DNA of 57,764 bases from contig JAUXGA010000016.1 of assembly GCA_030622545.1 (NCBI GenBank), positions 1 through 57,764 on the forward strand, in the 5' to 3' direction. The position numbers and the translations under genes are program-made. The notes under the pieces were generated by a model. That model made no database searches, was not told where the DNA came from, and saw only the letters and a program-made list of their open reading frames with translations. Each line of letters opens with the position of its first letter. The stretch's first letter is position 1. Below, piece after piece: positions 1 to 57,764 of the stretch. The stretch comes from a bacterium. GTDB taxonomy: Bacteria; Electryoneota; RPQS01; DYHQ01.

Positions 1-33
1 AATCAACGCCCACTGTTCTTCAGTTAAATCCAT
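1..33 (-). CDS. IS5-like transposase, N-terminal 11 codons only (cut by window edge)
   Basis: Reading leftward from the ATG at 33-31, the first residues are MDLTEEQWALI. This opening (M-D/L-T-D/E-x-Q-W) is typical of IS5-superfamily DDE transposases. A good ribosome binding site, GGAGGTT, lies a few bases upstream. Only the first 11 codons are in the window, so catalytic residues cannot be seen. The call rests on the N-terminal signature and on a candidate IS end at about 58-78. A non-transposase protein with the same start is possible but less likely. Confidence 0.6.
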   Translation of the reverse strand, partial: MDLTEEQWALI

Positions 34-78
34 CTTGATAACCTCCAAAAAGAGAGAGGCCGTCAAGATACGACACCC
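1..78 (-). mobile_element. Right-hand end of an IS5-family insertion sequence (partial)
   Basis: The stretch holds the start of the transposase and, outside it, a putative terminal inverted repeat reading GGGTGTCGTATCTTGACGG inward from position 78 on the minus strand. The two bases just outside (79-80) are TA, the dinucleotide usually duplicated by the IS427/IS1031 type of IS5 elements. The rest of the element lies beyond the edge, so the second inverted repeat and the duplicated TA cannot be confirmed. Confidence 0.5.
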
Positions 79-716
79 TAAGTTAACAAGCAAATGTTTT
101 TGAGATATGCTCTAGTGTTCGTCCAGTTGTTGCCGATTATGCAGTTTGTGAAAAACGGTGATGAGTTAGTCCAGCAAGCTACCCCGCCACCATCGCTACT
201 GGCCGAGTTATCGGTGAAAATACAATTTACAAAAGTAGGTGAGGAATATTGTTTGCACGACACACCGCCACCATGAGATGCCTGGTTATCATTGATCGAG
301 CAGAACATGAAGGTCGGGGAAGAATAATCATAGCAATACACCCCTCCGCCATATCCGTTTTGTCGGTTTGCGTATTCAATAATGCAGAAGGCAAGCTGGC
401 TGCCGGAGCTGCCAGATCCATAGAAGCGCAATCCCCGCCAACGATTTGGATTTGTGAGAACGTCAGTTGTGAAGACGATAGAATCACTTCCTGTTCCTTC
501 AGCCAGAAGTGTACCGTAGATGTAGAATGCATAAGGGCCGTCAAAATTTAAGATCGTTCCGGGCATGAGACGTAGACTATCGCCAGAATTTATGGAAATG
601 GTTCCAACAACCTGATATTCGCCCGGCCCGAGCGTCCCGCTTAGAGGTCCGAAAAGTTGACCATAACTCGCTTGAGCGAAAGCGAAAATAAACAAAATCA
701 CTAAAGTTCTTCGCAT
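78..716 (-). pseudogene. Secreted parallel beta-helix repeat protein, 3' end truncated by the IS
   Basis: A clear signal peptide (MRRTLVILFIFAFAQASYGQ) is followed by a short N-terminal region and right-handed beta-helix repeats of the form FxNCxIxxNxAxxxGGGVxC, from about residue 105 to 195. Such proteins in FCB bacteria are usually several hundred residues longer and end in a type IX sorting domain; this one stops at residue 212. The stop codon TAG is made of the TA at 79-80 plus the first base of the presumed IS end. The last 16 or so residues (after NCIIGNNW) no longer follow the repeat, so an earlier rearrangement near 130 is also possible. Start ATG at 716 has a GGGAG ribosome binding site. 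The product was probably an exported or cell-surface protein. Confidence 0.6.
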
Positions 717-769
717 AACTCAATCTCCCAATCTATTACCGGATAGTTATGTGTACAATTCCGCGATGC

Positions 770-2392
770 TCATTTCGTTTGTTCCGTTTCGTCCCCACTC
801 GGACTCCATTCGCCGACGGTTTCGGTATGGACCTTCACCGGCCCCTTCGACGTCCACGCTTCGTTGGCATTATAATTCCAGCCGAGATATTCCGACGCTC
901 CCCCGCCTTCAGTCGTAATCAAATACCGATTCGCGATATGCCCGAAATATTTCGCCACATCCGCCGGAGCTTCAGCGTCACCGCCCGACGGATCCACCGG
1001 CACCCATCCATAGCCCGGCAGAAAGCACTCACACCAGCGATGAAACACATCATCTATCGAAGCGTCATCTCCGCGAATCGCCACCGCTCCCTGATACCTC
1101 GTCGGCAATCCCGCCGCGCGGCACATCGCGATAAACACGAAACTGTATTCGCTGCACGAGCCATTCCCCCGCTCTAAAATCGCCGGAGCCACATTCCATC
1201 CTCCGACGCGCTCATAGAATAAATTATCGCGGACATACTTGTAGATTTTACGCATAATCCAGTACGGCCGCTTTTCCTCCCCCACCGCTTCCTTCACCGC
1301 CTTCACGATAATCGGATCATGAATGCAGTACTTTTCTTCATCGCCTAAATATGTCTGACGAATATCTTTCGGAATATCGTCCATCGCACCGACATTATCC
1401 GGGAACACAAACCAACGCGCATCATACAACTCGACATTCACGACGATTTGCGTGCGCATCCGTTCAGTGAGGGGCACATCTGTCAGGTGATAATGCGCGA
1501 CTTTTTGTCCCCATCTGTCCTGAATAATTTCCGCAGGTTCCGGATGGAAAATAATATCTCCGATAATTTTCTGGTTGGGGCGGTCCGACGGCAGCGCGAA
1601 ATAGACATCCACCGTCTGCACCTCTCCGGGCCCGTAGTTGCGAAATTCATGCGTGAGGATGAGTTCTTCCGTCTTCGGGTCGCTGGATTTATAAGGGACG
1701 CCGTCATCAACCACCAACTTATAAAGCCGGTCATTTTGATAGTCAACATTCCACAAATAACCATTCAGCCAAGCCAACCCCCGCGCATATTTTCCCGGAG
1801 CTTCGATACTCAGCAGCACTTCGCCGTCCGTCGTTTCCACCATATAAATCCGGTCTTTCAGCCGGTCGGAACACCACAGGTATTTGCCGTCCCATGCGAG
1901 TCCTTGCGGCGAACGAGACGGCGAGGGAAACGAAACAATCGTCGTGCCGTCGTCGGTGGAAATTTTTGTAATAATATCATCGCGGTCGTCGCACAGCCAC
2001 AAAGATTCTCCGTCCCACGCGAGTCCCTGCGGTCGAGGCGTCGGAGATTCGAAACTCTTCAGCGTGACTCCTGACTTTGTGTCCAACTGATAGATGCGGT
2101 TTTCTTCGCCGTCGATTCCCCAGAGAGTGTTACCGTCCCACGCGAGCCCGCGCGGTATAAATCCGGGTGCCGGCAGCGTCTTCTTCACGTTTCCCGTCGC
2201 CGGCTCAATCGCATAGAGCGAATCACTGAGCCTGTCCGCCATCCATAAATATTCACCGTCGCAAGTTAGTCCCGTCGGACACCTCCCCGGCGTCGCAAAT
2301 TCCGACGAAACATCCCCCGGCGCCGCCCAAGCGAGAACACTCGATATAGCCAATACGATGACTACACTGCTTGATAAGCAAATAGCCTTCAT
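770..2392 (-). CDS. Secreted beta-propeller plus transglutaminase-like protein
   Basis: 540 residues with a signal peptide (about 1-23). Residues 30-235 hold five repeats of the type GLAWDGxxLWxxDxxxDxIYxLD, each about 40 residues, as in glutamine-cyclotransferase/NHL-like beta-propellers. After a beta-rich linker, residues about 370-480 form a transglutaminase-like cysteine protease fold: the Cys is in NGSCSEYS, the His in FHRWCECF and the Asp in WVPVDPSGG, so the full Cys-His-Asp triad is present. The family includes transglutaminases and proteases; the substrate is unknown. No sorting domain is seen at the C terminus, so it may stay periplasmic. The gene stands alone, with a repeat-rich gap upstream. 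Confidence 0.8.
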   Translation of the reverse strand: MKAICLSSSVVIVLAISSVLAWAAPGDVSSEFATPGRCPTGLTCDGEYLWMADRLSDSLYAIEPATGNVKKTLPAPGFIPRGLAWDGNTLWGIDGEENRIYQLDTKSGVTLKSFESPTPRPQGLAWDGESLWLCDDRDDIITKISTDDGTTIVSFPSPSRSPQGLAWDGKYLWCSDRLKDRIYMVETTDGEVLLSIEAPGKYARGLAWLNGYLWNVDYQNDRLYKLVVDDGVPYKSSDPKTEELILTHEFRNYGPGEVQTVDVYFALPSDRPNQKIIGDIIFHPEPAEIIQDRWGQKVAHYHLTDVPLTERMRTQIVVNVELYDARWFVFPDNVGAMDDIPKDIRQTYLGDEEKYCIHDPIIVKAVKEAVGEEKRPYWIMRKIYKYVRDNLFYERVGGWNVAPAILERGNGSCSEYSFVFIAMCRAAGLPTRYQGAVAIRGDDASIDDVFHRWCECFLPGYGWVPVDPSGGDAEAPADVAKYFGHIANRYLITTEGGGASEYLGWNYNANEAWTSKGPVKVHTETVGEWSPSGDETEQTK

Positions 2393-2441
2393 TTTTCATC
2401 TCCCGATTTTTTGCGGTGTTGTCCACCAGTACTGGTGGATT

Positions 2442-2476
2442 GCAGCCGACCCCAGCGCACGCCGTGCGTCACTACC
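2442..2476 (-). repeat. Degenerate family-1 GC palindrome with flanking motif
   Basis: GCGCACGCCGTGCGTCACTACC at 2455-2476 is a one-deletion, one-mismatch version of the family-1 palindrome (GTGCCGCACGGCAGTGCGC plus GGTA) in inverted orientation. It is preceded by TTGCAGCCGACC, which also follows the copy at 10889-10911. Just upstream, at 2423-2438, lies a separate perfect palindrome, CCACCAGTACTGGTGG. Confidence 0.6.
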
Positions 2477-2507
2477 AATGATATCTCCCCCCGCCTGCGG
2501 TGTATTG

Positions 2508-2532
2508 TAGGGACATGGCCTGCCATGTCCGT
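2508..2532. repeat. Family-2 palindrome (GGACATGG-CCTG-CCATGTCC)
   Basis: The hairpin GGACATGGCCTGCCATGTCC, flanked by TAG and GTT, is matched by GGACAAGGCCTGCCTTGTCC at 55305-55330. The two copies differ only at two positions that pair with each other in the stem (T-A versus A-T), a compensatory change. It lies in the gap between the transglutaminase gene and the sorting-domain fragment. Confidence 0.65.
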
Positions 2533-2621
2533 TTAATCTTCCCCCCATTCATGTACGGACAAGGGAGGGTCTCCTTATACAAAATTCCCGCCGCGGTGTA
2601 TCTCCAGATGCACCCGGAAAA

Positions 2622-2900
2622 TCACTTCAACAACACCAATTTCCGCGTCTGCGAAAATCTCCCCGCTTCCATCCGACAAAGATAAATCCCCGACGGCAAA
2701 CCATCAGCATTCCAAGACAATGTGTACGAACCGGGCAAATGTCTTCTATCCGCCAACGTCGTAGCTTTCTGTCCGAGCAAATTAAAAACCGTCAACTGAA
2801 CTTGGCCCACATGCTTCACATCATACCGAATCTTGGTCGTCGGATTAAACGGATTCGGGTAAAGAACAAACACTGTCGGATAGCGCTTCCATACAGGCAC
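2622..2900 (-). pseudogene. Detached type IX secretion C-terminal sorting domain
   Basis: 92 codons that read as a complete type A sorting domain: YPNPFNPTTKIRYDV, then LTVFNLLGQKA, then a GSYTLSWNADGLPSGIYLCR segment and the closing KLVLLK. There is no signal peptide. The only possible start is a GTG directly after an in-frame TAA. It lies 41 bases downstream of the stop of the lipase-like exoprotein but in another reading frame. It is best read as the 3' end of that gene, or of a lost gene, separated by a stop and a frame change. A sorting domain without cargo would have no obvious use. Confidence 0.6.
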
Positions 2901-2902
2901 TT

Positions 2903-2959
2903 AATCTCGTAGTATACTCCTGCCGCCAGAATACGAACCATTCATGGCTCTACGAGATT
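2903..2959. repeat. 10-bp perfect inverted repeat at the lipase/sorting-domain junction
   Basis: AATCTCGTAG at 2903-2912 and CTACGAGATT at 2950-2959 are exact reverse complements. They bracket 37 bases that include the stop codon of the 967-residue exoprotein, and the right arm overlaps its last codons. No U-run follows on either strand, so it is not a standard terminator. Confidence 0.5.
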
Positions 2960-5845
2960 TTGGATTTCTTCAAGACTCAATGCACGGTTATAGAAGCGTA
3001 TCTCATCCATCTGGCCATCAAAGTTCTGATGGGATTCAAATCCCCCACCGACATTGTCTTGCTCTTGCCCTATGATGAACCCACCCTCGGCGATAATGGG
3101 TTGATAAGTCGAGGTTGTCACATTATCTACCTCGTATCCGTCAACGTACAACCTAACTTCACTTCCTTGTCGAGTAATTGTTGTATGGTGCCATTCAAGA
3201 TCCTCTGGCGACTGTGTGCCTGAATTCAAGAGATATTGATAGCCGTTTCCGATTGTGATATTCCAATATGGAGTGCTATACCACATTGTGAATTCATTAG
3301 CTTCACTTGAGCTTCTCGCGCCACTGAACCAGCAATGACTTTGAGATGTTGGATTCATACTCACTCTCAATAGAGCGCAGATCGTGAAATCACCGATTCC
3401 ATTGACGACTTCATATGGTAGACTTACGCAGTCAAGTGCATTATTCCCAAGCGTGAGGACGCCATCGGAACAGTCAGCAGATCCAAATAATTCACCATGA
3501 AATCCGTTCCCGCTCGTGTCATTCGCATTTCCATCGAATGGATAATATGCGATTAATCCCGGGCTTGCAGTAACACTAGCTTTCAGTGCGTAGAATTTCA
3601 TTGTGTCCGATAACAATACGTCTTCATGTGTGAAGAATGTGTCTCTAGTGTTTCCTATACGATTTCCAGCGTTAATTGCAAAATCAGATGTTGGGCCTGC
3701 GTATACATCATAGCTTGATGCTGAGGAAACGGCGTTCCAATGCAGTGTCACATCGTCGGAACCAATGTCCGCCATAATTGTAAGATCATCTACAGGATCT
3801 GGGGGAGTTGCATTAATAGTGAAATCGGTTGCTGATGTATCTCCAACGCCAGTTTCAGTCTCACTGGTTACGGCAATTCTGCATTCTTCACTTAAGGGAT
3901 CCGTGACAGGAAACCATTCCCACTGATCATCGGTTACGTCAATGCCAGAAGCTAAAAGTTGCCAGCCTCCGATGGGGTACTGCCTATTCAACTTGATTGA
4001 CACTGTTCCTGATATGCCTATTGACAGCCAATGGATTGTTTCCGTTGTCCCAACTTCCCAACTCTCTCCACCATTTGGAATCGTTAGCACAATGGATGTC
4101 TCACCACTCGGCACATGTGTGATAGTAATGTGATTCGGACTCTGCCAACTTGTAGATGTAGCAAATCCGGAATAATTCACTTTAAATATGTTAGTGCCGG
4201 ATGGTGTTAAGAATCCAACATCCTCTTCTGGTCCAGACGGGAAAACCAAAGGATGCACAAGCTGCTCATTATCATCATATATGGCAATGAGTGCATTCGA
4301 CCAGTTCTGCAAATTTGAAAATGACACAATACATGTACCTTGAGCGCTTGTTTCAAACGTGAACCAGTCGTTGTCTTCCGCAATCGGACCTGTTTGGTAT
4401 GTTGTTAAGAAATCATATTCGGTATCTAAATCGAGATAATAAGCATACGCAACAGAATCAGGCTCATCCAATGCAACAATTATTTCGGTGAACTCACCCG
4501 TCTCCCATGCATCTGGACCACCAAGCCAAGCTTCTGCTAGGCTTCTCGTGTGCCACGCAGACAAAGTTGATGAGGTATCCCACACAAAATTGCCAGGTAA
4601 ATAACTCGAATCATCCAACTTAAGCCACTGTCGCGGTAGCAATACAACACCATCGTTATCAACTGTCACCCTTGATCTAGTTGACTCTTGGGCTTTGGCT
4701 ATAAGGAAATACGTCTCAAAGTAATTTGGAAGTTGTTCCTTATTTAGTCCGACAATATTATCTCCTTCGTTACCATTGGAATTAACATCTCTGTTAATAT
4801 AATCTCCCGATGGAATAGAGTTTTCGTTGCCGCCAAATAGAAACACGCCGATATCTGAAAGATCTTGGATGCCGGGAATGGCGGGAACATTGGTTGTCTC
4901 TTGATCATACCAATATGCCAAATCACGAGCAGCTTCACTTTTTATGTCAATTGAGATAAAAAATCCTACAAGTTCATCCCAATACAAATCCTCTTTCACT
5001 GCGCCTAATTGTGGCGTACCAATTGTGATTATTTTTGCAACATCATTCTGGACATAATGCTGTGCATAGCATCTTACAGCCAAACCACCCATGCTATGAC
5101 CTGCAAGAATAACTTTGTCTGATCCAGTAACCTGTTTGATATCACTAACCGCCAGTGACAATGCATATGCTTGTTTTTCAATACTCGCTTGGTTACTCTC
5201 GTTTGAGACAACGAAAACCTCTTCTGTAATGCCATGTGACACTGGCGTCGTTCCATAAAGTCCTCGCTGGACATAGATATCTGCTTGGTTTCCGCTCGGT
5301 TGAACTACAACACTGTCAACTTCCATGTATTCGTCTTCAATCCGGACAATATCTCCAGCAACAATTACTGAGTCAATATCATCCATTTCATCATATGTTG
5401 TCCCTGAAACATCGAGAAAGTCGACTTCAAAGCTAGTCTCTGTATCATTAACATAGTCCTGCAAATCAAGGATGTTATTGTTATTACCACCTCTCCTCTT
5501 GCCCTCATGATCGATGTCGAAATTAATCAGATAGAAATCCCTATCGATAACTTGCGTAAACAAATATACATCATCTTCTTTGGAGTCACGTGGAGACGAG
5601 TAGTTAACAGTGTGATCAAGTGTAACATGAACAATTTGATAGTCCCATTGATAATAGTATGTCAAAGATGTTTCCACTGAATCCCACGTACTGTGATCAG
5701 AGTTAATGCCGTGAACGAATACGATAGGATATGGAGGCTGACCACCAAATACTGGACTCGCTATCAATATTGAAACCAGTAGCAAAACAATTGAGATGTT
5801 CGATTTCAACATGATAGAACTGCTAACGTCACTTCGAGTTTTCAT
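2942..5845 (-). CDS. Secreted lipase/esterase-like protein with FN3 and LamG domains
   Basis: 967 residues. A signal peptide ends near residue 35. The N-terminal alpha/beta-hydrolase has the oxyanion-type opening IVFVHGINS and the nucleophile elbow GHSMGG near residue 250, as in bacterial lipases and PGAP1-like hydrolases. An insertion of about 130 residues separates the two motifs. After about residue 590 comes a PNGGESW-type domain, then an FN3-like domain (PDPVDDLTI onward, about 690-770) and a LamG/concanavalin-like domain (about 780-960, closing with DEIRFYNRALS). The protein ends straight after LamG, without the sorting domain that lies out of frame just downstream. Base composition is more AT-rich than neighbouring housekeeping genes, which suggests recent acquisition. 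The real substrate is unknown. Confidence 0.75.
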   Translation of the reverse strand: MKTRSDVSSSIMLKSNISIVLLLVSILIASPVFGGQPPYPIVFVHGINSDHSTWDSVETSLTYYYQWDYQIVHVTLDHTVNYSSPRDSKEDDVYLFTQVIDRDFYLINFDIDHEGKRRGGNNNNILDLQDYVNDTETSFEVDFLDVSGTTYDEMDDIDSVIVAGDIVRIEDEYMEVDSVVVQPSGNQADIYVQRGLYGTTPVSHGITEEVFVVSNESNQASIEKQAYALSLAVSDIKQVTGSDKVILAGHSMGGLAVRCYAQHYVQNDVAKIITIGTPQLGAVKEDLYWDELVGFFISIDIKSEAARDLAYWYDQETTNVPAIPGIQDLSDIGVFLFGGNENSIPSGDYINRDVNSNGNEGDNIVGLNKEQLPNYFETYFLIAKAQESTRSRVTVDNDGVVLLPRQWLKLDDSSYLPGNFVWDTSSTLSAWHTRSLAEAWLGGPDAWETGEFTEIIVALDEPDSVAYAYYLDLDTEYDFLTTYQTGPIAEDNDWFTFETSAQGTCIVSFSNLQNWSNALIAIYDDNEQLVHPLVFPSGPEEDVGFLTPSGTNIFKVNYSGFATSTSWQSPNHITITHVPSGETSIVLTIPNGGESWEVGTTETIHWLSIGISGTVSIKLNRQYPIGGWQLLASGIDVTDDQWEWFPVTDPLSEECRIAVTSETETGVGDTSATDFTINATPPDPVDDLTIMADIGSDDVTLHWNAVSSASSYDVYAGPTSDFAINAGNRIGNTRDTFFTHEDVLLSDTMKFYALKASVTASPGLIAYYPFDGNANDTSGNGFHGELFGSADCSDGVLTLGNNALDCVSLPYEVVNGIGDFTICALLRVSMNPTSQSHCWFSGARSSSEANEFTMWYSTPYWNITIGNGYQYLLNSGTQSPEDLEWHHTTITRQGSEVRLYVDGYEVDNVTTSTYQPIIAEGGFIIGQEQDNVGGGFESHQNFDGQMDEIRFYNRALSLEEIQNLVEP

Positions 5846-5942
5846 TGTTATTCCTCTCTTCTCTTTGTGTCAACTCTGACTGTTTCATGACAATCTCCTT
5901 TTATCTATCTTTTAAGGACAGGTCACAGACCTATCCCTATGA

Positions 5943-6713
5943 TCAAATTTCCAAAAACGGCCCGACCTGAAAATGGCCGGTGACATGGATGGGAATATGG
6001 CCATTGCTCGACAAAGCCGCTTCCACGGTTTCGCGTGCCAATCCGGGGTCGTTGTTCTCGCGGGATAGATGGGCTAAAACGATATGCCGTAAATCATCAT
6101 GCACAGCCGCTTTCAATGCTTGCGCTGCCTGCGTGTTTGATAAATGACCGTGCGATGAACGAATGCGCGCTTTCAGATGCTCAGGGTAGCGGCTGGTGGC
6201 GAGCATGACTTCATCGTGGTTGCTTTCCAAAATGATAAGCTGCGCGCCGGTTATCGCCTGCACGACCTGCGGAGTCATGTGTCCCAAATCAGTCGCCAGC
6301 GCAGCGCGTACGCCGTCAGCTTCAAAAACAAAACCGATCGGAGCTACCGCATCATGCGGCACAGGAAAATATTTTACGAGGAGGTCGCCAAAACGAGTCC
6401 CTTCACTCGACAAACAGCGAATCACCGTGTTTTGCGGAAGCATAAAACTGAGCTGCTCCGCCGTCCCTTCATTGGCGTAAATTGGTATATCGTATTTACG
6501 TGCTAACACGGCTGCGCCGCGCACATGGTCATTGTGTTCATGTGTGATTAAAATGCCTTCGATGTCTTTAATTGCCACATCAAGGCTTGCCAGCGAGCGC
6601 GTAATCACACGGGCAGGAAGACCCGCGTCAATCAGAAGGCTGGTTCCTCCCCCGCGAAGGAACATCGAATTTCCGGAACTCCCGGAACTTAGTGGACAGA
6701 ATTGCATTGTCAT
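5943..6713 (-). CDS. YycJ/WalJ-like MBL-fold metallohydrolase
   Basis: About 256 residues of the metallo-beta-lactamase fold. The opening LSSGSSGNSMFL and the metal-binding THEHNDHVRG motif match the YycJ/WalJ group of putative DNA or nucleotide 5' exonucleases. Later ligands are visible as VPHDA, ATDLGH, ESNHD, and HLS near the C terminus. ATG at 6713 is preferred over the TTG one codon earlier because AAAGGA sits at correct spacing. It follows pyrE by 14 bases and is probably in the same transcript. Confidence 0.85.
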   Translation of the reverse strand: MTMQFCPLSSGSSGNSMFLRGGGTSLLIDAGLPARVITRSLASLDVAIKDIEGILITHEHNDHVRGAAVLARKYDIPIYANEGTAEQLSFMLPQNTVIRCLSSEGTRFGDLLVKYFPVPHDAVAPIGFVFEADGVRAALATDLGHMTPQVVQAITGAQLIILESNHDEVMLATSRYPEHLKARIRSSHGHLSNTQAAQALKAAVHDDLRHIVLAHLSRENNDPGLARETVEAALSSNGHIPIHVTGHFQVGPFLEI

Positions 6714-6727
6714 CAAATCCTTTACAT

Positions 6728-7288
6728 CTATGAGCTGCCGCGTTTCTCAAGTTGGATGCCACTCGCGCACAGCGGGCAGTTATCCGCTGAGTAGGTTTTC
6801 AGAGGTAGTTTCACGACTGAAAAAAGAGGAATATTAAGTTCAGGTTCGCCGCGCTGAACCAAACACGCGACTCCCGAAATCTGCGCTCCCAAACCTTGAA
6901 GAAGTTTGATAAGTTCCTTGACCGAGCCGCCGGTGGTGAGTACATCTTCAACCACTAACACTTTCGCGCCTAATTTAACATGGAATCCGCGCCGAAACTC
7001 CAGCGAGCCGGATACGCGCTCGGGAAAAACAAAACGACATTGCAGAATCTTCGCAACCTCATGCGCGACAAGAACGCCGCCGTTCAAAAGTCCGGCGACT
7101 AAATTGATGCCTTCGCCGTGAAACTTACCTGCAATCTCCCTCGCGAATCGTTCGGTGAGCCACGGCTGTTCGAGAATCCTGAATTTCTCGATATACTTAT
7201 CGCTGTGACGACCGCTCGAAAGAAGGAAATGACCTTCGAGCAAAGCTCCAGACGCTTGCAGGAGGGCTTGTCCTTCCATGTCGTTCAT
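6728..7288 (-). CDS. pyrE: Orotate phosphoribosyltransferase
   Basis: 186 residues. It converts orotate and PRPP to orotidine monophosphate in pyrimidine synthesis. The PRPP-binding loop VLVVEDVLTTGGSVKEL is intact, and FLLSSGRHSDKYIEKF matches the substrate-binding N terminus. The C terminus NCPLCASGIQLEKRG is characteristic of the short Thermus-type PyrE, which often carries this Cys pair. Its ATG overlaps the pyrF stop (ATGA at 7285-7288), indicating translational coupling with the next enzyme of the pathway. Confidence 0.93.
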   Translation of the reverse strand: MNDMEGQALLQASGALLEGHFLLSSGRHSDKYIEKFRILEQPWLTERFAREIAGKFHGEGINLVAGLLNGGVLVAHEVAKILQCRFVFPERVSGSLEFRRGFHVKLGAKVLVVEDVLTTGGSVKELIKLLQGLGAQISGVACLVQRGEPELNIPLFSVVKLPLKTYSADNCPLCASGIQLEKRGSS

Positions 7289-8082
7289 ATCAGCTCATCC
7301 CGGCATTTTATGGCGGCTTCGCGGGCTGCTGACGCGAAATCTTTTCCCGATGAGGCATAGATAATTGAGCGCGCCCAGACGAATAAACCGCGACTTTGTG
7401 GATTTTGCAAAAGCACGCGAGCGATGTCTTTCGCTGAACCGCCCTGCGCTCCTGAGCCCGGCAGCAGCAACGGAAGTTCCGGCGCGAGTTCTTGAATCCG
7501 CGCTAAAGCATCCGGGCGCGTCGTGCCGACAACCAATCCGATATTCCGGTTTCGGTTCCATGTGTTTGCCCTGCGCGCGACTTCCTCGAACAGAAATCCA
7601 TCCGCCATAGGTAATTCCTGAAATTCTTCAGCGCCGGGATTCGATGTCGCGCAGAGAACAAAGACTCCTTTCGCAGGATTGCGGAGGAAAGGCTCCAGCG
7701 CTTCACCGCCAAGATAGGGATTCACGGTCAGGGCATCAGCATGAATTCGCTCAAAAATCGCCGCAGCATATTGCTCGTTCGTGCTTGAGATATCGCCGAG
7801 TTTTCCATCGGCAATGAGCAGAGCGTGAGGAGGCAGAAGTGCGCGCAGCTTTTCCAGTATTTCCCAGCCGGAAGCTCCTAAGGCTTCGAAAAACGCAAGA
7901 TTCGGCTTATAAGCTGCGGCTATATCAGAGGTCGCGTGAATAATCTCCTCCAGAAAATGCCAGACACCTTCCGGAGAAGATTCAAGGTGAGCCGGGAGCT
8001 TTTCCGGCAGCGGATCAAGTCCGACGCACAACGGTGCCCCGGCTTTATCCACCGCCCTATCCCAGCTTTGCAGGAACGTCAT
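7285..8082 (-). CDS. pyrF: Orotidine 5'-phosphate decarboxylase, type 2
   Basis: About 265 residues. It decarboxylates OMP to UMP, the last step of de novo UMP synthesis. CVGLDPLPEKLP at the start, AYKPNLAFFEALG, and the catalytic DGKLGDISST motif (Asp-Lys...Asp) identify the longer subfamily-2 enzyme. VVGTTRPDAL and LLPGSGAQGG form the phosphate-binding end of the barrel. The start could be GTG at 8100 or ATG at 8082; the ATG better matches family length. It overlaps pyrE by four bases. Confidence 0.93.
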   Translation of the reverse strand: MTFLQSWDRAVDKAGAPLCVGLDPLPEKLPAHLESSPEGVWHFLEEIIHATSDIAAAYKPNLAFFEALGASGWEILEKLRALLPPHALLIADGKLGDISSTNEQYAAAIFERIHADALTVNPYLGGEALEPFLRNPAKGVFVLCATSNPGAEEFQELPMADGFLFEEVARRANTWNRNRNIGLVVGTTRPDALARIQELAPELPLLLPGSGAQGGSAKDIARVLLQNPQSRGLFVWARSIIYASSGKDFASAAREAAIKCRDELI

Positions 8083-8188
8083 CTTCTGGTGAGAAACCAC
8101 GACGATAACATACAGAAAAAAATGGAAAAGTGCAACCGATTAACCCCTTGCAAATCTCAATAAAAACGGAATAACTGCGGCCATATAA

Positions 8189-8680
8189 CTAAGCTTGGTG
8201 AACTTCTTTTTTCTCGATAACATGCAGACAGAATTCATCACCGGTGGGAATGGATTTTTCGATGAAATACTTCAAATCAGGATTCAAACCCGTCACGAGA
8301 CTTTCTTCCATGCACGTATGCGCTTGGCATATCTCAGGCCGGGTGAATGGATAAGGACATTGGGGAACGGCAATTGAAATCCGTTTATCCGTCCATTCTT
8401 TCACGTCGCCTTTTGACTGCATGTTATTAAAAACGCGTACGACGAATCGCCCGACATCATGAAACTCCATCAAGCCTTCCCGCTCTCGAACCCGGTGCGC
8501 GATATCACGACCATAAGCCGTACTCACGTCGCGAATGAGTTCGAGACCCTCCGCGCCAAATCGCTCATAAACAGCGTCATATAGAAGCCGTATCCGCGTA
8601 AGCAAGCCGCGAAGCGTACTCCGATAACGCACATCAAGCGGTCGCTCGTCTATTTCAACTCCAGCAGGTAATTCTATCAT
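8189..8680 (-). CDS. Conserved Cys-containing protein, possibly ATC-hydrolase-like
   Basis: 163 residues, soluble, not firmly recognised. The N-terminal half is helical (RGLLTRIRLLYDAVYERFGAEGLELIRD). The second half contains CPY, CQAHTCMEESLVTGLNP and IPTGDEFCLHVIEK, with five cysteines in total. A helical N terminus, a Cys-rich middle and an IPxGDxxC(x)F/H ending recall L-2-amino-thiazoline-4-carboxylate hydrolase-like proteins, but this is a pattern impression only. ATG at 8680 follows GGAGAG at good spacing. It lies about 100 bases upstream of pyrF on the same strand. Confidence 0.5.
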   Translation of the reverse strand: MIELPAGVEIDERPLDVRYRSTLRGLLTRIRLLYDAVYERFGAEGLELIRDVSTAYGRDIAHRVREREGLMEFHDVGRFVVRVFNNMQSKGDVKEWTDKRISIAVPQCPYPFTRPEICQAHTCMEESLVTGLNPDLKYFIEKSIPTGDEFCLHVIEKKEVHQA

Positions 8681-8760
8681 CACACTCTCCGGTTATGGCG
8701 CGAATCTTTCACCAATTTACACATTTTCTCACCCGGAAACAAATCCCGAAAAAACGCATA

Positions 8761-8792
8761 AAAAAAGCCGACTCCCCGAAAGGAGCCGACTT
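8761..8792 (-). terminator. Rho-independent terminator of the histidine kinase gene
   Basis: On the minus strand an 11-bp stem (AAGTCGGCTCC with GGAGTCGGCTT, two G-U pairs) closes a six-base loop and runs into seven T residues. It begins 27 bases after the kinase stop codon. Confidence 0.85.
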
Positions 8793-8818
8793 GAGAGAGG
8801 CTGCAATTTACATTAACT

Positions 8819-10531
8819 TCAGTCCGGAGCGTTCTGGCGAGTTATTGGGAAGCGAATCGTGAAAGTGGATCCTTCCTGCCACGTGCTGTCAACCAAAACC
8901 TCAGCGCCATAGCGAGCCAGAATCGAGCGCGTTGTCGAGAGCCCGAGCCCGGTACCGGTGGGTTCTCCAATCGCGCTCTTGCCGACCATCGGTTTAGTCG
9001 TAAAGAAAGGTTGGAAGAGTTTAGGAATATCTTCCGTTTTGATTCCAACGCCGGTGTCGATTATATCTACGAATATATAACGCTCATTATGTCGCGTGCG
9101 AACGGTGAGCCGCTTTTCTTCCTGCTGATAAAGCGCATCTATCGCATTGCGCAGAAGATTTCCCACCGCTTGAGATACATCCGAATAAACTGCAAAGATT
9201 GTGGGCGTCGTCTCATCGAGTTCAAGGATTTTTTCGACCTCATGTTTGAAAAACAGATTGGCGTACAGGAATTTCCATTCTGTTTCAATCAGTTCATTGA
9301 TTTGTATCTCCTGCTGTTCAGAATTTTGCTCATGGCGACTCTTCTGCATCAAATTTGCAATCGTATCCTTCATCACAATGGCCTGCGCCCGAATCCTTTC
9401 CACCTCTTTCATCTGTCCCTTTGTCATTGTCACCAAATCGCAGAATCCTAAAATACTCGTCAGGGGGCCGTTCAGGTTATGAGCAATCCCGGCGGCCATG
9501 GTTCCGAATTCCGCAAGTTTGGACTCCCGAAGCAGCTCCATTTCCAACTGATGCCCCCTCCACTGTAGAAGCTTAAGCTCGGTAATATCCTTGACGATGA
9601 GCATTACGGACGTCGTTTTCTTCGACTCGAACAAATACGAGCGCGTCACAAGAAATGTGCGACCGTCCTGCGCGAGCAATTCGAGCGTCTGGCCTTCGTA
9701 GGGAGATGAAAATCCTAAAATCCCTACCTGATCATAGGCGCGGAAACGCTCCAGCCATTCCTTGCAGATGTTCGGCAATGCATCTGGCTCGAACATCTGC
9801 TCCATAGCGGGATTTGCGAAGAGAATCTCACCTTCCTTGGAAAGAAGCACCAACCCATCGCGCAGACTGCGAATCAACGTGTTCATGCGGTCACGCTCGG
9901 CGCGAAGCTCGCGTTCCGGACCCAATGTTCCGGGTCCGAGTTCCCGGCCCGCCAGGATAATCCAGTTCTTTCCGCCCTCAGTTATCGGAGCTGTCTGGAA
10001 TTCGACGAGATGTGAGACATTCTCGTCGCCGGGTTTCGTCAGATGAAACACCCGATTCTCGTCCTGACCATTATCCTGCCAGAGTTTTGCCGCAAATTGA
10101 CGCTCGCTGTCCGGAAACAGTGATTCAAAATCCTTCCCCAAAATCGTATCTCTATCCTCTGTCGTCAGCCAGCCCGCGCCGACCCGGTTGCTGAAATAGA
10201 CTTTCCCATCGCGGCCATCCACAATAAAAAAAGCATCCGGACTGTGATCCAGTATCCACGCCAGCAATCCCATGGGTTCATTCAGCAAGGATTCAGACAG
10301 CAAGGGTTCTTTGTTATTATTTTCGCCGGAAGGTGTGTCCGAAGAACCGTTTGGCAATAGCTTCCCAATCCAATCAGCCAAAACACGATCAGCCCAGACA
10401 CGAACGGGAGATGCTTTCGATGAAGGGGCTTTTGATGTTTTGAGGTAAAGCTGAACCTCGGGAGAATTCTGCTGTTCAGAAACTTCTGAGGAAGAGATTA
10501 AAGATATTTGATTTGGGGGAGTCTGGCTCAT
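8819..10531 (-). CDS. Soluble PAS-domain sensor histidine kinase
   Basis: 570 residues with no membrane segment. Two PAS-type domains occupy about 85-195 and 215-325. The H-box FGTMAAGIAHNLNGPLTSI carries the phospho-accepting His (about 350). The ATPase domain follows with N box NLLRNAIDAL, G1 IIDTGVGIK, F box LFQPFFTTKP and G2 GTGLGLSTTRSI. This is the NtrB/AtoS-like layout. No response regulator is next to it, so the partner is elsewhere. The signal is unknown but must be cytoplasmic. It is transcribed alone: divergent from tRNA-Ala upstream and closed by a strong terminator downstream. Confidence 0.88.
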   Translation of the reverse strand: MSQTPPNQISLISSSEVSEQQNSPEVQLYLKTSKAPSSKASPVRVWADRVLADWIGKLLPNGSSDTPSGENNNKEPLLSESLLNEPMGLLAWILDHSPDAFFIVDGRDGKVYFSNRVGAGWLTTEDRDTILGKDFESLFPDSERQFAAKLWQDNGQDENRVFHLTKPGDENVSHLVEFQTAPITEGGKNWIILAGRELGPGTLGPERELRAERDRMNTLIRSLRDGLVLLSKEGEILFANPAMEQMFEPDALPNICKEWLERFRAYDQVGILGFSSPYEGQTLELLAQDGRTFLVTRSYLFESKKTTSVMLIVKDITELKLLQWRGHQLEMELLRESKLAEFGTMAAGIAHNLNGPLTSILGFCDLVTMTKGQMKEVERIRAQAIVMKDTIANLMQKSRHEQNSEQQEIQINELIETEWKFLYANLFFKHEVEKILELDETTPTIFAVYSDVSQAVGNLLRNAIDALYQQEEKRLTVRTRHNERYIFVDIIDTGVGIKTEDIPKLFQPFFTTKPMVGKSAIGEPTGTGLGLSTTRSILARYGAEVLVDSTWQEGSTFTIRFPITRQNAPD

Positions 10532-10743
10532 GGATATTCAGGACTTATTCACCGGGCAAAAGTCTCTTCCTGCCGGATTAGAGAGGATTTTGCCCACCGA
10601 TGTGTAAAGCCATGTCTTTGTTTTATCAAGATTAAATACGTCATCCTCGCATAGGCGAATATCATTCTTTTTACTATATAGCAAATGTCGTTCCGCTTTC
10701 ATTCAAGCCCTGTTTTCCTTTAAAGTGGTATCATAAATCGCGC

Positions 10744-10772
10744 TTGACATTTTCCATGAATTTCGGTATAAT
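10744..10772 (+). promoter_or_regulatory. Consensus sigma-70 promoter of tRNA-Ala
   Basis: TTGACA at 10744-10749 and TATAAT at 10767-10772 are both perfect consensus hexamers with the ideal 17-base spacer. Transcription would begin about 7 bases after the -10 box, a few bases before the mature tRNA 5' end at 10786. Confidence 0.88.
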
Positions 10773-10785
10773 ATCTTGATAAAAT

Positions 10786-10858
10786 GGGGCAGTAGCTCAG
10801 TTGGGAGAGCAATGCGTTCGCAACGCATAGGTCGGCGGTTCGAGCCCGCTCTGCTCCA
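10786..10858 (+). tRNA. tRNA-Ala (anticodon CGC)
   Basis: 73 bases fold as a full cloverleaf: acceptor GGGGCAG/CTGCTCC, D arm GCTC-AGTTGGGA-GAGC, anticodon arm ATGCG-TTCGCAA-CGCAT, and T arm GGCGG-TTCGAGC-CCGCT. The anticodon CGC reads GCG. The G3-U70 wobble pair, the main alanine identity element, is present. The 3' CCA is not encoded (discriminator A, then CAT). Confidence 0.97.
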
Positions 10859-10880
10859 CATCAAGTTGCGAATATGAAGG

Positions 10881-10930
10881 CATGGTCTGGTAGTGCCGCA
10901 CGGCAGTGCGCTTGCAGCCGACCTTTCATG
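10881..10930 (+). repeat. Family-1 palindrome between tRNA-Ala and SRP RNA
   Basis: The core GGTA+GTGCCGCACGGCAGTGCGC is at 10889-10911, with flanks CATGGTCT before and TTGCAGCCGACC after. CATGGTCT plus the core plus TTG is repeated exactly at 44653-44686. The core contains the hairpin CGCAC-GGCA-GTGCG. It would be transcribed with the SRP RNA if that RNA is expressed from the tRNA promoter. Confidence 0.75.
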
Positions 10931-10944
10931 CCAAGATTAAATCT

Positions 10945-11057
<113 letters not shown>

Positions 11058-11089
11058 AATTACATAAATAGAAACTTCGAGTTCACATC

Positions 11090-12463
<1,374 letters not shown>

Positions 12464-12498
12464 ATCGGTATATTTCTACATGATTTTTTGGAGTACCT

Positions 12499-12825
12499 GT
12501 GAAAGGTGGAATGAATAAACTGATGCAGCAGGCACAAATGCTGCAGGATGCGCTGGCCAAAGCGCAGGAAGAATTGGAAACACTCGAAGTCGAAGCAACC
12601 GCCGGGGGCGGCGCTGTAACCGTGACCGCCAGCGGTCGAGGAGATATTCTCGCGATTCGAATCGATCCGGAAGCGATTACTCCAGACGATCCGGAAACGC
12701 TCGAAGACCTGATTCTTGCCGGTGTCAGCGCCGCTATCGAAAAATCGCGGGTGGCCGCCAACGAGCACATGCAGCAGGTCACCGGAGGTATGCTTCCGCC
12801 CGGAATGAACCTGCCGGGGATGTAG
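12499..12825 (+). CDS. ybaB: YbaB/EbfC nucleoid-associated protein
   Basis: 108 residues. The family binds DNA as a dimer. KGGMNKLMQQAQMLQDALAK is the typical N-terminal helix, followed by the beta core VTVTASGRGDILAIRIDPE and the helix LEDLILAGVSAAIEKS; the C terminus is rich in Gly, Met and Pro. GTG start at 12499 with GGAG seven bases upstream. It lies between dnaX and recR, as in many genomes. Confidence 0.94.
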   Translation: MKGGMNKLMQQAQMLQDALAKAQEELETLEVEATAGGGAVTVTASGRGDILAIRIDPEAITPDDPETLEDLILAGVSAAIEKSRVAANEHMQQVTGGMLPPGMNLPGM

Positions 12826-12826
12826 C

Positions 12827-13429
12827 GTGTTTGAATTTTCACCGGCACTGCAAAACCTTATCGAACAACTCGCCCGCCTTCCTTCACTGGGGAAGAAATC
12901 GGCCGCCCGCATCGCGCTTCACATTCTGCGTGCACCGAAAGAAAACGTGGATGCTCTGGCGCAGGCGCTGACGGATGTCAAAACCCGGATTAAGTTCTGC
13001 TCGATCTGCTTCAACCTCACCGAAGAAGAGCCGTGTCCGATTTGCCAGAATCCGAAACGCGACCGAAGTGTTATCTGCGTCGTGGAAACTCCCGCCGATG
13101 TGCTGATGATCGAAAAAACGAAGAGCTTTCGCGGTCTTTTTCATGTGTTAGGAGGAGCATTGTCGCCTCTGGACGGCATTTCGCCGGACGATCTGCGCAT
13201 TCGGGAATTGGTGAATCGAGTCGACGCTTCTGTCAAAGAGGTCATTATCGCAACGAATCCGACCACCGAAGGAGATGCGACAGCGCTTTTCCTGACTCAA
13301 GCGCTCAAGAACAAGCAGGTGCGTGTGACCCGCATCGCAAGCGGAGTACCGGTAGGATCCGATCTCGAACATATCGACAGTGTCACATTAACGAAAGCGC
13401 TCGAAGGACGAGTTGACCTTCTCAAATAA
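12827..13429 (+). CDS. recR: Recombination protein RecR
   Basis: 200 residues. It works with RecF and RecO in gap repair. A helix-hairpin-helix (LARLPSLGKKSAARIALHIL) is followed by the zinc finger CSICFNLTEEEPCPIC, the Toprim domain (VICVVETPADVLMIEKTKSF ... ATNPTTEGDATALF) and the C-terminal RIASGVPVGSDLEHIDSVTL motif. GTG start one base after the ybaB stop, so the two are coupled. Confidence 0.96.
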   Translation: MFEFSPALQNLIEQLARLPSLGKKSAARIALHILRAPKENVDALAQALTDVKTRIKFCSICFNLTEEEPCPICQNPKRDRSVICVVETPADVLMIEKTKSFRGLFHVLGGALSPLDGISPDDLRIRELVNRVDASVKEVIIATNPTTEGDATALFLTQALKNKQVRVTRIASGVPVGSDLEHIDSVTLTKALEGRVDLLK

Positions 13430-13481
13430 TCCCTTTTAAGAAGAATAAAACCATCACTCTTTAGAACACCGGGAAACCGCG

Positions 13482-15011
13482 TTGAGATTTGACCGACTGC
13501 TGGTAGGGGCGGCCATCATCCTCGTCCTCTACCTGTTTACAAACGCCATCTTCAACTTCTTCTCTGTCAGTCAGCAGCAGGAGCTGTTTCGCTTCTTTAT
13601 TTTGGGAGCGCCGGTCACGATTATCTTTTTTCTCTTCCCGCGTTTCGCTCTGGTGCTCTTGGCCATTTTTGTTTATTCTGTTGATTGGTTGTCGGCTTGG
13701 GTTGGAATTGTTCCAAGGGAATTCACCTGGTTCATAGATCTGATTCTCATCGTCTTCCTTCTGCGTTATTTCCTGCTTTTCCCTCGACTTCGCACACGAC
13801 CAGTCCCAATGACGATAAAATGGATTTGGGGTCTTCTTTTCTTCGTAGTACTTTCCGCATTGCTCAACCATGTTTCCGCGACAACCGCTCTGATCGGTTT
13901 GCGCGTATCGATGAAATATCTTCTACTGTTCGTCGTTCTCTACTCGATGGACTTCAGTGAAAAGTTCTATAGGCGATTGCTCTACTTGCAATTTGCTGTC
14001 GCTCTTGTGCAAATTCCTGTCGTTCTTGTTGAATTTACCATAATACCTGCAAAAGAAGAAGGATTATGGGATCTTATCACCGGTACCTTCGGACACAATG
14101 GAACTGGTGTCTTAGCAGTCTTTCTCTTGGGATGGATCGCTTTCCTGATTGCAACCATGCTCGTACAGCGCCGTCTGCGATGGGGAATTCTCTTGATCAT
14201 CATCCTGCTCGGTATTCCCCCTCTCTTAGGTGAATCCAAAGCGTTTTTCTTTTTTCTGATAGCGCTCGCATTTTTTATGCTGCGTTATGAATGGACAAAG
14301 CGACCGTTATTTGCATTGACCATTGGTTCTTTCTGTCTGTTATTTATCGTAGGCGTGGACTACATTCTGATCAAATCCGGTTACTGGGCAGAAGGACGTA
14401 ACCCTCTCACCTACATCACACGTGTAGATGAAATTATCGAAAAAGACCTCGCAGGACCTTTGAGGTACTTCAAGGATGGTGTCTGGGTCACCGATTGGTA
14501 CATTGGACGAGCCTATGCAACCAAACATGCGTTTCTTTTTGCGACATCCAGTCCACGAGCATTTTGCTTCGGTTTTGGCCCCGGCGCAGCTACCCAAAGC
14601 GTTTTTGCCGCCTATGAGTCTCCTTCAGTCGCGCATTTCAGAAGCTGGGGAGTTTCTTCGGGGCGGCAGTGTTTGCCTTGGTTGATGGTTGAATATGGTA
14701 TTATCGGAACGCTGCTCTTCCTCGTACCTTTATATCTCCTTTACAGGCGCGCTACACTACTGTCACGGAGCCCTCGTAAAGACTATAAGATACTCGCCGC
14801 AGCTTTTCAGGGAATAACCGTTGTATTCCTATTTCAAACTTATATCTCAAGCGTTTTACAATCGGATCAGCTCTCCTTCTTCTATTGGACGACAGCAGTT
14901 ATCATCACCCAACTTTCTTATACGGTGAAAGATAAAAAAGAATTGGAACAAGCCTCTATACCAACTGTGCAAACCTTACGGGCTCCGGGAACGCTGACAC
15001 CAATCCCTTGA
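13482..15011 (+). CDS. O-antigen ligase/polymerase-like membrane protein
   Basis: 509 residues with about 10-12 membrane helices. The topology fits Wzy/WaaL-type polymerases: short loops, then one large extracytoplasmic loop (about 300-395), then two or three helices. A glycan-polymerase role is inferred from this layout and from RVSMKYLLLFVVLYSMDFS and FGHNGTGVLAVFLLG, since sequence conservation in the family is low. The start appears to be TTG at 13482, preceded by CGGGAAACC; no ATG gives a full first helix. The next genes do not form a recognisable glycan locus. Confidence 0.65.
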   Translation: MRFDRLLVGAAIILVLYLFTNAIFNFFSVSQQQELFRFFILGAPVTIIFFLFPRFALVLLAIFVYSVDWLSAWVGIVPREFTWFIDLILIVFLLRYFLLFPRLRTRPVPMTIKWIWGLLFFVVLSALLNHVSATTALIGLRVSMKYLLLFVVLYSMDFSEKFYRRLLYLQFAVALVQIPVVLVEFTIIPAKEEGLWDLITGTFGHNGTGVLAVFLLGWIAFLIATMLVQRRLRWGILLIIILLGIPPLLGESKAFFFFLIALAFFMLRYEWTKRPLFALTIGSFCLLFIVGVDYILIKSGYWAEGRNPLTYITRVDEIIEKDLAGPLRYFKDGVWVTDWYIGRAYATKHAFLFATSSPRAFCFGFGPGAATQSVFAAYESPSVAHFRSWGVSSGRQCLPWLMVEYGIIGTLLFLVPLYLLYRRATLLSRSPRKDYKILAAAFQGITVVFLFQTYISSVLQSDQLSFFYWTTAVIITQLSYTVKDKKELEQASIPTVQTLRAPGTLTPIP

Positions 15012-15251
15012 GAAATTTCCACTTCACCTTCTCGCCGCCTATCGCGATACAGATTGCAGGAATCCAAACAACCGGAAGAACGGAGAAAACATCGAATGTT
15101 CACGCTCTTTCCAATGTTCCCGTAGCTCAAGCCGTGGGAGTCAGTCTCTTGGAGCGGTTCTATGCAATGGTTTCCTGGAACAGTGTGGTACCTCTGCGTT
15201 GGTGGCGATGATTTTCGCTGACATTTTTCTCCCGACGGGAATAAGGAACAT
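15012..15251 (+). other. Decayed or non-coding stretch after the polymerase-like gene
   Basis: Short open frames exist, including one starting at TTG 15008 that overlaps the previous stop, but none has a convincing binding site, signal or domain. A coding-like tail (CGTSALVAMIFADIFLP) appears in one frame just before 15250 and then stops. It may be the eroded 5' part of the gene whose 3' part is at 15252-15632. Confidence 0.35.
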
Positions 15252-15632
15252 TTGAACAACGAAACTCCCCTCGTTCTCCTTGATGACTGGGGATATCAAC
15301 TGTTAAACTACTACGGGATAGAAATCCGTCCTTATTGGAGACGGATACAATCTCCAAGGGATACAGTCGACGTTCCCGGCTATCTTCCCTACTTGCAAAA
15401 GAGACTCTCGCGAGCCCGCAAAGTCTATTATCTGCGTGAAGACGATTCGCAAAACTGCTTGGACCCCAACGACGTTGCCCTAAAATCGCTGCGAATCATT
15501 GGCGAAGATGAGATACACATCCCTTACAACCGGCGGTTTCAGCTTTTCGGATGGACCTTGATAAAAGACAATCCCAAAAACGCAAATCCCCTTCTGGACA
15601 ATCCGGATGCTGCACGATCCGACTTCCAGTGA
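15252..15632 (+). pseudogene. Hypothetical protein, possibly the C-terminal fragment of a membrane glycosyltransferase
   Basis: 126 codons starting at a TTG. The product LVLLDDWGYQLLNYYGIEIRP ... VYYLREDD ... IPYNRRFQLFGWTLIKDN is soluble and has real-protein composition. The phrase LDDWGYQ-YYG resembles the soluble C-terminal end of large membrane glycosyltransferases that scavenge a terminal residue, but the membrane part is missing. An in-frame stop lies 11 codons upstream. It could instead be a small genuine gene: AAGGA is 4-5 bases before the TTG. Confidence 0.35.
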
Positions 15633-15655
15633 ACCCTCTCTAATTCGCAACTGAA

Positions 15656-16537
15656 ATGACATCTGATTCCATTCATACTTCCGACGAAAGCGCTTCGGAT
15701 ATGCCGAAATTCACATCCGGTTCTCATGTGACTGCGGAAGTTTGTCGCGGCTGCATCATCGATGATTTGGAAGGAGCCTTGAAACTTCTCGATGTATCGG
15801 GCGAAATCGCGCGGGAAGTGTTGTCCAATGTTCACAGCTTCATGGATGCGGAGTTTAATTTCTCGCGTGCTCCGTCGTATTATATCACCGCCGTCCACCG
15901 CGAATTGAAGCGCGCTACGGGACTGGACGTTCCCTTTGCCGAGTTGCGGCATGCCTGCAATGAAGTCGGCAAAATCCTCTCGGAAAGGCTGCGCAAACGT
16001 TTAAAGTCTATGCCCGCAAAGGAAGGATTTCGCTCAGCGGTAGAATGGGCGGTCGCGGCGAATCATCTCGACTTCCGCACCGTCGGAACCGGCTACGGTT
16101 TCGCGGCGGATGAAATCGAAGGTATGCTGAAAGGCAAACTTGAGCAGGGATTTCCCGTTGATGAATTCGAGAGCTTCTATGAGCTGTCTCAAAAAGCGAA
16201 GGATGTCCTCTACATCCCGGACAACGTCGGCGAGCTTGCCTTCGACAACATCGTTCTGGACTATCTGCGGGATTTCGGCTGCCGCACGACCGTTCCCTAT
16301 CGAGGCGGCGCGATTACATCCGACGCGACGCTGGAAGATTTCGAATTTCTAAATACCGCGGCGCATGCGCATAAAATCATACTTGCCGGGCCGGATACAC
16401 TGGGCATCTCTCTCGAAGAAGCGACACCCGAACTTACGACCGCCCTTCAAAGCGCCGACCTCATCATCACTAAAGGGACGCTTTGGAGCAGATCGCTTTC
16501 AACACGGCGTGTTGCTGGAGGAGATGAATCTTCATGA
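15656..16537 (+). pseudogene. DUF89/ARMT1-family metal-dependent phosphatase, C terminus lost
   Basis: 293 codons. DUF89 proteins are damage-control phosphatases acting on sugar or cofactor phosphates. CRGCIIDDLEGALKLLD at the N terminus, the metal-binding YIPDNVGELAFDNIV and the late ADLIITKG motif are all present. In the family the KG motif is followed by about 40 more conserved residues; here only an unrelated Arg/Ser-rich tail follows. The +1 frame after KG reads FQHGVLLEEMNLHEP, which looks more protein-like, so a frameshift near 16480 is possible. The reading frame runs into the next gene's start at 16534. The gene probably lost its end when the following low-GC segment arrived. Confidence 0.6.
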
Positions 16538-17904
16538 GCCAACCTACAGAACAATTTGAAGACGTGGCTTCCCAATTTCGCAAATTCACTTGCCATGACT
16601 TAGACGTGGGAAATCCTGTATTCTCCATGGTTTCTCGATGCGTCGGTATCGAGAATAGAAATAAGCTGACACGATTGTTGATTCTTATTCTGGTATCTAT
16701 CACAGGCCTCACCTATATCACACTCCGAGAAGGAAGATTTTTCTTGGGTAGCCTGACTACTCCTCTCAGTGGGTATGGTGAGGCGCAAGGCATGAGCTTC
16801 TTCGGCGATACGATGGTGTGGCCATTCATTTTTTGGGTTCCGATTGCATTCATTCTAACGAGAGTCGCCCTCAACCGATCTGCAACTGTGATCATCAGCA
16901 CTATTCGTTCGGCAGAAGAAAACTGGTTAATAGATGAATCTAAGTATGGTTACCGTAATTCAATCAGGAAGACTCTAGCCATCTTTGAGGGGCGCCGAGG
17001 ATGGAAATCAGCTGTAATCTCGATAAGTCCGTGGATAATTGCTGGTCTATTCATAGTCTACAATACTCTCACGTGCGCATTCCATAACGAACTCCGCGAG
17101 AACTATTATCCCTACACATCTGATTTGGTCAGAGTGTTACCCAGTGAGGCCACAGGGCCTACAAGGTTTGAGCCAAACCAGACGCTACCGGCATACATTC
17201 AGTTGGAAGACGAAGTATGTCTGCCCAAGTGGGATACGAACCGGTATGATGCTCCTTGGTCTACTTGGATGGTCCGTATATGGGCACTCATTTTCTACGG
17301 TTTACCTCCCTTCATTCTAGCGAAATTAATAACGATAGTTTGGGGAACCTCATCGTTTTTGTTTCATAAAGCAAGGTGGGAGGAAATATCATTATCTTCG
17401 GATTCCAAACGTATACTCACATTGTCTCCTTTGGCAGACGACAAGTACGGTGGACTTGGACATATGGTTTCAGCAGCCATGAGCTACTTGTACGCAGGAT
17501 CTATGTTCATCTTGATGATAACAATGGCTTTTCTCAAGGAGGGTCTACCCCCGTCATGGCATAACTACTTCATGCTTATTGCGTTTACACCAGTATCTGT
17601 TTCGGCATTTTTAATACCTTTGCTCATTACGCGCAAATCCATTCGAAGCTGCAAGTCTCGTTGCATATCTGCGCTAAATAAAGAGATCAGTACAATAACG
17701 AAATCAATCCTACATGACTCACAATACAGAATATTTAAAGGTGGTGTTGATCTACGACTTGCTTCCTATGAGTCAATGCGAACGCGTATTCTCACAATAC
17801 CTGATCTTCCGATTACCTTCTCGACATTACCACGAATAGGACTTGCTGTTGGCGTACCATTTGCGCTGACCTTACTGGATCATCTAATGCGCGCGGGACT
17901 GTGA
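16534..17904 (+). CDS. Polytopic membrane protein of unknown function
   Basis: 456 residues, not recognised. After a 40-residue cytoplasmic N terminus there are six or seven membrane helices (about 45-65, 92-115, 160-182, 245-272, 308-330, 338-362, and a C-terminal hydrophobic stretch 430-450). A soluble loop of about 55 residues lies between helices three and four. The end (LPITFSTLPRIGLAVGVPFALTLLDHL) resembles the terminal helix of other uncharacterised bacterial membrane proteins. Base composition is visibly more AT-rich than in the flanking housekeeping genes. It overlaps the broken DUF89 gene by four bases and precedes a second membrane protein by 24 bases. Confidence 0.55.
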   Translation: MSQPTEQFEDVASQFRKFTCHDLDVGNPVFSMVSRCVGIENRNKLTRLLILILVSITGLTYITLREGRFFLGSLTTPLSGYGEAQGMSFFGDTMVWPFIFWVPIAFILTRVALNRSATVIISTIRSAEENWLIDESKYGYRNSIRKTLAIFEGRRGWKSAVISISPWIIAGLFIVYNTLTCAFHNELRENYYPYTSDLVRVLPSEATGPTRFEPNQTLPAYIQLEDEVCLPKWDTNRYDAPWSTWMVRIWALIFYGLPPFILAKLITIVWGTSSFLFHKARWEEISLSSDSKRILTLSPLADDKYGGLGHMVSAAMSYLYAGSMFILMITMAFLKEGLPPSWHNYFMLIAFTPVSVSAFLIPLLITRKSIRSCKSRCISALNKEISTITKSILHDSQYRIFKGGVDLRLASYESMRTRILTIPDLPITFSTLPRIGLAVGVPFALTLLDHLMRAGL

Positions 17905-17928
17905 TAACATGCTTTGCAGGAAATCGAT

Positions 17929-18747
17929 ATGGATTTGAATGCTTCCAAAACCGATAGATCCTCAAGTCCGCAAATCGAATATGTTCTAATAGTCTTTGGT
18001 TGGTTGGCTTCTCGGATCGGTCTATCAATCATTCGAGACTATCATATCTGCGGTTTAGCTGTTTTACCCGCAATACTGATTCTATTATATAATCTGTTCG
18101 TTCTCATAAAAACTACATACCGGGAGCAACCAACAAATCGAAAGTTATGTGTCATTAGCGGTTTGCTCAGTGACGCAATTCCGTACTGGACTCTACGATA
18201 TGGTTCTGAATCAAGATACGAAATTATGTCGGCTTGGGATGGTAGATTATGGGTAGTTTCTTTTATCTTCCTTGTCGTAGTATGTGGTCTTTGGTGGATC
18301 ACAAGAAACACGCAAGTACCGCGCTTGTTTAATTCTATACGTTACGGAATCATTTCAACGATGTTGATTTCAGTTCCGATTCTCATTGTAGCGTTCTTTC
18401 GCATTACCTATTTAATGATCCGTCACCTGCCAAATGAAGAAAGATCTGTATTCCTCTTCGGGTCAGAAATTCACCATGCATACATCGGTGCCCTGGGTAT
18501 TATCATATGCAATGCAATAGCAAGCAGACGTGACCCTAATTTAGTATATTCCCTCTCATTGGTGCTTTCCATTTCTATGGGAGTGATTATCGATCAGCTA
18601 ACATACATTATGATACTGCATGTCACCGATGCCGCCTATTCGAGCACTTTGTCATGGCTTGGGCCAATAGTTGGTGTGCCCCTGATCATTCTGACTGTCT
18701 GTTGGTTCCATTTTCACACAGCACGACCATCTCGTGTGCATAATTAG
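17929..18747 (+). CDS. Second polytopic membrane protein of the low-GC insert
   Basis: About 272 residues with seven hydrophobic segments and short loops. SEIHHAYIGALGIIICNAIA followed by SLSLVLSISMGVIIDQLTYI recalls a widespread uncharacterised integral-membrane group with an HH-x(3)-G helix and a later GxxxD(E/Q) helix; this is a pattern impression, not a domain hit. ATG at 17929 is preferred over TTG at 17914 because AGGA lies about 8 bases upstream. Low GC is shared with the preceding gene, and the two probably form one transcript. Confidence 0.55.
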   Translation: MDLNASKTDRSSSPQIEYVLIVFGWLASRIGLSIIRDYHICGLAVLPAILILLYNLFVLIKTTYREQPTNRKLCVISGLLSDAIPYWTLRYGSESRYEIMSAWDGRLWVVSFIFLVVVCGLWWITRNTQVPRLFNSIRYGIISTMLISVPILIVAFFRITYLMIRHLPNEERSVFLFGSEIHHAYIGALGIIICNAIASRRDPNLVYSLSLVLSISMGVIIDQLTYIMILHVTDAAYSSTLSWLGPIVGVPLIILTVCWFHFHTARPSRVHN

Positions 18748-18930
18748 AGCGCATCCCATCTCATAGGAGAATCTACGGATATCTCCGCCGAGCCGGGTTG
18801 GGCGCTCTGGACATTTCCCTTTCGAGAGGACGCGGTCGCGCGCAACCCAGCCGGATTCTGGGATGCACAACACCTGCTACCTCTTGACCATGAATGTAGC
18901 AGATATGTTCTAATATCATTGAGGCTCTAA
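18748..18930 (+). pseudogene. 3' remnant of a coding gene upstream of pgsA
   Basis: After the insert the sequence becomes GC-rich again. A 61-codon open frame with no start codon ends at TAA 18928-18930, one base before the next ATG. Its product (DISAEPGWALWTFPF, then NPAGFWDAQHLLPLD, then YVLISLRL) looks like the C terminus of a real protein. I cannot name the family. Together with the truncated DUF89 gene it brackets the low-GC segment, as expected if that segment replaced the middle of an older gene pair. Confidence 0.45.
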
Positions 18931-18931
18931 A

Positions 18932-19504
18932 ATGAAAAAACGTGTGGGGCTACCCAACAAGATTACGCTATCGCGCCTGGCGTTAGGGCCGCTTTTTCTC
19001 ATCGTCTATCTGATCGATTGGCCCGGTGCGAAACTTGGCGGGCTCATCATCGTTGTTTTCAGCGAAGCGTCCGATCTTATTGATGGGTGGGTTGCGAGAG
19101 CGCGAGGGGAAACATCAGAAATCGGCAAATTGATCGATCCAATGGCCGACGCCACCGTGCATCTCTCTTGTTTTTTTGGCCTTCTTGCTTACGGTTACGC
19201 AGCAGCCTGGATGATCGCTGTGCTGGTTTACCGTGAAATAGTGGTTGCGTATGTACGAACGCTGGCGGCCTTGCAGGGTGTGGTCATTGGTCGGCGTACG
19301 AGCGGAAAATGGAAGAGCTTTTCACAAGCCACGGTCATTATCACCATTCTTTCGCTCGATTTGATTAATTTCCCTTGGCTTCAGCCCTACTTCGTGCAAG
19401 TGGCCCACTATCTTGTGATCGTCGTGGTTCTCTACTCTGTATTCACACTGATAGATTATATCTGGAGTAATCGTACGATACTTAAGGAGCTGCGCCAGCG
19501 ATAG
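18932..19504 (+). CDS. pgsA: CDP-alcohol phosphatidyltransferase (PgsA-like)
   Basis: 190 residues with four or five membrane helices. The enzyme probably transfers glycerol-3-phosphate to CDP-diacylglycerol, giving phosphatidylglycerol phosphate. The complete signature D-x2-DG-x2-AR-x8-G-x3-D-x3-D is present as SDLIDGWVARARGETSEIGKLIDPMADA. LPNKITLSRLALGP at the start is typical. The pgpA gene, for the next step, follows after 41 bases, which supports a phosphatidylglycerol role over other members of the superfamily. Confidence 0.88.
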   Translation: MKKRVGLPNKITLSRLALGPLFLIVYLIDWPGAKLGGLIIVVFSEASDLIDGWVARARGETSEIGKLIDPMADATVHLSCFFGLLAYGYAAAWMIAVLVYREIVVAYVRTLAALQGVVIGRRTSGKWKSFSQATVIITILSLDLINFPWLQPYFVQVAHYLVIVVVLYSVFTLIDYIWSNRTILKELRQR

Positions 19505-19545
19505 AACATGTTTTTCACCCTAAAGCCATATAGAAAAAAGATCTG

Positions 19546-20010
19546 ATGAAAAAACTCCTGCTTTTCCTCGAAACAATACTAACAACCGGCTTTGGAACCG
19601 GGTTCGCGCCGATAGCGTCCGCGACATTCGGAAGTGCATTGGCGTGCGTCGTGCTGTGGTTCCTGCCGGGACTGCTCATATGGCCGGGGCTGCTGCTAAT
19701 CGTTCCGTTTGCGCTGTTAGGGGTATGGCTCGCGACACGCGGAGAGAAACGCTGGGGTCATGACGCCAGCCCCATCGTGATTGACGAACTCGTCGGGCAA
19801 TGGATAACGCTGTTCTTCGTTCCGCATTCCATAGCGCTTTTTATCGCAGGTTTCTTCCTTTTCCGGCTCTTTGACATCTGGAAACCGCTTGGAATTCACA
19901 AAACGCAGCAGCTCAACGGCGGATGGGGCGTGATGGTAGATGATGTGCTGGCGGGCATACTTTCGCTGCTCTGTCTGCAGCTCTTGACTCTCACCCCATT
20001 TTTTTCGTAG
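19546..20010 (+). CDS. pgpA: Phosphatidylglycerophosphatase A
   Basis: 154 residues with three or four membrane helices. It removes the phosphate from phosphatidylglycerol phosphate. GFGTGFAPIASATFGS, DASPIVIDELVGQWI and FRLFDIWKPLGI are the conserved family blocks with the acidic metal ligands. It follows the pgsA-like gene on the same strand, making a two-step phosphatidylglycerol module. Confidence 0.92.
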   Translation: MKKLLLFLETILTTGFGTGFAPIASATFGSALACVVLWFLPGLLIWPGLLLIVPFALLGVWLATRGEKRWGHDASPIVIDELVGQWITLFFVPHSIALFIAGFFLFRLFDIWKPLGIHKTQQLNGGWGVMVDDVLAGILSLLCLQLLTLTPFFS

Positions 20011-20095
20011 TTTATAAGAATTGAACTGCGCCCCTTATCCCTCTAAACAGCCGCGGCATGCGTCCCGCGTGCCCGGCTCAGCGCTAGTTTACTAC

Positions 20096-20114
20096 CCGCG
20101 ACCTCCGGTCGCGG
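20096..20114. repeat. Family-3 palindrome next to the cinA start codon
   Basis: CCGCGACCTCCGGTCGCGG is a near-perfect 19-base palindrome. It ends seven bases before the cinA ATG and occupies the place of a ribosome binding site; no other clear one is seen. Other copies are at 50904-50922 and 50994-51012. The preceding bases TACTAC are shared with the 50904 copy in opposite orientation. Confidence 0.75.
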
Positions 20115-20121
20115 AAATCCT

Positions 20122-21384
20122 ATGTCGAAATCGGAAACCGCACACGCTGAAATCATCGCTATCGGTGATGAGTTGCTTTTAGGGCAAATCGTTAACGGAA
20201 ATGCCGCAGCACTGGGGCGCGCGCTGGCCGGTGTGGGCGTGCCGGTTCAGTGGAGCTCCATGGTGGCCGATGACACCAGCGAGATTCAAGCCGCGCTCGC
20301 GCTGGCGGTTCATCGTTCTTCGATTATCATTCTGACCGGCGGGCTGGGTCCCACTCCCGACGACATAACCAAAGCCGCCGTCGCCGGTTACTTCGGGATG
20401 GAACTGGAAATGCGGCCGGATATTCTGGAGGCAGTGCAGGCGCGCTTCGCCAGTTTCGGACGCACCATGCCGGAAGCGTCCCGCAATCAAGCGGTTTTTC
20501 CGCACGGCGCGAAAATCATTCCCAATCCCATGGGAACAGCGCCGGGAATTCATATTTCACACGATGGACACGAGATCTTTGTGCTGCCCGGCGTCCCGCA
20601 TGAATTGGAAAACATGATTCAGGATTACCTGCTGCCGTGGCTGCAAGACAATCTGACCTTGCAGCCGGTTCATTCAAAAACGCTCCAGACAACAGGTTTG
20701 GGTGAATCGCTCGTTTTGGAGCGGCTGCAGAATTTAAAACCCATCGCCAGCAAAGTGCAGGTCGCGTTCTTGCCGTCACCCGGAAGTGTGACGCTACGCT
20801 TAACCGCAAAATCGTGCGATGCTCACGAAGCCGAAGCGCAGCTTGCTGAAGCAGAGGGGTTCATCCGGGAACATATCGGCGATTTTATTTTCGCGTCCGG
20901 CGACCAGAGTTTGGCTGAAGTGATTGCGAATATCCTGACGAACCGTTCCAAAACCGTCGCCGTCGCCGAGTCCTGCACCGGCGGACTTGTCGCGCACACC
21001 TTGACGAACATCCCCGGAAGTTCAAACTTTTTCGAGCGCGGTTTCGTGACCTATTCGAACGAATCGAAGATGCAGCTTCTCGGCGTTCCTGAAAAGCTAT
21101 TCATTGAGCACGGCGCAGTATCGGAAGGCGTCGCGCGAGCGATGGCGGAAGGAGCTCGAACCAAAGCGGGAACCGATTACGGCCTGTCCACCACTGGCAT
21201 CGCCGGACCATCAGGCGGCACCGAAGAAAAACCCGTCGGAACATTGTGGATAGCAGTCGCCAGCGCGAAAGAAACACAAGCGCGCCACCTTCGAGCAGGC
21301 TACAACCGCGAAATCAACAAGAAGCGCTTCGCTGAGGCCGCGCTGTTCTTGTTCTACAAACATTTACTCCAAGAAAACGACTGA
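20122..21384 (+). CDS. cinA: CinA-family nicotinamide-nucleotide amidohydrolase
   Basis: 420 residues. The N-terminal molybdopterin-binding-like (COG1058) domain has AIGDELLLGQIVNGN and LTGGLGPTPDDIT. The C-terminal PncC domain has VAVAESCTGGLVAHTLTNIP, ATTGIAGPSGG-like STTGIAGPSGGTEEKP and GTLWIAVA. In related bacteria the protein recycles NMN and ADP-ribose pyrophosphate and is often co-located with recA. Here recA is three genes downstream on the same strand. Translation initiation is tight against a palindromic repeat. Confidence 0.95.
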   Translation: MSKSETAHAEIIAIGDELLLGQIVNGNAAALGRALAGVGVPVQWSSMVADDTSEIQAALALAVHRSSIIILTGGLGPTPDDITKAAVAGYFGMELEMRPDILEAVQARFASFGRTMPEASRNQAVFPHGAKIIPNPMGTAPGIHISHDGHEIFVLPGVPHELENMIQDYLLPWLQDNLTLQPVHSKTLQTTGLGESLVLERLQNLKPIASKVQVAFLPSPGSVTLRLTAKSCDAHEAEAQLAEAEGFIREHIGDFIFASGDQSLAEVIANILTNRSKTVAVAESCTGGLVAHTLTNIPGSSNFFERGFVTYSNESKMQLLGVPEKLFIEHGAVSEGVARAMAEGARTKAGTDYGLSTTGIAGPSGGTEEKPVGTLWIAVASAKETQARHLRAGYNREINKKRFAEAALFLFYKHLLQEND

Positions 21385-21389
21385 ATTTC

Positions 21390-21944
21390 ATGCGCCTCTT
21401 TATTGCCATAGATTTACCGGATAATTGGAAAACTGCGCTGGAGCAACTGCAAAGTTCCATCGAGTGGCTCGGACGCGGAGTCAAATGGGCGAACTCGCGC
21501 AGCATGCACCTGACGTTGAAATTCTTGGGCGATGTTCCGGATGAAAAAATCAATGATGTGATTGCCGGACTCGAACGTGCCTGCGAAGGAACCACGGCGT
21601 TTAAAATGCGTATGAAAGGCACGGGCTGCTTTCCGACTCCGCGCCGCCCGCGTGTGTACTGGGCGGGCTTGAACGGCGGCAAGTCTCTCTTGACGCTGCA
21701 AGAAAGCGTGGAAAAAGAAATCGAACCTCTCGGTTTTTCGAGAGAAAAAAGAGAATTCACCCCACACCTGACCATCGCTCGCATCAAAGAGCCGATAGGC
21801 AAAGAGCGCATCACGCGCGCTGTTCTCGACTACAAATTGGAAAGCGAACCCGTACAGGTGACGGAAATTCTGCTGATGCAAAGCATTTTAAAACCGTCCG
21901 GAGCCGAGTACCGACCGCAAGCACACATTCAACTGAAACCATAA
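21390..21944 (+). CDS. thpR: RNA 2',3'-cyclic phosphodiesterase (2H family)
   Basis: 184 residues. It hydrolyses 2',3'-cyclic phosphates on RNA ends (formerly called 2'-5' RNA ligase). Both catalytic H-x-T/S-x motifs are present: MHLTLKFLG and PHLTIARI. MRLFIAIDLPDNW is the usual start. It begins five bases after cinA; the cinA-thpR-recA order is a known bacterial arrangement. Confidence 0.94.
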   Translation: MRLFIAIDLPDNWKTALEQLQSSIEWLGRGVKWANSRSMHLTLKFLGDVPDEKINDVIAGLERACEGTTAFKMRMKGTGCFPTPRRPRVYWAGLNGGKSLLTLQESVEKEIEPLGFSREKREFTPHLTIARIKEPIGKERITRAVLDYKLESEPVQVTEILLMQSILKPSGAEYRPQAHIQLKP

Positions 21945-21948
21945 GCAA

Positions 21949-22422
21949 ATGAACCGAACCCAAATTCGTGTCGAAATCGAAGCGCCCCGAGAAAAAGTGT
22001 GGCAGCTTATCACCGAGCCGAAAGAGATGGAGATGTGGTCACCCACTCTGCGCGATCTGACCTATGACCCTCCGGGTGCTATACAAGTCGGCACGATGCG
22101 CAAAGCTCGAGTAGAATCCGGCGGCAAGATTCGAGAGTTCAATACGCAGGTGACGCATTGCGAACCTCTGGACTATTTCACGGAAGAAGCTCAAGGCGAG
22201 AACCCATTCGTAATGGGGAAAGTAAAATCCGTTCAATTAACCTATCGCCTTGAATCGGAAGAGAAAGACCGGACAACGTTTATCTTTACCGTTCAGTACG
22301 ACATTCCCGGTTTTCTGGGACGCCTAATCAACAAAGCAATCGGCGAAAGTATGCTGCGCGCGGCTGTGAAACAAAATTTCGAGCGCCTGAAAACCTACGC
22401 GGAAACGGGACGCACTGTTTAA
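21949..22422 (+). CDS. SRPBCC/START-like ligand-binding protein
   Basis: 157 residues. RVEIEAPREKVWQLITEPKEMEMWSP is the typical first strand and helix of the polyketide cyclase/START-like fold, and the long C-terminal helix AAVKQNFERLKTYAET closes it. Such small proteins bind hydrophobic ligands; the ligand here is unknown. It lies between thpR and recA with four-base and 29-base gaps. Confidence 0.8.
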   Translation: MNRTQIRVEIEAPREKVWQLITEPKEMEMWSPTLRDLTYDPPGAIQVGTMRKARVESGGKIREFNTQVTHCEPLDYFTEEAQGENPFVMGKVKSVQLTYRLESEEKDRTTFIFTVQYDIPGFLGRLINKAIGESMLRAAVKQNFERLKTYAETGRTV

Positions 22423-22451
22423 AGAAATTCTAATTCCTTAGGAGATAAAAA

Positions 22452-23525
22452 ATGGCAACGGAAACGACCGAAAAAACACGCTCGCTGGATCTGGCCATAA
22501 GTCAGATTGAAAAACAGTTCGGCAGGGGTTCCATCATGCGCTTGGGTGAAGAGGGAGCTCGGGTTAAGATCCCCGTGATTTCCACCGGCTCGCTCTCACT
22601 GGACGCCGCTCTCGGAATCGGTGGTGTGCCGCGAGGGCGCGTGACAGAAATCTACGGCCCCGAAGCGTCCGGCAAAACGACTCTGGCTCTTCATCTTGTC
22701 GCGGAGGCTCAGAAAAGCGGAGGGTTTGCCGCCATCGTCGATGCAGAACATGCTCTGGATCCGCAGTACACGAAAACGCTGGGCGTCAACCTCGATGACT
22801 TGCTCATTTCGCAGCCGGATACAGGTGAGCAGGGTTTGGAAATCGCCGAGACATTGATTCGCTCCGGCGCACTCGACATTGTTGTTGTCGATAGCGTGGC
22901 GGCTCTCGTGCCGCGCGCCGAAATCGAAGGCGACATGGGCGATTCCCTGCCGGGGCTTCACGCGCGGCTGATGTCGCAGGCTCTACGCAAGCTCACCGCG
23001 ACGGTAGCCCGTTCGCATACAGCTCTTGTTTTCATCAATCAGATTCGCATGAGGATTGGCGTGATGTTCGGCAATCCGGAGACGACCACCGGCGGCAAAG
23101 CGCTGAAATTCTATTCCACGATTCGTATGGAAATCCGGCGCATTGCTTCCATCAAAGACGGCGACACGATTGTCGGGAACCGAACCCGCGTGAAAGTCGT
23201 GAAGAATAAAGTGGCGTCGCCTTTCCGGCAAGCCGAATTCGACATTATCTATGGTAAAGGAATTTCTCGCGCCGGAGATTTGCTCGACCTCGCCGTCGCA
23301 AAAGACATCGTCAAGCGGAGCGGCACGTGGTACAGCCATGGCGAAGAACGCTTGGGTCAGGGACGCGACCGAGTCGTGGAGCTTCTGAATGCAAACCCGG
23401 ATATGCTGAAGAAAATGGAAACCGAATTGCGTGCGGAATTAGGTTTTGCGATTTCCGATTCCGAGGGCACGACGAGTGCGGATCCCAAACCGCAATCCAA
23501 ACGCAACGAAAAGAAAAAACGATGA
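22452..23525 (+). CDS. recA: Recombinase RecA
   Basis: 357 residues. Strand-exchange ATPase and SOS co-protease. Walker A is GPEASGKTT, Walker [11 protein letters not shown], loop L1 about [13 protein letters not shown], and loop L2 follows [18 protein letters not shown]. The Lys-rich C-terminal tail replaces the acidic tail seen in many RecA proteins. A strong AGGAG lies seven bases before ATG. No obvious LexA box is seen upstream. The stop overlaps the start of the next gene (ATGA). Confidence 0.97.
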
Positions 23526-24145
23526 CCACCGTGCGCAGCTTTATTCTGATTTTGTTTATAGCTCTTGTCAATGTTGCACATGCGCACGACTTTGTCCTTT
23601 TCACGGGATACGCCGCCTCTGAAAAACCGAAGCACGGTGCACTCGTTTCCTCCAATGATTTCTCCAGCGGTGGTGGATATGTTGTGGGCGGGCGACTCGA
23701 TTTCGAAACATCCCGACGCGTCTGGATTGCGCCATCGCTTCTCTATTGGGACAACATCACCGGCGGACAAACGGGCGCGCTCAACAGCCATTATTCGCAA
23801 TTTCAAATCGGCGCGCGAGTATTGATGCATACGCTGACGTTTCCGAAACTCTTTTTCGGCGGCGGCGTGGATTTCGCCGCGACTCAGGGGGCGGTGAAAG
23901 CGGGACGCATCGGGCCGACTCATGGCAAGGGCGAAATCATCCGGGAATATACCGGCGAAGCTCCCGTCGGCGTCGTTGTCGCAGGCTTCAAAGGACGCGC
24001 GCCGAATGGCATCGGAATCATGGCGGATATCGCCTACCATTTTGGACTAGACGAACCCGTCGGCAGGCAATCCATCGGGCCGGCGTCGGTTATCCTGCTG
24101 CGAATCGGTTTCTTTCTACGCGATGAACGCGCGACGCGTCGATAA
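23522..24145 (+). CDS. Outer-membrane beta-barrel-like protein embedded between recA and recX
   Basis: 207 residues. A signal peptide ([20 protein letters not shown]) precedes beta-rich segments ending in aromatic/hydrophobic alternation ([48 protein letters not shown]). That fits a small eight-stranded barrel. Start ATG at 23522 overlaps the recA stop; a longer in-frame extension into recA is rejected because the signal peptide starts here. Its stop lies inside recX. Function unknown. Confidence 0.7.
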
Positions 24146-24629
24146 AACAAGCGCTGAACATGCGCTGAACGCAGCGTTAAAACTGCTGTCGCATCGAGCG
24201 TACTCGGAACGCAATCTCCGCGAGAAACTGCGCGAGAAAGACTTCCAACCGGCCGCGATTCATCAGGCGCTGTCGGTGTGCAAAGAAAGAGAGTTTGTCG
24301 ATGACCGCAGCTTCGCCCTGGATTTCATCGAACAACGATTGGAAATACGTCCGCGAGCAGGGCATGTGCTTGTCCGCGAGCTGCTGCAACGCGGCGTTTC
24401 CCCGGCGATTGCCAAAGAAATCGTCGCCGAATGCGTCACCACTGAAATGGAAACCGAATCCGCTCAAACGCTCGCCCTTAAAAAATGGACTCAGTGCGCG
24501 CGTCTGGGACCGGAAATCTGTTTTCGCCGCGTGAGTTCTTATCTTGCCCGGCGCGGTTATAATTGGGAAACCATCCGCGAGGCTATCGAAAAAGCAAAAA
24601 CAGCCTTTAACGAAAACACGCAGGAATAA
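24123..24629 (+). CDS. recX: Regulatory protein RecX
   Basis: 168 residues. It modulates RecA filaments. Three-helix repeats are visible: ALKLLSHRAYSERNLREKL, then FVDDRSFALDFIEQRL with GHVLVRELLQRGVSPAIAKEIV, and a final ICFRRVSSYLARRGYNWETIREAI. It overlaps the barrel-protein gene by 23 bases and is followed by alaS. Confidence 0.9.
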   Translation: MNARRVDKTSAEHALNAALKLLSHRAYSERNLREKLREKDFQPAAIHQALSVCKEREFVDDRSFALDFIEQRLEIRPRAGHVLVRELLQRGVSPAIAKEIVAECVTTEMETESAQTLALKKWTQCARLGPEICFRRVSSYLARRGYNWETIREAIEKAKTAFNENTQE

Positions 24630-24659
24630 ACCTGCACAAGAAATTCAACTGAATCTGCG

Positions 24660-27314
24660 ATGACATCCAAAGAAGTACGAAAGAGTTTTATCGAATTCTT
24701 CAAACAGCGCACACACACGGTTGTGCCCTCGGCGTCCGTCGTCCCATTAGACGACCCGACGCTGTTGTTTACCAACGCTGGGATGAATCAATTCAAACCA
24801 ATTTTTCTGGGGCAGGAGACGCGCGACTACACTCGCGCCGTGGATACACAAAAGTGCATCCGTGTTTCGGGCAAGCACAACGATTTAGAAGAAGTCGGGC
24901 AAAGCCTGTATCACCATACCTTTTTCGAAATGCTCGGCAACTGGAGTTTCGGAGATTATTTTAAGCGCGATGCAATTGCGTGGGCGTGGGAACTCATGAC
25001 GGTTGTCTGGAAAATGCCGAAGGATAAACTCTACGCGACGGTGTACGAAGATGATGACGAAGCCGAAGAACTTTGGCGCAAAGAAACAGACATCGCCCCT
25101 GACCATATCCTGCGCTGCGGCAAAAAAGATAACTTCTGGGAGATGGGCGAGACCGGCCCATGCGGACCGTGCTCGGAAATTCATATCGATCGCGGGCCTG
25201 AATATGATGATGATCCGAAGGCTTTCGTCAACACCGGCTCCCCGCGCTATATCGAACTCTGGAATCTCGTCTTCATTCAGTTCAACCGGCAAGCGGACGG
25301 AACTCTCGAACCGCTTCCGCAAAAGCATGTGGACACCGGCGCAGGATTGGAACGCATCACAGCGGTTTTGGGTGGCAAGCGCTCCAATTACGAAACGGAT
25401 TTGTTCATGCCGCTGATGGAAAAAATCCAGGAACTTTCCGGAAAGGCTTATACTTCAGGTGAGGGCGGAACTCCTCACCGCGTTATCGCGGATCATGTCC
25501 GCTGCCTGACGTTCGCTCTCTGTGACGGCGCAATGCCCGGCAACGAGGGACGCGGCTATGTACTGCGGCGTATCTTGCGGCGTGCGTCACGTTTCGGACG
25601 CAAACTGGACATGCACGAACCTTTCATTCATAAACTGGTTCCGATTCTCGTTGACCAGATGGGCGATACCTTTCCCGAATTGAAAGCTCGCCACCAACAC
25701 GCATCGCTCGTCATCAAAGCCGAAGAAGAACATTTCGGGAAAACGCTCGACCGCGGCCTTGAAATTTTTGAGGAAATCACGCAGCAGACAAAGAAAGCAA
25801 AAAAGAAAGTTATTCCCGGCAAAGATGTCTTCCGCCTCTATGATACGTTCGGCTTCCCGCTTGATTTAACAGAACTGATGGCACGAGAACAGAAATTGGG
25901 AATCGACACAAAAGAATTTCACACTGCAATGGAAGCTCAACGCGAACGTTCACGTGCTGCCAGTACATTTACTGCCACAGCGGAGCTAACGCACACAAGC
26001 GGACATAAAGGAGCTGGGCCTACTAAGTTTGTGGGCTATGATCAATTAGAAATCGAGACGACGATAACTGGTTGCGATGATCGGCTACTCTATATGGAAG
26101 AAACGCCTTTTTACACTGAATCAGGCGGGCAAGTGGGCGACAAGGGTCGCGTTACCGTTGAGAATACAGTGTTACCAATAATTGACGTCCAGTTTAATGG
26201 AAACCTATCCGCTCATATTATTTCTGAAGAACACGCGAAACTCCTGCCCGGATTAATCGGAAAAACCGCTGTCGCACACGTGGATGAAACTCATCGCCTC
26301 CCCACGCAATACAACCACACCGCAACGCATCTTCTTCACAAAGCGCTGCGCGAAATCCTCGGCGAGCATGTTCACCAGCAGGGATCTCTCGTAGCGCCGG
26401 ATCATCTGCGCTTCGACTATTCTCATTTTCAAAAACCCGAAGTGGACGAACTTGCTCACATCGAGACACGCATCAACGAAATGATTCGCGCGAACTTGCT
26501 GGTGACACCGCATGTCATCCCGCTCAAGCAAGCGCAGGAATTGGGCGCGATGGCTCTCTTCGGCGAGAAATACGATGAAGACGTCCGCATGATTCAAATC
26601 GGCGAGACGGACAAACTTCTGCCTTGGGGAAATGAACGGATTCTTTCGCGTGAACTCTGCGGTGGTTGTCATGTGCATCGAACCGGCGATATGGGTTTGT
26701 TCGTGATTCGAGCCGAAACCGCAGCGGCAGCAGGTATCCGACGCATCGAAGCGTTGACCGGCAACGCCGCGCTGCAATATCTTACCAAGCGTTCGCTCAC
26801 CCTGGACGCTTTCATAGAAGAATTGGCCAGTCACGGCTCCGACGTACTCGACAAACTCCGCAAAACTCTCGATGAGAAAAAAGCCCTGGAGAAAGAACTC
26901 GCGAAAGTAAAAGCCGAAATCGCGGGCGGCGAAATGAAATCGCTAGCCGCATCTGCGATAGACATCGCAGGAGTGAAATTCGCGTGCGGACGAACGGAAG
27001 CGAATTCCCTCGACCAATTGAAAGAGATCGGCGATGCGCTTCGCGACGGATTGAAATCCGGTATCGGTTTGTTGGTAACACTCATTAACAGCAAGCCGCA
27101 CATAGTTTGCGTGGTTACACCGGACCTCGTAGCCAAAGGCGTCGACGCGGTTCCGATTGTCAAGCAACTCGGCAAACGCATTCAAGGCGGCGGCGGCGGC
27201 AAACCTCATTTGGCGACTGCAGGCGGACGCAATCCGGACGGCTTGGAAGATATCCTGAAAGATGCTCCGCAAGTCGTGCAGGATTTATTGCAGATTCAAT
27301 TGAAATCAAATTAA
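24660..27314 (+). CDS. alaS: Alanyl-tRNA synthetase
   Basis: 884 residues, full length. Class II catalytic core (TNAGMNQFKPIFLGQE, KHNDLEEVGQSLYHHTFFEMLGNWSFG, ETGPCGPCSEIH), tRNA-recognition domain, editing domain with zinc ligands HTATH and CGGCH, and a C-Ala domain with the GGGGGKPHLATAGG motif. recA-recX-alaS is a conserved gene order. Confidence 0.97.
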   Translation: MTSKEVRKSFIEFFKQRTHTVVPSASVVPLDDPTLLFTNAGMNQFKPIFLGQETRDYTRAVDTQKCIRVSGKHNDLEEVGQSLYHHTFFEMLGNWSFGDYFKRDAIAWAWELMTVVWKMPKDKLYATVYEDDDEAEELWRKETDIAPDHILRCGKKDNFWEMGETGPCGPCSEIHIDRGPEYDDDPKAFVNTGSPRYIELWNLVFIQFNRQADGTLEPLPQKHVDTGAGLERITAVLGGKRSNYETDLFMPLMEKIQELSGKAYTSGEGGTPHRVIADHVRCLTFALCDGAMPGNEGRGYVLRRILRRASRFGRKLDMHEPFIHKLVPILVDQMGDTFPELKARHQHASLVIKAEEEHFGKTLDRGLEIFEEITQQTKKAKKKVIPGKDVFRLYDTFGFPLDLTELMAREQKLGIDTKEFHTAMEAQRERSRAASTFTATAELTHTSGHKGAGPTKFVGYDQLEIETTITGCDDRLLYMEETPFYTESGGQVGDKGRVTVENTVLPIIDVQFNGNLSAHIISEEHAKLLPGLIGKTAVAHVDETHRLPTQYNHTATHLLHKALREILGEHVHQQGSLVAPDHLRFDYSHFQKPEVDELAHIETRINEMIRANLLVTPHVIPLKQAQELGAMALFGEKYDEDVRMIQIGETDKLLPWGNERILSRELCGGCHVHRTGDMGLFVIRAETAAAAGIRRIEALTGNAALQYLTKRSLTLDAFIEELASHGSDVLDKLRKTLDEKKALEKELAKVKAEIAGGEMKSLAASAIDIAGVKFACGRTEANSLDQLKEIGDALRDGLKSGIGLLVTLINSKPHIVCVVTPDLVAKGVDAVPIVKQLGKRIQGGGGGKPHLATAGGRNPDGLEDILKDAPQVVQDLLQIQLKSN

Positions 27315-27335
27315 GCATCTCGAAGAACGCATGAA

Positions 27336-28313
27336 ATGAAAAAGAAAATTTCACTGGCGGTTGTCGGGGCGACGGGTCTCGTTGGCCGCACGATGCTGCG
27401 CGTTCTCGAGAAGAGAGAGATTCCCATAGAACATCTCTCTCTTTTCGCTTCCCCGCAATCGAAAGGCAAACGCCTCGAAGCTTTCGGGCATTCGGTAGAA
27501 ATTCAGAATCTGGCAGACGGTCCCTTCACCGCGGACTATGTTCTTTCCGCCTTGAGAAATTCCCTTGCGGAAAAATGGCTTCCTCGTTTCCGAGACGCCG
27601 GCGCTGTCGTCATAGACAATTCCTCCTATTTCCGAATGAAAGCCGATGTGCCGTTAGTGGTACCGGAAGTCAATGCCGATGCTCTGCAGAATCACAAGGG
27701 ACTCGTGGCGAATCCGAATTGCACCGCAGCGATTGCGTCGGTTGCTCTGGCGCCTCTTCACCGCGCTTTCAATCTCAAACATCTGATTATCTCAACCTAT
27801 CAATCCGTATCCGGCAGCGGCCAGAAAGCACTCGTCGAACTGGAGAACGAAATCACCGATATTTCCTTCCAGCCGAAAGTCTTTCCTCATCCGATTGCTT
27901 TCAATCTCTTCCCGCAAATTGGTTCCTTCAATGACGAAGGTTTGTGCGTCGAAGAGGAAAAGATACGCGAAGAGTTGCGCAAAATCCTTTCAGCGCCAGA
28001 GCTCTTTATCAGCGTCACAACCGTTCGCGTCCCCGTGCGTGTAGGGCACAGCCTCTCTATCTTCGGGGAATTTGAAAAACCCATCTCGGTTGCTGGCGCA
28101 TATGAGCAGCTTCACAGCGCTCCCGGATTAATCGCGATGGAGAACCAGAATTACGCGACTCCTCTTTTATGTGAAGGTCGCGATGAAGTATTCACGGGAC
28201 GTCTGCGCTCCTTCCCCGAAAATCCGAACGCTTTAAGTCTCTGGGTTGTCGGAGATAACCTGCTCAAAGGCGCTGCGACGAACGCCGTTCAAATTTTAGA
28301 AAGACTCCTTTAG
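27336..28313 (+). CDS. asd: Aspartate-semialdehyde dehydrogenase
   Basis: 325 residues. It reduces aspartyl phosphate to the semialdehyde for Lys/Thr/Met and diaminopimelate synthesis. VVGATGLVGRTMLRVL is the nucleotide-binding start, NPNCTAAIA carries the catalytic Cys, and RVPVRVGHSLSI carries the active-site His. NSSYFRMKADVPLVVPEVN differs slightly from the common NSSAFR but is otherwise intact. It follows alaS after 21 bases. Confidence 0.95.
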   Translation: MKKKISLAVVGATGLVGRTMLRVLEKREIPIEHLSLFASPQSKGKRLEAFGHSVEIQNLADGPFTADYVLSALRNSLAEKWLPRFRDAGAVVIDNSSYFRMKADVPLVVPEVNADALQNHKGLVANPNCTAAIASVALAPLHRAFNLKHLIISTYQSVSGSGQKALVELENEITDISFQPKVFPHPIAFNLFPQIGSFNDEGLCVEEEKIREELRKILSAPELFISVTTVRVPVRVGHSLSIFGEFEKPISVAGAYEQLHSAPGLIAMENQNYATPLLCEGRDEVFTGRLRSFPENPNALSLWVVGDNLLKGAATNAVQILERLL

Positions 28314-28321
28314 AAAAACCC

Positions 28322-29905
28322 ATGCGCCGCTACGTCTTCACAGTCTTCTTTATTTTCCTCCTCACCTCTCCCCACACTTCCATAACGGCAAGCGAAAAAC
28401 CGGAACCGAATTTCACACTGACAATCGCGCCCAAAACAGAAGGTCGTCTCGACTGGGATTTCGACAATACCATTTTTGGCTCGTCGCGCGATGAAATCCA
28501 TCCCACTCTATGCGCAACCCCGGATGGCCGGTATCTTTACGCCTGCTGCTGTGTTCTGGACGGCGATGGCGCGTTCAATCATCTGCGCCTGCGCTGGTCC
28601 ACCGACGGAGGGCTAACGTGGGGAACGAATGTGGACCTTCAAACCGAAAACCCGTTGGGAGTGAGTCAGCTCGCAGCAGATGACGTTTACATCTACCTTG
28701 TCTATGAATATTATTTCGCGCCGGATGACATCGATATCTATCTCGCGCGACTCCCGGTAGGTTCGACAAATTCTTTCTTCACATTGCCCATCGCTAACAC
28801 CTCGGCCATCGAGAAATCTCCCGCAATCACGTGCGACAGCCGCGACAATCCGCAGGAGCCTTATCTATACATCTCTCATGCCGCATTTGTTCAATCCGAT
28901 TCCATGCGCTACTATTTCCATCTTTCCATCGACCGAGGCGCAAGTCTGCATCGCTCAAAATTAATTTCATCTTTCCCAGGACAACTCAATCGGTCAAGCA
29001 TTGCGACAGGAGAGTTACTCGAGAGTACCATAATCTATATCGCTTGTGAAGCCGAGAGAAGCGGCGAACGCGGCTCGATGGTTTACACCACAACCAGTCT
29101 TGATTTAGGCGCAACTTGGAACTATCCATCTCCTCTTTCGAGTGATCATCGCGCTTTCAGCTTGCCGGATATTTGCGCGATTGGTAACTATGCAGTTCTG
29201 ACCTGCGTTCACGAACCGGTTCCGCATGACCTCGATGTTCTCTACAGTTTCACGCAGGATTCGGGACGCACGTGGAGTACAGGCAGTCTCGTCAGTCCCG
29301 GAGAAAGCTACGACACGGAACCGCAAATCGTCATCGAAGAAAACGGCGCCTTCACTATCGGCTTTACGCACTTCCTCTCCGAGGATTCATCAATGGGAAC
29401 AGTTTGGGCGAGACGCGGAACTATCCTGCATCCGGACTCTCTTGAGCTTCCCGTCGCCGTTGCGAATGAAACCGTGACACCGTCCGGATACCGACTCGGA
29501 ATGTGCGCCGCGCCAAATATACCGGAGTTTCATGGAGCGGCTCTGGCGTGGACGTCGTATTTCATTCTTGGGGACACGGATGTAAAATTCGATGCGGCAT
29601 GGAGAGGGGATGCTGCTTATCATAAAACACTCGCACTCCCATCACAACTCCTGCTGGAACAAAACTGGCCAAATCCGTTCAACCAATCGACAACAATTCG
29701 CTTTCATCTGAATTCACCCGCTCAAACACAGCTAATCATTCACAACATCCTCGGGCAAGAAATGATGCGACAGAATCTCGGCATTCTATCTCCCGGAATC
29801 CATATACTGATTTTCGACGCGCAAGCTTTCCCATCGGGAAACTACTTCTATACCCTGAAATCAAGTCAGATAGAACAGACACGAAGAATGATGATTTTGA
29901 AATAG
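28322..29905 (+). CDS. Secreted sialidase-fold (BNR) protein with type IX sorting domain
   Basis: 527 residues. Signal peptide about 1-22. Asp-box (BNR) repeats STDGGLTW, SLDLGATW and TQDSGRTW mark a six-bladed sialidase-like propeller (about 40-430). The last 80 residues are a type A sorting domain: NWPNPFNQSTTIRF, LIIHNILGQEM and FPSGNYFYTLKS, ending MMILK. Catalytic sialidase arginines are not evident, so enzyme activity is uncertain. Begins eight bases after asd. Confidence 0.82.
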   Translation: MRRYVFTVFFIFLLTSPHTSITASEKPEPNFTLTIAPKTEGRLDWDFDNTIFGSSRDEIHPTLCATPDGRYLYACCCVLDGDGAFNHLRLRWSTDGGLTWGTNVDLQTENPLGVSQLAADDVYIYLVYEYYFAPDDIDIYLARLPVGSTNSFFTLPIANTSAIEKSPAITCDSRDNPQEPYLYISHAAFVQSDSMRYYFHLSIDRGASLHRSKLISSFPGQLNRSSIATGELLESTIIYIACEAERSGERGSMVYTTTSLDLGATWNYPSPLSSDHRAFSLPDICAIGNYAVLTCVHEPVPHDLDVLYSFTQDSGRTWSTGSLVSPGESYDTEPQIVIEENGAFTIGFTHFLSEDSSMGTVWARRGTILHPDSLELPVAVANETVTPSGYRLGMCAAPNIPEFHGAALAWTSYFILGDTDVKFDAAWRGDAAYHKTLALPSQLLLEQNWPNPFNQSTTIRFHLNSPAQTQLIIHNILGQEMMRQNLGILSPGIHILIFDAQAFPSGNYFYTLKSSQIEQTRRMMILK

Positions 29906-29931
29906 AACCTATAGTCATTAATCGTGTCCAT

Positions 29932-29968
29932 AAAAAAGCCGTGCCTGAATTCAGACACGGCTTTCCCA
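29932..29968 (-). terminator. Terminator of the beta-CASP ribonuclease gene (works on both strands)
   Basis: AAAGCCGTGTCTG-AATT-CAGGCACGGCTTT on the minus strand forms a 13-bp stem with one G-U pair and runs into TTTTTTA. It lies between two convergent genes and can serve both, though the plus-strand U-run is short. Confidence 0.85.
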
Positions 29969-29987
29969 TATTGAGACGAACGAACGT

Positions 29988-31391
29988 TTACTTCAAATCA
30001 AACGACTGCTCCTCTTCCGGGTAATGAACCTTAAAGGCGTTCCAGCTTTTCATCGTCTCAATAAACGGCAAGGACTGATCCGGTTCTCCATGTACGACAA
30101 AAACATCTCGAAGTCTCGGTGATGTCTCGCGAACTTTTTCGACATAACGAAGCAAGGCGTCTCTGTCCGCATGACCCGAAAACGAGTTCAGGATTTTCAC
30201 CCTCGCGCGCACTTTATGTGTTTCACCAAAAATTTTAATCTCCGGGCGGCGTTCGGCAATTCTCCGTCCCAACGTGTGCTGAGCTTGAAAGCTGACAATC
30301 AGAATCGTATTCTTAGCATTACCGATATTGTTCCGCAAGTGATGAACAATGCGGCCGCCTTCGCACATCCCCGATGCGGATACAATAATCATCGATTCCG
30401 TTCGACCATTCAAAGCGATGGAGTCGGCGGCGCTTCGCGTAATCGTCAATTGCGGGAAGCCAAAAGGACGCACGCCTTCATCGATAAGCTCGCGCGTTTT
30501 TTGGTCATAGCATTCGGGATGGCTGCGAAAGACTTCCGTGACATTCGCCGCCAACGGGCTGTCCAGAATAACCGGCAATGGCGGAATCCTCCCCTCATCC
30601 TGAAGAGAGGCGAGATGGTAAAGCAACTCCTGACTCCGTTCAAGCGCAAACGAGGGGATAATCACCTTGCCTCTCTTCTTGGCTGTGGCGTTGATAACCT
30701 CAGCAAGTTCGTCACCGACTTCAGACGCCGGGTCATGTTGCCGATTACCATAGGTGGACTCGATAATGAGACCGTCTAAATCCGACAAAATGACCGGATC
30801 CTTCAATATCGGGAGGTTCATTCGACCAAGGTCGCCCGTAAATCCAAGCCGATACGTTTTGCCATCTTCTTGTAATTCATGCACTCCCTGAGCCGAACCT
30901 AAAACATGACCCGCTTCGAACAATCGGCTCTGGACCCCCGGAATCGGAGAAAACCCGCGGCCATAGCCCCAGGAAACGAACTGATTCAGTACCTCTTCGA
31001 CATCCGTCTGCTCATAAAGAGGTTTGAATGGCGGTAAACCCTTGCGTTTATGAATCTTATTCACAAACTCGAGGTCTTTTCGTTGAACATAGGCGGAATC
31101 CCGAAGAATGTGCATACAAATATCATGGGTAGCATGAGTGCAATGAACATCACCTGAGAATCCTTGAGCCTTGATTCTTGGTAAGTTACCAGAATGATCA
31201 ACGTGCGCGTGCGACAGCACCACCGCATTAATTTCGTCCGCCCGGTATCGGGGATGGCGGTTTCGCCGGTAAGTTTCCTCGCGTCGGCCTTGAAAAAGGC
31301 CGCATTCGAGCAGGAGTTTCTGCCCCTGTACCTCTATGAGGTGTTGTGAACCTGTGACCTCCCGGCAGGCCCCGTAGAAAGTTAGACGCAT
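29988..31391 (-). CDS. MBL-fold/beta-CASP ribonuclease (CPSF-like)
   Basis: 467 residues. The metallo-beta-lactamase motif LSHAHVDHSGNLPRI and IESTYGNR are followed by a beta-CASP domain (about 180-380: IPSFALERSQELLYHL, ILDSPLAANVTEVF, IVSASGMCEGGRIVHHL) and the RMMBL end ARVKILNSFSGHADRDALL plus VVHGEP. This is the Ysh1/CPSF-like bacterial group that cuts or trims RNA. Stand-alone gene, divergent from the FN3-like gene. Confidence 0.92.
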   Translation of the reverse strand: MRLTFYGACREVTGSQHLIEVQGQKLLLECGLFQGRREETYRRNRHPRYRADEINAVVLSHAHVDHSGNLPRIKAQGFSGDVHCTHATHDICMHILRDSAYVQRKDLEFVNKIHKRKGLPPFKPLYEQTDVEEVLNQFVSWGYGRGFSPIPGVQSRLFEAGHVLGSAQGVHELQEDGKTYRLGFTGDLGRMNLPILKDPVILSDLDGLIIESTYGNRQHDPASEVGDELAEVINATAKKRGKVIIPSFALERSQELLYHLASLQDEGRIPPLPVILDSPLAANVTEVFRSHPECYDQKTRELIDEGVRPFGFPQLTITRSAADSIALNGRTESMIIVSASGMCEGGRIVHHLRNNIGNAKNTILIVSFQAQHTLGRRIAERRPEIKIFGETHKVRARVKILNSFSGHADRDALLRYVEKVRETSPRLRDVFVVHGEPDQSLPFIETMKSWNAFKVHYPEEEQSFDLK

Positions 31392-31464
31392 TTCTGAATA
31401 TTTCCCTTGACTTTTTACGAAATGCAGTGTATATTAGTATGTTAAATTTCAAGAATGGGATACT

Positions 31465-31863
31465 ATGAGAAAGCTTCTTCTAATCGCTGTTGCGCTCCTC
31501 TGGGCGACATCCATAGCTTTCGGCGGCGCGGAAATTCTCGAATTCGATGCGTTCAGTCTTGGGGATCACTGTCAGCTCGTCTGGCGGACGGGACAGGAAA
31601 CGAATCTTCAGACCTTTGTCGTCGAACGTTCGTCTGATGGAATAACGTTCATGCCGATTGGTTATGTCGATCCCGAGGGTTCTCATTCAACGTATCAATT
31701 TACCGATGCCAGTCCGTTGGCTCAGTCCACTCGCCTTTTCTTCTACCGGATTAAAATCGTAGATTTGGACAACAGCTTCGCTTATTCCGTTGTACGGGAA
31801 GTATCGCTTGTCTTCTCCGCCTTCAAGCAAACATGGGGTTCGATCAAAGCGATGTTCCGGTAA
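31465..31863 (+). CDS. Short exported FN3-like domain protein
   Basis: 132 residues. A signal peptide ends near residue 20. The rest matches the beta-sandwich domain common before sorting domains in FCB exoproteins: LVWRTGQETNLQTFVVERSSDGITFMPIG ... FYRIKIVDLDNSFAYSVVREV. Such domains are usually part of far longer proteins. Here the protein ends after a short amphipathic tail (TWGSIKAMFR) and a terminator follows, so it seems complete. Possible roles include a minimal surface adaptor; unknown. Confidence 0.65.
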   Translation: MRKLLLIAVALLWATSIAFGGAEILEFDAFSLGDHCQLVWRTGQETNLQTFVVERSSDGITFMPIGYVDPEGSHSTYQFTDASPLAQSTRLFFYRIKIVDLDNSFAYSVVREVSLVFSAFKQTWGSIKAMFR

Positions 31864-31903
31864 AAGCTTGTTAGTATTCCGCGCATTTGATGCGCTTCTA
31901 CAG

Positions 31904-31928
31904 CCCTGCGTAATCCGCGGGGTTTTTT
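31904..31928 (+). terminator. Terminator of the FN3-like gene
   Basis: CCCTGCG-TAATC-CGCGGGG is a seven-base-pair stem (one G-U) followed by six T residues. Confidence 0.85.
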
Positions 31929-32100
31929 CTATGCCATTTCTCGACAACAATGTCTGATTCGTTTCAATCAGCGGACGGCAGGCAGGATTTGCAAGGAACA
32001 CAATAGGACCAGAAACATAATAGCAAAATCGCTCTGCAATGTCAAGATGAATAAAAAAGTACCTAACTTCAGATGGAGCAGGGAATAGAGAAGAAGAGGA

Positions 32101-32133
32101 TAAAAAAATGCGATAGCATCCACTATCGCATTC
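32101..32133 (-). terminator. Terminator of the secreted protein gene at 32202-33794
   Basis: On the minus strand AATGCGATAG-TGGATG-CTATCGCATT is a perfect 10-bp stem followed by a run of T residues. Confidence 0.88.
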
Positions 32134-32201
32134 AAAGGGATATCCGCCGTTTCGTCGGAAAAAAAACAGTTCAGATTCCTGCGGCTATGTGGAGCGTAAT
32201 T

Positions 32202-33794
32202 TTACTTCAATAGAATCATTTTTCGAGTAAGACTCCCTTCAGAAGATGAAAGCGTGTAGAAATAGAGACCGCTGCTCCATCCGGCAGCATTAAAAGTAGT
32301 GCTGTACGTTCCGTGGGAAAGCCGGTCGCTCAGCAAAACCCGGGCTTCCTTCCCCAATAAATCCGTCACCCGGAGCGTCACAGGCCCCGCTCTTGTAATC
32401 GTGAACTGAATCGTCGTCGCTTCATTGAAAGGATTCGGATAGTTTTGAGAAAGCTGGAATGTCCGCGGAATTATTTGCGGAGTTGTCGCCGCGCTTCGGC
32501 GGATTATGATAGGAGCATCCGCATAAAGCTGAATGGAATTTATCGGATCATCAACGCGAGCGTATGGCCACAGTTCCTCTCCATCCGGGAAATGAGCGAC
32601 TGTCCAGCGCAATGTGTCCGGATCGTCATCTTCGGAAATCCCCGCGCCCCCCGGAATGATATAGCCGTTATAATCGAGCGTATCAGTGTCATAATAAAGA
32701 TAAATAACGGCATCGTCTTCCGCGTCGAAAACATCCCACTGCAAAAGATAGCTCTCTTCTGCCGTATCAGGTTCCGCTCCGGGTCTAAGCCATGTGAATG
32801 TCGGTGGGAAGTTCGGCAAATCAACATGAAATGACATAGAAATCGTATTGTTGTCTTCGTAGGATTCCGCAATATCGTCCATCGGATCCAACTCGAACAG
32901 ATACTCGTGATCCCCTTCCGTCATCACCTTGGCCGGATAATAGGTCATATACTGCTGTTGCCCTTCTGCCCAGTTGATTTCCATATCTACTTCCGGAATA
33001 TCATCGTAACTCGCTGTCAGGTAAAACGGCGGCAGCAGGCCGTTGCCGAACGTCACCCATCGGAACTGAGCAATCACGGTGTCTCCCCACGCCGGTGTTG
33101 CGGGCAACTCCGTACTATCCGTTCCCAACAAAGTCAGACGAATCGCCTGCAAATCAAAGAGCCCATCGTCCCAAGCAATATCCAAATCATCAATAAACGA
33201 ACCGATATCAACACTGGCATCGGCATCGCTCCGAAATAGAAAATAGATATAGACCGTAGGTTCTCCTAATAGAGAAACGCTGTCTCCATTCGCATCTCGC
33301 AAATCAGCGAAATCCATGTAACGCGCTTCCCAGTTGCACGTGCCGGAATGGCTTCCGCCGCGTCCGAGTTCCGTTGCGTCTCCTTGCACTGATGCCGCCC
33401 AATAAACCGAATCCCCTCCCGCCTCGGTGCGATCAAGGAGGTAAAAACCCGCCAGAGCTGCTTCGGCGTCGCTCAAGTCAAACGGCCCCCAGCGCATATA
33501 TGTGAAGAAATTGCGAGGATAGTTGTCGTACTCCGGATCAGTAGTATTGGGGTAACCATAGCACCAGGCTGATTGACCGGTTTCTTCGTTTCCGTGGTAG
33601 ATATAGGCCTGAATTCCCCAATGTGCCCAACCGGGAGTGACGAACCATGTCCGGCCCGCCGTAGTCCATGGCCATTGGTAAAACGGACGTTCGAAGTTCT
33701 CACCCATCACCGTATGCCATGTCGCCTGTGCCCGCGGCATAAAAACCACTGTCCCAAGCAAAATCAGCATCCACAGAAATGCGCTTTTCCGCAT
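32202..33794 (-). CDS. Secreted protein with CARDB-like region and type IX sorting domain
   Basis: About 530 residues from ATG 33794, where GGAAG precedes the start and a normal signal peptide begins (RKSAFLWMLILLGTVVFMP). An earlier in-frame start would add 27 residues and spoil the signal. Residues about 25-200 are a Trp/Tyr-rich beta domain of unknown type. A CARDB-like segment follows (FDLQAIRLTL ... DDIAESYEDNNTISMSF). The C terminus is a sorting domain: LSQNYPNPFNEATTIQF, LRVTDLLGKEA, GLYFYTLSS and KMILLK. Probably anchored at the cell surface or released. Confidence 0.8.
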   Translation of the reverse strand: MRKSAFLWMLILLGTVVFMPRAQATWHTVMGENFERPFYQWPWTTAGRTWFVTPGWAHWGIQAYIYHGNEETGQSAWCYGYPNTTDPEYDNYPRNFFTYMRWGPFDLSDAEAALAGFYLLDRTEAGGDSVYWAASVQGDATELGRGGSHSGTCNWEARYMDFADLRDANGDSVSLLGEPTVYIYFLFRSDADASVDIGSFIDDLDIAWDDGLFDLQAIRLTLLGTDSTELPATPAWGDTVIAQFRWVTFGNGLLPPFYLTASYDDIPEVDMEINWAEGQQQYMTYYPAKVMTEGDHEYLFELDPMDDIAESYEDNNTISMSFHVDLPNFPPTFTWLRPGAEPDTAEESYLLQWDVFDAEDDAVIYLYYDTDTLDYNGYIIPGGAGISEDDDPDTLRWTVAHFPDGEELWPYARVDDPINSIQLYADAPIIIRRSAATTPQIIPRTFQLSQNYPNPFNEATTIQFTITRAGPVTLRVTDLLGKEARVLLSDRLSHGTYSTTFNAAGWSSGLYFYTLSSSEGSLTRKMILLK

Positions 33795-34028
33795 GATTCT
33801 TCCATTAAGCTTAGAATAAGATAACAGAACCTTTGGTAAAACACAAACGGCGCTGCAACGCCTGTCCGTTTTCAACGGATTCGGTCTGCAACGCCGTCAA
33901 TGGTTATTCGTAAACTTTCAAAAACACGGATTGAAACACCCAAGCGGTAAACAACATTCGTCTCAGCATCACAATCTCCGCGCAGGTTTCATGTTGTTTT
34001 CAGCAATCTCGTACGTAAGAAGGAACTC

Positions 34029-36047
34029 CTACTTGAGCAAAATGAGCTTTTTCGTCGCCGTAAACGATGGAGCGGCTTGCGAGCCCGCCGTCAACCGCGA
34101 GAAATAAACACCGCTGGAAAGAGCGGATGCATCCCATTGAACCGTATGTGCTCCGGGATTCATCGTTTCCGAGACCAGCACGGCAACTTCGCGCCCGAGA
34201 ATATCATAAACGCTCAGCCTAACCGGTGTGCGCTCCGCCAGAGCAAATGGAATCGTCACGACCGGGTTGAAGGGATTCGGGAAACCTTCTCCTAAGTTGA
34301 AAGATACCGGCGGTAGACCCGCTTCGGATTCGACAGCCGAAATCGTTCCCAGCCAACCCAGCATATTCGCCATCAGAAGATTCCGATTGTAATCATCGGC
34401 GATACCTTCAAAACCAAACGCGAGATAAATCGCGCGATACGTTCCCGTTTCAATGCGCAGCGCGGCATTGCGGTTATAAGTGCCTTCGCTGTAGGTCAGG
34501 AACGTCGTAGCCATAGCGTCTAAAGGATCAATATCCGCCTGACTTGTCTGATTATTCGCACCCGTTCCGCCATAGATATCGAAAGACATTCCGCCTGAAA
34601 TCGGATCATCTGTTACACCGTAAACGGTCCGACCCTGATAATAAGGGGTGATAAAATCAGCATGCAGGTAATCCGTAAAGAACGACGTTCCCGGATTCGG
34701 ATTCCCGATATCGAATCCGATTTTCTGGCCGGATAGAATCAGAGAACCTCCGCCGTTGAGATACTCTGCGAGCATCGTCTGCTCTGTCTCGCTGAGCGTC
34801 TCCGGTGAATTCCCGGTCATCCAGATGACGCAAGCGACTTGTCCAAGGTCGCTCGCGGTCGGTGTATTGTAGGTGATATCCCAGACACCGTTTATCACGG
34901 CTTCCGATAAGGGCTCCAAAGCCGCCGTGAAATACGATTCGTAATCACTCCCCTCATCATCGTCAACTACTAAAACATCCAATCCTGTATGCTGAATGAA
35001 ATCGACATCGGAGGTGATTTCGGAAACAGTCTGAGACGTCGCTGTAATCGTGATATCGCCTGTGCCGGGCATCCCATTAGCATTCATCCGCACAATCAAG
35101 GTGGCGCTGGCATAAGGAGCAAGCGATACCGACACTTCATCCGGATCAGCCGTTCCTCCCTGTACTTCAATTGTCTTCGTCCAACCATCAGGAAAGTCAC
35201 CCGATACCGCCGCTGTATAGGTATCGGCTTCAATTCCCATATTGGTCAGAATCGCAATAAAGTTCCCACTCGATTCGATAGGGATCATTCGCGTGTATGC
35301 CGAAGATGCCGTTAATTCCATGGAATAGGTGAGGTCAACGTCGGCGTAAGCGGCCTGATGAATCTCTTTAGTGCTCAGATTCTGAACGAAGGCGATAACC
35401 GTCATATTTTCGAGATCCCATCTGGGTTCCGTCGAGAATTCAGCCGTATACTCATGAGTTTCCTCGGGAGCAAGACTGATAGGTTCGCCTGCGGTGCTCG
35501 GAGCCATATCACAGAAAGGATACTTATACTCTGTCCCTCCGACTTGATAATCATTATGAATCAGAGCCAAGAAAAGATGTTGAATGTCGTTGGACATATC
35601 CTCTTCAGCCGTCACGATTGCTGTCGCCTGAATCGTCGGGCCCATCGTGAGCGTCGTAACATCAATGGTGCACGGCGACGGAATTCCCCGACGCTGACCA
35701 ATAGCGTTCGTTATCTGGCTCGAGGACGACGCGCTGGGTGTTAAAATACCGTCAATCCTCAAGGCCGGAACACTGTTGATACCATAGAAAAGCACGCGAA
35801 GAGAGTCCTCAATTCGGTTGTACAGATAGAAGGGATCATTCCTCCCGGGCCACCAGACATGATAGCGCACACAGACAGCAATATCACGACCCATATTCTG
35901 CAAAACCTGATCCTGTGCCTGGTCGGCTGCAGGACAGTACGGACAAGATGTATTCGTAAAACTTTCAAAGAGCACGGTGCGCGGCGCAGCTTGAGTGGCG
36001 ATGACAGCGCTCAATAAAAACATGGCGAGCAGTACGCGTTTCATCAT
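34029..36047 (-). CDS. Secreted thioredoxin-fold (Omp28-like) protein with type IX sorting domain
   Basis: About 672 residues from ATG 36047 (GAGAGGAAG upstream; signal peptide MKRVLLAMFLLSAVIATQA). The N-terminal domain has a CxxC site, FTNTSCPYCPAADQ, as in Omp28-like outer-membrane proteins. A second domain around GLDVLVVDDDEGSDYESYF looks like a GATase-like or Rossmann fold (WMTGNSPETLSETEQTMLAEYLNGGGSLILSG). The end is a sorting domain (FPNPFNPVVTIPF, LSVYDILGREVAVL, GVYFSRL, KLILLK). A redox role is possible but not proven. Confidence 0.82.
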   Translation of the reverse strand: MMKRVLLAMFLLSAVIATQAAPRTVLFESFTNTSCPYCPAADQAQDQVLQNMGRDIAVCVRYHVWWPGRNDPFYLYNRIEDSLRVLFYGINSVPALRIDGILTPSASSSSQITNAIGQRRGIPSPCTIDVTTLTMGPTIQATAIVTAEEDMSNDIQHLFLALIHNDYQVGGTEYKYPFCDMAPSTAGEPISLAPEETHEYTAEFSTEPRWDLENMTVIAFVQNLSTKEIHQAAYADVDLTYSMELTASSAYTRMIPIESSGNFIAILTNMGIEADTYTAAVSGDFPDGWTKTIEVQGGTADPDEVSVSLAPYASATLIVRMNANGMPGTGDITITATSQTVSEITSDVDFIQHTGLDVLVVDDDEGSDYESYFTAALEPLSEAVINGVWDITYNTPTASDLGQVACVIWMTGNSPETLSETEQTMLAEYLNGGGSLILSGQKIGFDIGNPNPGTSFFTDYLHADFITPYYQGRTVYGVTDDPISGGMSFDIYGGTGANNQTSQADIDPLDAMATTFLTYSEGTYNRNAALRIETGTYRAIYLAFGFEGIADDYNRNLLMANMLGWLGTISAVESEAGLPPVSFNLGEGFPNPFNPVVTIPFALAERTPVRLSVYDILGREVAVLVSETMNPGAHTVQWDASALSSGVYFSRLTAGSQAAPSFTATKKLILLK

Positions 36048-36208
36048 TCTTCCTCTCGAAGTTATTTGTTTTTCGATTCCTTTTCCCACTTCAGCATCAC
36101 AAAGAACTGAGTTTTCAATTCCTCTGGATTAAAAAGGTCTTATTTTCCTATTGTAAAATATAAGCAATTTTCGTAAAATAGCAACTCTTTTAGCCTGTAT
36201 AGACAACT

Positions 36209-37531
36209 TTATCCATCTTCCTCCCGAAAAGCCTGAGCTGCCCTGAAACCCGCACGAGCCGCGCCTTCCAGCGTTGCGGGGAAGCCCGTCGCGCAGGCAT
36301 CATTTGCTATAAAAAGACCCGAAACCCGCGTTTTCTGTGCCGGACGCCTCTTTTCAAGGTCAGCGTCAAACGGGCAGGTTGCCCGGCGCACTCGCACACA
36401 TCGAGCTTGCACAGGTTCATAGCTGAACGCAGGCCAAACTGAACGCAACTCCTTTAATATTAAAGAAATAACTTCCTGTTCCGGCATCGACAGAAGCTGC
36501 TCACTCGCGCTTGCCACCGTTGAAAGCAACCACCTCGACCGCTTCCCCTGCAAACGCCGCGGAAATATCCAGTGAGTCGTTGTCTCCAAGAGGCCTGTCA
36601 TTAATCGGTCTGCTTCCGGCGGTTCGGCATCAAACAGAAAATGAACACCGTGGATAGCGGACGCCAACGGAACCTGCCAGACTTTGTTGAATAGGTACTC
36701 GAAATCCTCCGGCGCAAAAATCCCCTTCCAGTCCCATGGCGCAACAGCTAAAATAACCGCCGAAACCTCTATCCGTTCTCCCTCAACGACAAGACCGCCG
36801 ATAGTGCCTTTCTCAATAATAATCTGTTCGACACCGATCTTCAAACGTACATCGACTCCTTTGCGTTGCAAACAACCCAACGCGGCATCACCGACAATTT
36901 TTTGCCACGGCTTTTGCGCAATCCCGAGGGAGAATCCGCGCGCTGTCGAAAGCCCTAATTGGATGATTTGCCGGAGCGACGCCACACTGACATGTCCGGG
37001 TAAAGCATTCAGTGTCGCGAGAATCAGTGGCTGCCAGAAGTAGTGCATCTGAGCATGTGTCGCCCCAACTCGTTGAAGCCACATTTCAGCAGAAAGAGCC
37101 GGTACATAACGCATCATCATCAAGCGAGTCAATTGCGCCGTCAATGAAAACCGCTGCCGAATATTCAAAGCTTTGTAAGAAAGAAAACCCGCCAGCGGCC
37201 CCAACATACCGGGGAAATTTTTAAAACGCAGGTCATAAACCGGAGTGCCGCTCCCTTTCAGTGACAGATGGAGCGGCTCTATCCACTGCAAATCATCTAC
37301 CGTCCCCAATTCTCGCAGAAGCGCCAAAAAATCCTTATACCCCCCGGAAACGATATGCGCTCCCAAGTCGAGTTCGATACCAAAATCGGAATCAAAAAAA
37401 GAACGAATCCGTCCGCCGAGCCGGTCGCTTCGTTCGAAAAGAATGGATTGCACACCGAAATCTGCAAGTCGCAGCGCCGCAGAAATTCCGGCGACTCCTC
37501 CGCCAATAACTGCAACTGGCAGACGGCTCAT
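36209..37531 (-). CDS. hpnE: Hydroxysqualene dehydroxylase-like amine oxidase (HpnE)
   Basis: About 440 residues. FAD-dependent enzyme of the phytoene desaturase family. PVAVIGGGVAGISAALRLA is the dinucleotide-binding start, ERSDRLGGRIRSF the second FAD motif, and LFIANDACATGFPATLEGAARAG the C-terminal FAD motif. ATG at 37531 overlaps the hpnD stop in ATGA. With HpnC and HpnD it makes squalene from farnesyl diphosphate; no hpnC is in the window, so a carotenoid role is not excluded. Confidence 0.85.
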   Translation of the reverse strand: MSRLPVAVIGGGVAGISAALRLADFGVQSILFERSDRLGGRIRSFFDSDFGIELDLGAHIVSGGYKDFLALLRELGTVDDLQWIEPLHLSLKGSGTPVYDLRFKNFPGMLGPLAGFLSYKALNIRQRFSLTAQLTRLMMMRYVPALSAEMWLQRVGATHAQMHYFWQPLILATLNALPGHVSVASLRQIIQLGLSTARGFSLGIAQKPWQKIVGDAALGCLQRKGVDVRLKIGVEQIIIEKGTIGGLVVEGERIEVSAVILAVAPWDWKGIFAPEDFEYLFNKVWQVPLASAIHGVHFLFDAEPPEADRLMTGLLETTTHWIFPRRLQGKRSRWLLSTVASASEQLLSMPEQEVISLILKELRSVWPAFSYEPVQARCVRVRRATCPFDADLEKRRPAQKTRVSGLFIANDACATGFPATLEGAARAGFRAAQAFREEDG

Positions 37532-38382
37532 CGGAAAGGATCCCACAATCCGGTCAACGTTGCGAAAACAGACATAAGTTTTGCCGAGCGAGTTAGTTTT
37601 GGTTTGCTCAGCGGGCTTCTTGCCATCTCATCCAACAGACGCCGATAAACCGCCGCCATCGCGAGCGCCGAGCGAAGTTTACTTCGATGTTGCCGCGGAA
37701 GAGCTTTCCCGGCAGCGCGAAAAAATATATAGCCTTGTTCAACAGCTTCCCGCCACCAGAGAAGGCATTCTTCCTTTCTATTTTCGGATACCAGATCCTT
37801 AACCGCTACATCAAATTTCCGCAATTCTTCCTGCGGTAAATAACATCTTCCGCGCTGAAAATCCTCTTCAATGTCTCGCAGGATATTTGTCCACTGGAGC
37901 GCAATTCCCAGCGCATCCGCAAAATCATCCGCGCTGCCGTCTTCGACACCAAAGATACGCACGGAACAAAGTCCGACGGTTGACGCCACTCCGCGCGCGT
38001 ATCCGATGACATCATCCACCGTTTCAAAACTCGGCGCGTTCAAATCCGCTTCTATCGTATCGATCAACCGTTCCAACACAACCTTCGGAAGCCGGTATTT
38101 TACCATCGTATCCGTAAAAGCAAGCTCGACTTTATCCGGATTTTCTATAGTTTGCTCAGCAACCAACCGACGGCGACGCGTAAAAAGCGCCTCGTGAGGA
38201 GTCGAATTATCTGCGGCATCATCAAGCTCCCGGCAGAACGCGTAGAGCGCGCACAGCGACGCAAACCGCTCCCGCAGCAGTAGCCGAATCCCGTAATAAA
38301 AATTACGCGCGGCCTGCCTCGTGCTTTCGATGCAATGCGTGTAAGCTTCACGCAATTCTTTTTCCGAACACTCTATCATCAT
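37528..38382 (-). CDS. hpnD: Presqualene diphosphate synthase (squalene/phytoene synthase family)
   Basis: About 284 residues. Both Asp-rich prenyl diphosphate sites are present: CRELDDAADN and NILRDIEEDFQRGRCYLP. RNFYYGIRLLLRERF is the family start. The start may be ATG 38382, ATG 38379 or GTG 38391. Coupled to hpnE by a four-base overlap, which favours the hopanoid/squalene pathway over phytoene. Confidence 0.88.
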   Translation of the reverse strand: MMIECSEKELREAYTHCIESTRQAARNFYYGIRLLLRERFASLCALYAFCRELDDAADNSTPHEALFTRRRRLVAEQTIENPDKVELAFTDTMVKYRLPKVVLERLIDTIEADLNAPSFETVDDVIGYARGVASTVGLCSVRIFGVEDGSADDFADALGIALQWTNILRDIEEDFQRGRCYLPQEELRKFDVAVKDLVSENRKEECLLWWREAVEQGYIFFRAAGKALPRQHRSKLRSALAMAAVYRRLLDEMARSPLSKPKLTRSAKLMSVFATLTGLWDPFR

Positions 38383-38400
38383 CTCAAGCACCAGAGGTCA

Positions 38401-38985
38401 TTATCCGGTAGTGCCGCACGGCAGTGCGCCAATTTCGGTCGGTTTGTTGCCTGCTTCACACCACCGATGCAAAGAAAGAAACACGCTCGTTTCGGCGCGC
38501 GGTTTTTTCGCAGGTCTGCCGCGGAGCGGGAAATGCCTATCGAGCCACACTTCCGCTTCATGATAGCCCGGCAACGCTTTTTCCGCCCGCTTGAATTCCG
38601 GCGGATGCAGCCGCTGGCGTCCGTTTTTTCCTTCGGTAATTCCAAAATAGAGATGCAGCATCTCATGAAAAAGTGTGCTGACGACGACAATATCAGGTAC
38701 GCGCGCATCATCCAAAGCGCGGTTTATCGTAATCGCGCGCGCTTCAAAATCGCATACCCCAAGTACCACACGCCAGCGATTTCGAGACCACCTGAGTACC
38801 GGACGCGACAAGTGATTCCATAAATAACGTTCGTTCAGAATTCTGAAAAAAAGACTCAAATCATACACAGACCCTTGCGGCGCATCTTTGGGTCCGCGAC
38901 GCCGCACCGAAGTTTCCGGGCGAGATATGTCGGCTGCGCTTGCAAAAAGTTCAAGCTGGTTTATCGAATGCTTCGGAAACGGCAT
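38401..38985 (-). CDS. SprT-like zinc metalloprotease-domain protein
   Basis: 194 residues. VVSTLFHEMLHLYFG carries HExxH, and HPPEFKRAEKALPGY, with its His, lies at the distance expected for the third ligand of SprT-like domains, which act in DNA-protein crosslink repair. The N terminus is basic and unstructured. The last residues ALPCGTTG and the stop codon come from a copy of the family-1 palindrome at 38407-38429. Nine bases or so separate it from hpnD. Confidence 0.72.
   Translation of the reverse strand: MPFPKHSINQLELFASAADISRPETSVRRRGPKDAPQGSVYDLSLFFRILNERYLWNHLSRPVLRWSRNRWRVVLGVCDFEARAITINRALDDARVPDIVVVSTLFHEMLHLYFGITEGKNGRQRLHPPEFKRAEKALPGYHEAEVWLDRHFPLRGRPAKKPRAETSVFLSLHRWCEAGNKPTEIGALPCGTTG
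38407..38429 (+). repeat. Family-1 palindrome inside the 3' end of the SprT-like gene
   Basis: Exact 23-base copy of the core (GGTA followed by GTGCCGCACGGCAGTGCGC). On the gene's strand it encodes about the last seven residues and is followed by the TAA stop. Confidence 0.8.
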
Positions 38986-39193
38986 GCGCTTTACCCAATA
39001 TTATAACACACCACAAAACACCACTTGCAGAAACAAAATACAAAATCGTCCCCATAAAGGCAACCTTTTCCCCTTTGGCCGCACTCGAAGGATATTTTTC
39101 GGCTGCACAAAGCGACAGGTCGATTCGACATAACTTATAAAGCCACGGCATAAGTTTTGCTGTCATGTCATCTGAAGTAAACCGGAGACACTC

Positions 39194-39622
39194 ATGGCTG
39201 ACAACATTATTCAGAACCATTTCATCAACGGCGTGACCAGTACTGCCGCCCTGAAAAAAGGTCTCGACGCCTGGGCGATGCGCCAGCGAGCACATGCCCA
39301 GAACATCGCCAACGTTGAAACTCCCGGTTATCGGCGAGTTGTCGTGGATTTCGAAGCGAAACTGAAAGAAGCTCTTGGTGGCAGCGGCAGCGGAGAAATC
39401 GCTCAAACAAATACTCGACACATGCAAATGAGCAATCCGGATATTTCGAAACTGAATCCGGAATTACGCCGTGAACCACTCGACCCGAATGGAAGCGAGA
39501 TGAACGGCGTGGACATTGACCGCGAAATGACGGAAATCCAACTGCGCTACTTAACCGCCGTGGAACTATTGAAGCGACGTTATGATGGGCTGAAATCCGC
39601 GATTCGCGGCACGAGCCGGTAG
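39194..39622 (+). CDS. flgB: Flagellar basal-body rod protein FlgB
   Basis: 142 residues. FlgB forms part of the proximal rod. AWAMRQRAHAQNIANVETPGYRR is the family N-terminal helix (ANVxTPGYR), and GVDIDREMTEIQLRYLTAVELLKRRYDGLKSAI the C-terminal helix. In most genomes flgC and fliE follow directly; here a histidine kinase follows instead and no other flagellar gene is in the window. ATG at 39194 follows GGAG. Confidence 0.92.
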   Translation: MADNIIQNHFINGVTSTAALKKGLDAWAMRQRAHAQNIANVETPGYRRVVVDFEAKLKEALGGSGSGEIAQTNTRHMQMSNPDISKLNPELRREPLDPNGSEMNGVDIDREMTEIQLRYLTAVELLKRRYDGLKSAIRGTSR

Positions 39623-39669
39623 TTGCTATATGTTGAAATTCATGTAGGGAGATTTAGGAGACTGAATTC

Positions 39670-42600
39670 ATGAATGTTACTATAATACTCGGTATTTCGG
39701 TACTCCTGCAGTTTATTGCGGTGATTATTGCGTTGTCGTTGGCCAGAACTACCGGCACTCGGCGCGCTTGGTTTGCCATTGCCGGCGCTGTCCTCCTCAT
39801 GGCGGTGCCACGGTCGATAACATTTGTGCGGCTGGCCACGGGTGAGATCACCCATCCGCCTGACCTTGAGGCGGAGCTCGTTGCCCTTGACATCTCGTTT
39901 CTGATGGCGATCGCAATCGTCTGGATTTCACGGTTGTTTCGATCCATTCAGCAGTCGCATGATGAGCTCTCACAGTTTCATCAAACCCTCCTTAAAAGGG
40001 AAAACCGGTTGAATATCCTGTTCGAGTGTGCGCCCGATGCCATCTTCATGTTAGACCTGAAAGGCGTGTTCGTCGACGGTAATCGGAGGTTGAAAGAGCT
40101 GACAGGGTATCCGCGGGACGAGTTAATCGGGAAGAATTATCAGGAGATGGGAATCCTGTCACCGGCAGATATGGAACGGTGGGCTCAAGAGCTGGCCTTG
40201 AGCGCGATGGGTAAGCCCATAGGGCCCAACGAGTATGTGCTGAATCGCAAGGGCGGCAGCCAGGTCACCACAGAAATCCACGCTTACCCGATCAAGCAGC
40301 ACGATGTGACTTTTATACTCGGGATTGCGCGCGACGTCACCAAGCGCAAGCGGGGGGAGGAGGCGTTGCGGGAAAGCCAGAAGATGCTCCATGCTATTCT
40401 GGATAACTCAAGCACTGTCATCTATGTGAAAGATGTTGACGGACGCTATTTATTGATCAATGAACGCTTCGAGACTCTGTTCAATATCTCTAAAGAGGAT
40501 ATTGTTGGAAAAACCGACTATGATGTGTTCCCGAAAGAAGCCGCGGATGCATTTCAGGACAATGACCTAAAGGTTTTAAAACAGGATGAACCCGTACAAT
40601 TCGAAGAAACCGTTCCACACGAAGACGGTTTGCATATTTACATTTCGATTAAATTTCCACTCTGTAATGAAGACGGGACTCCTTATGCCATATGCGGAAT
40701 TTCCACCGACATCACCGACCGCAAGCGAACCGAGGAAGCCTTACGGGAAAGTGAGAAGAAATTCCGCACGCTCTATGAATCCACCAGCGATGCGGTGATG
40801 CTCTTAGATGATAAGGCCTTTTTCGACTGCAATGAAGCAACCCTTCGTACCTTCGGCTGTTCTTCCCGCGAAGAATTTTTAGATAAACACCCCAGTCAAT
40901 TCTCTCCACCTCAGCAGCCCGATGGGCAAGACTCGATGAGCCTCGCCAACGAACGTATTGCCACCGCCTTTAAAGAGGGAAGCAATCAATTCGAATGGCT
41001 GCATTGCTGCTTGAACGGCGAGGAATTTCCAGCGGAGGTGCTGCTGTCAGCTATGGAACTGGGCGGAAAAAAAGTCCTGCAGGCTGTCGTGCGGGATATT
41101 ACCGACCGTAAACGAGCGGAAGAAGAACTGGCTAAACACCGCGAACACCTCGAAGAGCTCATAGCCGAACGAACCATTGAGTTGACCAAGACCAACCAGC
41201 AACTCCAACAGGAAATCTTGGAACGAAAACAGGTGGAAGAGGAACTGCGTGAAAGTGAGGAACGCTTCGAACTGGCTGTTAAAGGCTCAAATGATGGTCT
41301 GTGGGATTGGCCGGATGTCAATAAAGACGAACAGTGGTGGTCAGCACGATGGCAGGAATTGTTAGGCTACAAAGACGGCGAAATTCAAGCCGGTGTTTCG
41401 ACCTTAAAAACGCTTCTACATCCCGATGACTTGGACAGAGTATTCGAAGCATGGGACGCTCATTTCGAAAATCATACTCCCGTTGATATGGAGTATCGAC
41501 TGAAGATAAAATCCGGACAATATCGCTGGTTCCGTGGCCGAGGCGAAGCCCTTTGGGACGAAAACGGGAAGCCCGTCCGAATGTCCGGCTCCATTCAAGA
41601 CATTACGGAACGCAAACAGGCGGAGGAAGCGCTCCAGGTAAATGAAACACGTTTCCGGGACATTGCTATGAGTACGTCTGATTGGTTTTGGGAAGTGAAT
41701 ACCGAAGGCGTCTATACATTTTGTTCTGAAAAAGTCGAGGAGGTTTTGGGATACACACCTCAAGAGATAATCGGGAAAACTCCCTTTGATTTTATGTCGA
41801 TTGAGGAAGCGGAAATAATTGGCCAAAAGTTTCAGGAAATTGCTGCGCTAAAAGCTCCCATCGTGGACTTGGAGAATTGGAACTTACACAAAGACGGTCA
41901 CAAAGTCTGTCTTCTGACCAATGGAGTTCCTGTTTTGGATGCCCGAGGCAATCTTATTGGATACCGGGGAGCAGATAAGGATATCAGCGAACGCAAGCAA
42001 GCGGAGGAAGCGCTGCAAGAATCCGAAGTAAAATATCGCAGCCTGATTGAAAATTCAAACGATGCTATCTACCTGCTTGTCGGAAAGCACTTCGAAGTTA
42101 TCAATCAGAAATTCTCAGAGTATTTCAGTGTCACGCCCGAGGAAGTAAAAGCGCCGGAATTCAATTTCATGGATCTGGTCGCTCCGCGCAGTAAATCGCT
42201 TATCGAAAAGCGAACCCAAATGCAGAAGCAAGGAAAAAGAGTCCCGTCTCGATACGAATTCACCGGTTTGCGAAAAGACGGGAAAGAAATCGACTTGGAA
42301 GTATCCGTAACTCGTATTCCGTATCGAGGAGGGATGGCCACACAAGGGATACTGCGTGACATTACAGAAAAAAAGAAACTGGAAGCTCAACTGCGCCAGT
42401 CGCAGAAGCTGGAAGCCATCGGCACACTGGCAGGAGGAATTGCCCACGATTTCAACAATATCCTCATGGCCATCCTTGGATATACGGAGATGGCTCAAAA
42501 CGATATCCCAACGAAAAACTCAACGTACCAAAAACTCGAGCAAGCCTTGAAAGCGAGCACTCGCGCCAAAGAGCTGGTACAGCAAATTCTGACATTCAGC

Positions 42601-43563
42601 CGCCAAATCGAACACGAATTTCAACCGGTGCAAATCCATCCTGTTGTCAAAGAAGCCATCAAACTGCTCCGAGCTTCGCTGCCGACGACGATTGAAATCC
42701 GTCAGAATATTGATAATCGGTGCGGCTATATTTTGGGAGACCCGACTCAGATTCATCAAATCATCATGAACCTTTGCACCAATGCCTTTCATGCGATGCG
42801 CGAAAACGGCGGGATTCTGGAAATCAGCCTCAAGGATGTTGACGTGGATGCCGATTATGCAAAGGCGTATCCTCAACTATCCCCCGGAGAATATGTCCGG
42901 CTCGCCGTCCGCGACACCGGTCACGGCATTGACTCCGTCACACTGGAACGGATCTTTGATCCCTTCTTCACGACGAAAGCGGCGGGGGAAGGAACCGGTA
43001 TGGGTCTGGCGGTGATTCATGGAATTGTCACACGCCACGGCGGCCAGATTGTCGTGAACAGTGAACCCGGAAAAGGCAGTACGTTCCAAGTTTACCTGCC
43101 TCGACTTCAAACGAAAAAGCCAGACGAGAAATCTCCTTTGGAACCGATTCCCAGAGGCACCGAACACATTCTGCTTGTGGATGACGAAGCTTTGCTCGTC
43201 GAAATGCAGCAGGAAATGCTGGAAAATCTGGGCTACAAAATCACTCCGCGCACAAACAGTCTCGAAGCGCTGGAAACATTCCGCGCAAACCCGGATAAAT
43301 TTGATCTGGTTATTACCGACCAGACAATGCCGAACATGACTGGCGTTGAATTAGCGACTGAGCTGATGGTCGTCAAGCCGGACATTCCCATTATCCTCAC
43401 GACCGGCTACAGTGAAGTCATCACACCCGAACAAGCTCGACAGTTAGGCATTCAGGAATACATTATGAAACCCGTCGTTCTGCGGGATCTTGGCAAAGTT
43501 ATCCGGAAGCTCTTGGATCAAAAAGTAGAAACGGCAAAAAGCGCTGAAGATATGGTAGAGTAA
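39670..43563 (+). CDS. Membrane-anchored hybrid histidine kinase with six PAS domains and a receiver
   Basis: 1297 residues. Two or three N-terminal membrane helices (about 3-25, 33-50, 70-95) are followed by six PAS domains (about 110-225, 235-360, 365-480, 535-655, 660-780, 785-900); a coiled coil lies near 485-530. The H-box GTLAGGIAHDFNNILMAI holds the phospho-accepting His. The ATPase domain has N box NLCTNAFHAM, VRDTGHGID, and GTGMGLAVIHGI. The C-terminal receiver (about 1165-1285) has LLVDDEA, the acceptor Asp in VITDQTMPNMTG, and IMKPV. Signals and output partner are unknown. It starts 47 bases after flgB with GGAG upstream, so the two may be co-transcribed. Confidence 0.92.
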   Translation: MNVTIILGISVLLQFIAVIIALSLARTTGTRRAWFAIAGAVLLMAVPRSITFVRLATGEITHPPDLEAELVALDISFLMAIAIVWISRLFRSIQQSHDELSQFHQTLLKRENRLNILFECAPDAIFMLDLKGVFVDGNRRLKELTGYPRDELIGKNYQEMGILSPADMERWAQELALSAMGKPIGPNEYVLNRKGGSQVTTEIHAYPIKQHDVTFILGIARDVTKRKRGEEALRESQKMLHAILDNSSTVIYVKDVDGRYLLINERFETLFNISKEDIVGKTDYDVFPKEAADAFQDNDLKVLKQDEPVQFEETVPHEDGLHIYISIKFPLCNEDGTPYAICGISTDITDRKRTEEALRESEKKFRTLYESTSDAVMLLDDKAFFDCNEATLRTFGCSSREEFLDKHPSQFSPPQQPDGQDSMSLANERIATAFKEGSNQFEWLHCCLNGEEFPAEVLLSAMELGGKKVLQAVVRDITDRKRAEEELAKHREHLEELIAERTIELTKTNQQLQQEILERKQVEEELRESEERFELAVKGSNDGLWDWPDVNKDEQWWSARWQELLGYKDGEIQAGVSTLKTLLHPDDLDRVFEAWDAHFENHTPVDMEYRLKIKSGQYRWFRGRGEALWDENGKPVRMSGSIQDITERKQAEEALQVNETRFRDIAMSTSDWFWEVNTEGVYTFCSEKVEEVLGYTPQEIIGKTPFDFMSIEEAEIIGQKFQEIAALKAPIVDLENWNLHKDGHKVCLLTNGVPVLDARGNLIGYRGADKDISERKQAEEALQESEVKYRSLIENSNDAIYLLVGKHFEVINQKFSEYFSVTPEEVKAPEFNFMDLVAPRSKSLIEKRTQMQKQGKRVPSRYEFTGLRKDGKEIDLEVSVTRIPYRGGMATQGILRDITEKKKLEAQLRQSQKLEAIGTLAGGIAHDFNNILMAILGYTEMAQNDIPTKNSTYQKLEQALKASTRAKELVQQILTFSRQIEHEFQPVQIHPVVKEAIKLLRASLPTTIEIRQNIDNRCGYILGDPTQIHQIIMNLCTNAFHAMRENGGILEISLKDVDVDADYAKAYPQLSPGEYVRLAVRDTGHGIDSVTLERIFDPFFTTKAAGEGTGMGLAVIHGIVTRHGGQIVVNSEPGKGSTFQVYLPRLQTKKPDEKSPLEPIPRGTEHILLVDDEALLVEMQQEMLENLGYKITPRTNSLEALETFRANPDKFDLVITDQTMPNMTGVELATELMVVKPDIPIILTTGYSEVITPEQARQLGIQEYIMKPVVLRDLGKVIRKLLDQKVETAKSAEDMVE

Positions 43564-43585
43564 GCAAGAAAATTTTGTACATAAT

Positions 43586-43626
43586 AAGCCCTCTCGAAAA
43601 AAGCTTGCCTTTGTGAGGGCTTTTTC
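43586..43626 (+). terminator. Terminator of the hybrid kinase gene
   Basis: AAGCCCTC at 43586-43593 pairs with GAGGGCTT at 43615-43622 and is followed by T residues. The loop is long (about 21 bases). It covers the first possible start of the next gene, supporting the start at 43640. Confidence 0.7.
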
Positions 43627-43639
43627 GTATGTTTATCGC

Positions 43640-44071
43640 ATGAAGAAAACGAAGATTCTCTTTCTCTGCACCGGAAATTCCATCCGCAGTCAGATAGCGG
43701 AAGCTTGGGCGCGCCGCCTGAAGGAAAACGAAATCGACGCCTACTCCGCTGGCGTTTCACCGTGCGGCGTGAATCCTTATACAGTAGAAGTCATGGCGGA
43801 AGTCGGCATCGATATGTCGCAGAACAAATCGAAACACGTCGGCAATTTCCAAGACATTCCTTTCGATTATGTCATCACGGTCTGTTCTCACGCTCACGAG
43901 CGCTGTCCGACTTTCCCCGGTAATACTAAGATCATCCATGTCGGCTTCGACGACCCCATGATGTTCAGCGACGACGGCGACTCCCACGAAGAAATCCTGT
44001 CCCACTTCCGCCGCACCCGCGACGAGATAGAAACCTTCGTGGAGAAACTACCGGATACTATAGAGAAATAA
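43640..44071 (+). CDS. ArsC-like low-molecular-weight phosphatase/arsenate reductase
   Basis: 143 residues. KILFLCTGNSIRSQIAEAWA is the catalytic P-loop CX5R of the LMW-phosphatase fold. VITVCSHAHERCPTFPG holds the two further cysteines used by thioredoxin-coupled arsenate reductases, and HVGFDDP the catalytic Asp region. The usual second Cys in CTGNSCRS is Ile here. Arsenate reduction is therefore likely but unproven; no arsR or arsB is nearby. ATG 43640 is chosen because the upstream ATG lies inside a terminator. Confidence 0.82.
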   Translation: MKKTKILFLCTGNSIRSQIAEAWARRLKENEIDAYSAGVSPCGVNPYTVEVMAEVGIDMSQNKSKHVGNFQDIPFDYVITVCSHAHERCPTFPGNTKIIHVGFDDPMMFSDDGDSHEEILSHFRRTRDEIETFVEKLPDTIEK

Positions 44072-44141
44072 CTCGGCCGGAATAAAACAGCATCCAAAAT
44101 ACCGAGCATTCGACGTCAATATCTGGCACCGGAAGGAATGT

Positions 44142-44651
44142 ATGGAGAGGGAAACGAAAACCCCTGAAATATTCAGCCGCGTCGCGCTGGACTTCTGCGC
44201 AAGAACGCCGCTCGTGGAAAAACGGCGATGGATGGAGCGGTGCATCTGGAAGCTCTTGGAAGCCGCAAAGAAACCATCGCCGAAGATTCTCGAAGCGAAC
44301 TGCACAGACGGATGGGACACCGAAATCTTCCTACAAAGAGGAGCACGCGTCGCAGCCGTGTGTTCATCTAAAGAACATCTCGACTTCGCAAAGCGGCGCG
44401 CTCCCGATGCGGAATTTCATCTGACGTATCGTGATTTCAAACCTGAAACGTTCGATGCGGTCTGGTGTATGAATGCGTTCGATTCTCTTGAGTTTATTTC
44501 AGGCTTCTCTTTACTGCTCAAACCAAACGGACTCCTCGCATTTAATTGTAAGGGTTACTTTGAAAATGAATTACTTAAAGCGAACTTCAAAATTCTCGAA
44601 CGTGAATCTTCTCCCGAAGGATTTTATCTGATTACGACGCGGAAACGTTAA
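44142..44651 (+). CDS. Class I SAM-dependent methyltransferase-like protein
   Basis: 169 residues, short for the family. KILEANCTDGWDTEIFLQRGARVAAVCSS is a weakly conserved SAM-binding motif I (Gly-rich loop reduced to one Gly) with acidic end missing. FDAVWCMNAFDSLEFI corresponds to motif IV and LLKPNGLLAFNCKG to motif VI. The degenerate motif I raises the possibility that it no longer binds SAM. Substrate unknown. 70 bases after the arsC-like gene. Confidence 0.65.
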   Translation: MERETKTPEIFSRVALDFCARTPLVEKRRWMERCIWKLLEAAKKPSPKILEANCTDGWDTEIFLQRGARVAAVCSSKEHLDFAKRRAPDAEFHLTYRDFKPETFDAVWCMNAFDSLEFISGFSLLLKPNGLLAFNCKGYFENELLKANFKILERESSPEGFYLITTRKR

Positions 44652-44652
44652 A

Positions 44653-44820
44653 CATGGTCTGGTAGTGCCGCACGGCAGTGCGCTTGGGCAGTTGATACGA
44701 CAGGGAAAACACCCTTTTCACCAGCGTGCAAAACCTTGCAATAGTTATGGTTTGTAACCCAGCCAATCCTTTCGTGACCATTGTAATTCGGGAGCGCACT
44801 GCCGTGCGGCACTACCGGAT
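44653..44820. repeat. REPIN-like inverted doublet of family-1 palindromes
   Basis: A plus-oriented core at 44661-44683 and an exact inverted copy at 44794-44816 flank about 110 bases of non-coding DNA. Left flank CATGGTCT and right flank TTG match the 10881 copy; GGTCGGCTGCAA, the reverse of the flank after 10911, occurs at 44832-44843. The whole can fold into one long hairpin. Confidence 0.75.
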
Positions 44821-44886
44821 CCTTTTTTCAGGGTCGGCTGCAAGCAGCTAACACCGCAAGAGCGTTTATCACCGCGGCGATAAACA

Positions 44887-44918
44887 AAAAAGCCCGCACT
44901 TTCCCAGCGCGGGCTTTT
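44887..44918. terminator. Bidirectional terminator between methyltransferase and Spy-like genes
   Basis: AAAAGCCCGC pairs with GCGGGCTTTT across an 11-13-base loop; T-runs lie on both sides. Confidence 0.85.
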
Positions 44919-44941
44919 CCGATTTTATATCTTAAAATATT

Positions 44942-45481
44942 TTACCGTCCTCGGCGACGAGGTGAAGGCTGACGCGGCGGTGCGCGGCGAGGTGCGGGTC
45001 GTTCATTCCGCTTATAATCGCGACGCTCCCGAATCATTTCGCGCACGCGGTGCGGAATTTCGTCCATGAGAATCGAGCAGCGCGACACCTGTTGCGGACT
45101 CATGAAAGGGCTTACTTCTCCCAAGAAATGCCGCTTGTGTTCCACCATTCGCTGCTGATTCGCGCTGAATCGGTCCAGGAGTTGCGACACTTCCTCAGGG
45201 CTGGAATCTTCCGCATCCGAGAGCCTATCAAGTGTTCCCCTGAGTTCTCTCTGCTCGCGCTGAATCTCTTCCATATTCCGCTGATACAAGCGCAACTGCG
45301 GGAAGAACTTCTCGGCCTGCTCCGGTGACAGGTTGAGTGATTCGGCGAACTTGCCGATAATGACTGTCTCCACCCGGTCGCGAAGTCTATCTCGAGCGGG
45401 ATCCTGCGCGTACAGCCATTGGGAACAAGCTATCCCAACGCCGACGCTTAGAATCACTATGAATTTTAAACAGGTTGTCAT
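44942..45481 (-). CDS. Spy/CpxP-like periplasmic protein
   Basis: 179 residues. A signal peptide ends near residue 25. SLNLSPEQAEKFFPQLRLYQ is the LTxxQ-like helix, and MSPQQVSRCSILMDEIPHRVREM a second copy, typical of the all-helical CpxP/Spy/zinc-resistance family. The C terminus is a strongly basic Pro/Arg-rich tail (about 150-179), unusual for the family. Last gene of an operon with a sigma factor and an anti-sigma-like membrane protein, so it may be their sensor or chaperone. Confidence 0.72.
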   Translation of the reverse strand: MTTCLKFIVILSVGVGIACSQWLYAQDPARDRLRDRVETVIIGKFAESLNLSPEQAEKFFPQLRLYQRNMEEIQREQRELRGTLDRLSDAEDSSPEEVSQLLDRFSANQQRMVEHKRHFLGEVSPFMSPQQVSRCSILMDEIPHRVREMIRERRDYKRNERPAPRRAPPRQPSPRRRGR

Positions 45482-45495
45482 GCTCTTTTACCCTG

Positions 45496-46119
45496 CTATA
45501 TAAATTGTGTCGCTTCCAGTTCCGCCAGCAGCTCGTCAATTTCGTTTTCGGGAAGAGTCGATAATTCATCCAAAAGCGGCGAGGCATCCAGTTCACTTTC
45601 CGGAATGACTCCATTGGAAGCCATTTCAATATCGGCAACTTCAAGGACAGTTGCAACCGACGCCGCATCCACTCCCAACTCACTCAAACTTTCATAATCA
45701 TCTTCCGTCAGCACCGGCCCATCCGCCAGGAGTTCCAAACTCACAGCGGCATCAATAGTCTCCGCAGTGGTGTAATCCTGCGAGAAATCCGGCGCGAATC
45801 TTCCCGTGACCAGAACACACACGAGCAGCGCCACCGCCATCACCGGCACAAGCACCGGCCTGCGGAACCATAAGGGCACGCGCACCGTTCGTTTCTCGAT
45901 ACGCGAGCGTATCTTTGGAACAAAATTCGTCCATGTTGCCGGGCCCGGATCGCGTAGAATCTGTGCCTGACCGAGCACCTCGGAAAAGCCGCGAGCTGCC
46001 TCAAGCGCGCGCCGGATGTCATCATCTTTCTCGGCGTACGCTTCAATTTGAGCTCGTTCGTCTCCGCTGAGCAGCTCAAATGGTTCGAGCAACAGTTCTT
46101 GTATTTTTTCTTTCGTCAT
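45496..46119 (-). CDS. Anti-sigma-factor-like single-pass membrane protein
   Basis: 207 residues. A cytoplasmic N terminus (1-85) with LLSGDERAQIEAYAEKDDDIRRALE, one membrane helix (about 87-105, VLVPVMAVALLVCVLVTG), and an acidic, Leu/Glu-rich outer segment (about 110-207). No zinc-binding His-x3-C-x2-C motif is present. The role is inferred from position: four bases downstream of the sigma gene, as is usual for its membrane antagonist. Confidence 0.7.
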   Translation of the reverse strand: MTKEKIQELLLEPFELLSGDERAQIEAYAEKDDDIRRALEAARGFSEVLGQAQILRDPGPATWTNFVPKIRSRIEKRTVRVPLWFRRPVLVPVMAVALLVCVLVTGRFAPDFSQDYTTAETIDAAVSLELLADGPVLTEDDYESLSELGVDAASVATVLEVADIEMASNGVIPESELDASPLLDELSTLPENEIDELLAELEATQFI

Positions 46120-46123
46120 ATCT

Positions 46124-46672
46124 TTATTCTTCCCCCCTCATATAAGGTTCCAGCGCTTGGCGAAGTTTTCGCACGGCCTGAAAGTAATTCGCTTTTATCG
46201 TTCCTTCCTCGCGGCCCATGATTCCGGCGATTTCCGCATGCGGCAAACCCTGAAAGTGCCGAAGGATAAATACCGCGCGCTGCTTGGGCGGCAACTCCTG
46301 AATCGCCTTCTGAGCGGTTTCCGAAAGTTCCCGAAGTTCCGTCGGGGCATCCGTCTCATCACCACCCGGCATCACCGCTTCAATCTTTTCAAGCCCGATG
46401 AACGACCGCGTTCGGCGCGTCCGTAGATGATTCAAACAAAGATTGACCGTAATCCGATACAGCCACGTGTAAACGGACGATTTGCCTTTGAATTTTTTCA
46501 AAGATTGATAAGCGCGCACGAAAGCTTCCTGTGCCAAATCTTCGGCATCGTCATGGCTGCCCACCATTCCCAGCGCCAGGTAATAGATTCCTTTCCGATG
46601 GCGAATGACCAGTTCGTTGAACGCCCGTTCATTGCCGGCTTGGAAATCTTTGACAAGTTCGGAATCCTCCAC
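46124..46672 (-). CDS. ECF RNA polymerase sigma factor
   Basis: 182 residues. Region 2 (FNELVIRHRKGIYYLALGMVGSHDDAEDLAQEAFVRAYQSL) and region 4 (LPPKQRAVFILRHFQGLPHAEIAGIMGREEGTIKANYFQAVRKLR) are intact. It is RpoE-like. GTG start at 46672. With the two genes after it, it forms a sigma/anti-sigma/Spy-like set likely to respond to envelope stress. Confidence 0.92.
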   Translation of the reverse strand: MEDSELVKDFQAGNERAFNELVIRHRKGIYYLALGMVGSHDDAEDLAQEAFVRAYQSLKKFKGKSSVYTWLYRITVNLCLNHLRTRRTRSFIGLEKIEAVMPGGDETDAPTELRELSETAQKAIQELPPKQRAVFILRHFQGLPHAEIAGIMGREEGTIKANYFQAVRKLRQALEPYMRGEE

Positions 46673-46842
46673 GCCACCTCAGCTCTGCTTCCTAACTTTT
46701 GGACAACACTCAGCTTGGGAAAGTTTAATTCGATGAATGGACATTGAGAATGATTATATTCTTGTTATTTATTAAATTAAACGAAATCTCGGCGATTCGT
46801 TCCCATCTGAATAGGGACATGCCTCTCTTTGTAATGGGTAGG

Positions 46843-47775
46843 TCACAGCACCGACCCAATCGTCACGCGGTTCAGGAAACCGACTTCCCCTTGGGATGTC
46901 AGGGCATAGTCGAATGTCAGCCGCCGCCATAAAACGCCGAATCCGGCCGCAAATCCTGCTAATGCGTCACGATCAAGACCCACCCTCTGGTCGATACCAA
47001 TGGTGTTATAACCGATACGTAGGTTCAGGAATTGAGACAAGGTCAACTCGCCGCCTATCGCCGCCTGAAGAGCTTCCTCATCAGGATAGTAATCCACTTC
47101 GCCCGAAAAACGCATCGGCAAATGTTCGAGCGGCTTGGAAAAACCGGCGCGAAGCGAAAACGGCAGCTTATCTTTTTCATTCAGAAACGCGCTCAGAGCG
47201 GTGCCCGCGTTATAGACTCCCGCCGCCAAATCGAGCTTCGACCACGGACTGTGATACAGAATTCCGGCGTCCACTCCCAAAGCGCTGGCGCTGTAATCAT
47301 CTATCGCGGAATGAAGAAATTTTACGGCCATTCCGATATCAACATTTCCTTTGACGGAACGTGAGAGCGCCGCTGTCAGCAACATATCGTTTGCGCCGAA
47401 CGTGCGTCCGGTTTTCTGGCCGGTTTCCGTGGCTTCATCGAACGAACCGTAATCGAAATAGGTAATCCCAAACGCGCCGACGCCAAGGTTTGCGAACGGC
47501 TGCGCGTAAGCAAGGTGCCCGGAGTTGAAATCAACAACATGCTTCAGGTAACCCACAGAACCTTTTCGAGTTTTGATGGTCGCTAAAGCTGCGGGGTTCC
47601 AATACAGAGCGGCCAAATCTCCAGCGACGGCCATCTGGCTGCCTGCGAGAGCGGCTCCGCGCGCGGCGGGTTCCAGTCGGAGAAGTTCAAACCCGGTTGT
47701 CCCTGCCGCTCCGGCGAAAACAGTGGGCACAAAGATGAGCAGTACAAGGGTGACGATCAATGTGATGCGTGCCAT
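46843..47775 (-). CDS. PorV/PorQ-family outer-membrane protein
   Basis: 310 residues from ATG 47775 (GAGG upstream, signal peptide ARITLIVTLVLLIFVPTVFA). GFELLRLEPAARGAALAGSQMAVAGDLAALYWNPAALA is the hallmark N terminus of the PorV/PorQ family, 14-stranded FadL-like barrels that help type IX cargo leave the outer membrane. Glu/Gly-rich beta strands fill the rest. With several proteins carrying sorting domains in the window, a secretion role is likely. The GSVL end and stop sit in a small hairpin at 46836-46857. Confidence 0.85.
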   Translation of the reverse strand: MARITLIVTLVLLIFVPTVFAGAAGTTGFELLRLEPAARGAALAGSQMAVAGDLAALYWNPAALATIKTRKGSVGYLKHVVDFNSGHLAYAQPFANLGVGAFGITYFDYGSFDEATETGQKTGRTFGANDMLLTAALSRSVKGNVDIGMAVKFLHSAIDDYSASALGVDAGILYHSPWSKLDLAAGVYNAGTALSAFLNEKDKLPFSLRAGFSKPLEHLPMRFSGEVDYYPDEEALQAAIGGELTLSQFLNLRIGYNTIGIDQRVGLDRDALAGFAAGFGVLWRRLTFDYALTSQGEVGFLNRVTIGSVL

Positions 47776-47834
47776 AGGATACCTCGATTCAGTAAAAGCT
47801 AACTCTGAAAATTTACGAAACAGTCCGGCGAATG

Positions 47835-48821
47835 TCAATACTCATCATCGGAACTATAATAATCTTCCGTTGTCCCGCCGATAATTTCTGTTTGTTCTTC
47901 TTCTTCCCATTTCTTTAAAATCCTGCGTCGCCGCAGCCAGGCGAACAGCCCCGCCAGCGCGAGGAACGGCAGGAAGATAATCCCTAAATAGAAGTGCCAG
48001 TTTTGAAAGAATGACATGCGATAATTCTCCCGCAGGTATTCAAACCACTGGCCTTCAAATTCCCCGATGTGAATTCCGAAAGCTCGGATGAAAGCTTTAT
48101 CCGGAGTTAAGCCGTCTCGAAGCGCACCAACATAACGGCGCACTCCGTCCCAGCCGTAGTTTTTCAACAGCAAATCAACCGCCGTAATGGATTCGGCGTA
48201 AGCCAGACTTGCTTCGTTGGCGCGCATCTGCATCACGTGTTCGATTTGATAAAAGTTATGGATACGCCCTGAAAGCACCGCCTGAGAAATCAGACCTGTT
48301 CGCAGATGCAGACTCTCTCCGGAAAGTGTCTGCGCCAGACCTTCATCAAGCCAGCGAGGAATAAATGCATCCGGTTTGCCGCTGCGCAATAGCAGATGCA
48401 CCAGCTCATGAATCGCCGTAACATAAAACGGGCGCATCGGATCGCCAAAGCGAGGAGATTTCAGAATCGCGACCCGATAATATGGATTGGAAACTCCCTG
48501 CGCCCAATCGGGAAGCCCTCCGGTAACGCGCCGCCATTCCTCACGCGTCGGCGTGATGATAAACGTGACCGTGTCTCTCAGCGGAATGCCGAGCGTCGTT
48601 TCCAAACGACGAGCTCCCGCATAGAGACTGCCCCAGAGTGCGCGATACGTTCCCGCATCTTCCTGCCGGAAGAAAACCTGAAACTGCGCCGAATCCGCCC
48701 GCAAATATTCATTCGATGGGACTTGAGCAAATGCGAGACTCGGCAGAAGGAGCCACACCAAAGCCCACATCGTTATCCGAAATTTCCGCCGCAATACGAA
48801 CGCTGTCGTCTGAAAACCCAC
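47835..48821 (-). CDS. Exported gluzincin-type (peptidase MA-like) metalloprotease
   Basis: 328 residues. A signal peptide or signal anchor is at about 8-32. AIHELVHLLL carries HExxH and WLDEGLAQ gives the third ligand Glu, as in peptidase_MA_2. A second membrane helix (about 275-297) anchors the C terminus, followed by a short acidic Tyr-rich cytoplasmic tail. The start is GTG 48821 or ATG 48770. It is 3 bases after hflX and 59 before porV. Confidence 0.78.
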   Translation of the reverse strand: MGFQTTAFVLRRKFRITMWALVWLLLPSLAFAQVPSNEYLRADSAQFQVFFRQEDAGTYRALWGSLYAGARRLETTLGIPLRDTVTFIITPTREEWRRVTGGLPDWAQGVSNPYYRVAILKSPRFGDPMRPFYVTAIHELVHLLLRSGKPDAFIPRWLDEGLAQTLSGESLHLRTGLISQAVLSGRIHNFYQIEHVMQMRANEASLAYAESITAVDLLLKNYGWDGVRRYVGALRDGLTPDKAFIRAFGIHIGEFEGQWFEYLRENYRMSFFQNWHFYLGIIFLPFLALAGLFAWLRRRRILKKWEEEEQTEIIGGTTEDYYSSDDEY

Positions 48822-48823
48822 GC

Positions 48824-50119
48824 TTACTTCAAACCCAACCGGCTGCGCAGTCGCTGCGCATCCCTTTCAGGCATGCGGACTCGAAGGCGCAGCTTGTCTT
48901 TATAACTTCGCTGGGAAAGAACTTCGCCGTACTTATGAATTTCAGCCAGAAGCGGACCTTCTTCCGGACTAATCGAAAATGTTCCTTCCCAATAACCTAA
49001 CGTTGAAATATGAAGCAATTTCTGCAGAAGACTATCCAGTCCGATATGACGCCGCGCACTGACAAACTCCGCTTCCGGATAACGCCCTTTGGCTTCCCGA
49101 ATCACCTCCGCATCCTGAACCGCGTCCAGCTTGTTAAACACCAGTATCTGCGGCGTGTTTCCCACACCCAAATCCGTCAACACCTGCGATACGGTTTCCA
49201 TCTGTTCCACATAGGCCGAGTGCGAAAGATCCACCAAATGCAGCAGGCAATCGGCTTCGACAACCTCTCCGAGCGTTGACCGAAACGATGCGACTAATTG
49301 CGGCGGGAGCTTTCGTATGAATCCCACCGTATCGGTCAGCAGCACCGTCGTTTTCGGCGCAAGTTTCAGCGTTCTTGTCGTGGAATCAAGCGTGGCAAAG
49401 AGCAGGTTTTCCTCATACGTATTCGCTTCGGTCAGCGCGTTCATCAGCGTGGATTTTCCGACATTTGTATAACCCACAAGCGCCGCGCGAAATCGCTCTT
49501 TGCGCCTCGATGTGCGCGTCTTTCGAGTCCGTTCGATGTGCTCGAGTTCGCGCTGAAGAACTCCGATGCGTTTGCGTACAATCCGGCGGTCGGTTTCGAG
49601 CTGCGTTTCTCCGGGACCGCGCAAGCCAATACCGCCGCGCTGGCGTTCGAGATGCTGCCATGCGCCTGTCAGTCGAGGCAGCAGATACTGCAGCTGCGCT
49701 AATTCTACCTGTGTACAGGCTTCCCGCGTCCGAGCGCGATGAGCGAAGATATCGAGAATTAATCCGCTCCGATCCACCAGCCGCCGCTGCCACGCCTGCT
49801 CCAAATTGCGCGCCTGCGCCGGAGAAAGATCCTCATCGAAGATAACCAGTTCAATCTCGTCCTCTTCGATGAGCTGCTTGAGTTCCTCGACTTTTCCGCG
49901 ACCAATCAGCGTCGCAGAGCAAGCCTTCTTTCGCCGTAAAAGCTCGCGCGCGGCAATCTGAGCCCCAGCAGTTTGAGCTAAAAGTGCCAGCTCGTCGAGG
50001 TATTCAACCGCCTTCCATTCACGTTGTCTCCCCCACCACAAGCCAATCAGCAGTGCTCGTTCAGTTGCGGCGGGAACACGTCCATCCGCGCCTACCGGTG
50101 TGCTTTCGATTCTTCCCAA
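48824..50119 (-). CDS. hflX: GTPase HflX
   Basis: 431 residues. Ribosome-splitting GTPase. Walker A is VGYTNVGKSTLMNALT, G3 DTVGFIRKLPPQLVASFRSTLGE, G4 NKLD. The N-terminal domain has EEDEIELVIFDEDLSPAQARNLE and LDIFAHRARTREACTQVELAQL, ending GPGETQLE. TTG start at 50119, overlapping mazG by 28 bases; no better in-frame start is seen. Confidence 0.94.
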   Translation of the reverse strand: MGRIESTPVGADGRVPAATERALLIGLWWGRQREWKAVEYLDELALLAQTAGAQIAARELLRRKKACSATLIGRGKVEELKQLIEEDEIELVIFDEDLSPAQARNLEQAWQRRLVDRSGLILDIFAHRARTREACTQVELAQLQYLLPRLTGAWQHLERQRGGIGLRGPGETQLETDRRIVRKRIGVLQRELEHIERTRKTRTSRRKERFRAALVGYTNVGKSTLMNALTEANTYEENLLFATLDSTTRTLKLAPKTTVLLTDTVGFIRKLPPQLVASFRSTLGEVVEADCLLHLVDLSHSAYVEQMETVSQVLTDLGVGNTPQILVFNKLDAVQDAEVIREAKGRYPEAEFVSARRHIGLDSLLQKLLHISTLGYWEGTFSISPEEGPLLAEIHKYGEVLSQRSYKDKLRLRVRMPERDAQRLRSRLGLK

Positions 50120-50868
50120 AGTTCATCCATCTCTTCAAGCGTTGCGTCTGTCAAGGAGCGTCCTCGACTTGAGAGAGTCTTCTCGATATATTGAAATCGT
50201 TTCGTAAATTTCTTGACGGTCTTCCTCAGAGCATCTTCAGGATTAATTCGCAAGTAGCGCGCCAAATTCACGAGGGAAAAAAGTATATCGCCAAACTCTT
50301 CCTCGCGCCCGTTTTGATCCCCTTTCTGCAACGCCTCGTGAAATTCCGCGATTTCCTCGTCGAGTTTCTCCCGCACTCCCTCGATAGAAGACCATTCAAA
50401 CCCCACTCCCGCCGCCTTCTCCTGCACTCGAAACGCATGATTGAGCGCGGGTTGTGCCTGCGGGACTCCATCAAGCAAGCCTCTCTTTTTACTCTGGTTT
50501 AGCTTGATTTTCTCCCACTGATGAACGACTTCGCCGGCTGTCTCCAGCTTCTTGTCGCCGAAAATATGCGGATGGCGTTCGATAAGTTTATCACTAAGCA
50601 ATCGCAAAACATCTTCAATCGTGAACCGTTCATCTTCCTTCGCAATTTGCGCATGGAATATCACCTGCAATAGCAAATCCCCAAGCTCACCCTTCAACTC
50701 CGAAAAAGAGCCGCGATCAATTGCATCGAGTACTTCGTAGGTTTCTTCGAGCACATAAGGACGCAGCGATTCATGCGTCTGCTCACGATCCCAGGGGCAA
50801 CCATCCGGTGCGCGAAGACGCGCCATGATTGACACAAGACGTTCAAATTCATTCCCGACGTTCAACAT
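50092..50868 (-). CDS. mazG: Nucleoside triphosphate pyrophosphohydrolase MazG
   Basis: About 258 residues. Two tandem MazG domains: RLRAPDGCPWDREQTHESLRPYVLEETYEVLDAID ... ELGDLLLQVIFHA, and LDEEIAEFHEAL ... EEFGDILFSLVNLARYL. ExxE12-28ExxD sites are intact in both. ATG 50868 preferred over TTG 50871. Upstream lies a palindrome doublet. Confidence 0.94.
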   Translation of the reverse strand: MLNVGNEFERLVSIMARLRAPDGCPWDREQTHESLRPYVLEETYEVLDAIDRGSFSELKGELGDLLLQVIFHAQIAKEDERFTIEDVLRLLSDKLIERHPHIFGDKKLETAGEVVHQWEKIKLNQSKKRGLLDGVPQAQPALNHAFRVQEKAAGVGFEWSSIEGVREKLDEEIAEFHEALQKGDQNGREEEFGDILFSLVNLARYLRINPEDALRKTVKKFTKRFQYIEKTLSSRGRSLTDATLEEMDELWEESKAHR

Positions 50869-50903
50869 CAAATCATCTTTCTGCAGTTTCAGCTAATATT
50901 TAT

Positions 50904-51012
50904 CCGCGACCGGAGGTCGCGGGTAGTAGCTCTAAAAAAGCTCATGACTTTCTCGGGCGAGTGACACACCCACCACGACGAAATTCTTACTAGCCGCGAC
51001 CTCCGGTCGCGG
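50904..51012. repeat. Family-3 palindrome doublet flanking a family-4 repeat
   Basis: CCGCGACCGGAGGTCGCGG at 50904-50922 and CCGCGACCTCCGGTCGCGG at 50994-51012 face each other. The first carries TAGTAG on its right and the second TACTAG on its left. The stretch at about 50952-50988 (GAGTGACACACCCACCACG) is similar to the reverse of 55378-55413 (GGGTAACACACCCATCACG in the same sense), a further family. It lies between the GT9-like gene and mazG. Confidence 0.7.
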
Positions 51013-51056
51013 ATACTTAACTCACCGAGCCGGATCGCCTGACCCGGCCGAAACTT

Positions 51057-51596
51057 CTACAAATAATTCACAAGAGTCTTATAACGCTCCGAAAGCGGCT
51101 TATCACCTTCCGGCGTGATTAGAAGATTATGAAAAAGCCCAGCGTCCGGGTAGTCGAGCGACAGCCGCAGCCGAGCGCCGCACTTCACCGCTAAATGCGA
51201 CATAAAAGGATCATAGGACGGCATCAGACTGATTACCATATCCGGATTCGTTTTTTTTACACGCTCGATAAATTGTGCGCGAGGAAGTCCCAGCAAATTC
51301 TTCTGCCGGTCATCGAAAGTCATCAGATGCACATCCGGAGCCGCTTGAACCCACGAGCGATAGTTCTCCCGCAGACAAACAATGAAAACCTGAGGATCAA
51401 GTTTCCGGCGTATTTCATCTAAAACCCTGCGCGCCAAATCAAACTGATCGAACTTCTCGGGGAGAAGCACAACGATGCTGCCCGGGTGAGCGCTTTGCGG
51501 CGGCCAGACGATAGCCGACGCGGCTTTCTCGCGGTTGCGCCGCATTCGCCACAGCGCAAGGGACAGTCGCTCTTGACATCTCTCGCGGAACGTCAC
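51057..51596 (-). CDS. GT9/heptosyltransferase-like protein, single domain
   Basis: 179 residues, about half the normal length. SIVVLLPEKFDQFDLARRVLDEIRR resembles the N-terminal Rossmann domain of ADP-heptose:LPS glycosyltransferases; NPDMVISLMPSYDPFMSHLAVKCGARLRLSLDYPDAGLFHNLL recalls the DL-x-F..S...a..sGAk.riG segment. The C-terminal donor-binding domain is absent. GTG start overlaps the corC stop by four bases. It may be a degenerate or specialised single-domain relative. Confidence 0.5.
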   Translation of the reverse strand: MTFRERCQERLSLALWRMRRNREKAASAIVWPPQSAHPGSIVVLLPEKFDQFDLARRVLDEIRRKLDPQVFIVCLRENYRSWVQAAPDVHLMTFDDRQKNLLGLPRAQFIERVKKTNPDMVISLMPSYDPFMSHLAVKCGARLRLSLDYPDAGLFHNLLITPEGDKPLSERYKTLVNYL

Positions 51597-52882
51597 TCGG
51601 AAGCCTCCGGCAGAGCATCTTGTTTCACTATCTTCACCTTGATAATTCGGTTACCCTGCATCTCCTCGATTTCGAAGTCATAATTATGAAACGCAACGAC
51701 AACTTTTCCTTCGGGCACTTCCCCCAACTCCGATAGCAGAAAGCCTCCTAACGTTTCGTAATCTTCCTCTGTCGGGATGACTTCCTCACCCAACACCTCA
51801 TTGATTTCATCAGTGTCGAGACGAGCATCCGCGACCACAGTTCGCTCGTCAATCCGTTGCCAGAGAGGTGATTCCGCGTCATACTCATCCTGAATTTCTC
51901 CGACAATTTCTTCTATCACATCCTCGAGTGTTACCAATCCCGCCGTTCCACCGTATTCATCCACGACAATCGCCATATGCATTTTTTCCTTCTGGAATTC
52001 CCGCAACAACTCGTGGATAAGCTTGCCCTCCGGAACAAAAAACGGTTCGCGCATAATATCTTCGATAGACCTCTCCACGCTACTAGTGATAAGCGGCAAT
52101 AAATCTTTTCCGTGGAGAATGCCCACGATGTCATCGATACTCTTTTTATAAACCGGGATGCGCGAATGTCCTTTCTGGCGAATCGTATCAACGACTCCAT
52201 TCAGCGCTGCTTCGGAAGAAACGCAAACCATATCGGTGCGAGGAATCATAATTTCGCGTATGGTCGTCTCGCCGAATTCGAAAATCGACGTAATCATCTC
52301 CCGTTCTTCTTCCTCGAGCTCGCCGTGCTCTTCACCAACTTCCACCAACGTTCGGATTTCTTCCGTCGAAAGTGTCCACCGTTTTTTCTCGACGCCCAAA
52401 AACCGCGCCACGGAATCCGCCATCGGAAGCAAGACAACGACAATCGGGGATAAGAACCATCCGGTAACCACCAGAGGCAGCGACGCGCGCTCAGCCCACT
52501 TGAGCGGGTTGCGTATAGCGGCAAGCTTTGGCAGAACTTCTCCCAAAAAGAGAAGCACGAGAGTCACCACGACAATTTGAATCAGGATAACGATAATGCG
52601 CGCCGTCTGCCATTGTCTGAGCAATTGCTGTGTGGTCAAAGCCGCAATCGTCGCCGCGCCGATATTGGCCAGCGTGTTCCCTGTCAGAAGCACGATAAGC
52701 AGTCGTCGCGGATTTTGCAGAAGTTTTACAAGTCTCTTTGCGGCGCCGTCCTTGCGCTCAGGCAAAGCGCCGATTTGCGTCCTCGTCAGAGAAAAGAACG
52801 CCGTCTCCGTACTCGAGAAAAAGGCTGAAAACATCAGCAGCACCGCGAAGACGACAATACTTATAGGTAAGATTGAATCCAT
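51593..52882 (-). CDS. CNNM/CorC-family transporter-like protein (DUF21-CBS-CorC_HlyC)
   Basis: 429 residues. An N-terminal DUF21 membrane domain with four helices (about 1-150; SAFFSSTETAFFSLTRTQI, LLTGNTLANIGAA), two CBS domains (IMIPRTDMVCVSSEA ... IPVYKKSIDDIVGILHGKDLL ... MAIVVDEYGGTAGLVTLEDV) and the C-terminal CorC_HlyC domain. The family takes part in Mg2+ or Co2+ transport. Located after ybeY, as in many bacteria. Confidence 0.9.
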   Translation of the reverse strand: MDSILPISIVVFAVLLMFSAFFSSTETAFFSLTRTQIGALPERKDGAAKRLVKLLQNPRRLLIVLLTGNTLANIGAATIAALTTQQLLRQWQTARIIVILIQIVVVTLVLLFLGEVLPKLAAIRNPLKWAERASLPLVVTGWFLSPIVVVLLPMADSVARFLGVEKKRWTLSTEEIRTLVEVGEEHGELEEEEREMITSIFEFGETTIREIMIPRTDMVCVSSEAALNGVVDTIRQKGHSRIPVYKKSIDDIVGILHGKDLLPLITSSVERSIEDIMREPFFVPEGKLIHELLREFQKEKMHMAIVVDEYGGTAGLVTLEDVIEEIVGEIQDEYDAESPLWQRIDERTVVADARLDTDEINEVLGEEVIPTEEDYETLGGFLLSELGEVPEGKVVVAFHNYDFEIEEMQGNRIIKVKIVKQDALPEASE

Positions 52883-52885
52883 AAT

Positions 52886-53329
52886 CTACTTCCCCTCCCC
52901 TTTTCGCAAAGCTTGGCTTTCCAAATGCTCCATGCGCTGCCTTCCCGCTTCCGTTTTATCATCTTCCCCCGCCAAATGAAGTACCCCGTGCACTGCCAGA
53001 CGCGCGATTTCCGACGCCAGCGATACGCCATAGTCCGCGGCTTGGCTGCGCGCCTTCTCCAAACAAATATAGACTTCGCCTTCCACAGGAGCGCCCGACT
53101 CGGCTAAATCAAACGCCATCACATCCGTCGCTCCCGGCAAATTTAAATACTGACGATGAAGCGCAGACATTTTGCGAGCCGATACCACAATAAAATCAAT
53201 CGACGCAACAGGCTTTTCAAAGTGAACCAAAGCCTGCTGTACGCATTCCAAAAGATACCGACGGTAAATCCGTGCTCGTGGAATCAAAGAATGAACGCGC
53301 AACTCCGGCTGAGACGTGCGGCGTTTCAT
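52886..53329 (-). CDS. ybeY: Endoribonuclease YbeY
   Basis: 147 residues. Single-strand RNA nuclease for 16S rRNA 3' maturation and ribosome quality control. LNLPGATDVMAFDLAE and LAVHGVLHLAGEDDKTEAG are the family blocks. The usual third zinc-binding His of HGxLHLxGxDH is Asp here. The start overlaps the phoH stop by four bases. Confidence 0.9.
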   Translation of the reverse strand: MKRRTSQPELRVHSLIPRARIYRRYLLECVQQALVHFEKPVASIDFIVVSARKMSALHRQYLNLPGATDVMAFDLAESGAPVEGEVYICLEKARSQAADYGVSLASEIARLAVHGVLHLAGEDDKTEAGRQRMEHLESQALRKGEGK

Positions 53330-54360
53330 TCTTTTTTTCCGGTGTTCTCTTTTTCATTCTGATTGGTTTGAAATTCATCGTACGCCCGGATAATCGCTTT
53401 CACCAGTCGATGCCGCACAACATCCTTTTCATCAAGGTAAACGAATTTCACTCCCTGAATGCCTTTCAGAATGTCCTGAATCAGCATCAGTCCGCACTGT
53501 TGTTTGTCCGGCAAATCAATCTGTGTCAGGTCGCCGGTCACCACAGCCTTCGAATTTTCCCCGAGTCGCGTCAGAAACATCTTCATCTGCGCGCCGGTCG
53601 TGTTCTGAGCTTCGTCTAAAATAACAAACGTATTGTTCAGCGTTCGTCCGCGCATAAACGCCAGAGGCGCAACTTCGATGATGGAACGGTCCAGAAATTT
53701 CCGAAGGCGTTCCGGCGGAATCATCTCCATCAGCGCATCGTACAACGGTCGAAAATACGGATCCACCTTCTCGCGAATATCGCCCGGCAGATACCCGAGG
53801 CTTTCCCCGGCTTCCACGACCGGCCTCACCAGCGTAATTCTGTCGAATGTACCGCGCAGAAAAGCCGCCACAGCCGCCGCAACAGCAATATAAGTCTTCC
53901 CGGTACCGGCGGGGCCGATGCTGAAAGTAATCTCATTGCCGGTGATGGCTTGAAAGTAATTTTCCTGCCCTCCCGAACGCGTTCCGATGACACGCTCACC
54001 TGTCCGGAGAATAATAGATTTCATCCCATCCTCATCCGGCGGCGGAGCAAGAGGCCTCAGACCTGAGATTTTAACAATCGTATCAATATCGCGTGTCGTA
54101 ATCGAGCCTCTGCGCCGTACGAGTGTAATCATTTCCAACAGCGTTTCGCTAGTGCGACTGTTTTCCTGTGGAGTACCTTTGAGGACAATTTTTTCGCGGC
54201 GGGCAGTGATTTTCGAGCCCGAATAACGTTGTAAATAATGAAGATGCGAATCTCCCGCCCCTAAAAGCGGTTGCAGCACTCCCTCTTCAATCGGTATCTC
54301 AAGTGTTTCAACATCCGGCTTGGCGGCGGAATTGCGTGCTCGTCGTGAACTCAGTTTCAA
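53326..54360 (-). CDS. phoH: PhoH-family ATPase
   Basis: About 344 residues. SIGPAGTGKTYIAVAAAVAAF is Walker A, TFVILDEAQNTTGAQMKMFLTRLG Walker B, and VVTGDLTQIDLP follows. An N-terminal KH-like segment (about 20-90) is present. The start is uncertain: the ATG at 54390 adds a poor sequence with a hairpin; TTG 54360 is one base from AGGAG, and CTG 54354 is seven bases from it. Conserved phoH-ybeY-corC order. Confidence 0.9.
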   Translation of the reverse strand: MKLSSRRARNSAAKPDVETLEIPIEEGVLQPLLGAGDSHLHYLQRYSGSKITARREKIVLKGTPQENSRTSETLLEMITLVRRRGSITTRDIDTIVKISGLRPLAPPPDEDGMKSIILRTGERVIGTRSGGQENYFQAITGNEITFSIGPAGTGKTYIAVAAAVAAFLRGTFDRITLVRPVVEAGESLGYLPGDIREKVDPYFRPLYDALMEMIPPERLRKFLDRSIIEVAPLAFMRGRTLNNTFVILDEAQNTTGAQMKMFLTRLGENSKAVVTGDLTQIDLPDKQQCGLMLIQDILKGIQGVKFVYLDEKDVVRHRLVKAIIRAYDEFQTNQNEKENTGKKE

Positions 54361-54642
54361 TCTCCTTTGCAAAAAACACAAAAAGCCCATTGATTTTCTG
54401 GAAGACCCGGAAAAACAAGGGCTAAACTATCAAATCTCGCCTTTCGGCAACCTATATAAGGGAACGTCCAATTCGGTTTTTTCTAACTCTGACTGATGAA
54501 ATCGCGGCCTCACGGCGTACGCTTCGCCACAATCTAATAATAACAAAAAGCAGGCCGTTTGTCAAGTGAAACTCGCCAATCAATCAGGTCGTTCCGTGCG
54601 AAGCCCGCCAGAGTTGAAAAACCTCCTCCTCTATCTGTAATA

Positions 54643-55095
54643 TTAACTGACTTGTTGAACGGCTTTTTCGGGAGCGCGATGAGGTTTTCCTTCGGGGCGC
54701 AACTGGAGAAACAGCATCGAACCCGCGCCGATAAAACCGACGATAACACAATTGACCATCAGCGGGCTGACCGTCTGTCCCGGTTCCGTCCCCATCCACA
54801 TCGCCGGAATCATATCCCACCACGCATTGACAAGATACAAATCACTGCACGCTACAATAAACAATACAACCCCTATAACACGCCACCTCTTTGCGGGGAA
54901 TCTGTTTAATGCAAACAGCCCACCCGCTACAAGGATTATCATTCCAACCAGCGGCGCCAGACTAAGCAACGGTTTGTCCATCACAACCGCTGTCAGAACC
55001 GCCCACGCCAATCCCACGATAACCACCGTCATGAGCGCGCCTGCAAATCCTCCCCCTGCAGCATCTTTTATAACATCTTCAGTTTTCGATGACAT
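54643..55095 (-). CDS. Small four-helix membrane protein
   Basis: 150 residues with four membrane helices (about 18-38, 45-62, 70-88, 110-130). No family recognised. ATG 55095 preferred over TTG 55098. It lies about 280 bases upstream of phoH on the same strand. The gap 54391-54642 shows no gene. Confidence 0.55.
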   Translation of the reverse strand: MSSKTEDVIKDAAGGGFAGALMTVVIVGLAWAVLTAVVMDKPLLSLAPLVGMIILVAGGLFALNRFPAKRWRVIGVVLFIVACSDLYLVNAWWDMIPAMWMGTEPGQTVSPLMVNCVIVGFIGAGSMLFLQLRPEGKPHRAPEKAVQQVS

Positions 55096-55098
55096 CAA

Positions 55099-55507
55099 AA
55101 TATATTCTCAAAATTCAAAACTTTATAATATAACAATTTGAGACGGTTTTTGCAAGCAAATTCGGTAAATACCCGGTAGTGCCGCACGGCCGTGCGCTTT
55201 GGTGGCACCGCACGGCGCGCGCTTTTCCAATGCATATATCCGATGCAAAATCCCGGCCGGATTCCGCGAGAAGTCGGGCACGCTAACGCCAAGCCGCGGC
55301 GAGGTAGGGACAAGGCCTGCCTTGTCCGTTTGTTATTTCCGGCCGTGGCGGGTCTCATGGGCCCGACCGGCAAAGGATTCTTCTCGCCGTGATGGGTGTG
55401 TTACCCGCCCGGAATAGAGCACACTCCAACCTTCCCAAAACTAGGCAGGACACTCCCGCGTTCTGCAGTTCCGCACGCAAGAAGGTGTGGGTTGTTGTAC
55501 ATCAAAC
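55099..55507. other. Repeat-rich intergenic region (mosaic of palindromes)
   Basis: About 400 bases with at least three repeat families: a family-1 core at 55175-55197 (one mismatch, giving a perfect 14-base palindrome CGCACGGCCGTGCG), a degenerate second copy at 55201-55225, a family-2 hairpin at 55305-55330, and a family-4 copy at 55378-55413. Short open frames here are repeat-derived; no gene is supported. Confidence 0.65.
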
Positions 55508-56887
55508 TCATTCTGCACTATCTCCGGATTTGCTACGCTTTGATGACTTAGACAAACCAAACATATATTGGGCAATGTCATGAAAAGAGTCGATCTGATG
55601 CGATAATGGATAACCAAGGAATTGGAATAGAAAAACAATTGGATTCAATATAGAGTTAGATTTCACCTCAATAGGAATTGCGTGTCCTTCCGAAAATTGA
55701 GGAACTTCTATGCTCTCTTTCTGACATATAGGCAATCCGTATTCCTTTATGTAATGAATGTACGCTTCATCGTCAAAATACAACAACACTCTCCAGCAAT
55801 TAGAAACCCTCATGCGCAGATATAGACTGCCAGGGATTTTATGACCCTTAAGAAATTCTATATATTTTCCAAAAAGGATGGAAACAATAAAAAACACCTT
55901 GTATGCGTCAACTACATTCAGTAGATTTTGCGGATTGGGAATATGATAGTGAATTAGATCTTCAAATTCCCCAATATACTCTGAATACTCGTAAACATGT
56001 GATTGCCCTTCAATACCTGGTTGGAGTTTTTCAAAAGGGATTAGGAATTTTGCATTCCCATTGCGAAATATCTCGATAGTTAGCGTTACGTCAATTCCAG
56101 CACTAGGTCGTTGAAAATGCCGTAAAATATAAGAATCAAATGAGGTGTAAATATTATTGAATGAGATACCACCTTTAATTGATTTAGCATCCTTTCCAAA
56201 AATCGTTACGTCTTCATTAAGGACTTTCTGCATATTCAGGAAAAACGATTTCTGTAAAAAATCCTTGAAAGTAAAAGAATTAAAGGGTTTGAAGAAAAGA
56301 TATATTTCCAGAAAGCATGAATTCTGTTCTTTTTGTCCCTTTGACATAACTAGTGTATTCCTGCAAAAGTTCTCGATTCTTTGCTTGGACTCACGAGATC
56401 TATCAAACAGCTTTTCAAGCAAATATCGATCTCTAATTTCAAGTGGGCTACTCTGTTCACCAACTCTTTGATAAATTCTTCCGTCGTTTGTAATATAGGG
56501 CGGTTCAGAACCTTGCTCGATTCTGATCACCAAAACTCCTCTTCCTTCTCCGACCTTCACGAGCTTTGACTCGAAGAAAGGCTTTGGCGTAATGTGATCC
56601 CGTACAATGTTCGAAATGGTATCTTTCGGTTTCTTACTCTTTCCAAGTTCAAAACCAACGATTTCTTCCACTTCGTTGGTGTCCTTATTGGCTTCCACAC
56701 CAATGATATACCAGCCTCCATCGGTATTAGCGAAGGATGCAATAGAATGACCGACACCTTTGGGAGATGTAAAGTCGCTTTTAAACTCAACATACCAGCC
56801 TTCGGCCACTTTTTTGCTGATAAGTAAGTCAAGATCTTTTCGCTTTATTTCAGCAAGTTCTTTGTCGAACGGATTATAGTCTAACAT
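55508..56887 (-). CDS. AlbA_2/Schlafen-domain protein of unknown function
   Basis: 459 residues. The N terminus (about 25-140) has the AlbA_2 (Schlafen AAA_4) pattern: EFKSDFTSPKGVGHSIASFANTDGGWYIIGV, DHITPKPFF and the IEQGSEPPYITNDGRIYQRVG block, with the usual acidic residues. The remaining 300 residues are AT-rich coded, beta/alpha-looking and not recognised. Related proteins are found in transcription regulators and in mobile or defence contexts. Low GC and a position next to an rRNA operon suggest horizontal entry. Upstream of it is the rRNA terminator. Confidence 0.65.
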   Translation of the reverse strand: MLDYNPFDKELAEIKRKDLDLLISKKVAEGWYVEFKSDFTSPKGVGHSIASFANTDGGWYIIGVEANKDTNEVEEIVGFELGKSKKPKDTISNIVRDHITPKPFFESKLVKVGEGRGVLVIRIEQGSEPPYITNDGRIYQRVGEQSSPLEIRDRYLLEKLFDRSRESKQRIENFCRNTLVMSKGQKEQNSCFLEIYLFFKPFNSFTFKDFLQKSFFLNMQKVLNEDVTIFGKDAKSIKGGISFNNIYTSFDSYILRHFQRPSAGIDVTLTIEIFRNGNAKFLIPFEKLQPGIEGQSHVYEYSEYIGEFEDLIHYHIPNPQNLLNVVDAYKVFFIVSILFGKYIEFLKGHKIPGSLYLRMRVSNCWRVLLYFDDEAYIHYIKEYGLPICQKESIEVPQFSEGHAIPIEVKSNSILNPIVFLFQFLGYPLSHQIDSFHDIAQYMFGLSKSSKRSKSGDSAE

Positions 56888-56945
56888 TGTACTCCCAAAA
56901 ATACTGAAGTAGTGTTAATGATAGCGCGAATATTCCTAAAAATCA

Positions 56946-56976
56946 AGCCCCCGACCTTATTTAAAGATCGGGGGCT
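56946..56976 (-). terminator. rRNA operon terminator
   Basis: AGCCCCCGA pairs with TCGGGGGCT across a 13-base loop; the minus strand continues TTGATTTTTAGG. It follows the 5S 3' end by 8-10 bases. Confidence 0.85.
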
Positions 56977-56984
56977 GAAATAAT

Positions 56985-57100
56985 CCCCGCTGACGACCTA
57001 CTCTCCCACAACCTTGCGGTAGCAGTACCATTGGCGAAGAAGGGCTTAGCTGCTCTGTTCGAAATGGGAAGAGGCGTTTCCCCTTCTCTATGGCCAGCGG
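56985..57100 (-). rRNA. rrf: 5S ribosomal RNA
   Basis: About 116 bases. The helix I ends CCGCTGG/CGTCAGCGG pair; the conserved CCCATTTCGAACAGAGCAGCTAAG segment and the GGTACTGC..GTGGGAGAGTAGGTC segment are both present. Ends are accurate to about 2 bases. Confidence 0.96.
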
Positions 57101-57368
57101 AAAATAAGTTGCGGCCCGGGTGTCTGCAGACTAGCCACAGAAATTTCACCACAGACAGCCGCCAAAACATGAGCCGGGGATCTACGCAACTCCGAAGGGT
57201 TATAAGGAGTCGCACGTTTTTTACATCCGGTACTTCACAATACCGGAACCCGGCGAACGCGGTTGCATGCGTACCGCTTCGTGCGATACACAGCGAAAGA
57301 AATCAATTGGAAGAACAGCTTCTTTTGCAAAAGCCATCAAAACCATCTGCACTTGGCGAAAAAATTCG
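57101..57368 (-). other. 23S-5S spacer
   Basis: 268 bases between the two rRNAs, longer than in most bacteria. No tRNA-like cloverleaf or gene is seen in it. Confidence 0.7.

Positions 57369-57764
<396 letters not shown>

Follow-up and report, generated by a model that had tools for sequence, protein, structure and literature searches.

The locus analysed here raises the question of how two AT-rich genes for membrane proteins came to lie between a DUF89 gene that ends early and an intact pgsA gene, and of what sequence they displaced. The window is one whole contig of 57,764 bases from a genome of 20 contigs and 2.66 Mb. The phylum is small: the comparison set comprised 38 other phylum genomes, of which only one (G001, here called the sister genome, with its DUF89-pgsA locus at L079) belongs to the same family. 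In an initial annotation the locus was read as a deletion-replacement by horizontally acquired DNA, in which the middle of an older gene pair had been lost, leaving a DUF89 gene without its C terminus on the left and a start-less 61-codon gene remnant on the right. The DUF89 gene, ORF1, ORF2 and pgsA all lie on the + strand, and the features of the locus are as follows.

15656-16537, + strand: DUF89 / ARMT1-like phosphatase gene, 3'-truncated (Pfam PF01937, E 1.7e-36, profile positions 1-280 of 311)
16480-18911, + strand: probable inserted block replacing about 117 bp (39 codons) of DUF89, with no counterpart in the sister locus
16534-17904, + strand: ORF1, polytopic membrane protein of 456 aa (family HMM, phmmer, alignment)
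17914-18747, + strand: ORF2, polytopic membrane protein of up to 277 aa, no detectable relative
18748-18869, + strand: dispersed hairpin repeat read as non-coding, core 18768-18857 (copies, consensus hairpin)
18912-18935, + strand: retained last DUF89 codons (N I I E A L K stop), by match to the sister
18932-19504, + strand: pgsA, intact, downstream neighbour (TIGR00560, 113.3 bits against a cut-off of 109.1; 68% identical to the sister)

Homology of the window DUF89 protein ends after the motif ITKG at about position 16479 and is followed by 19 foreign residues. Up to this point it is 67% identical to the protein of the sister, the alignment stopping at ...CACTAAAGG. The segment that comes next, KGQ[AG]N[FYL]...KC, is kept in each of the 13 DUF89 homologues that were compared. 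The window has KG-TLWSRSL... here, with TLWSRSLSTRRVAGGDESS in place of the complete segment, so the C terminus was indeed lost right after the KG motif, as initially proposed. A second DUF89 gene of the same genome (L026) is intact and keeps the motif. DUF89 proteins are metal-dependent phosphatases (PMC8669784). Like the ARMT1-like damage-control phosphatases of PF01937 the window protein retains the DNVGE-type core and the ITKG motif, but unlike them it lacks the conserved C-terminal segment. Because a segment present in every homologue compared has been lost, and because an intact second copy exists, the truncated protein is probably inactive.

The sister genome indicates what the older arrangement looked like. 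Its DUF89 gene is complete and directly followed by pgsA, the stop codon of the former overlapping the start of the latter (GTGA). The DNA alignment between the two loci breaks at ITKG and picks up again just upstream of pgsA, where the window sequence AATATCATTGAGGCTCTAAAATGA matches the sister sequence AATATCATGAAGGTTCTGAAGTGA at 19 of 24 bases in the same position (18912-18935). These bases represent the last seven to eight DUF89 codons, and they carry the pgsA Shine-Dalgarno sequence and an ATGA stop/start overlap; the right breakpoint thus lies a short way before the ribosome-binding site of pgsA, which has been retained. It follows that about 2,432 bases (16480-18911) stand in for about 117 bases (some 39 codons) within a single gene. 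Judged from these alignments, the cassette is located within one DUF89 gene, both outer pieces of which are still in place. The replacement part of the initial reading is therefore upheld in that acquired DNA probably replaced older sequence, the sister being intact and the two ORFs having no counterpart elsewhere in the phylum, but what was replaced was not the middle of a gene pair, since the sequences on either side are parts of one DUF89 gene.

The supposed remnant on the right has a different explanation. When the block was searched against its own genome with blastn, 13 further copies of 18758-18863 were found, and a profile search (covering about 418 kb of sequence, sampled mostly around known copies) identified 25 strong copies, all of them intergenic. 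The arms of the repeat, GCCGAGCCGGGTT...AACCCGGCCGG, pair into a conserved hairpin whose stem is bulged and whose middle varies. Weak copies occur in three genomes of the same order (G006, G007 and G009) and none in the sister; no Rfam family matched the repeat in the window. By its dispersal and its intergenic position in every strong copy, the sequence at 18748-18869 is a non-coding repeat, and together with the 3' stub of DUF89 it makes up what had been taken for a 61-codon tail. The locus is accordingly to be read as one interrupted gene followed by a non-coding repeat, instead of a gene pair with a missing middle and a pseudogene tail; a non-coding tail is an outcome that the initial annotation had itself named as counting against its reading. 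Among the other places where the repeat was found are L081, L083, L087, L089 and L095.

In its layout the repeat resembles the REPINs, or repetitive extragenic palindromes (PMC3116915), as two inverted, conserved arms enclose a loop that varies, and the copies are many and intergenic. It is unlike REPINs in that neither of the two Y1_Tnp transposase genes of the genome is flanked by the repeat arms. One Y1 transposase gene, of the REP-associated type (L169:3693-4546), is preceded by frames repeating the motif RRAGSPDPA, hinting at a different repeat family tied to that gene.

As regards the origin of the cassette, its composition was ranked against 293 genes sampled from the same genome. ORF1 (GC 44.6%) fell at percentile 2.4 for GC and 0.3 for codon usage, and ORF2 (GC 41.5%) at percentiles 1.4 and 1.7, respectively, in agreement with the initial description of two closely spaced, AT-rich polytopic frames. 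A native neighbour at 13482-15011, which is 58% identical to its sister counterpart, nevertheless lies at the 6th GC percentile, so low GC alone proves little and is weak evidence for an insertion. Relatives of ORF1 and ORF2 were absent from the 38 other phylum genomes and none was matched in phages, plasmids or viral contigs. The sole other phylum hit of the family profile described below, in G005, was weak, lacked the motifs and scored nothing with an earlier family model, and it was set aside. The absence of both ORFs from the rest of the phylum, together with their atypical codon usage, makes it likely that the cassette was acquired from outside the lineage.

We therefore favour, with good though not full confidence, the insertion of a two-gene membrane cassette into the 3' end of DUF89 by non-homologous recombination, a judgement that concerns the structure of the insertion and not any specific function of ORF1 or ORF2. 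Against this account, no integrase, transposase or target-site duplication is evident at the junctions, and there is one same-family genome for comparison, its DUF89 67% identical, so that the event may be of any age and may have taken more than one step. A 13-bp direct repeat (at 17979 and 18903) that touches the right breakpoint was considered and judged likely to be a chance match.

Other histories fit the locus less well. That the middle of a two-gene stretch was replaced (the 3' part of DUF89 and the 5' part of another gene), leaving a coding tail of 61 codons, would agree with the truncation of DUF89 and with the open frame that does precede pgsA. In the sister, however, no gene separates DUF89 from pgsA, the tail belongs to a dispersed repeat whose strong copies all lie between genes, and the older sequence that really stood before pgsA is the DUF89 end, read in a different frame, all of which makes this history extremely improbable. 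An assembly chimera in a metagenome-derived genome is also very unlikely: the 20 contigs, the atypical codon usage of the insert and the lack of relatives in the phylum might suggest one, but two independent joins within one gene would be needed, the operon orientation and the pgsA ribosome-binding site are kept, and the block contains a repeat native to the genome, an arrangement hard to produce by misassembly. The least probable history supposes an old, vertically inherited cassette, already carried by the family ancestor, with DUF89 restored in the sister by recombination. It draws on the fact that there is a single sister genome and that each state has been seen once, but it requires a gene that overlaps pgsA by 4 bp to have been restored precisely, and the other phylum genomes are without the cassette.

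Turning to the inserted genes themselves, ORF1 has about seven hydrophobic segments. It begins with an ATG that shares bases with the newly formed DUF89 stop codon (ATGA), and a ribosome-binding site, GGAGGAG, precedes this ATG at 16517-16523. Single-protein scans of Pfam, NCBIfam, PADLOC, PHROGs and PDB sequences gave insignificant matches only, and no family among the PADLOC defence models was matched. It was a weak hit in a different phylum that pointed to a family of polytopic proteins of the membrane, marked by the pattern PLHPDxxGG ... H..M...K ... MPxWPFD. Against an HMM of this family built without ORF1, ORF1 scored 33.3 bits, compared to 12.5 bits for the best of 1000 hydropathy-preserving shuffles; hhalign gave an E value of 3.9e-6, a reciprocal hit was obtained from L029, and the best single match in phmmer was a Nostoc protein (6.1e-12). 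A scan of public genomes identified 51 loci of the family, in Wallbacteria, Cyanobacteria (Nostoc), Planctomycetota, Chloroflexota, Pseudomonadota, an archaeon (Methanoperedens) and others. Neither Pfam nor NCBIfam offers a model that covers it; the Pfam model 8xMP matched two of 12 members weakly (best E 0.011) and was discarded. The locus thus points to a polytopic membrane family that is widespread but lacks a curated model.

ORF1 aligns with the family over most of its length, with matching hydrophobic segments and GG, P and L positions. It differs in reading PLADDKYGGL and IPDLPITF at the motif positions, so that the canonical motifs are absent (the GG and some prolines are kept, the HPD His and the WPF Trp are lost), and in having a longer N-terminal half. 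On this evidence ORF1 is a very divergent relative, and not a canonical member, of the PLHPDxxGG / MPxWPFD family. In the family tree it sits on a very long branch, and therefore no donor can be named. Some distant relatives (L056, L057, L061, L062 and L063) carry a zinc-ribbon-like CxxC...CxxC N-terminal segment (CRYCLSEIPAGAVKCCHC) before the membrane part.

ORF2 likewise has about seven hydrophobic segments, and its likelier start is the ATG at 17929, behind AGGAA. It had no match in Pfam, NCBIfam, PADLOC, PHROGs, PDB, plasmids, phages or viral contigs, and nothing convincing was found among the 386 genomes searched. It may resemble a widespread HHxxxG...DE membrane family. It is not related to ORF1. 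Single-sequence structure predictions were too poor for fold comparison (pLDDT 40 for ORF1 and 56 for ORF2). Both are most likely accessory inner-membrane proteins of the transport, envelope or defence type.

The initial annotation had further suggested that the pair could be a self-contained, undescribed two-component membrane system. Such a unit might have been mobilised as a cassette, a proposal about function that is compatible with the insertion account. Both genes lie on the same strand with a gap of 24 bp to the likely ORF2 start, they are similarly atypical in composition, and both are absent from the phylum. On the other hand, not one of the 51 ORF1-family loci, which come from many phyla, has an ORF2-like neighbour within flanks of up to 8 kb, ORF2 is without a relative anywhere searched, and the two genes might just as well have been inserted together by chance. 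There is therefore no support for a conserved two-component system; we regard a functional unit as doubtful, and the two proteins may not need to act together. More speculative, and decidedly improbable, is the idea that ORF1, from a widespread uncurated family, and ORF2 form a diverged accessory unit that inserts beside pgsA, coupled to a sacrificed DUF89, with a role that may lie, for example, in defence or envelope stress.

For the insertion into DUF89 itself, entry of acquired genes by non-homologous insertion would be the simplest account. The event is genuine and, for the most part, ordinary: an insertion of accessory genes. The host site is a co-directional gene row, which in the sister order runs polytopic membrane protein, PMT-type glycosyltransferase, DUF89 and pgsA, preceded there by dnaX, an ebfC-like gene and recR. 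The product of pgsA is a CDP-diacylglycerol-glycerol-3-phosphate phosphatidyltransferase by its TIGR00560 match above the cut-off, and the locus shows plainly how a lipid-synthesis gene row can take in accessory genes with the pgsA ribosome-binding site spared, which would fit selection for continued pgsA expression. As the ORF1 start lies on the DUF89 stop behind GGAGGAG and the ORF2 ATG lies behind AGGAA, both genes could be expressed from the host transcript, probably through translational coupling to DUF89. Located between ORF2 and pgsA, the hairpin repeat, which is lineage-specific, may serve to dampen or punctuate read-through into the latter gene.

The gene preceding DUF89 is broken too: 15243-15569 holds a C-terminal remnant (about 109 aa) of the PMT-type glycosyltransferase, the first 390 or so codons of which are missing from the window, while the gene is complete in the sister (L079:9193-10725). 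In the sister, a gene for an 835-aa DNA methyltransferase-like protein (L079:12256-14763; N6_N4_Mtase, with PADLOC type II MTase matches) has been inserted between pgsA and pgpA and is absent from the window. Since the sister thus has its own insertion right after pgsA, the stretch around this gene appears to tolerate accessory genes. Elsewhere in the window, three proteins (28322-29905, 32202-33875 and 34029-36089) carry C-terminal Por_Secre_tail sorting domains, the first scoring just below the Pfam cut-off, which suggests a type IX secretion-like system in the lineage.
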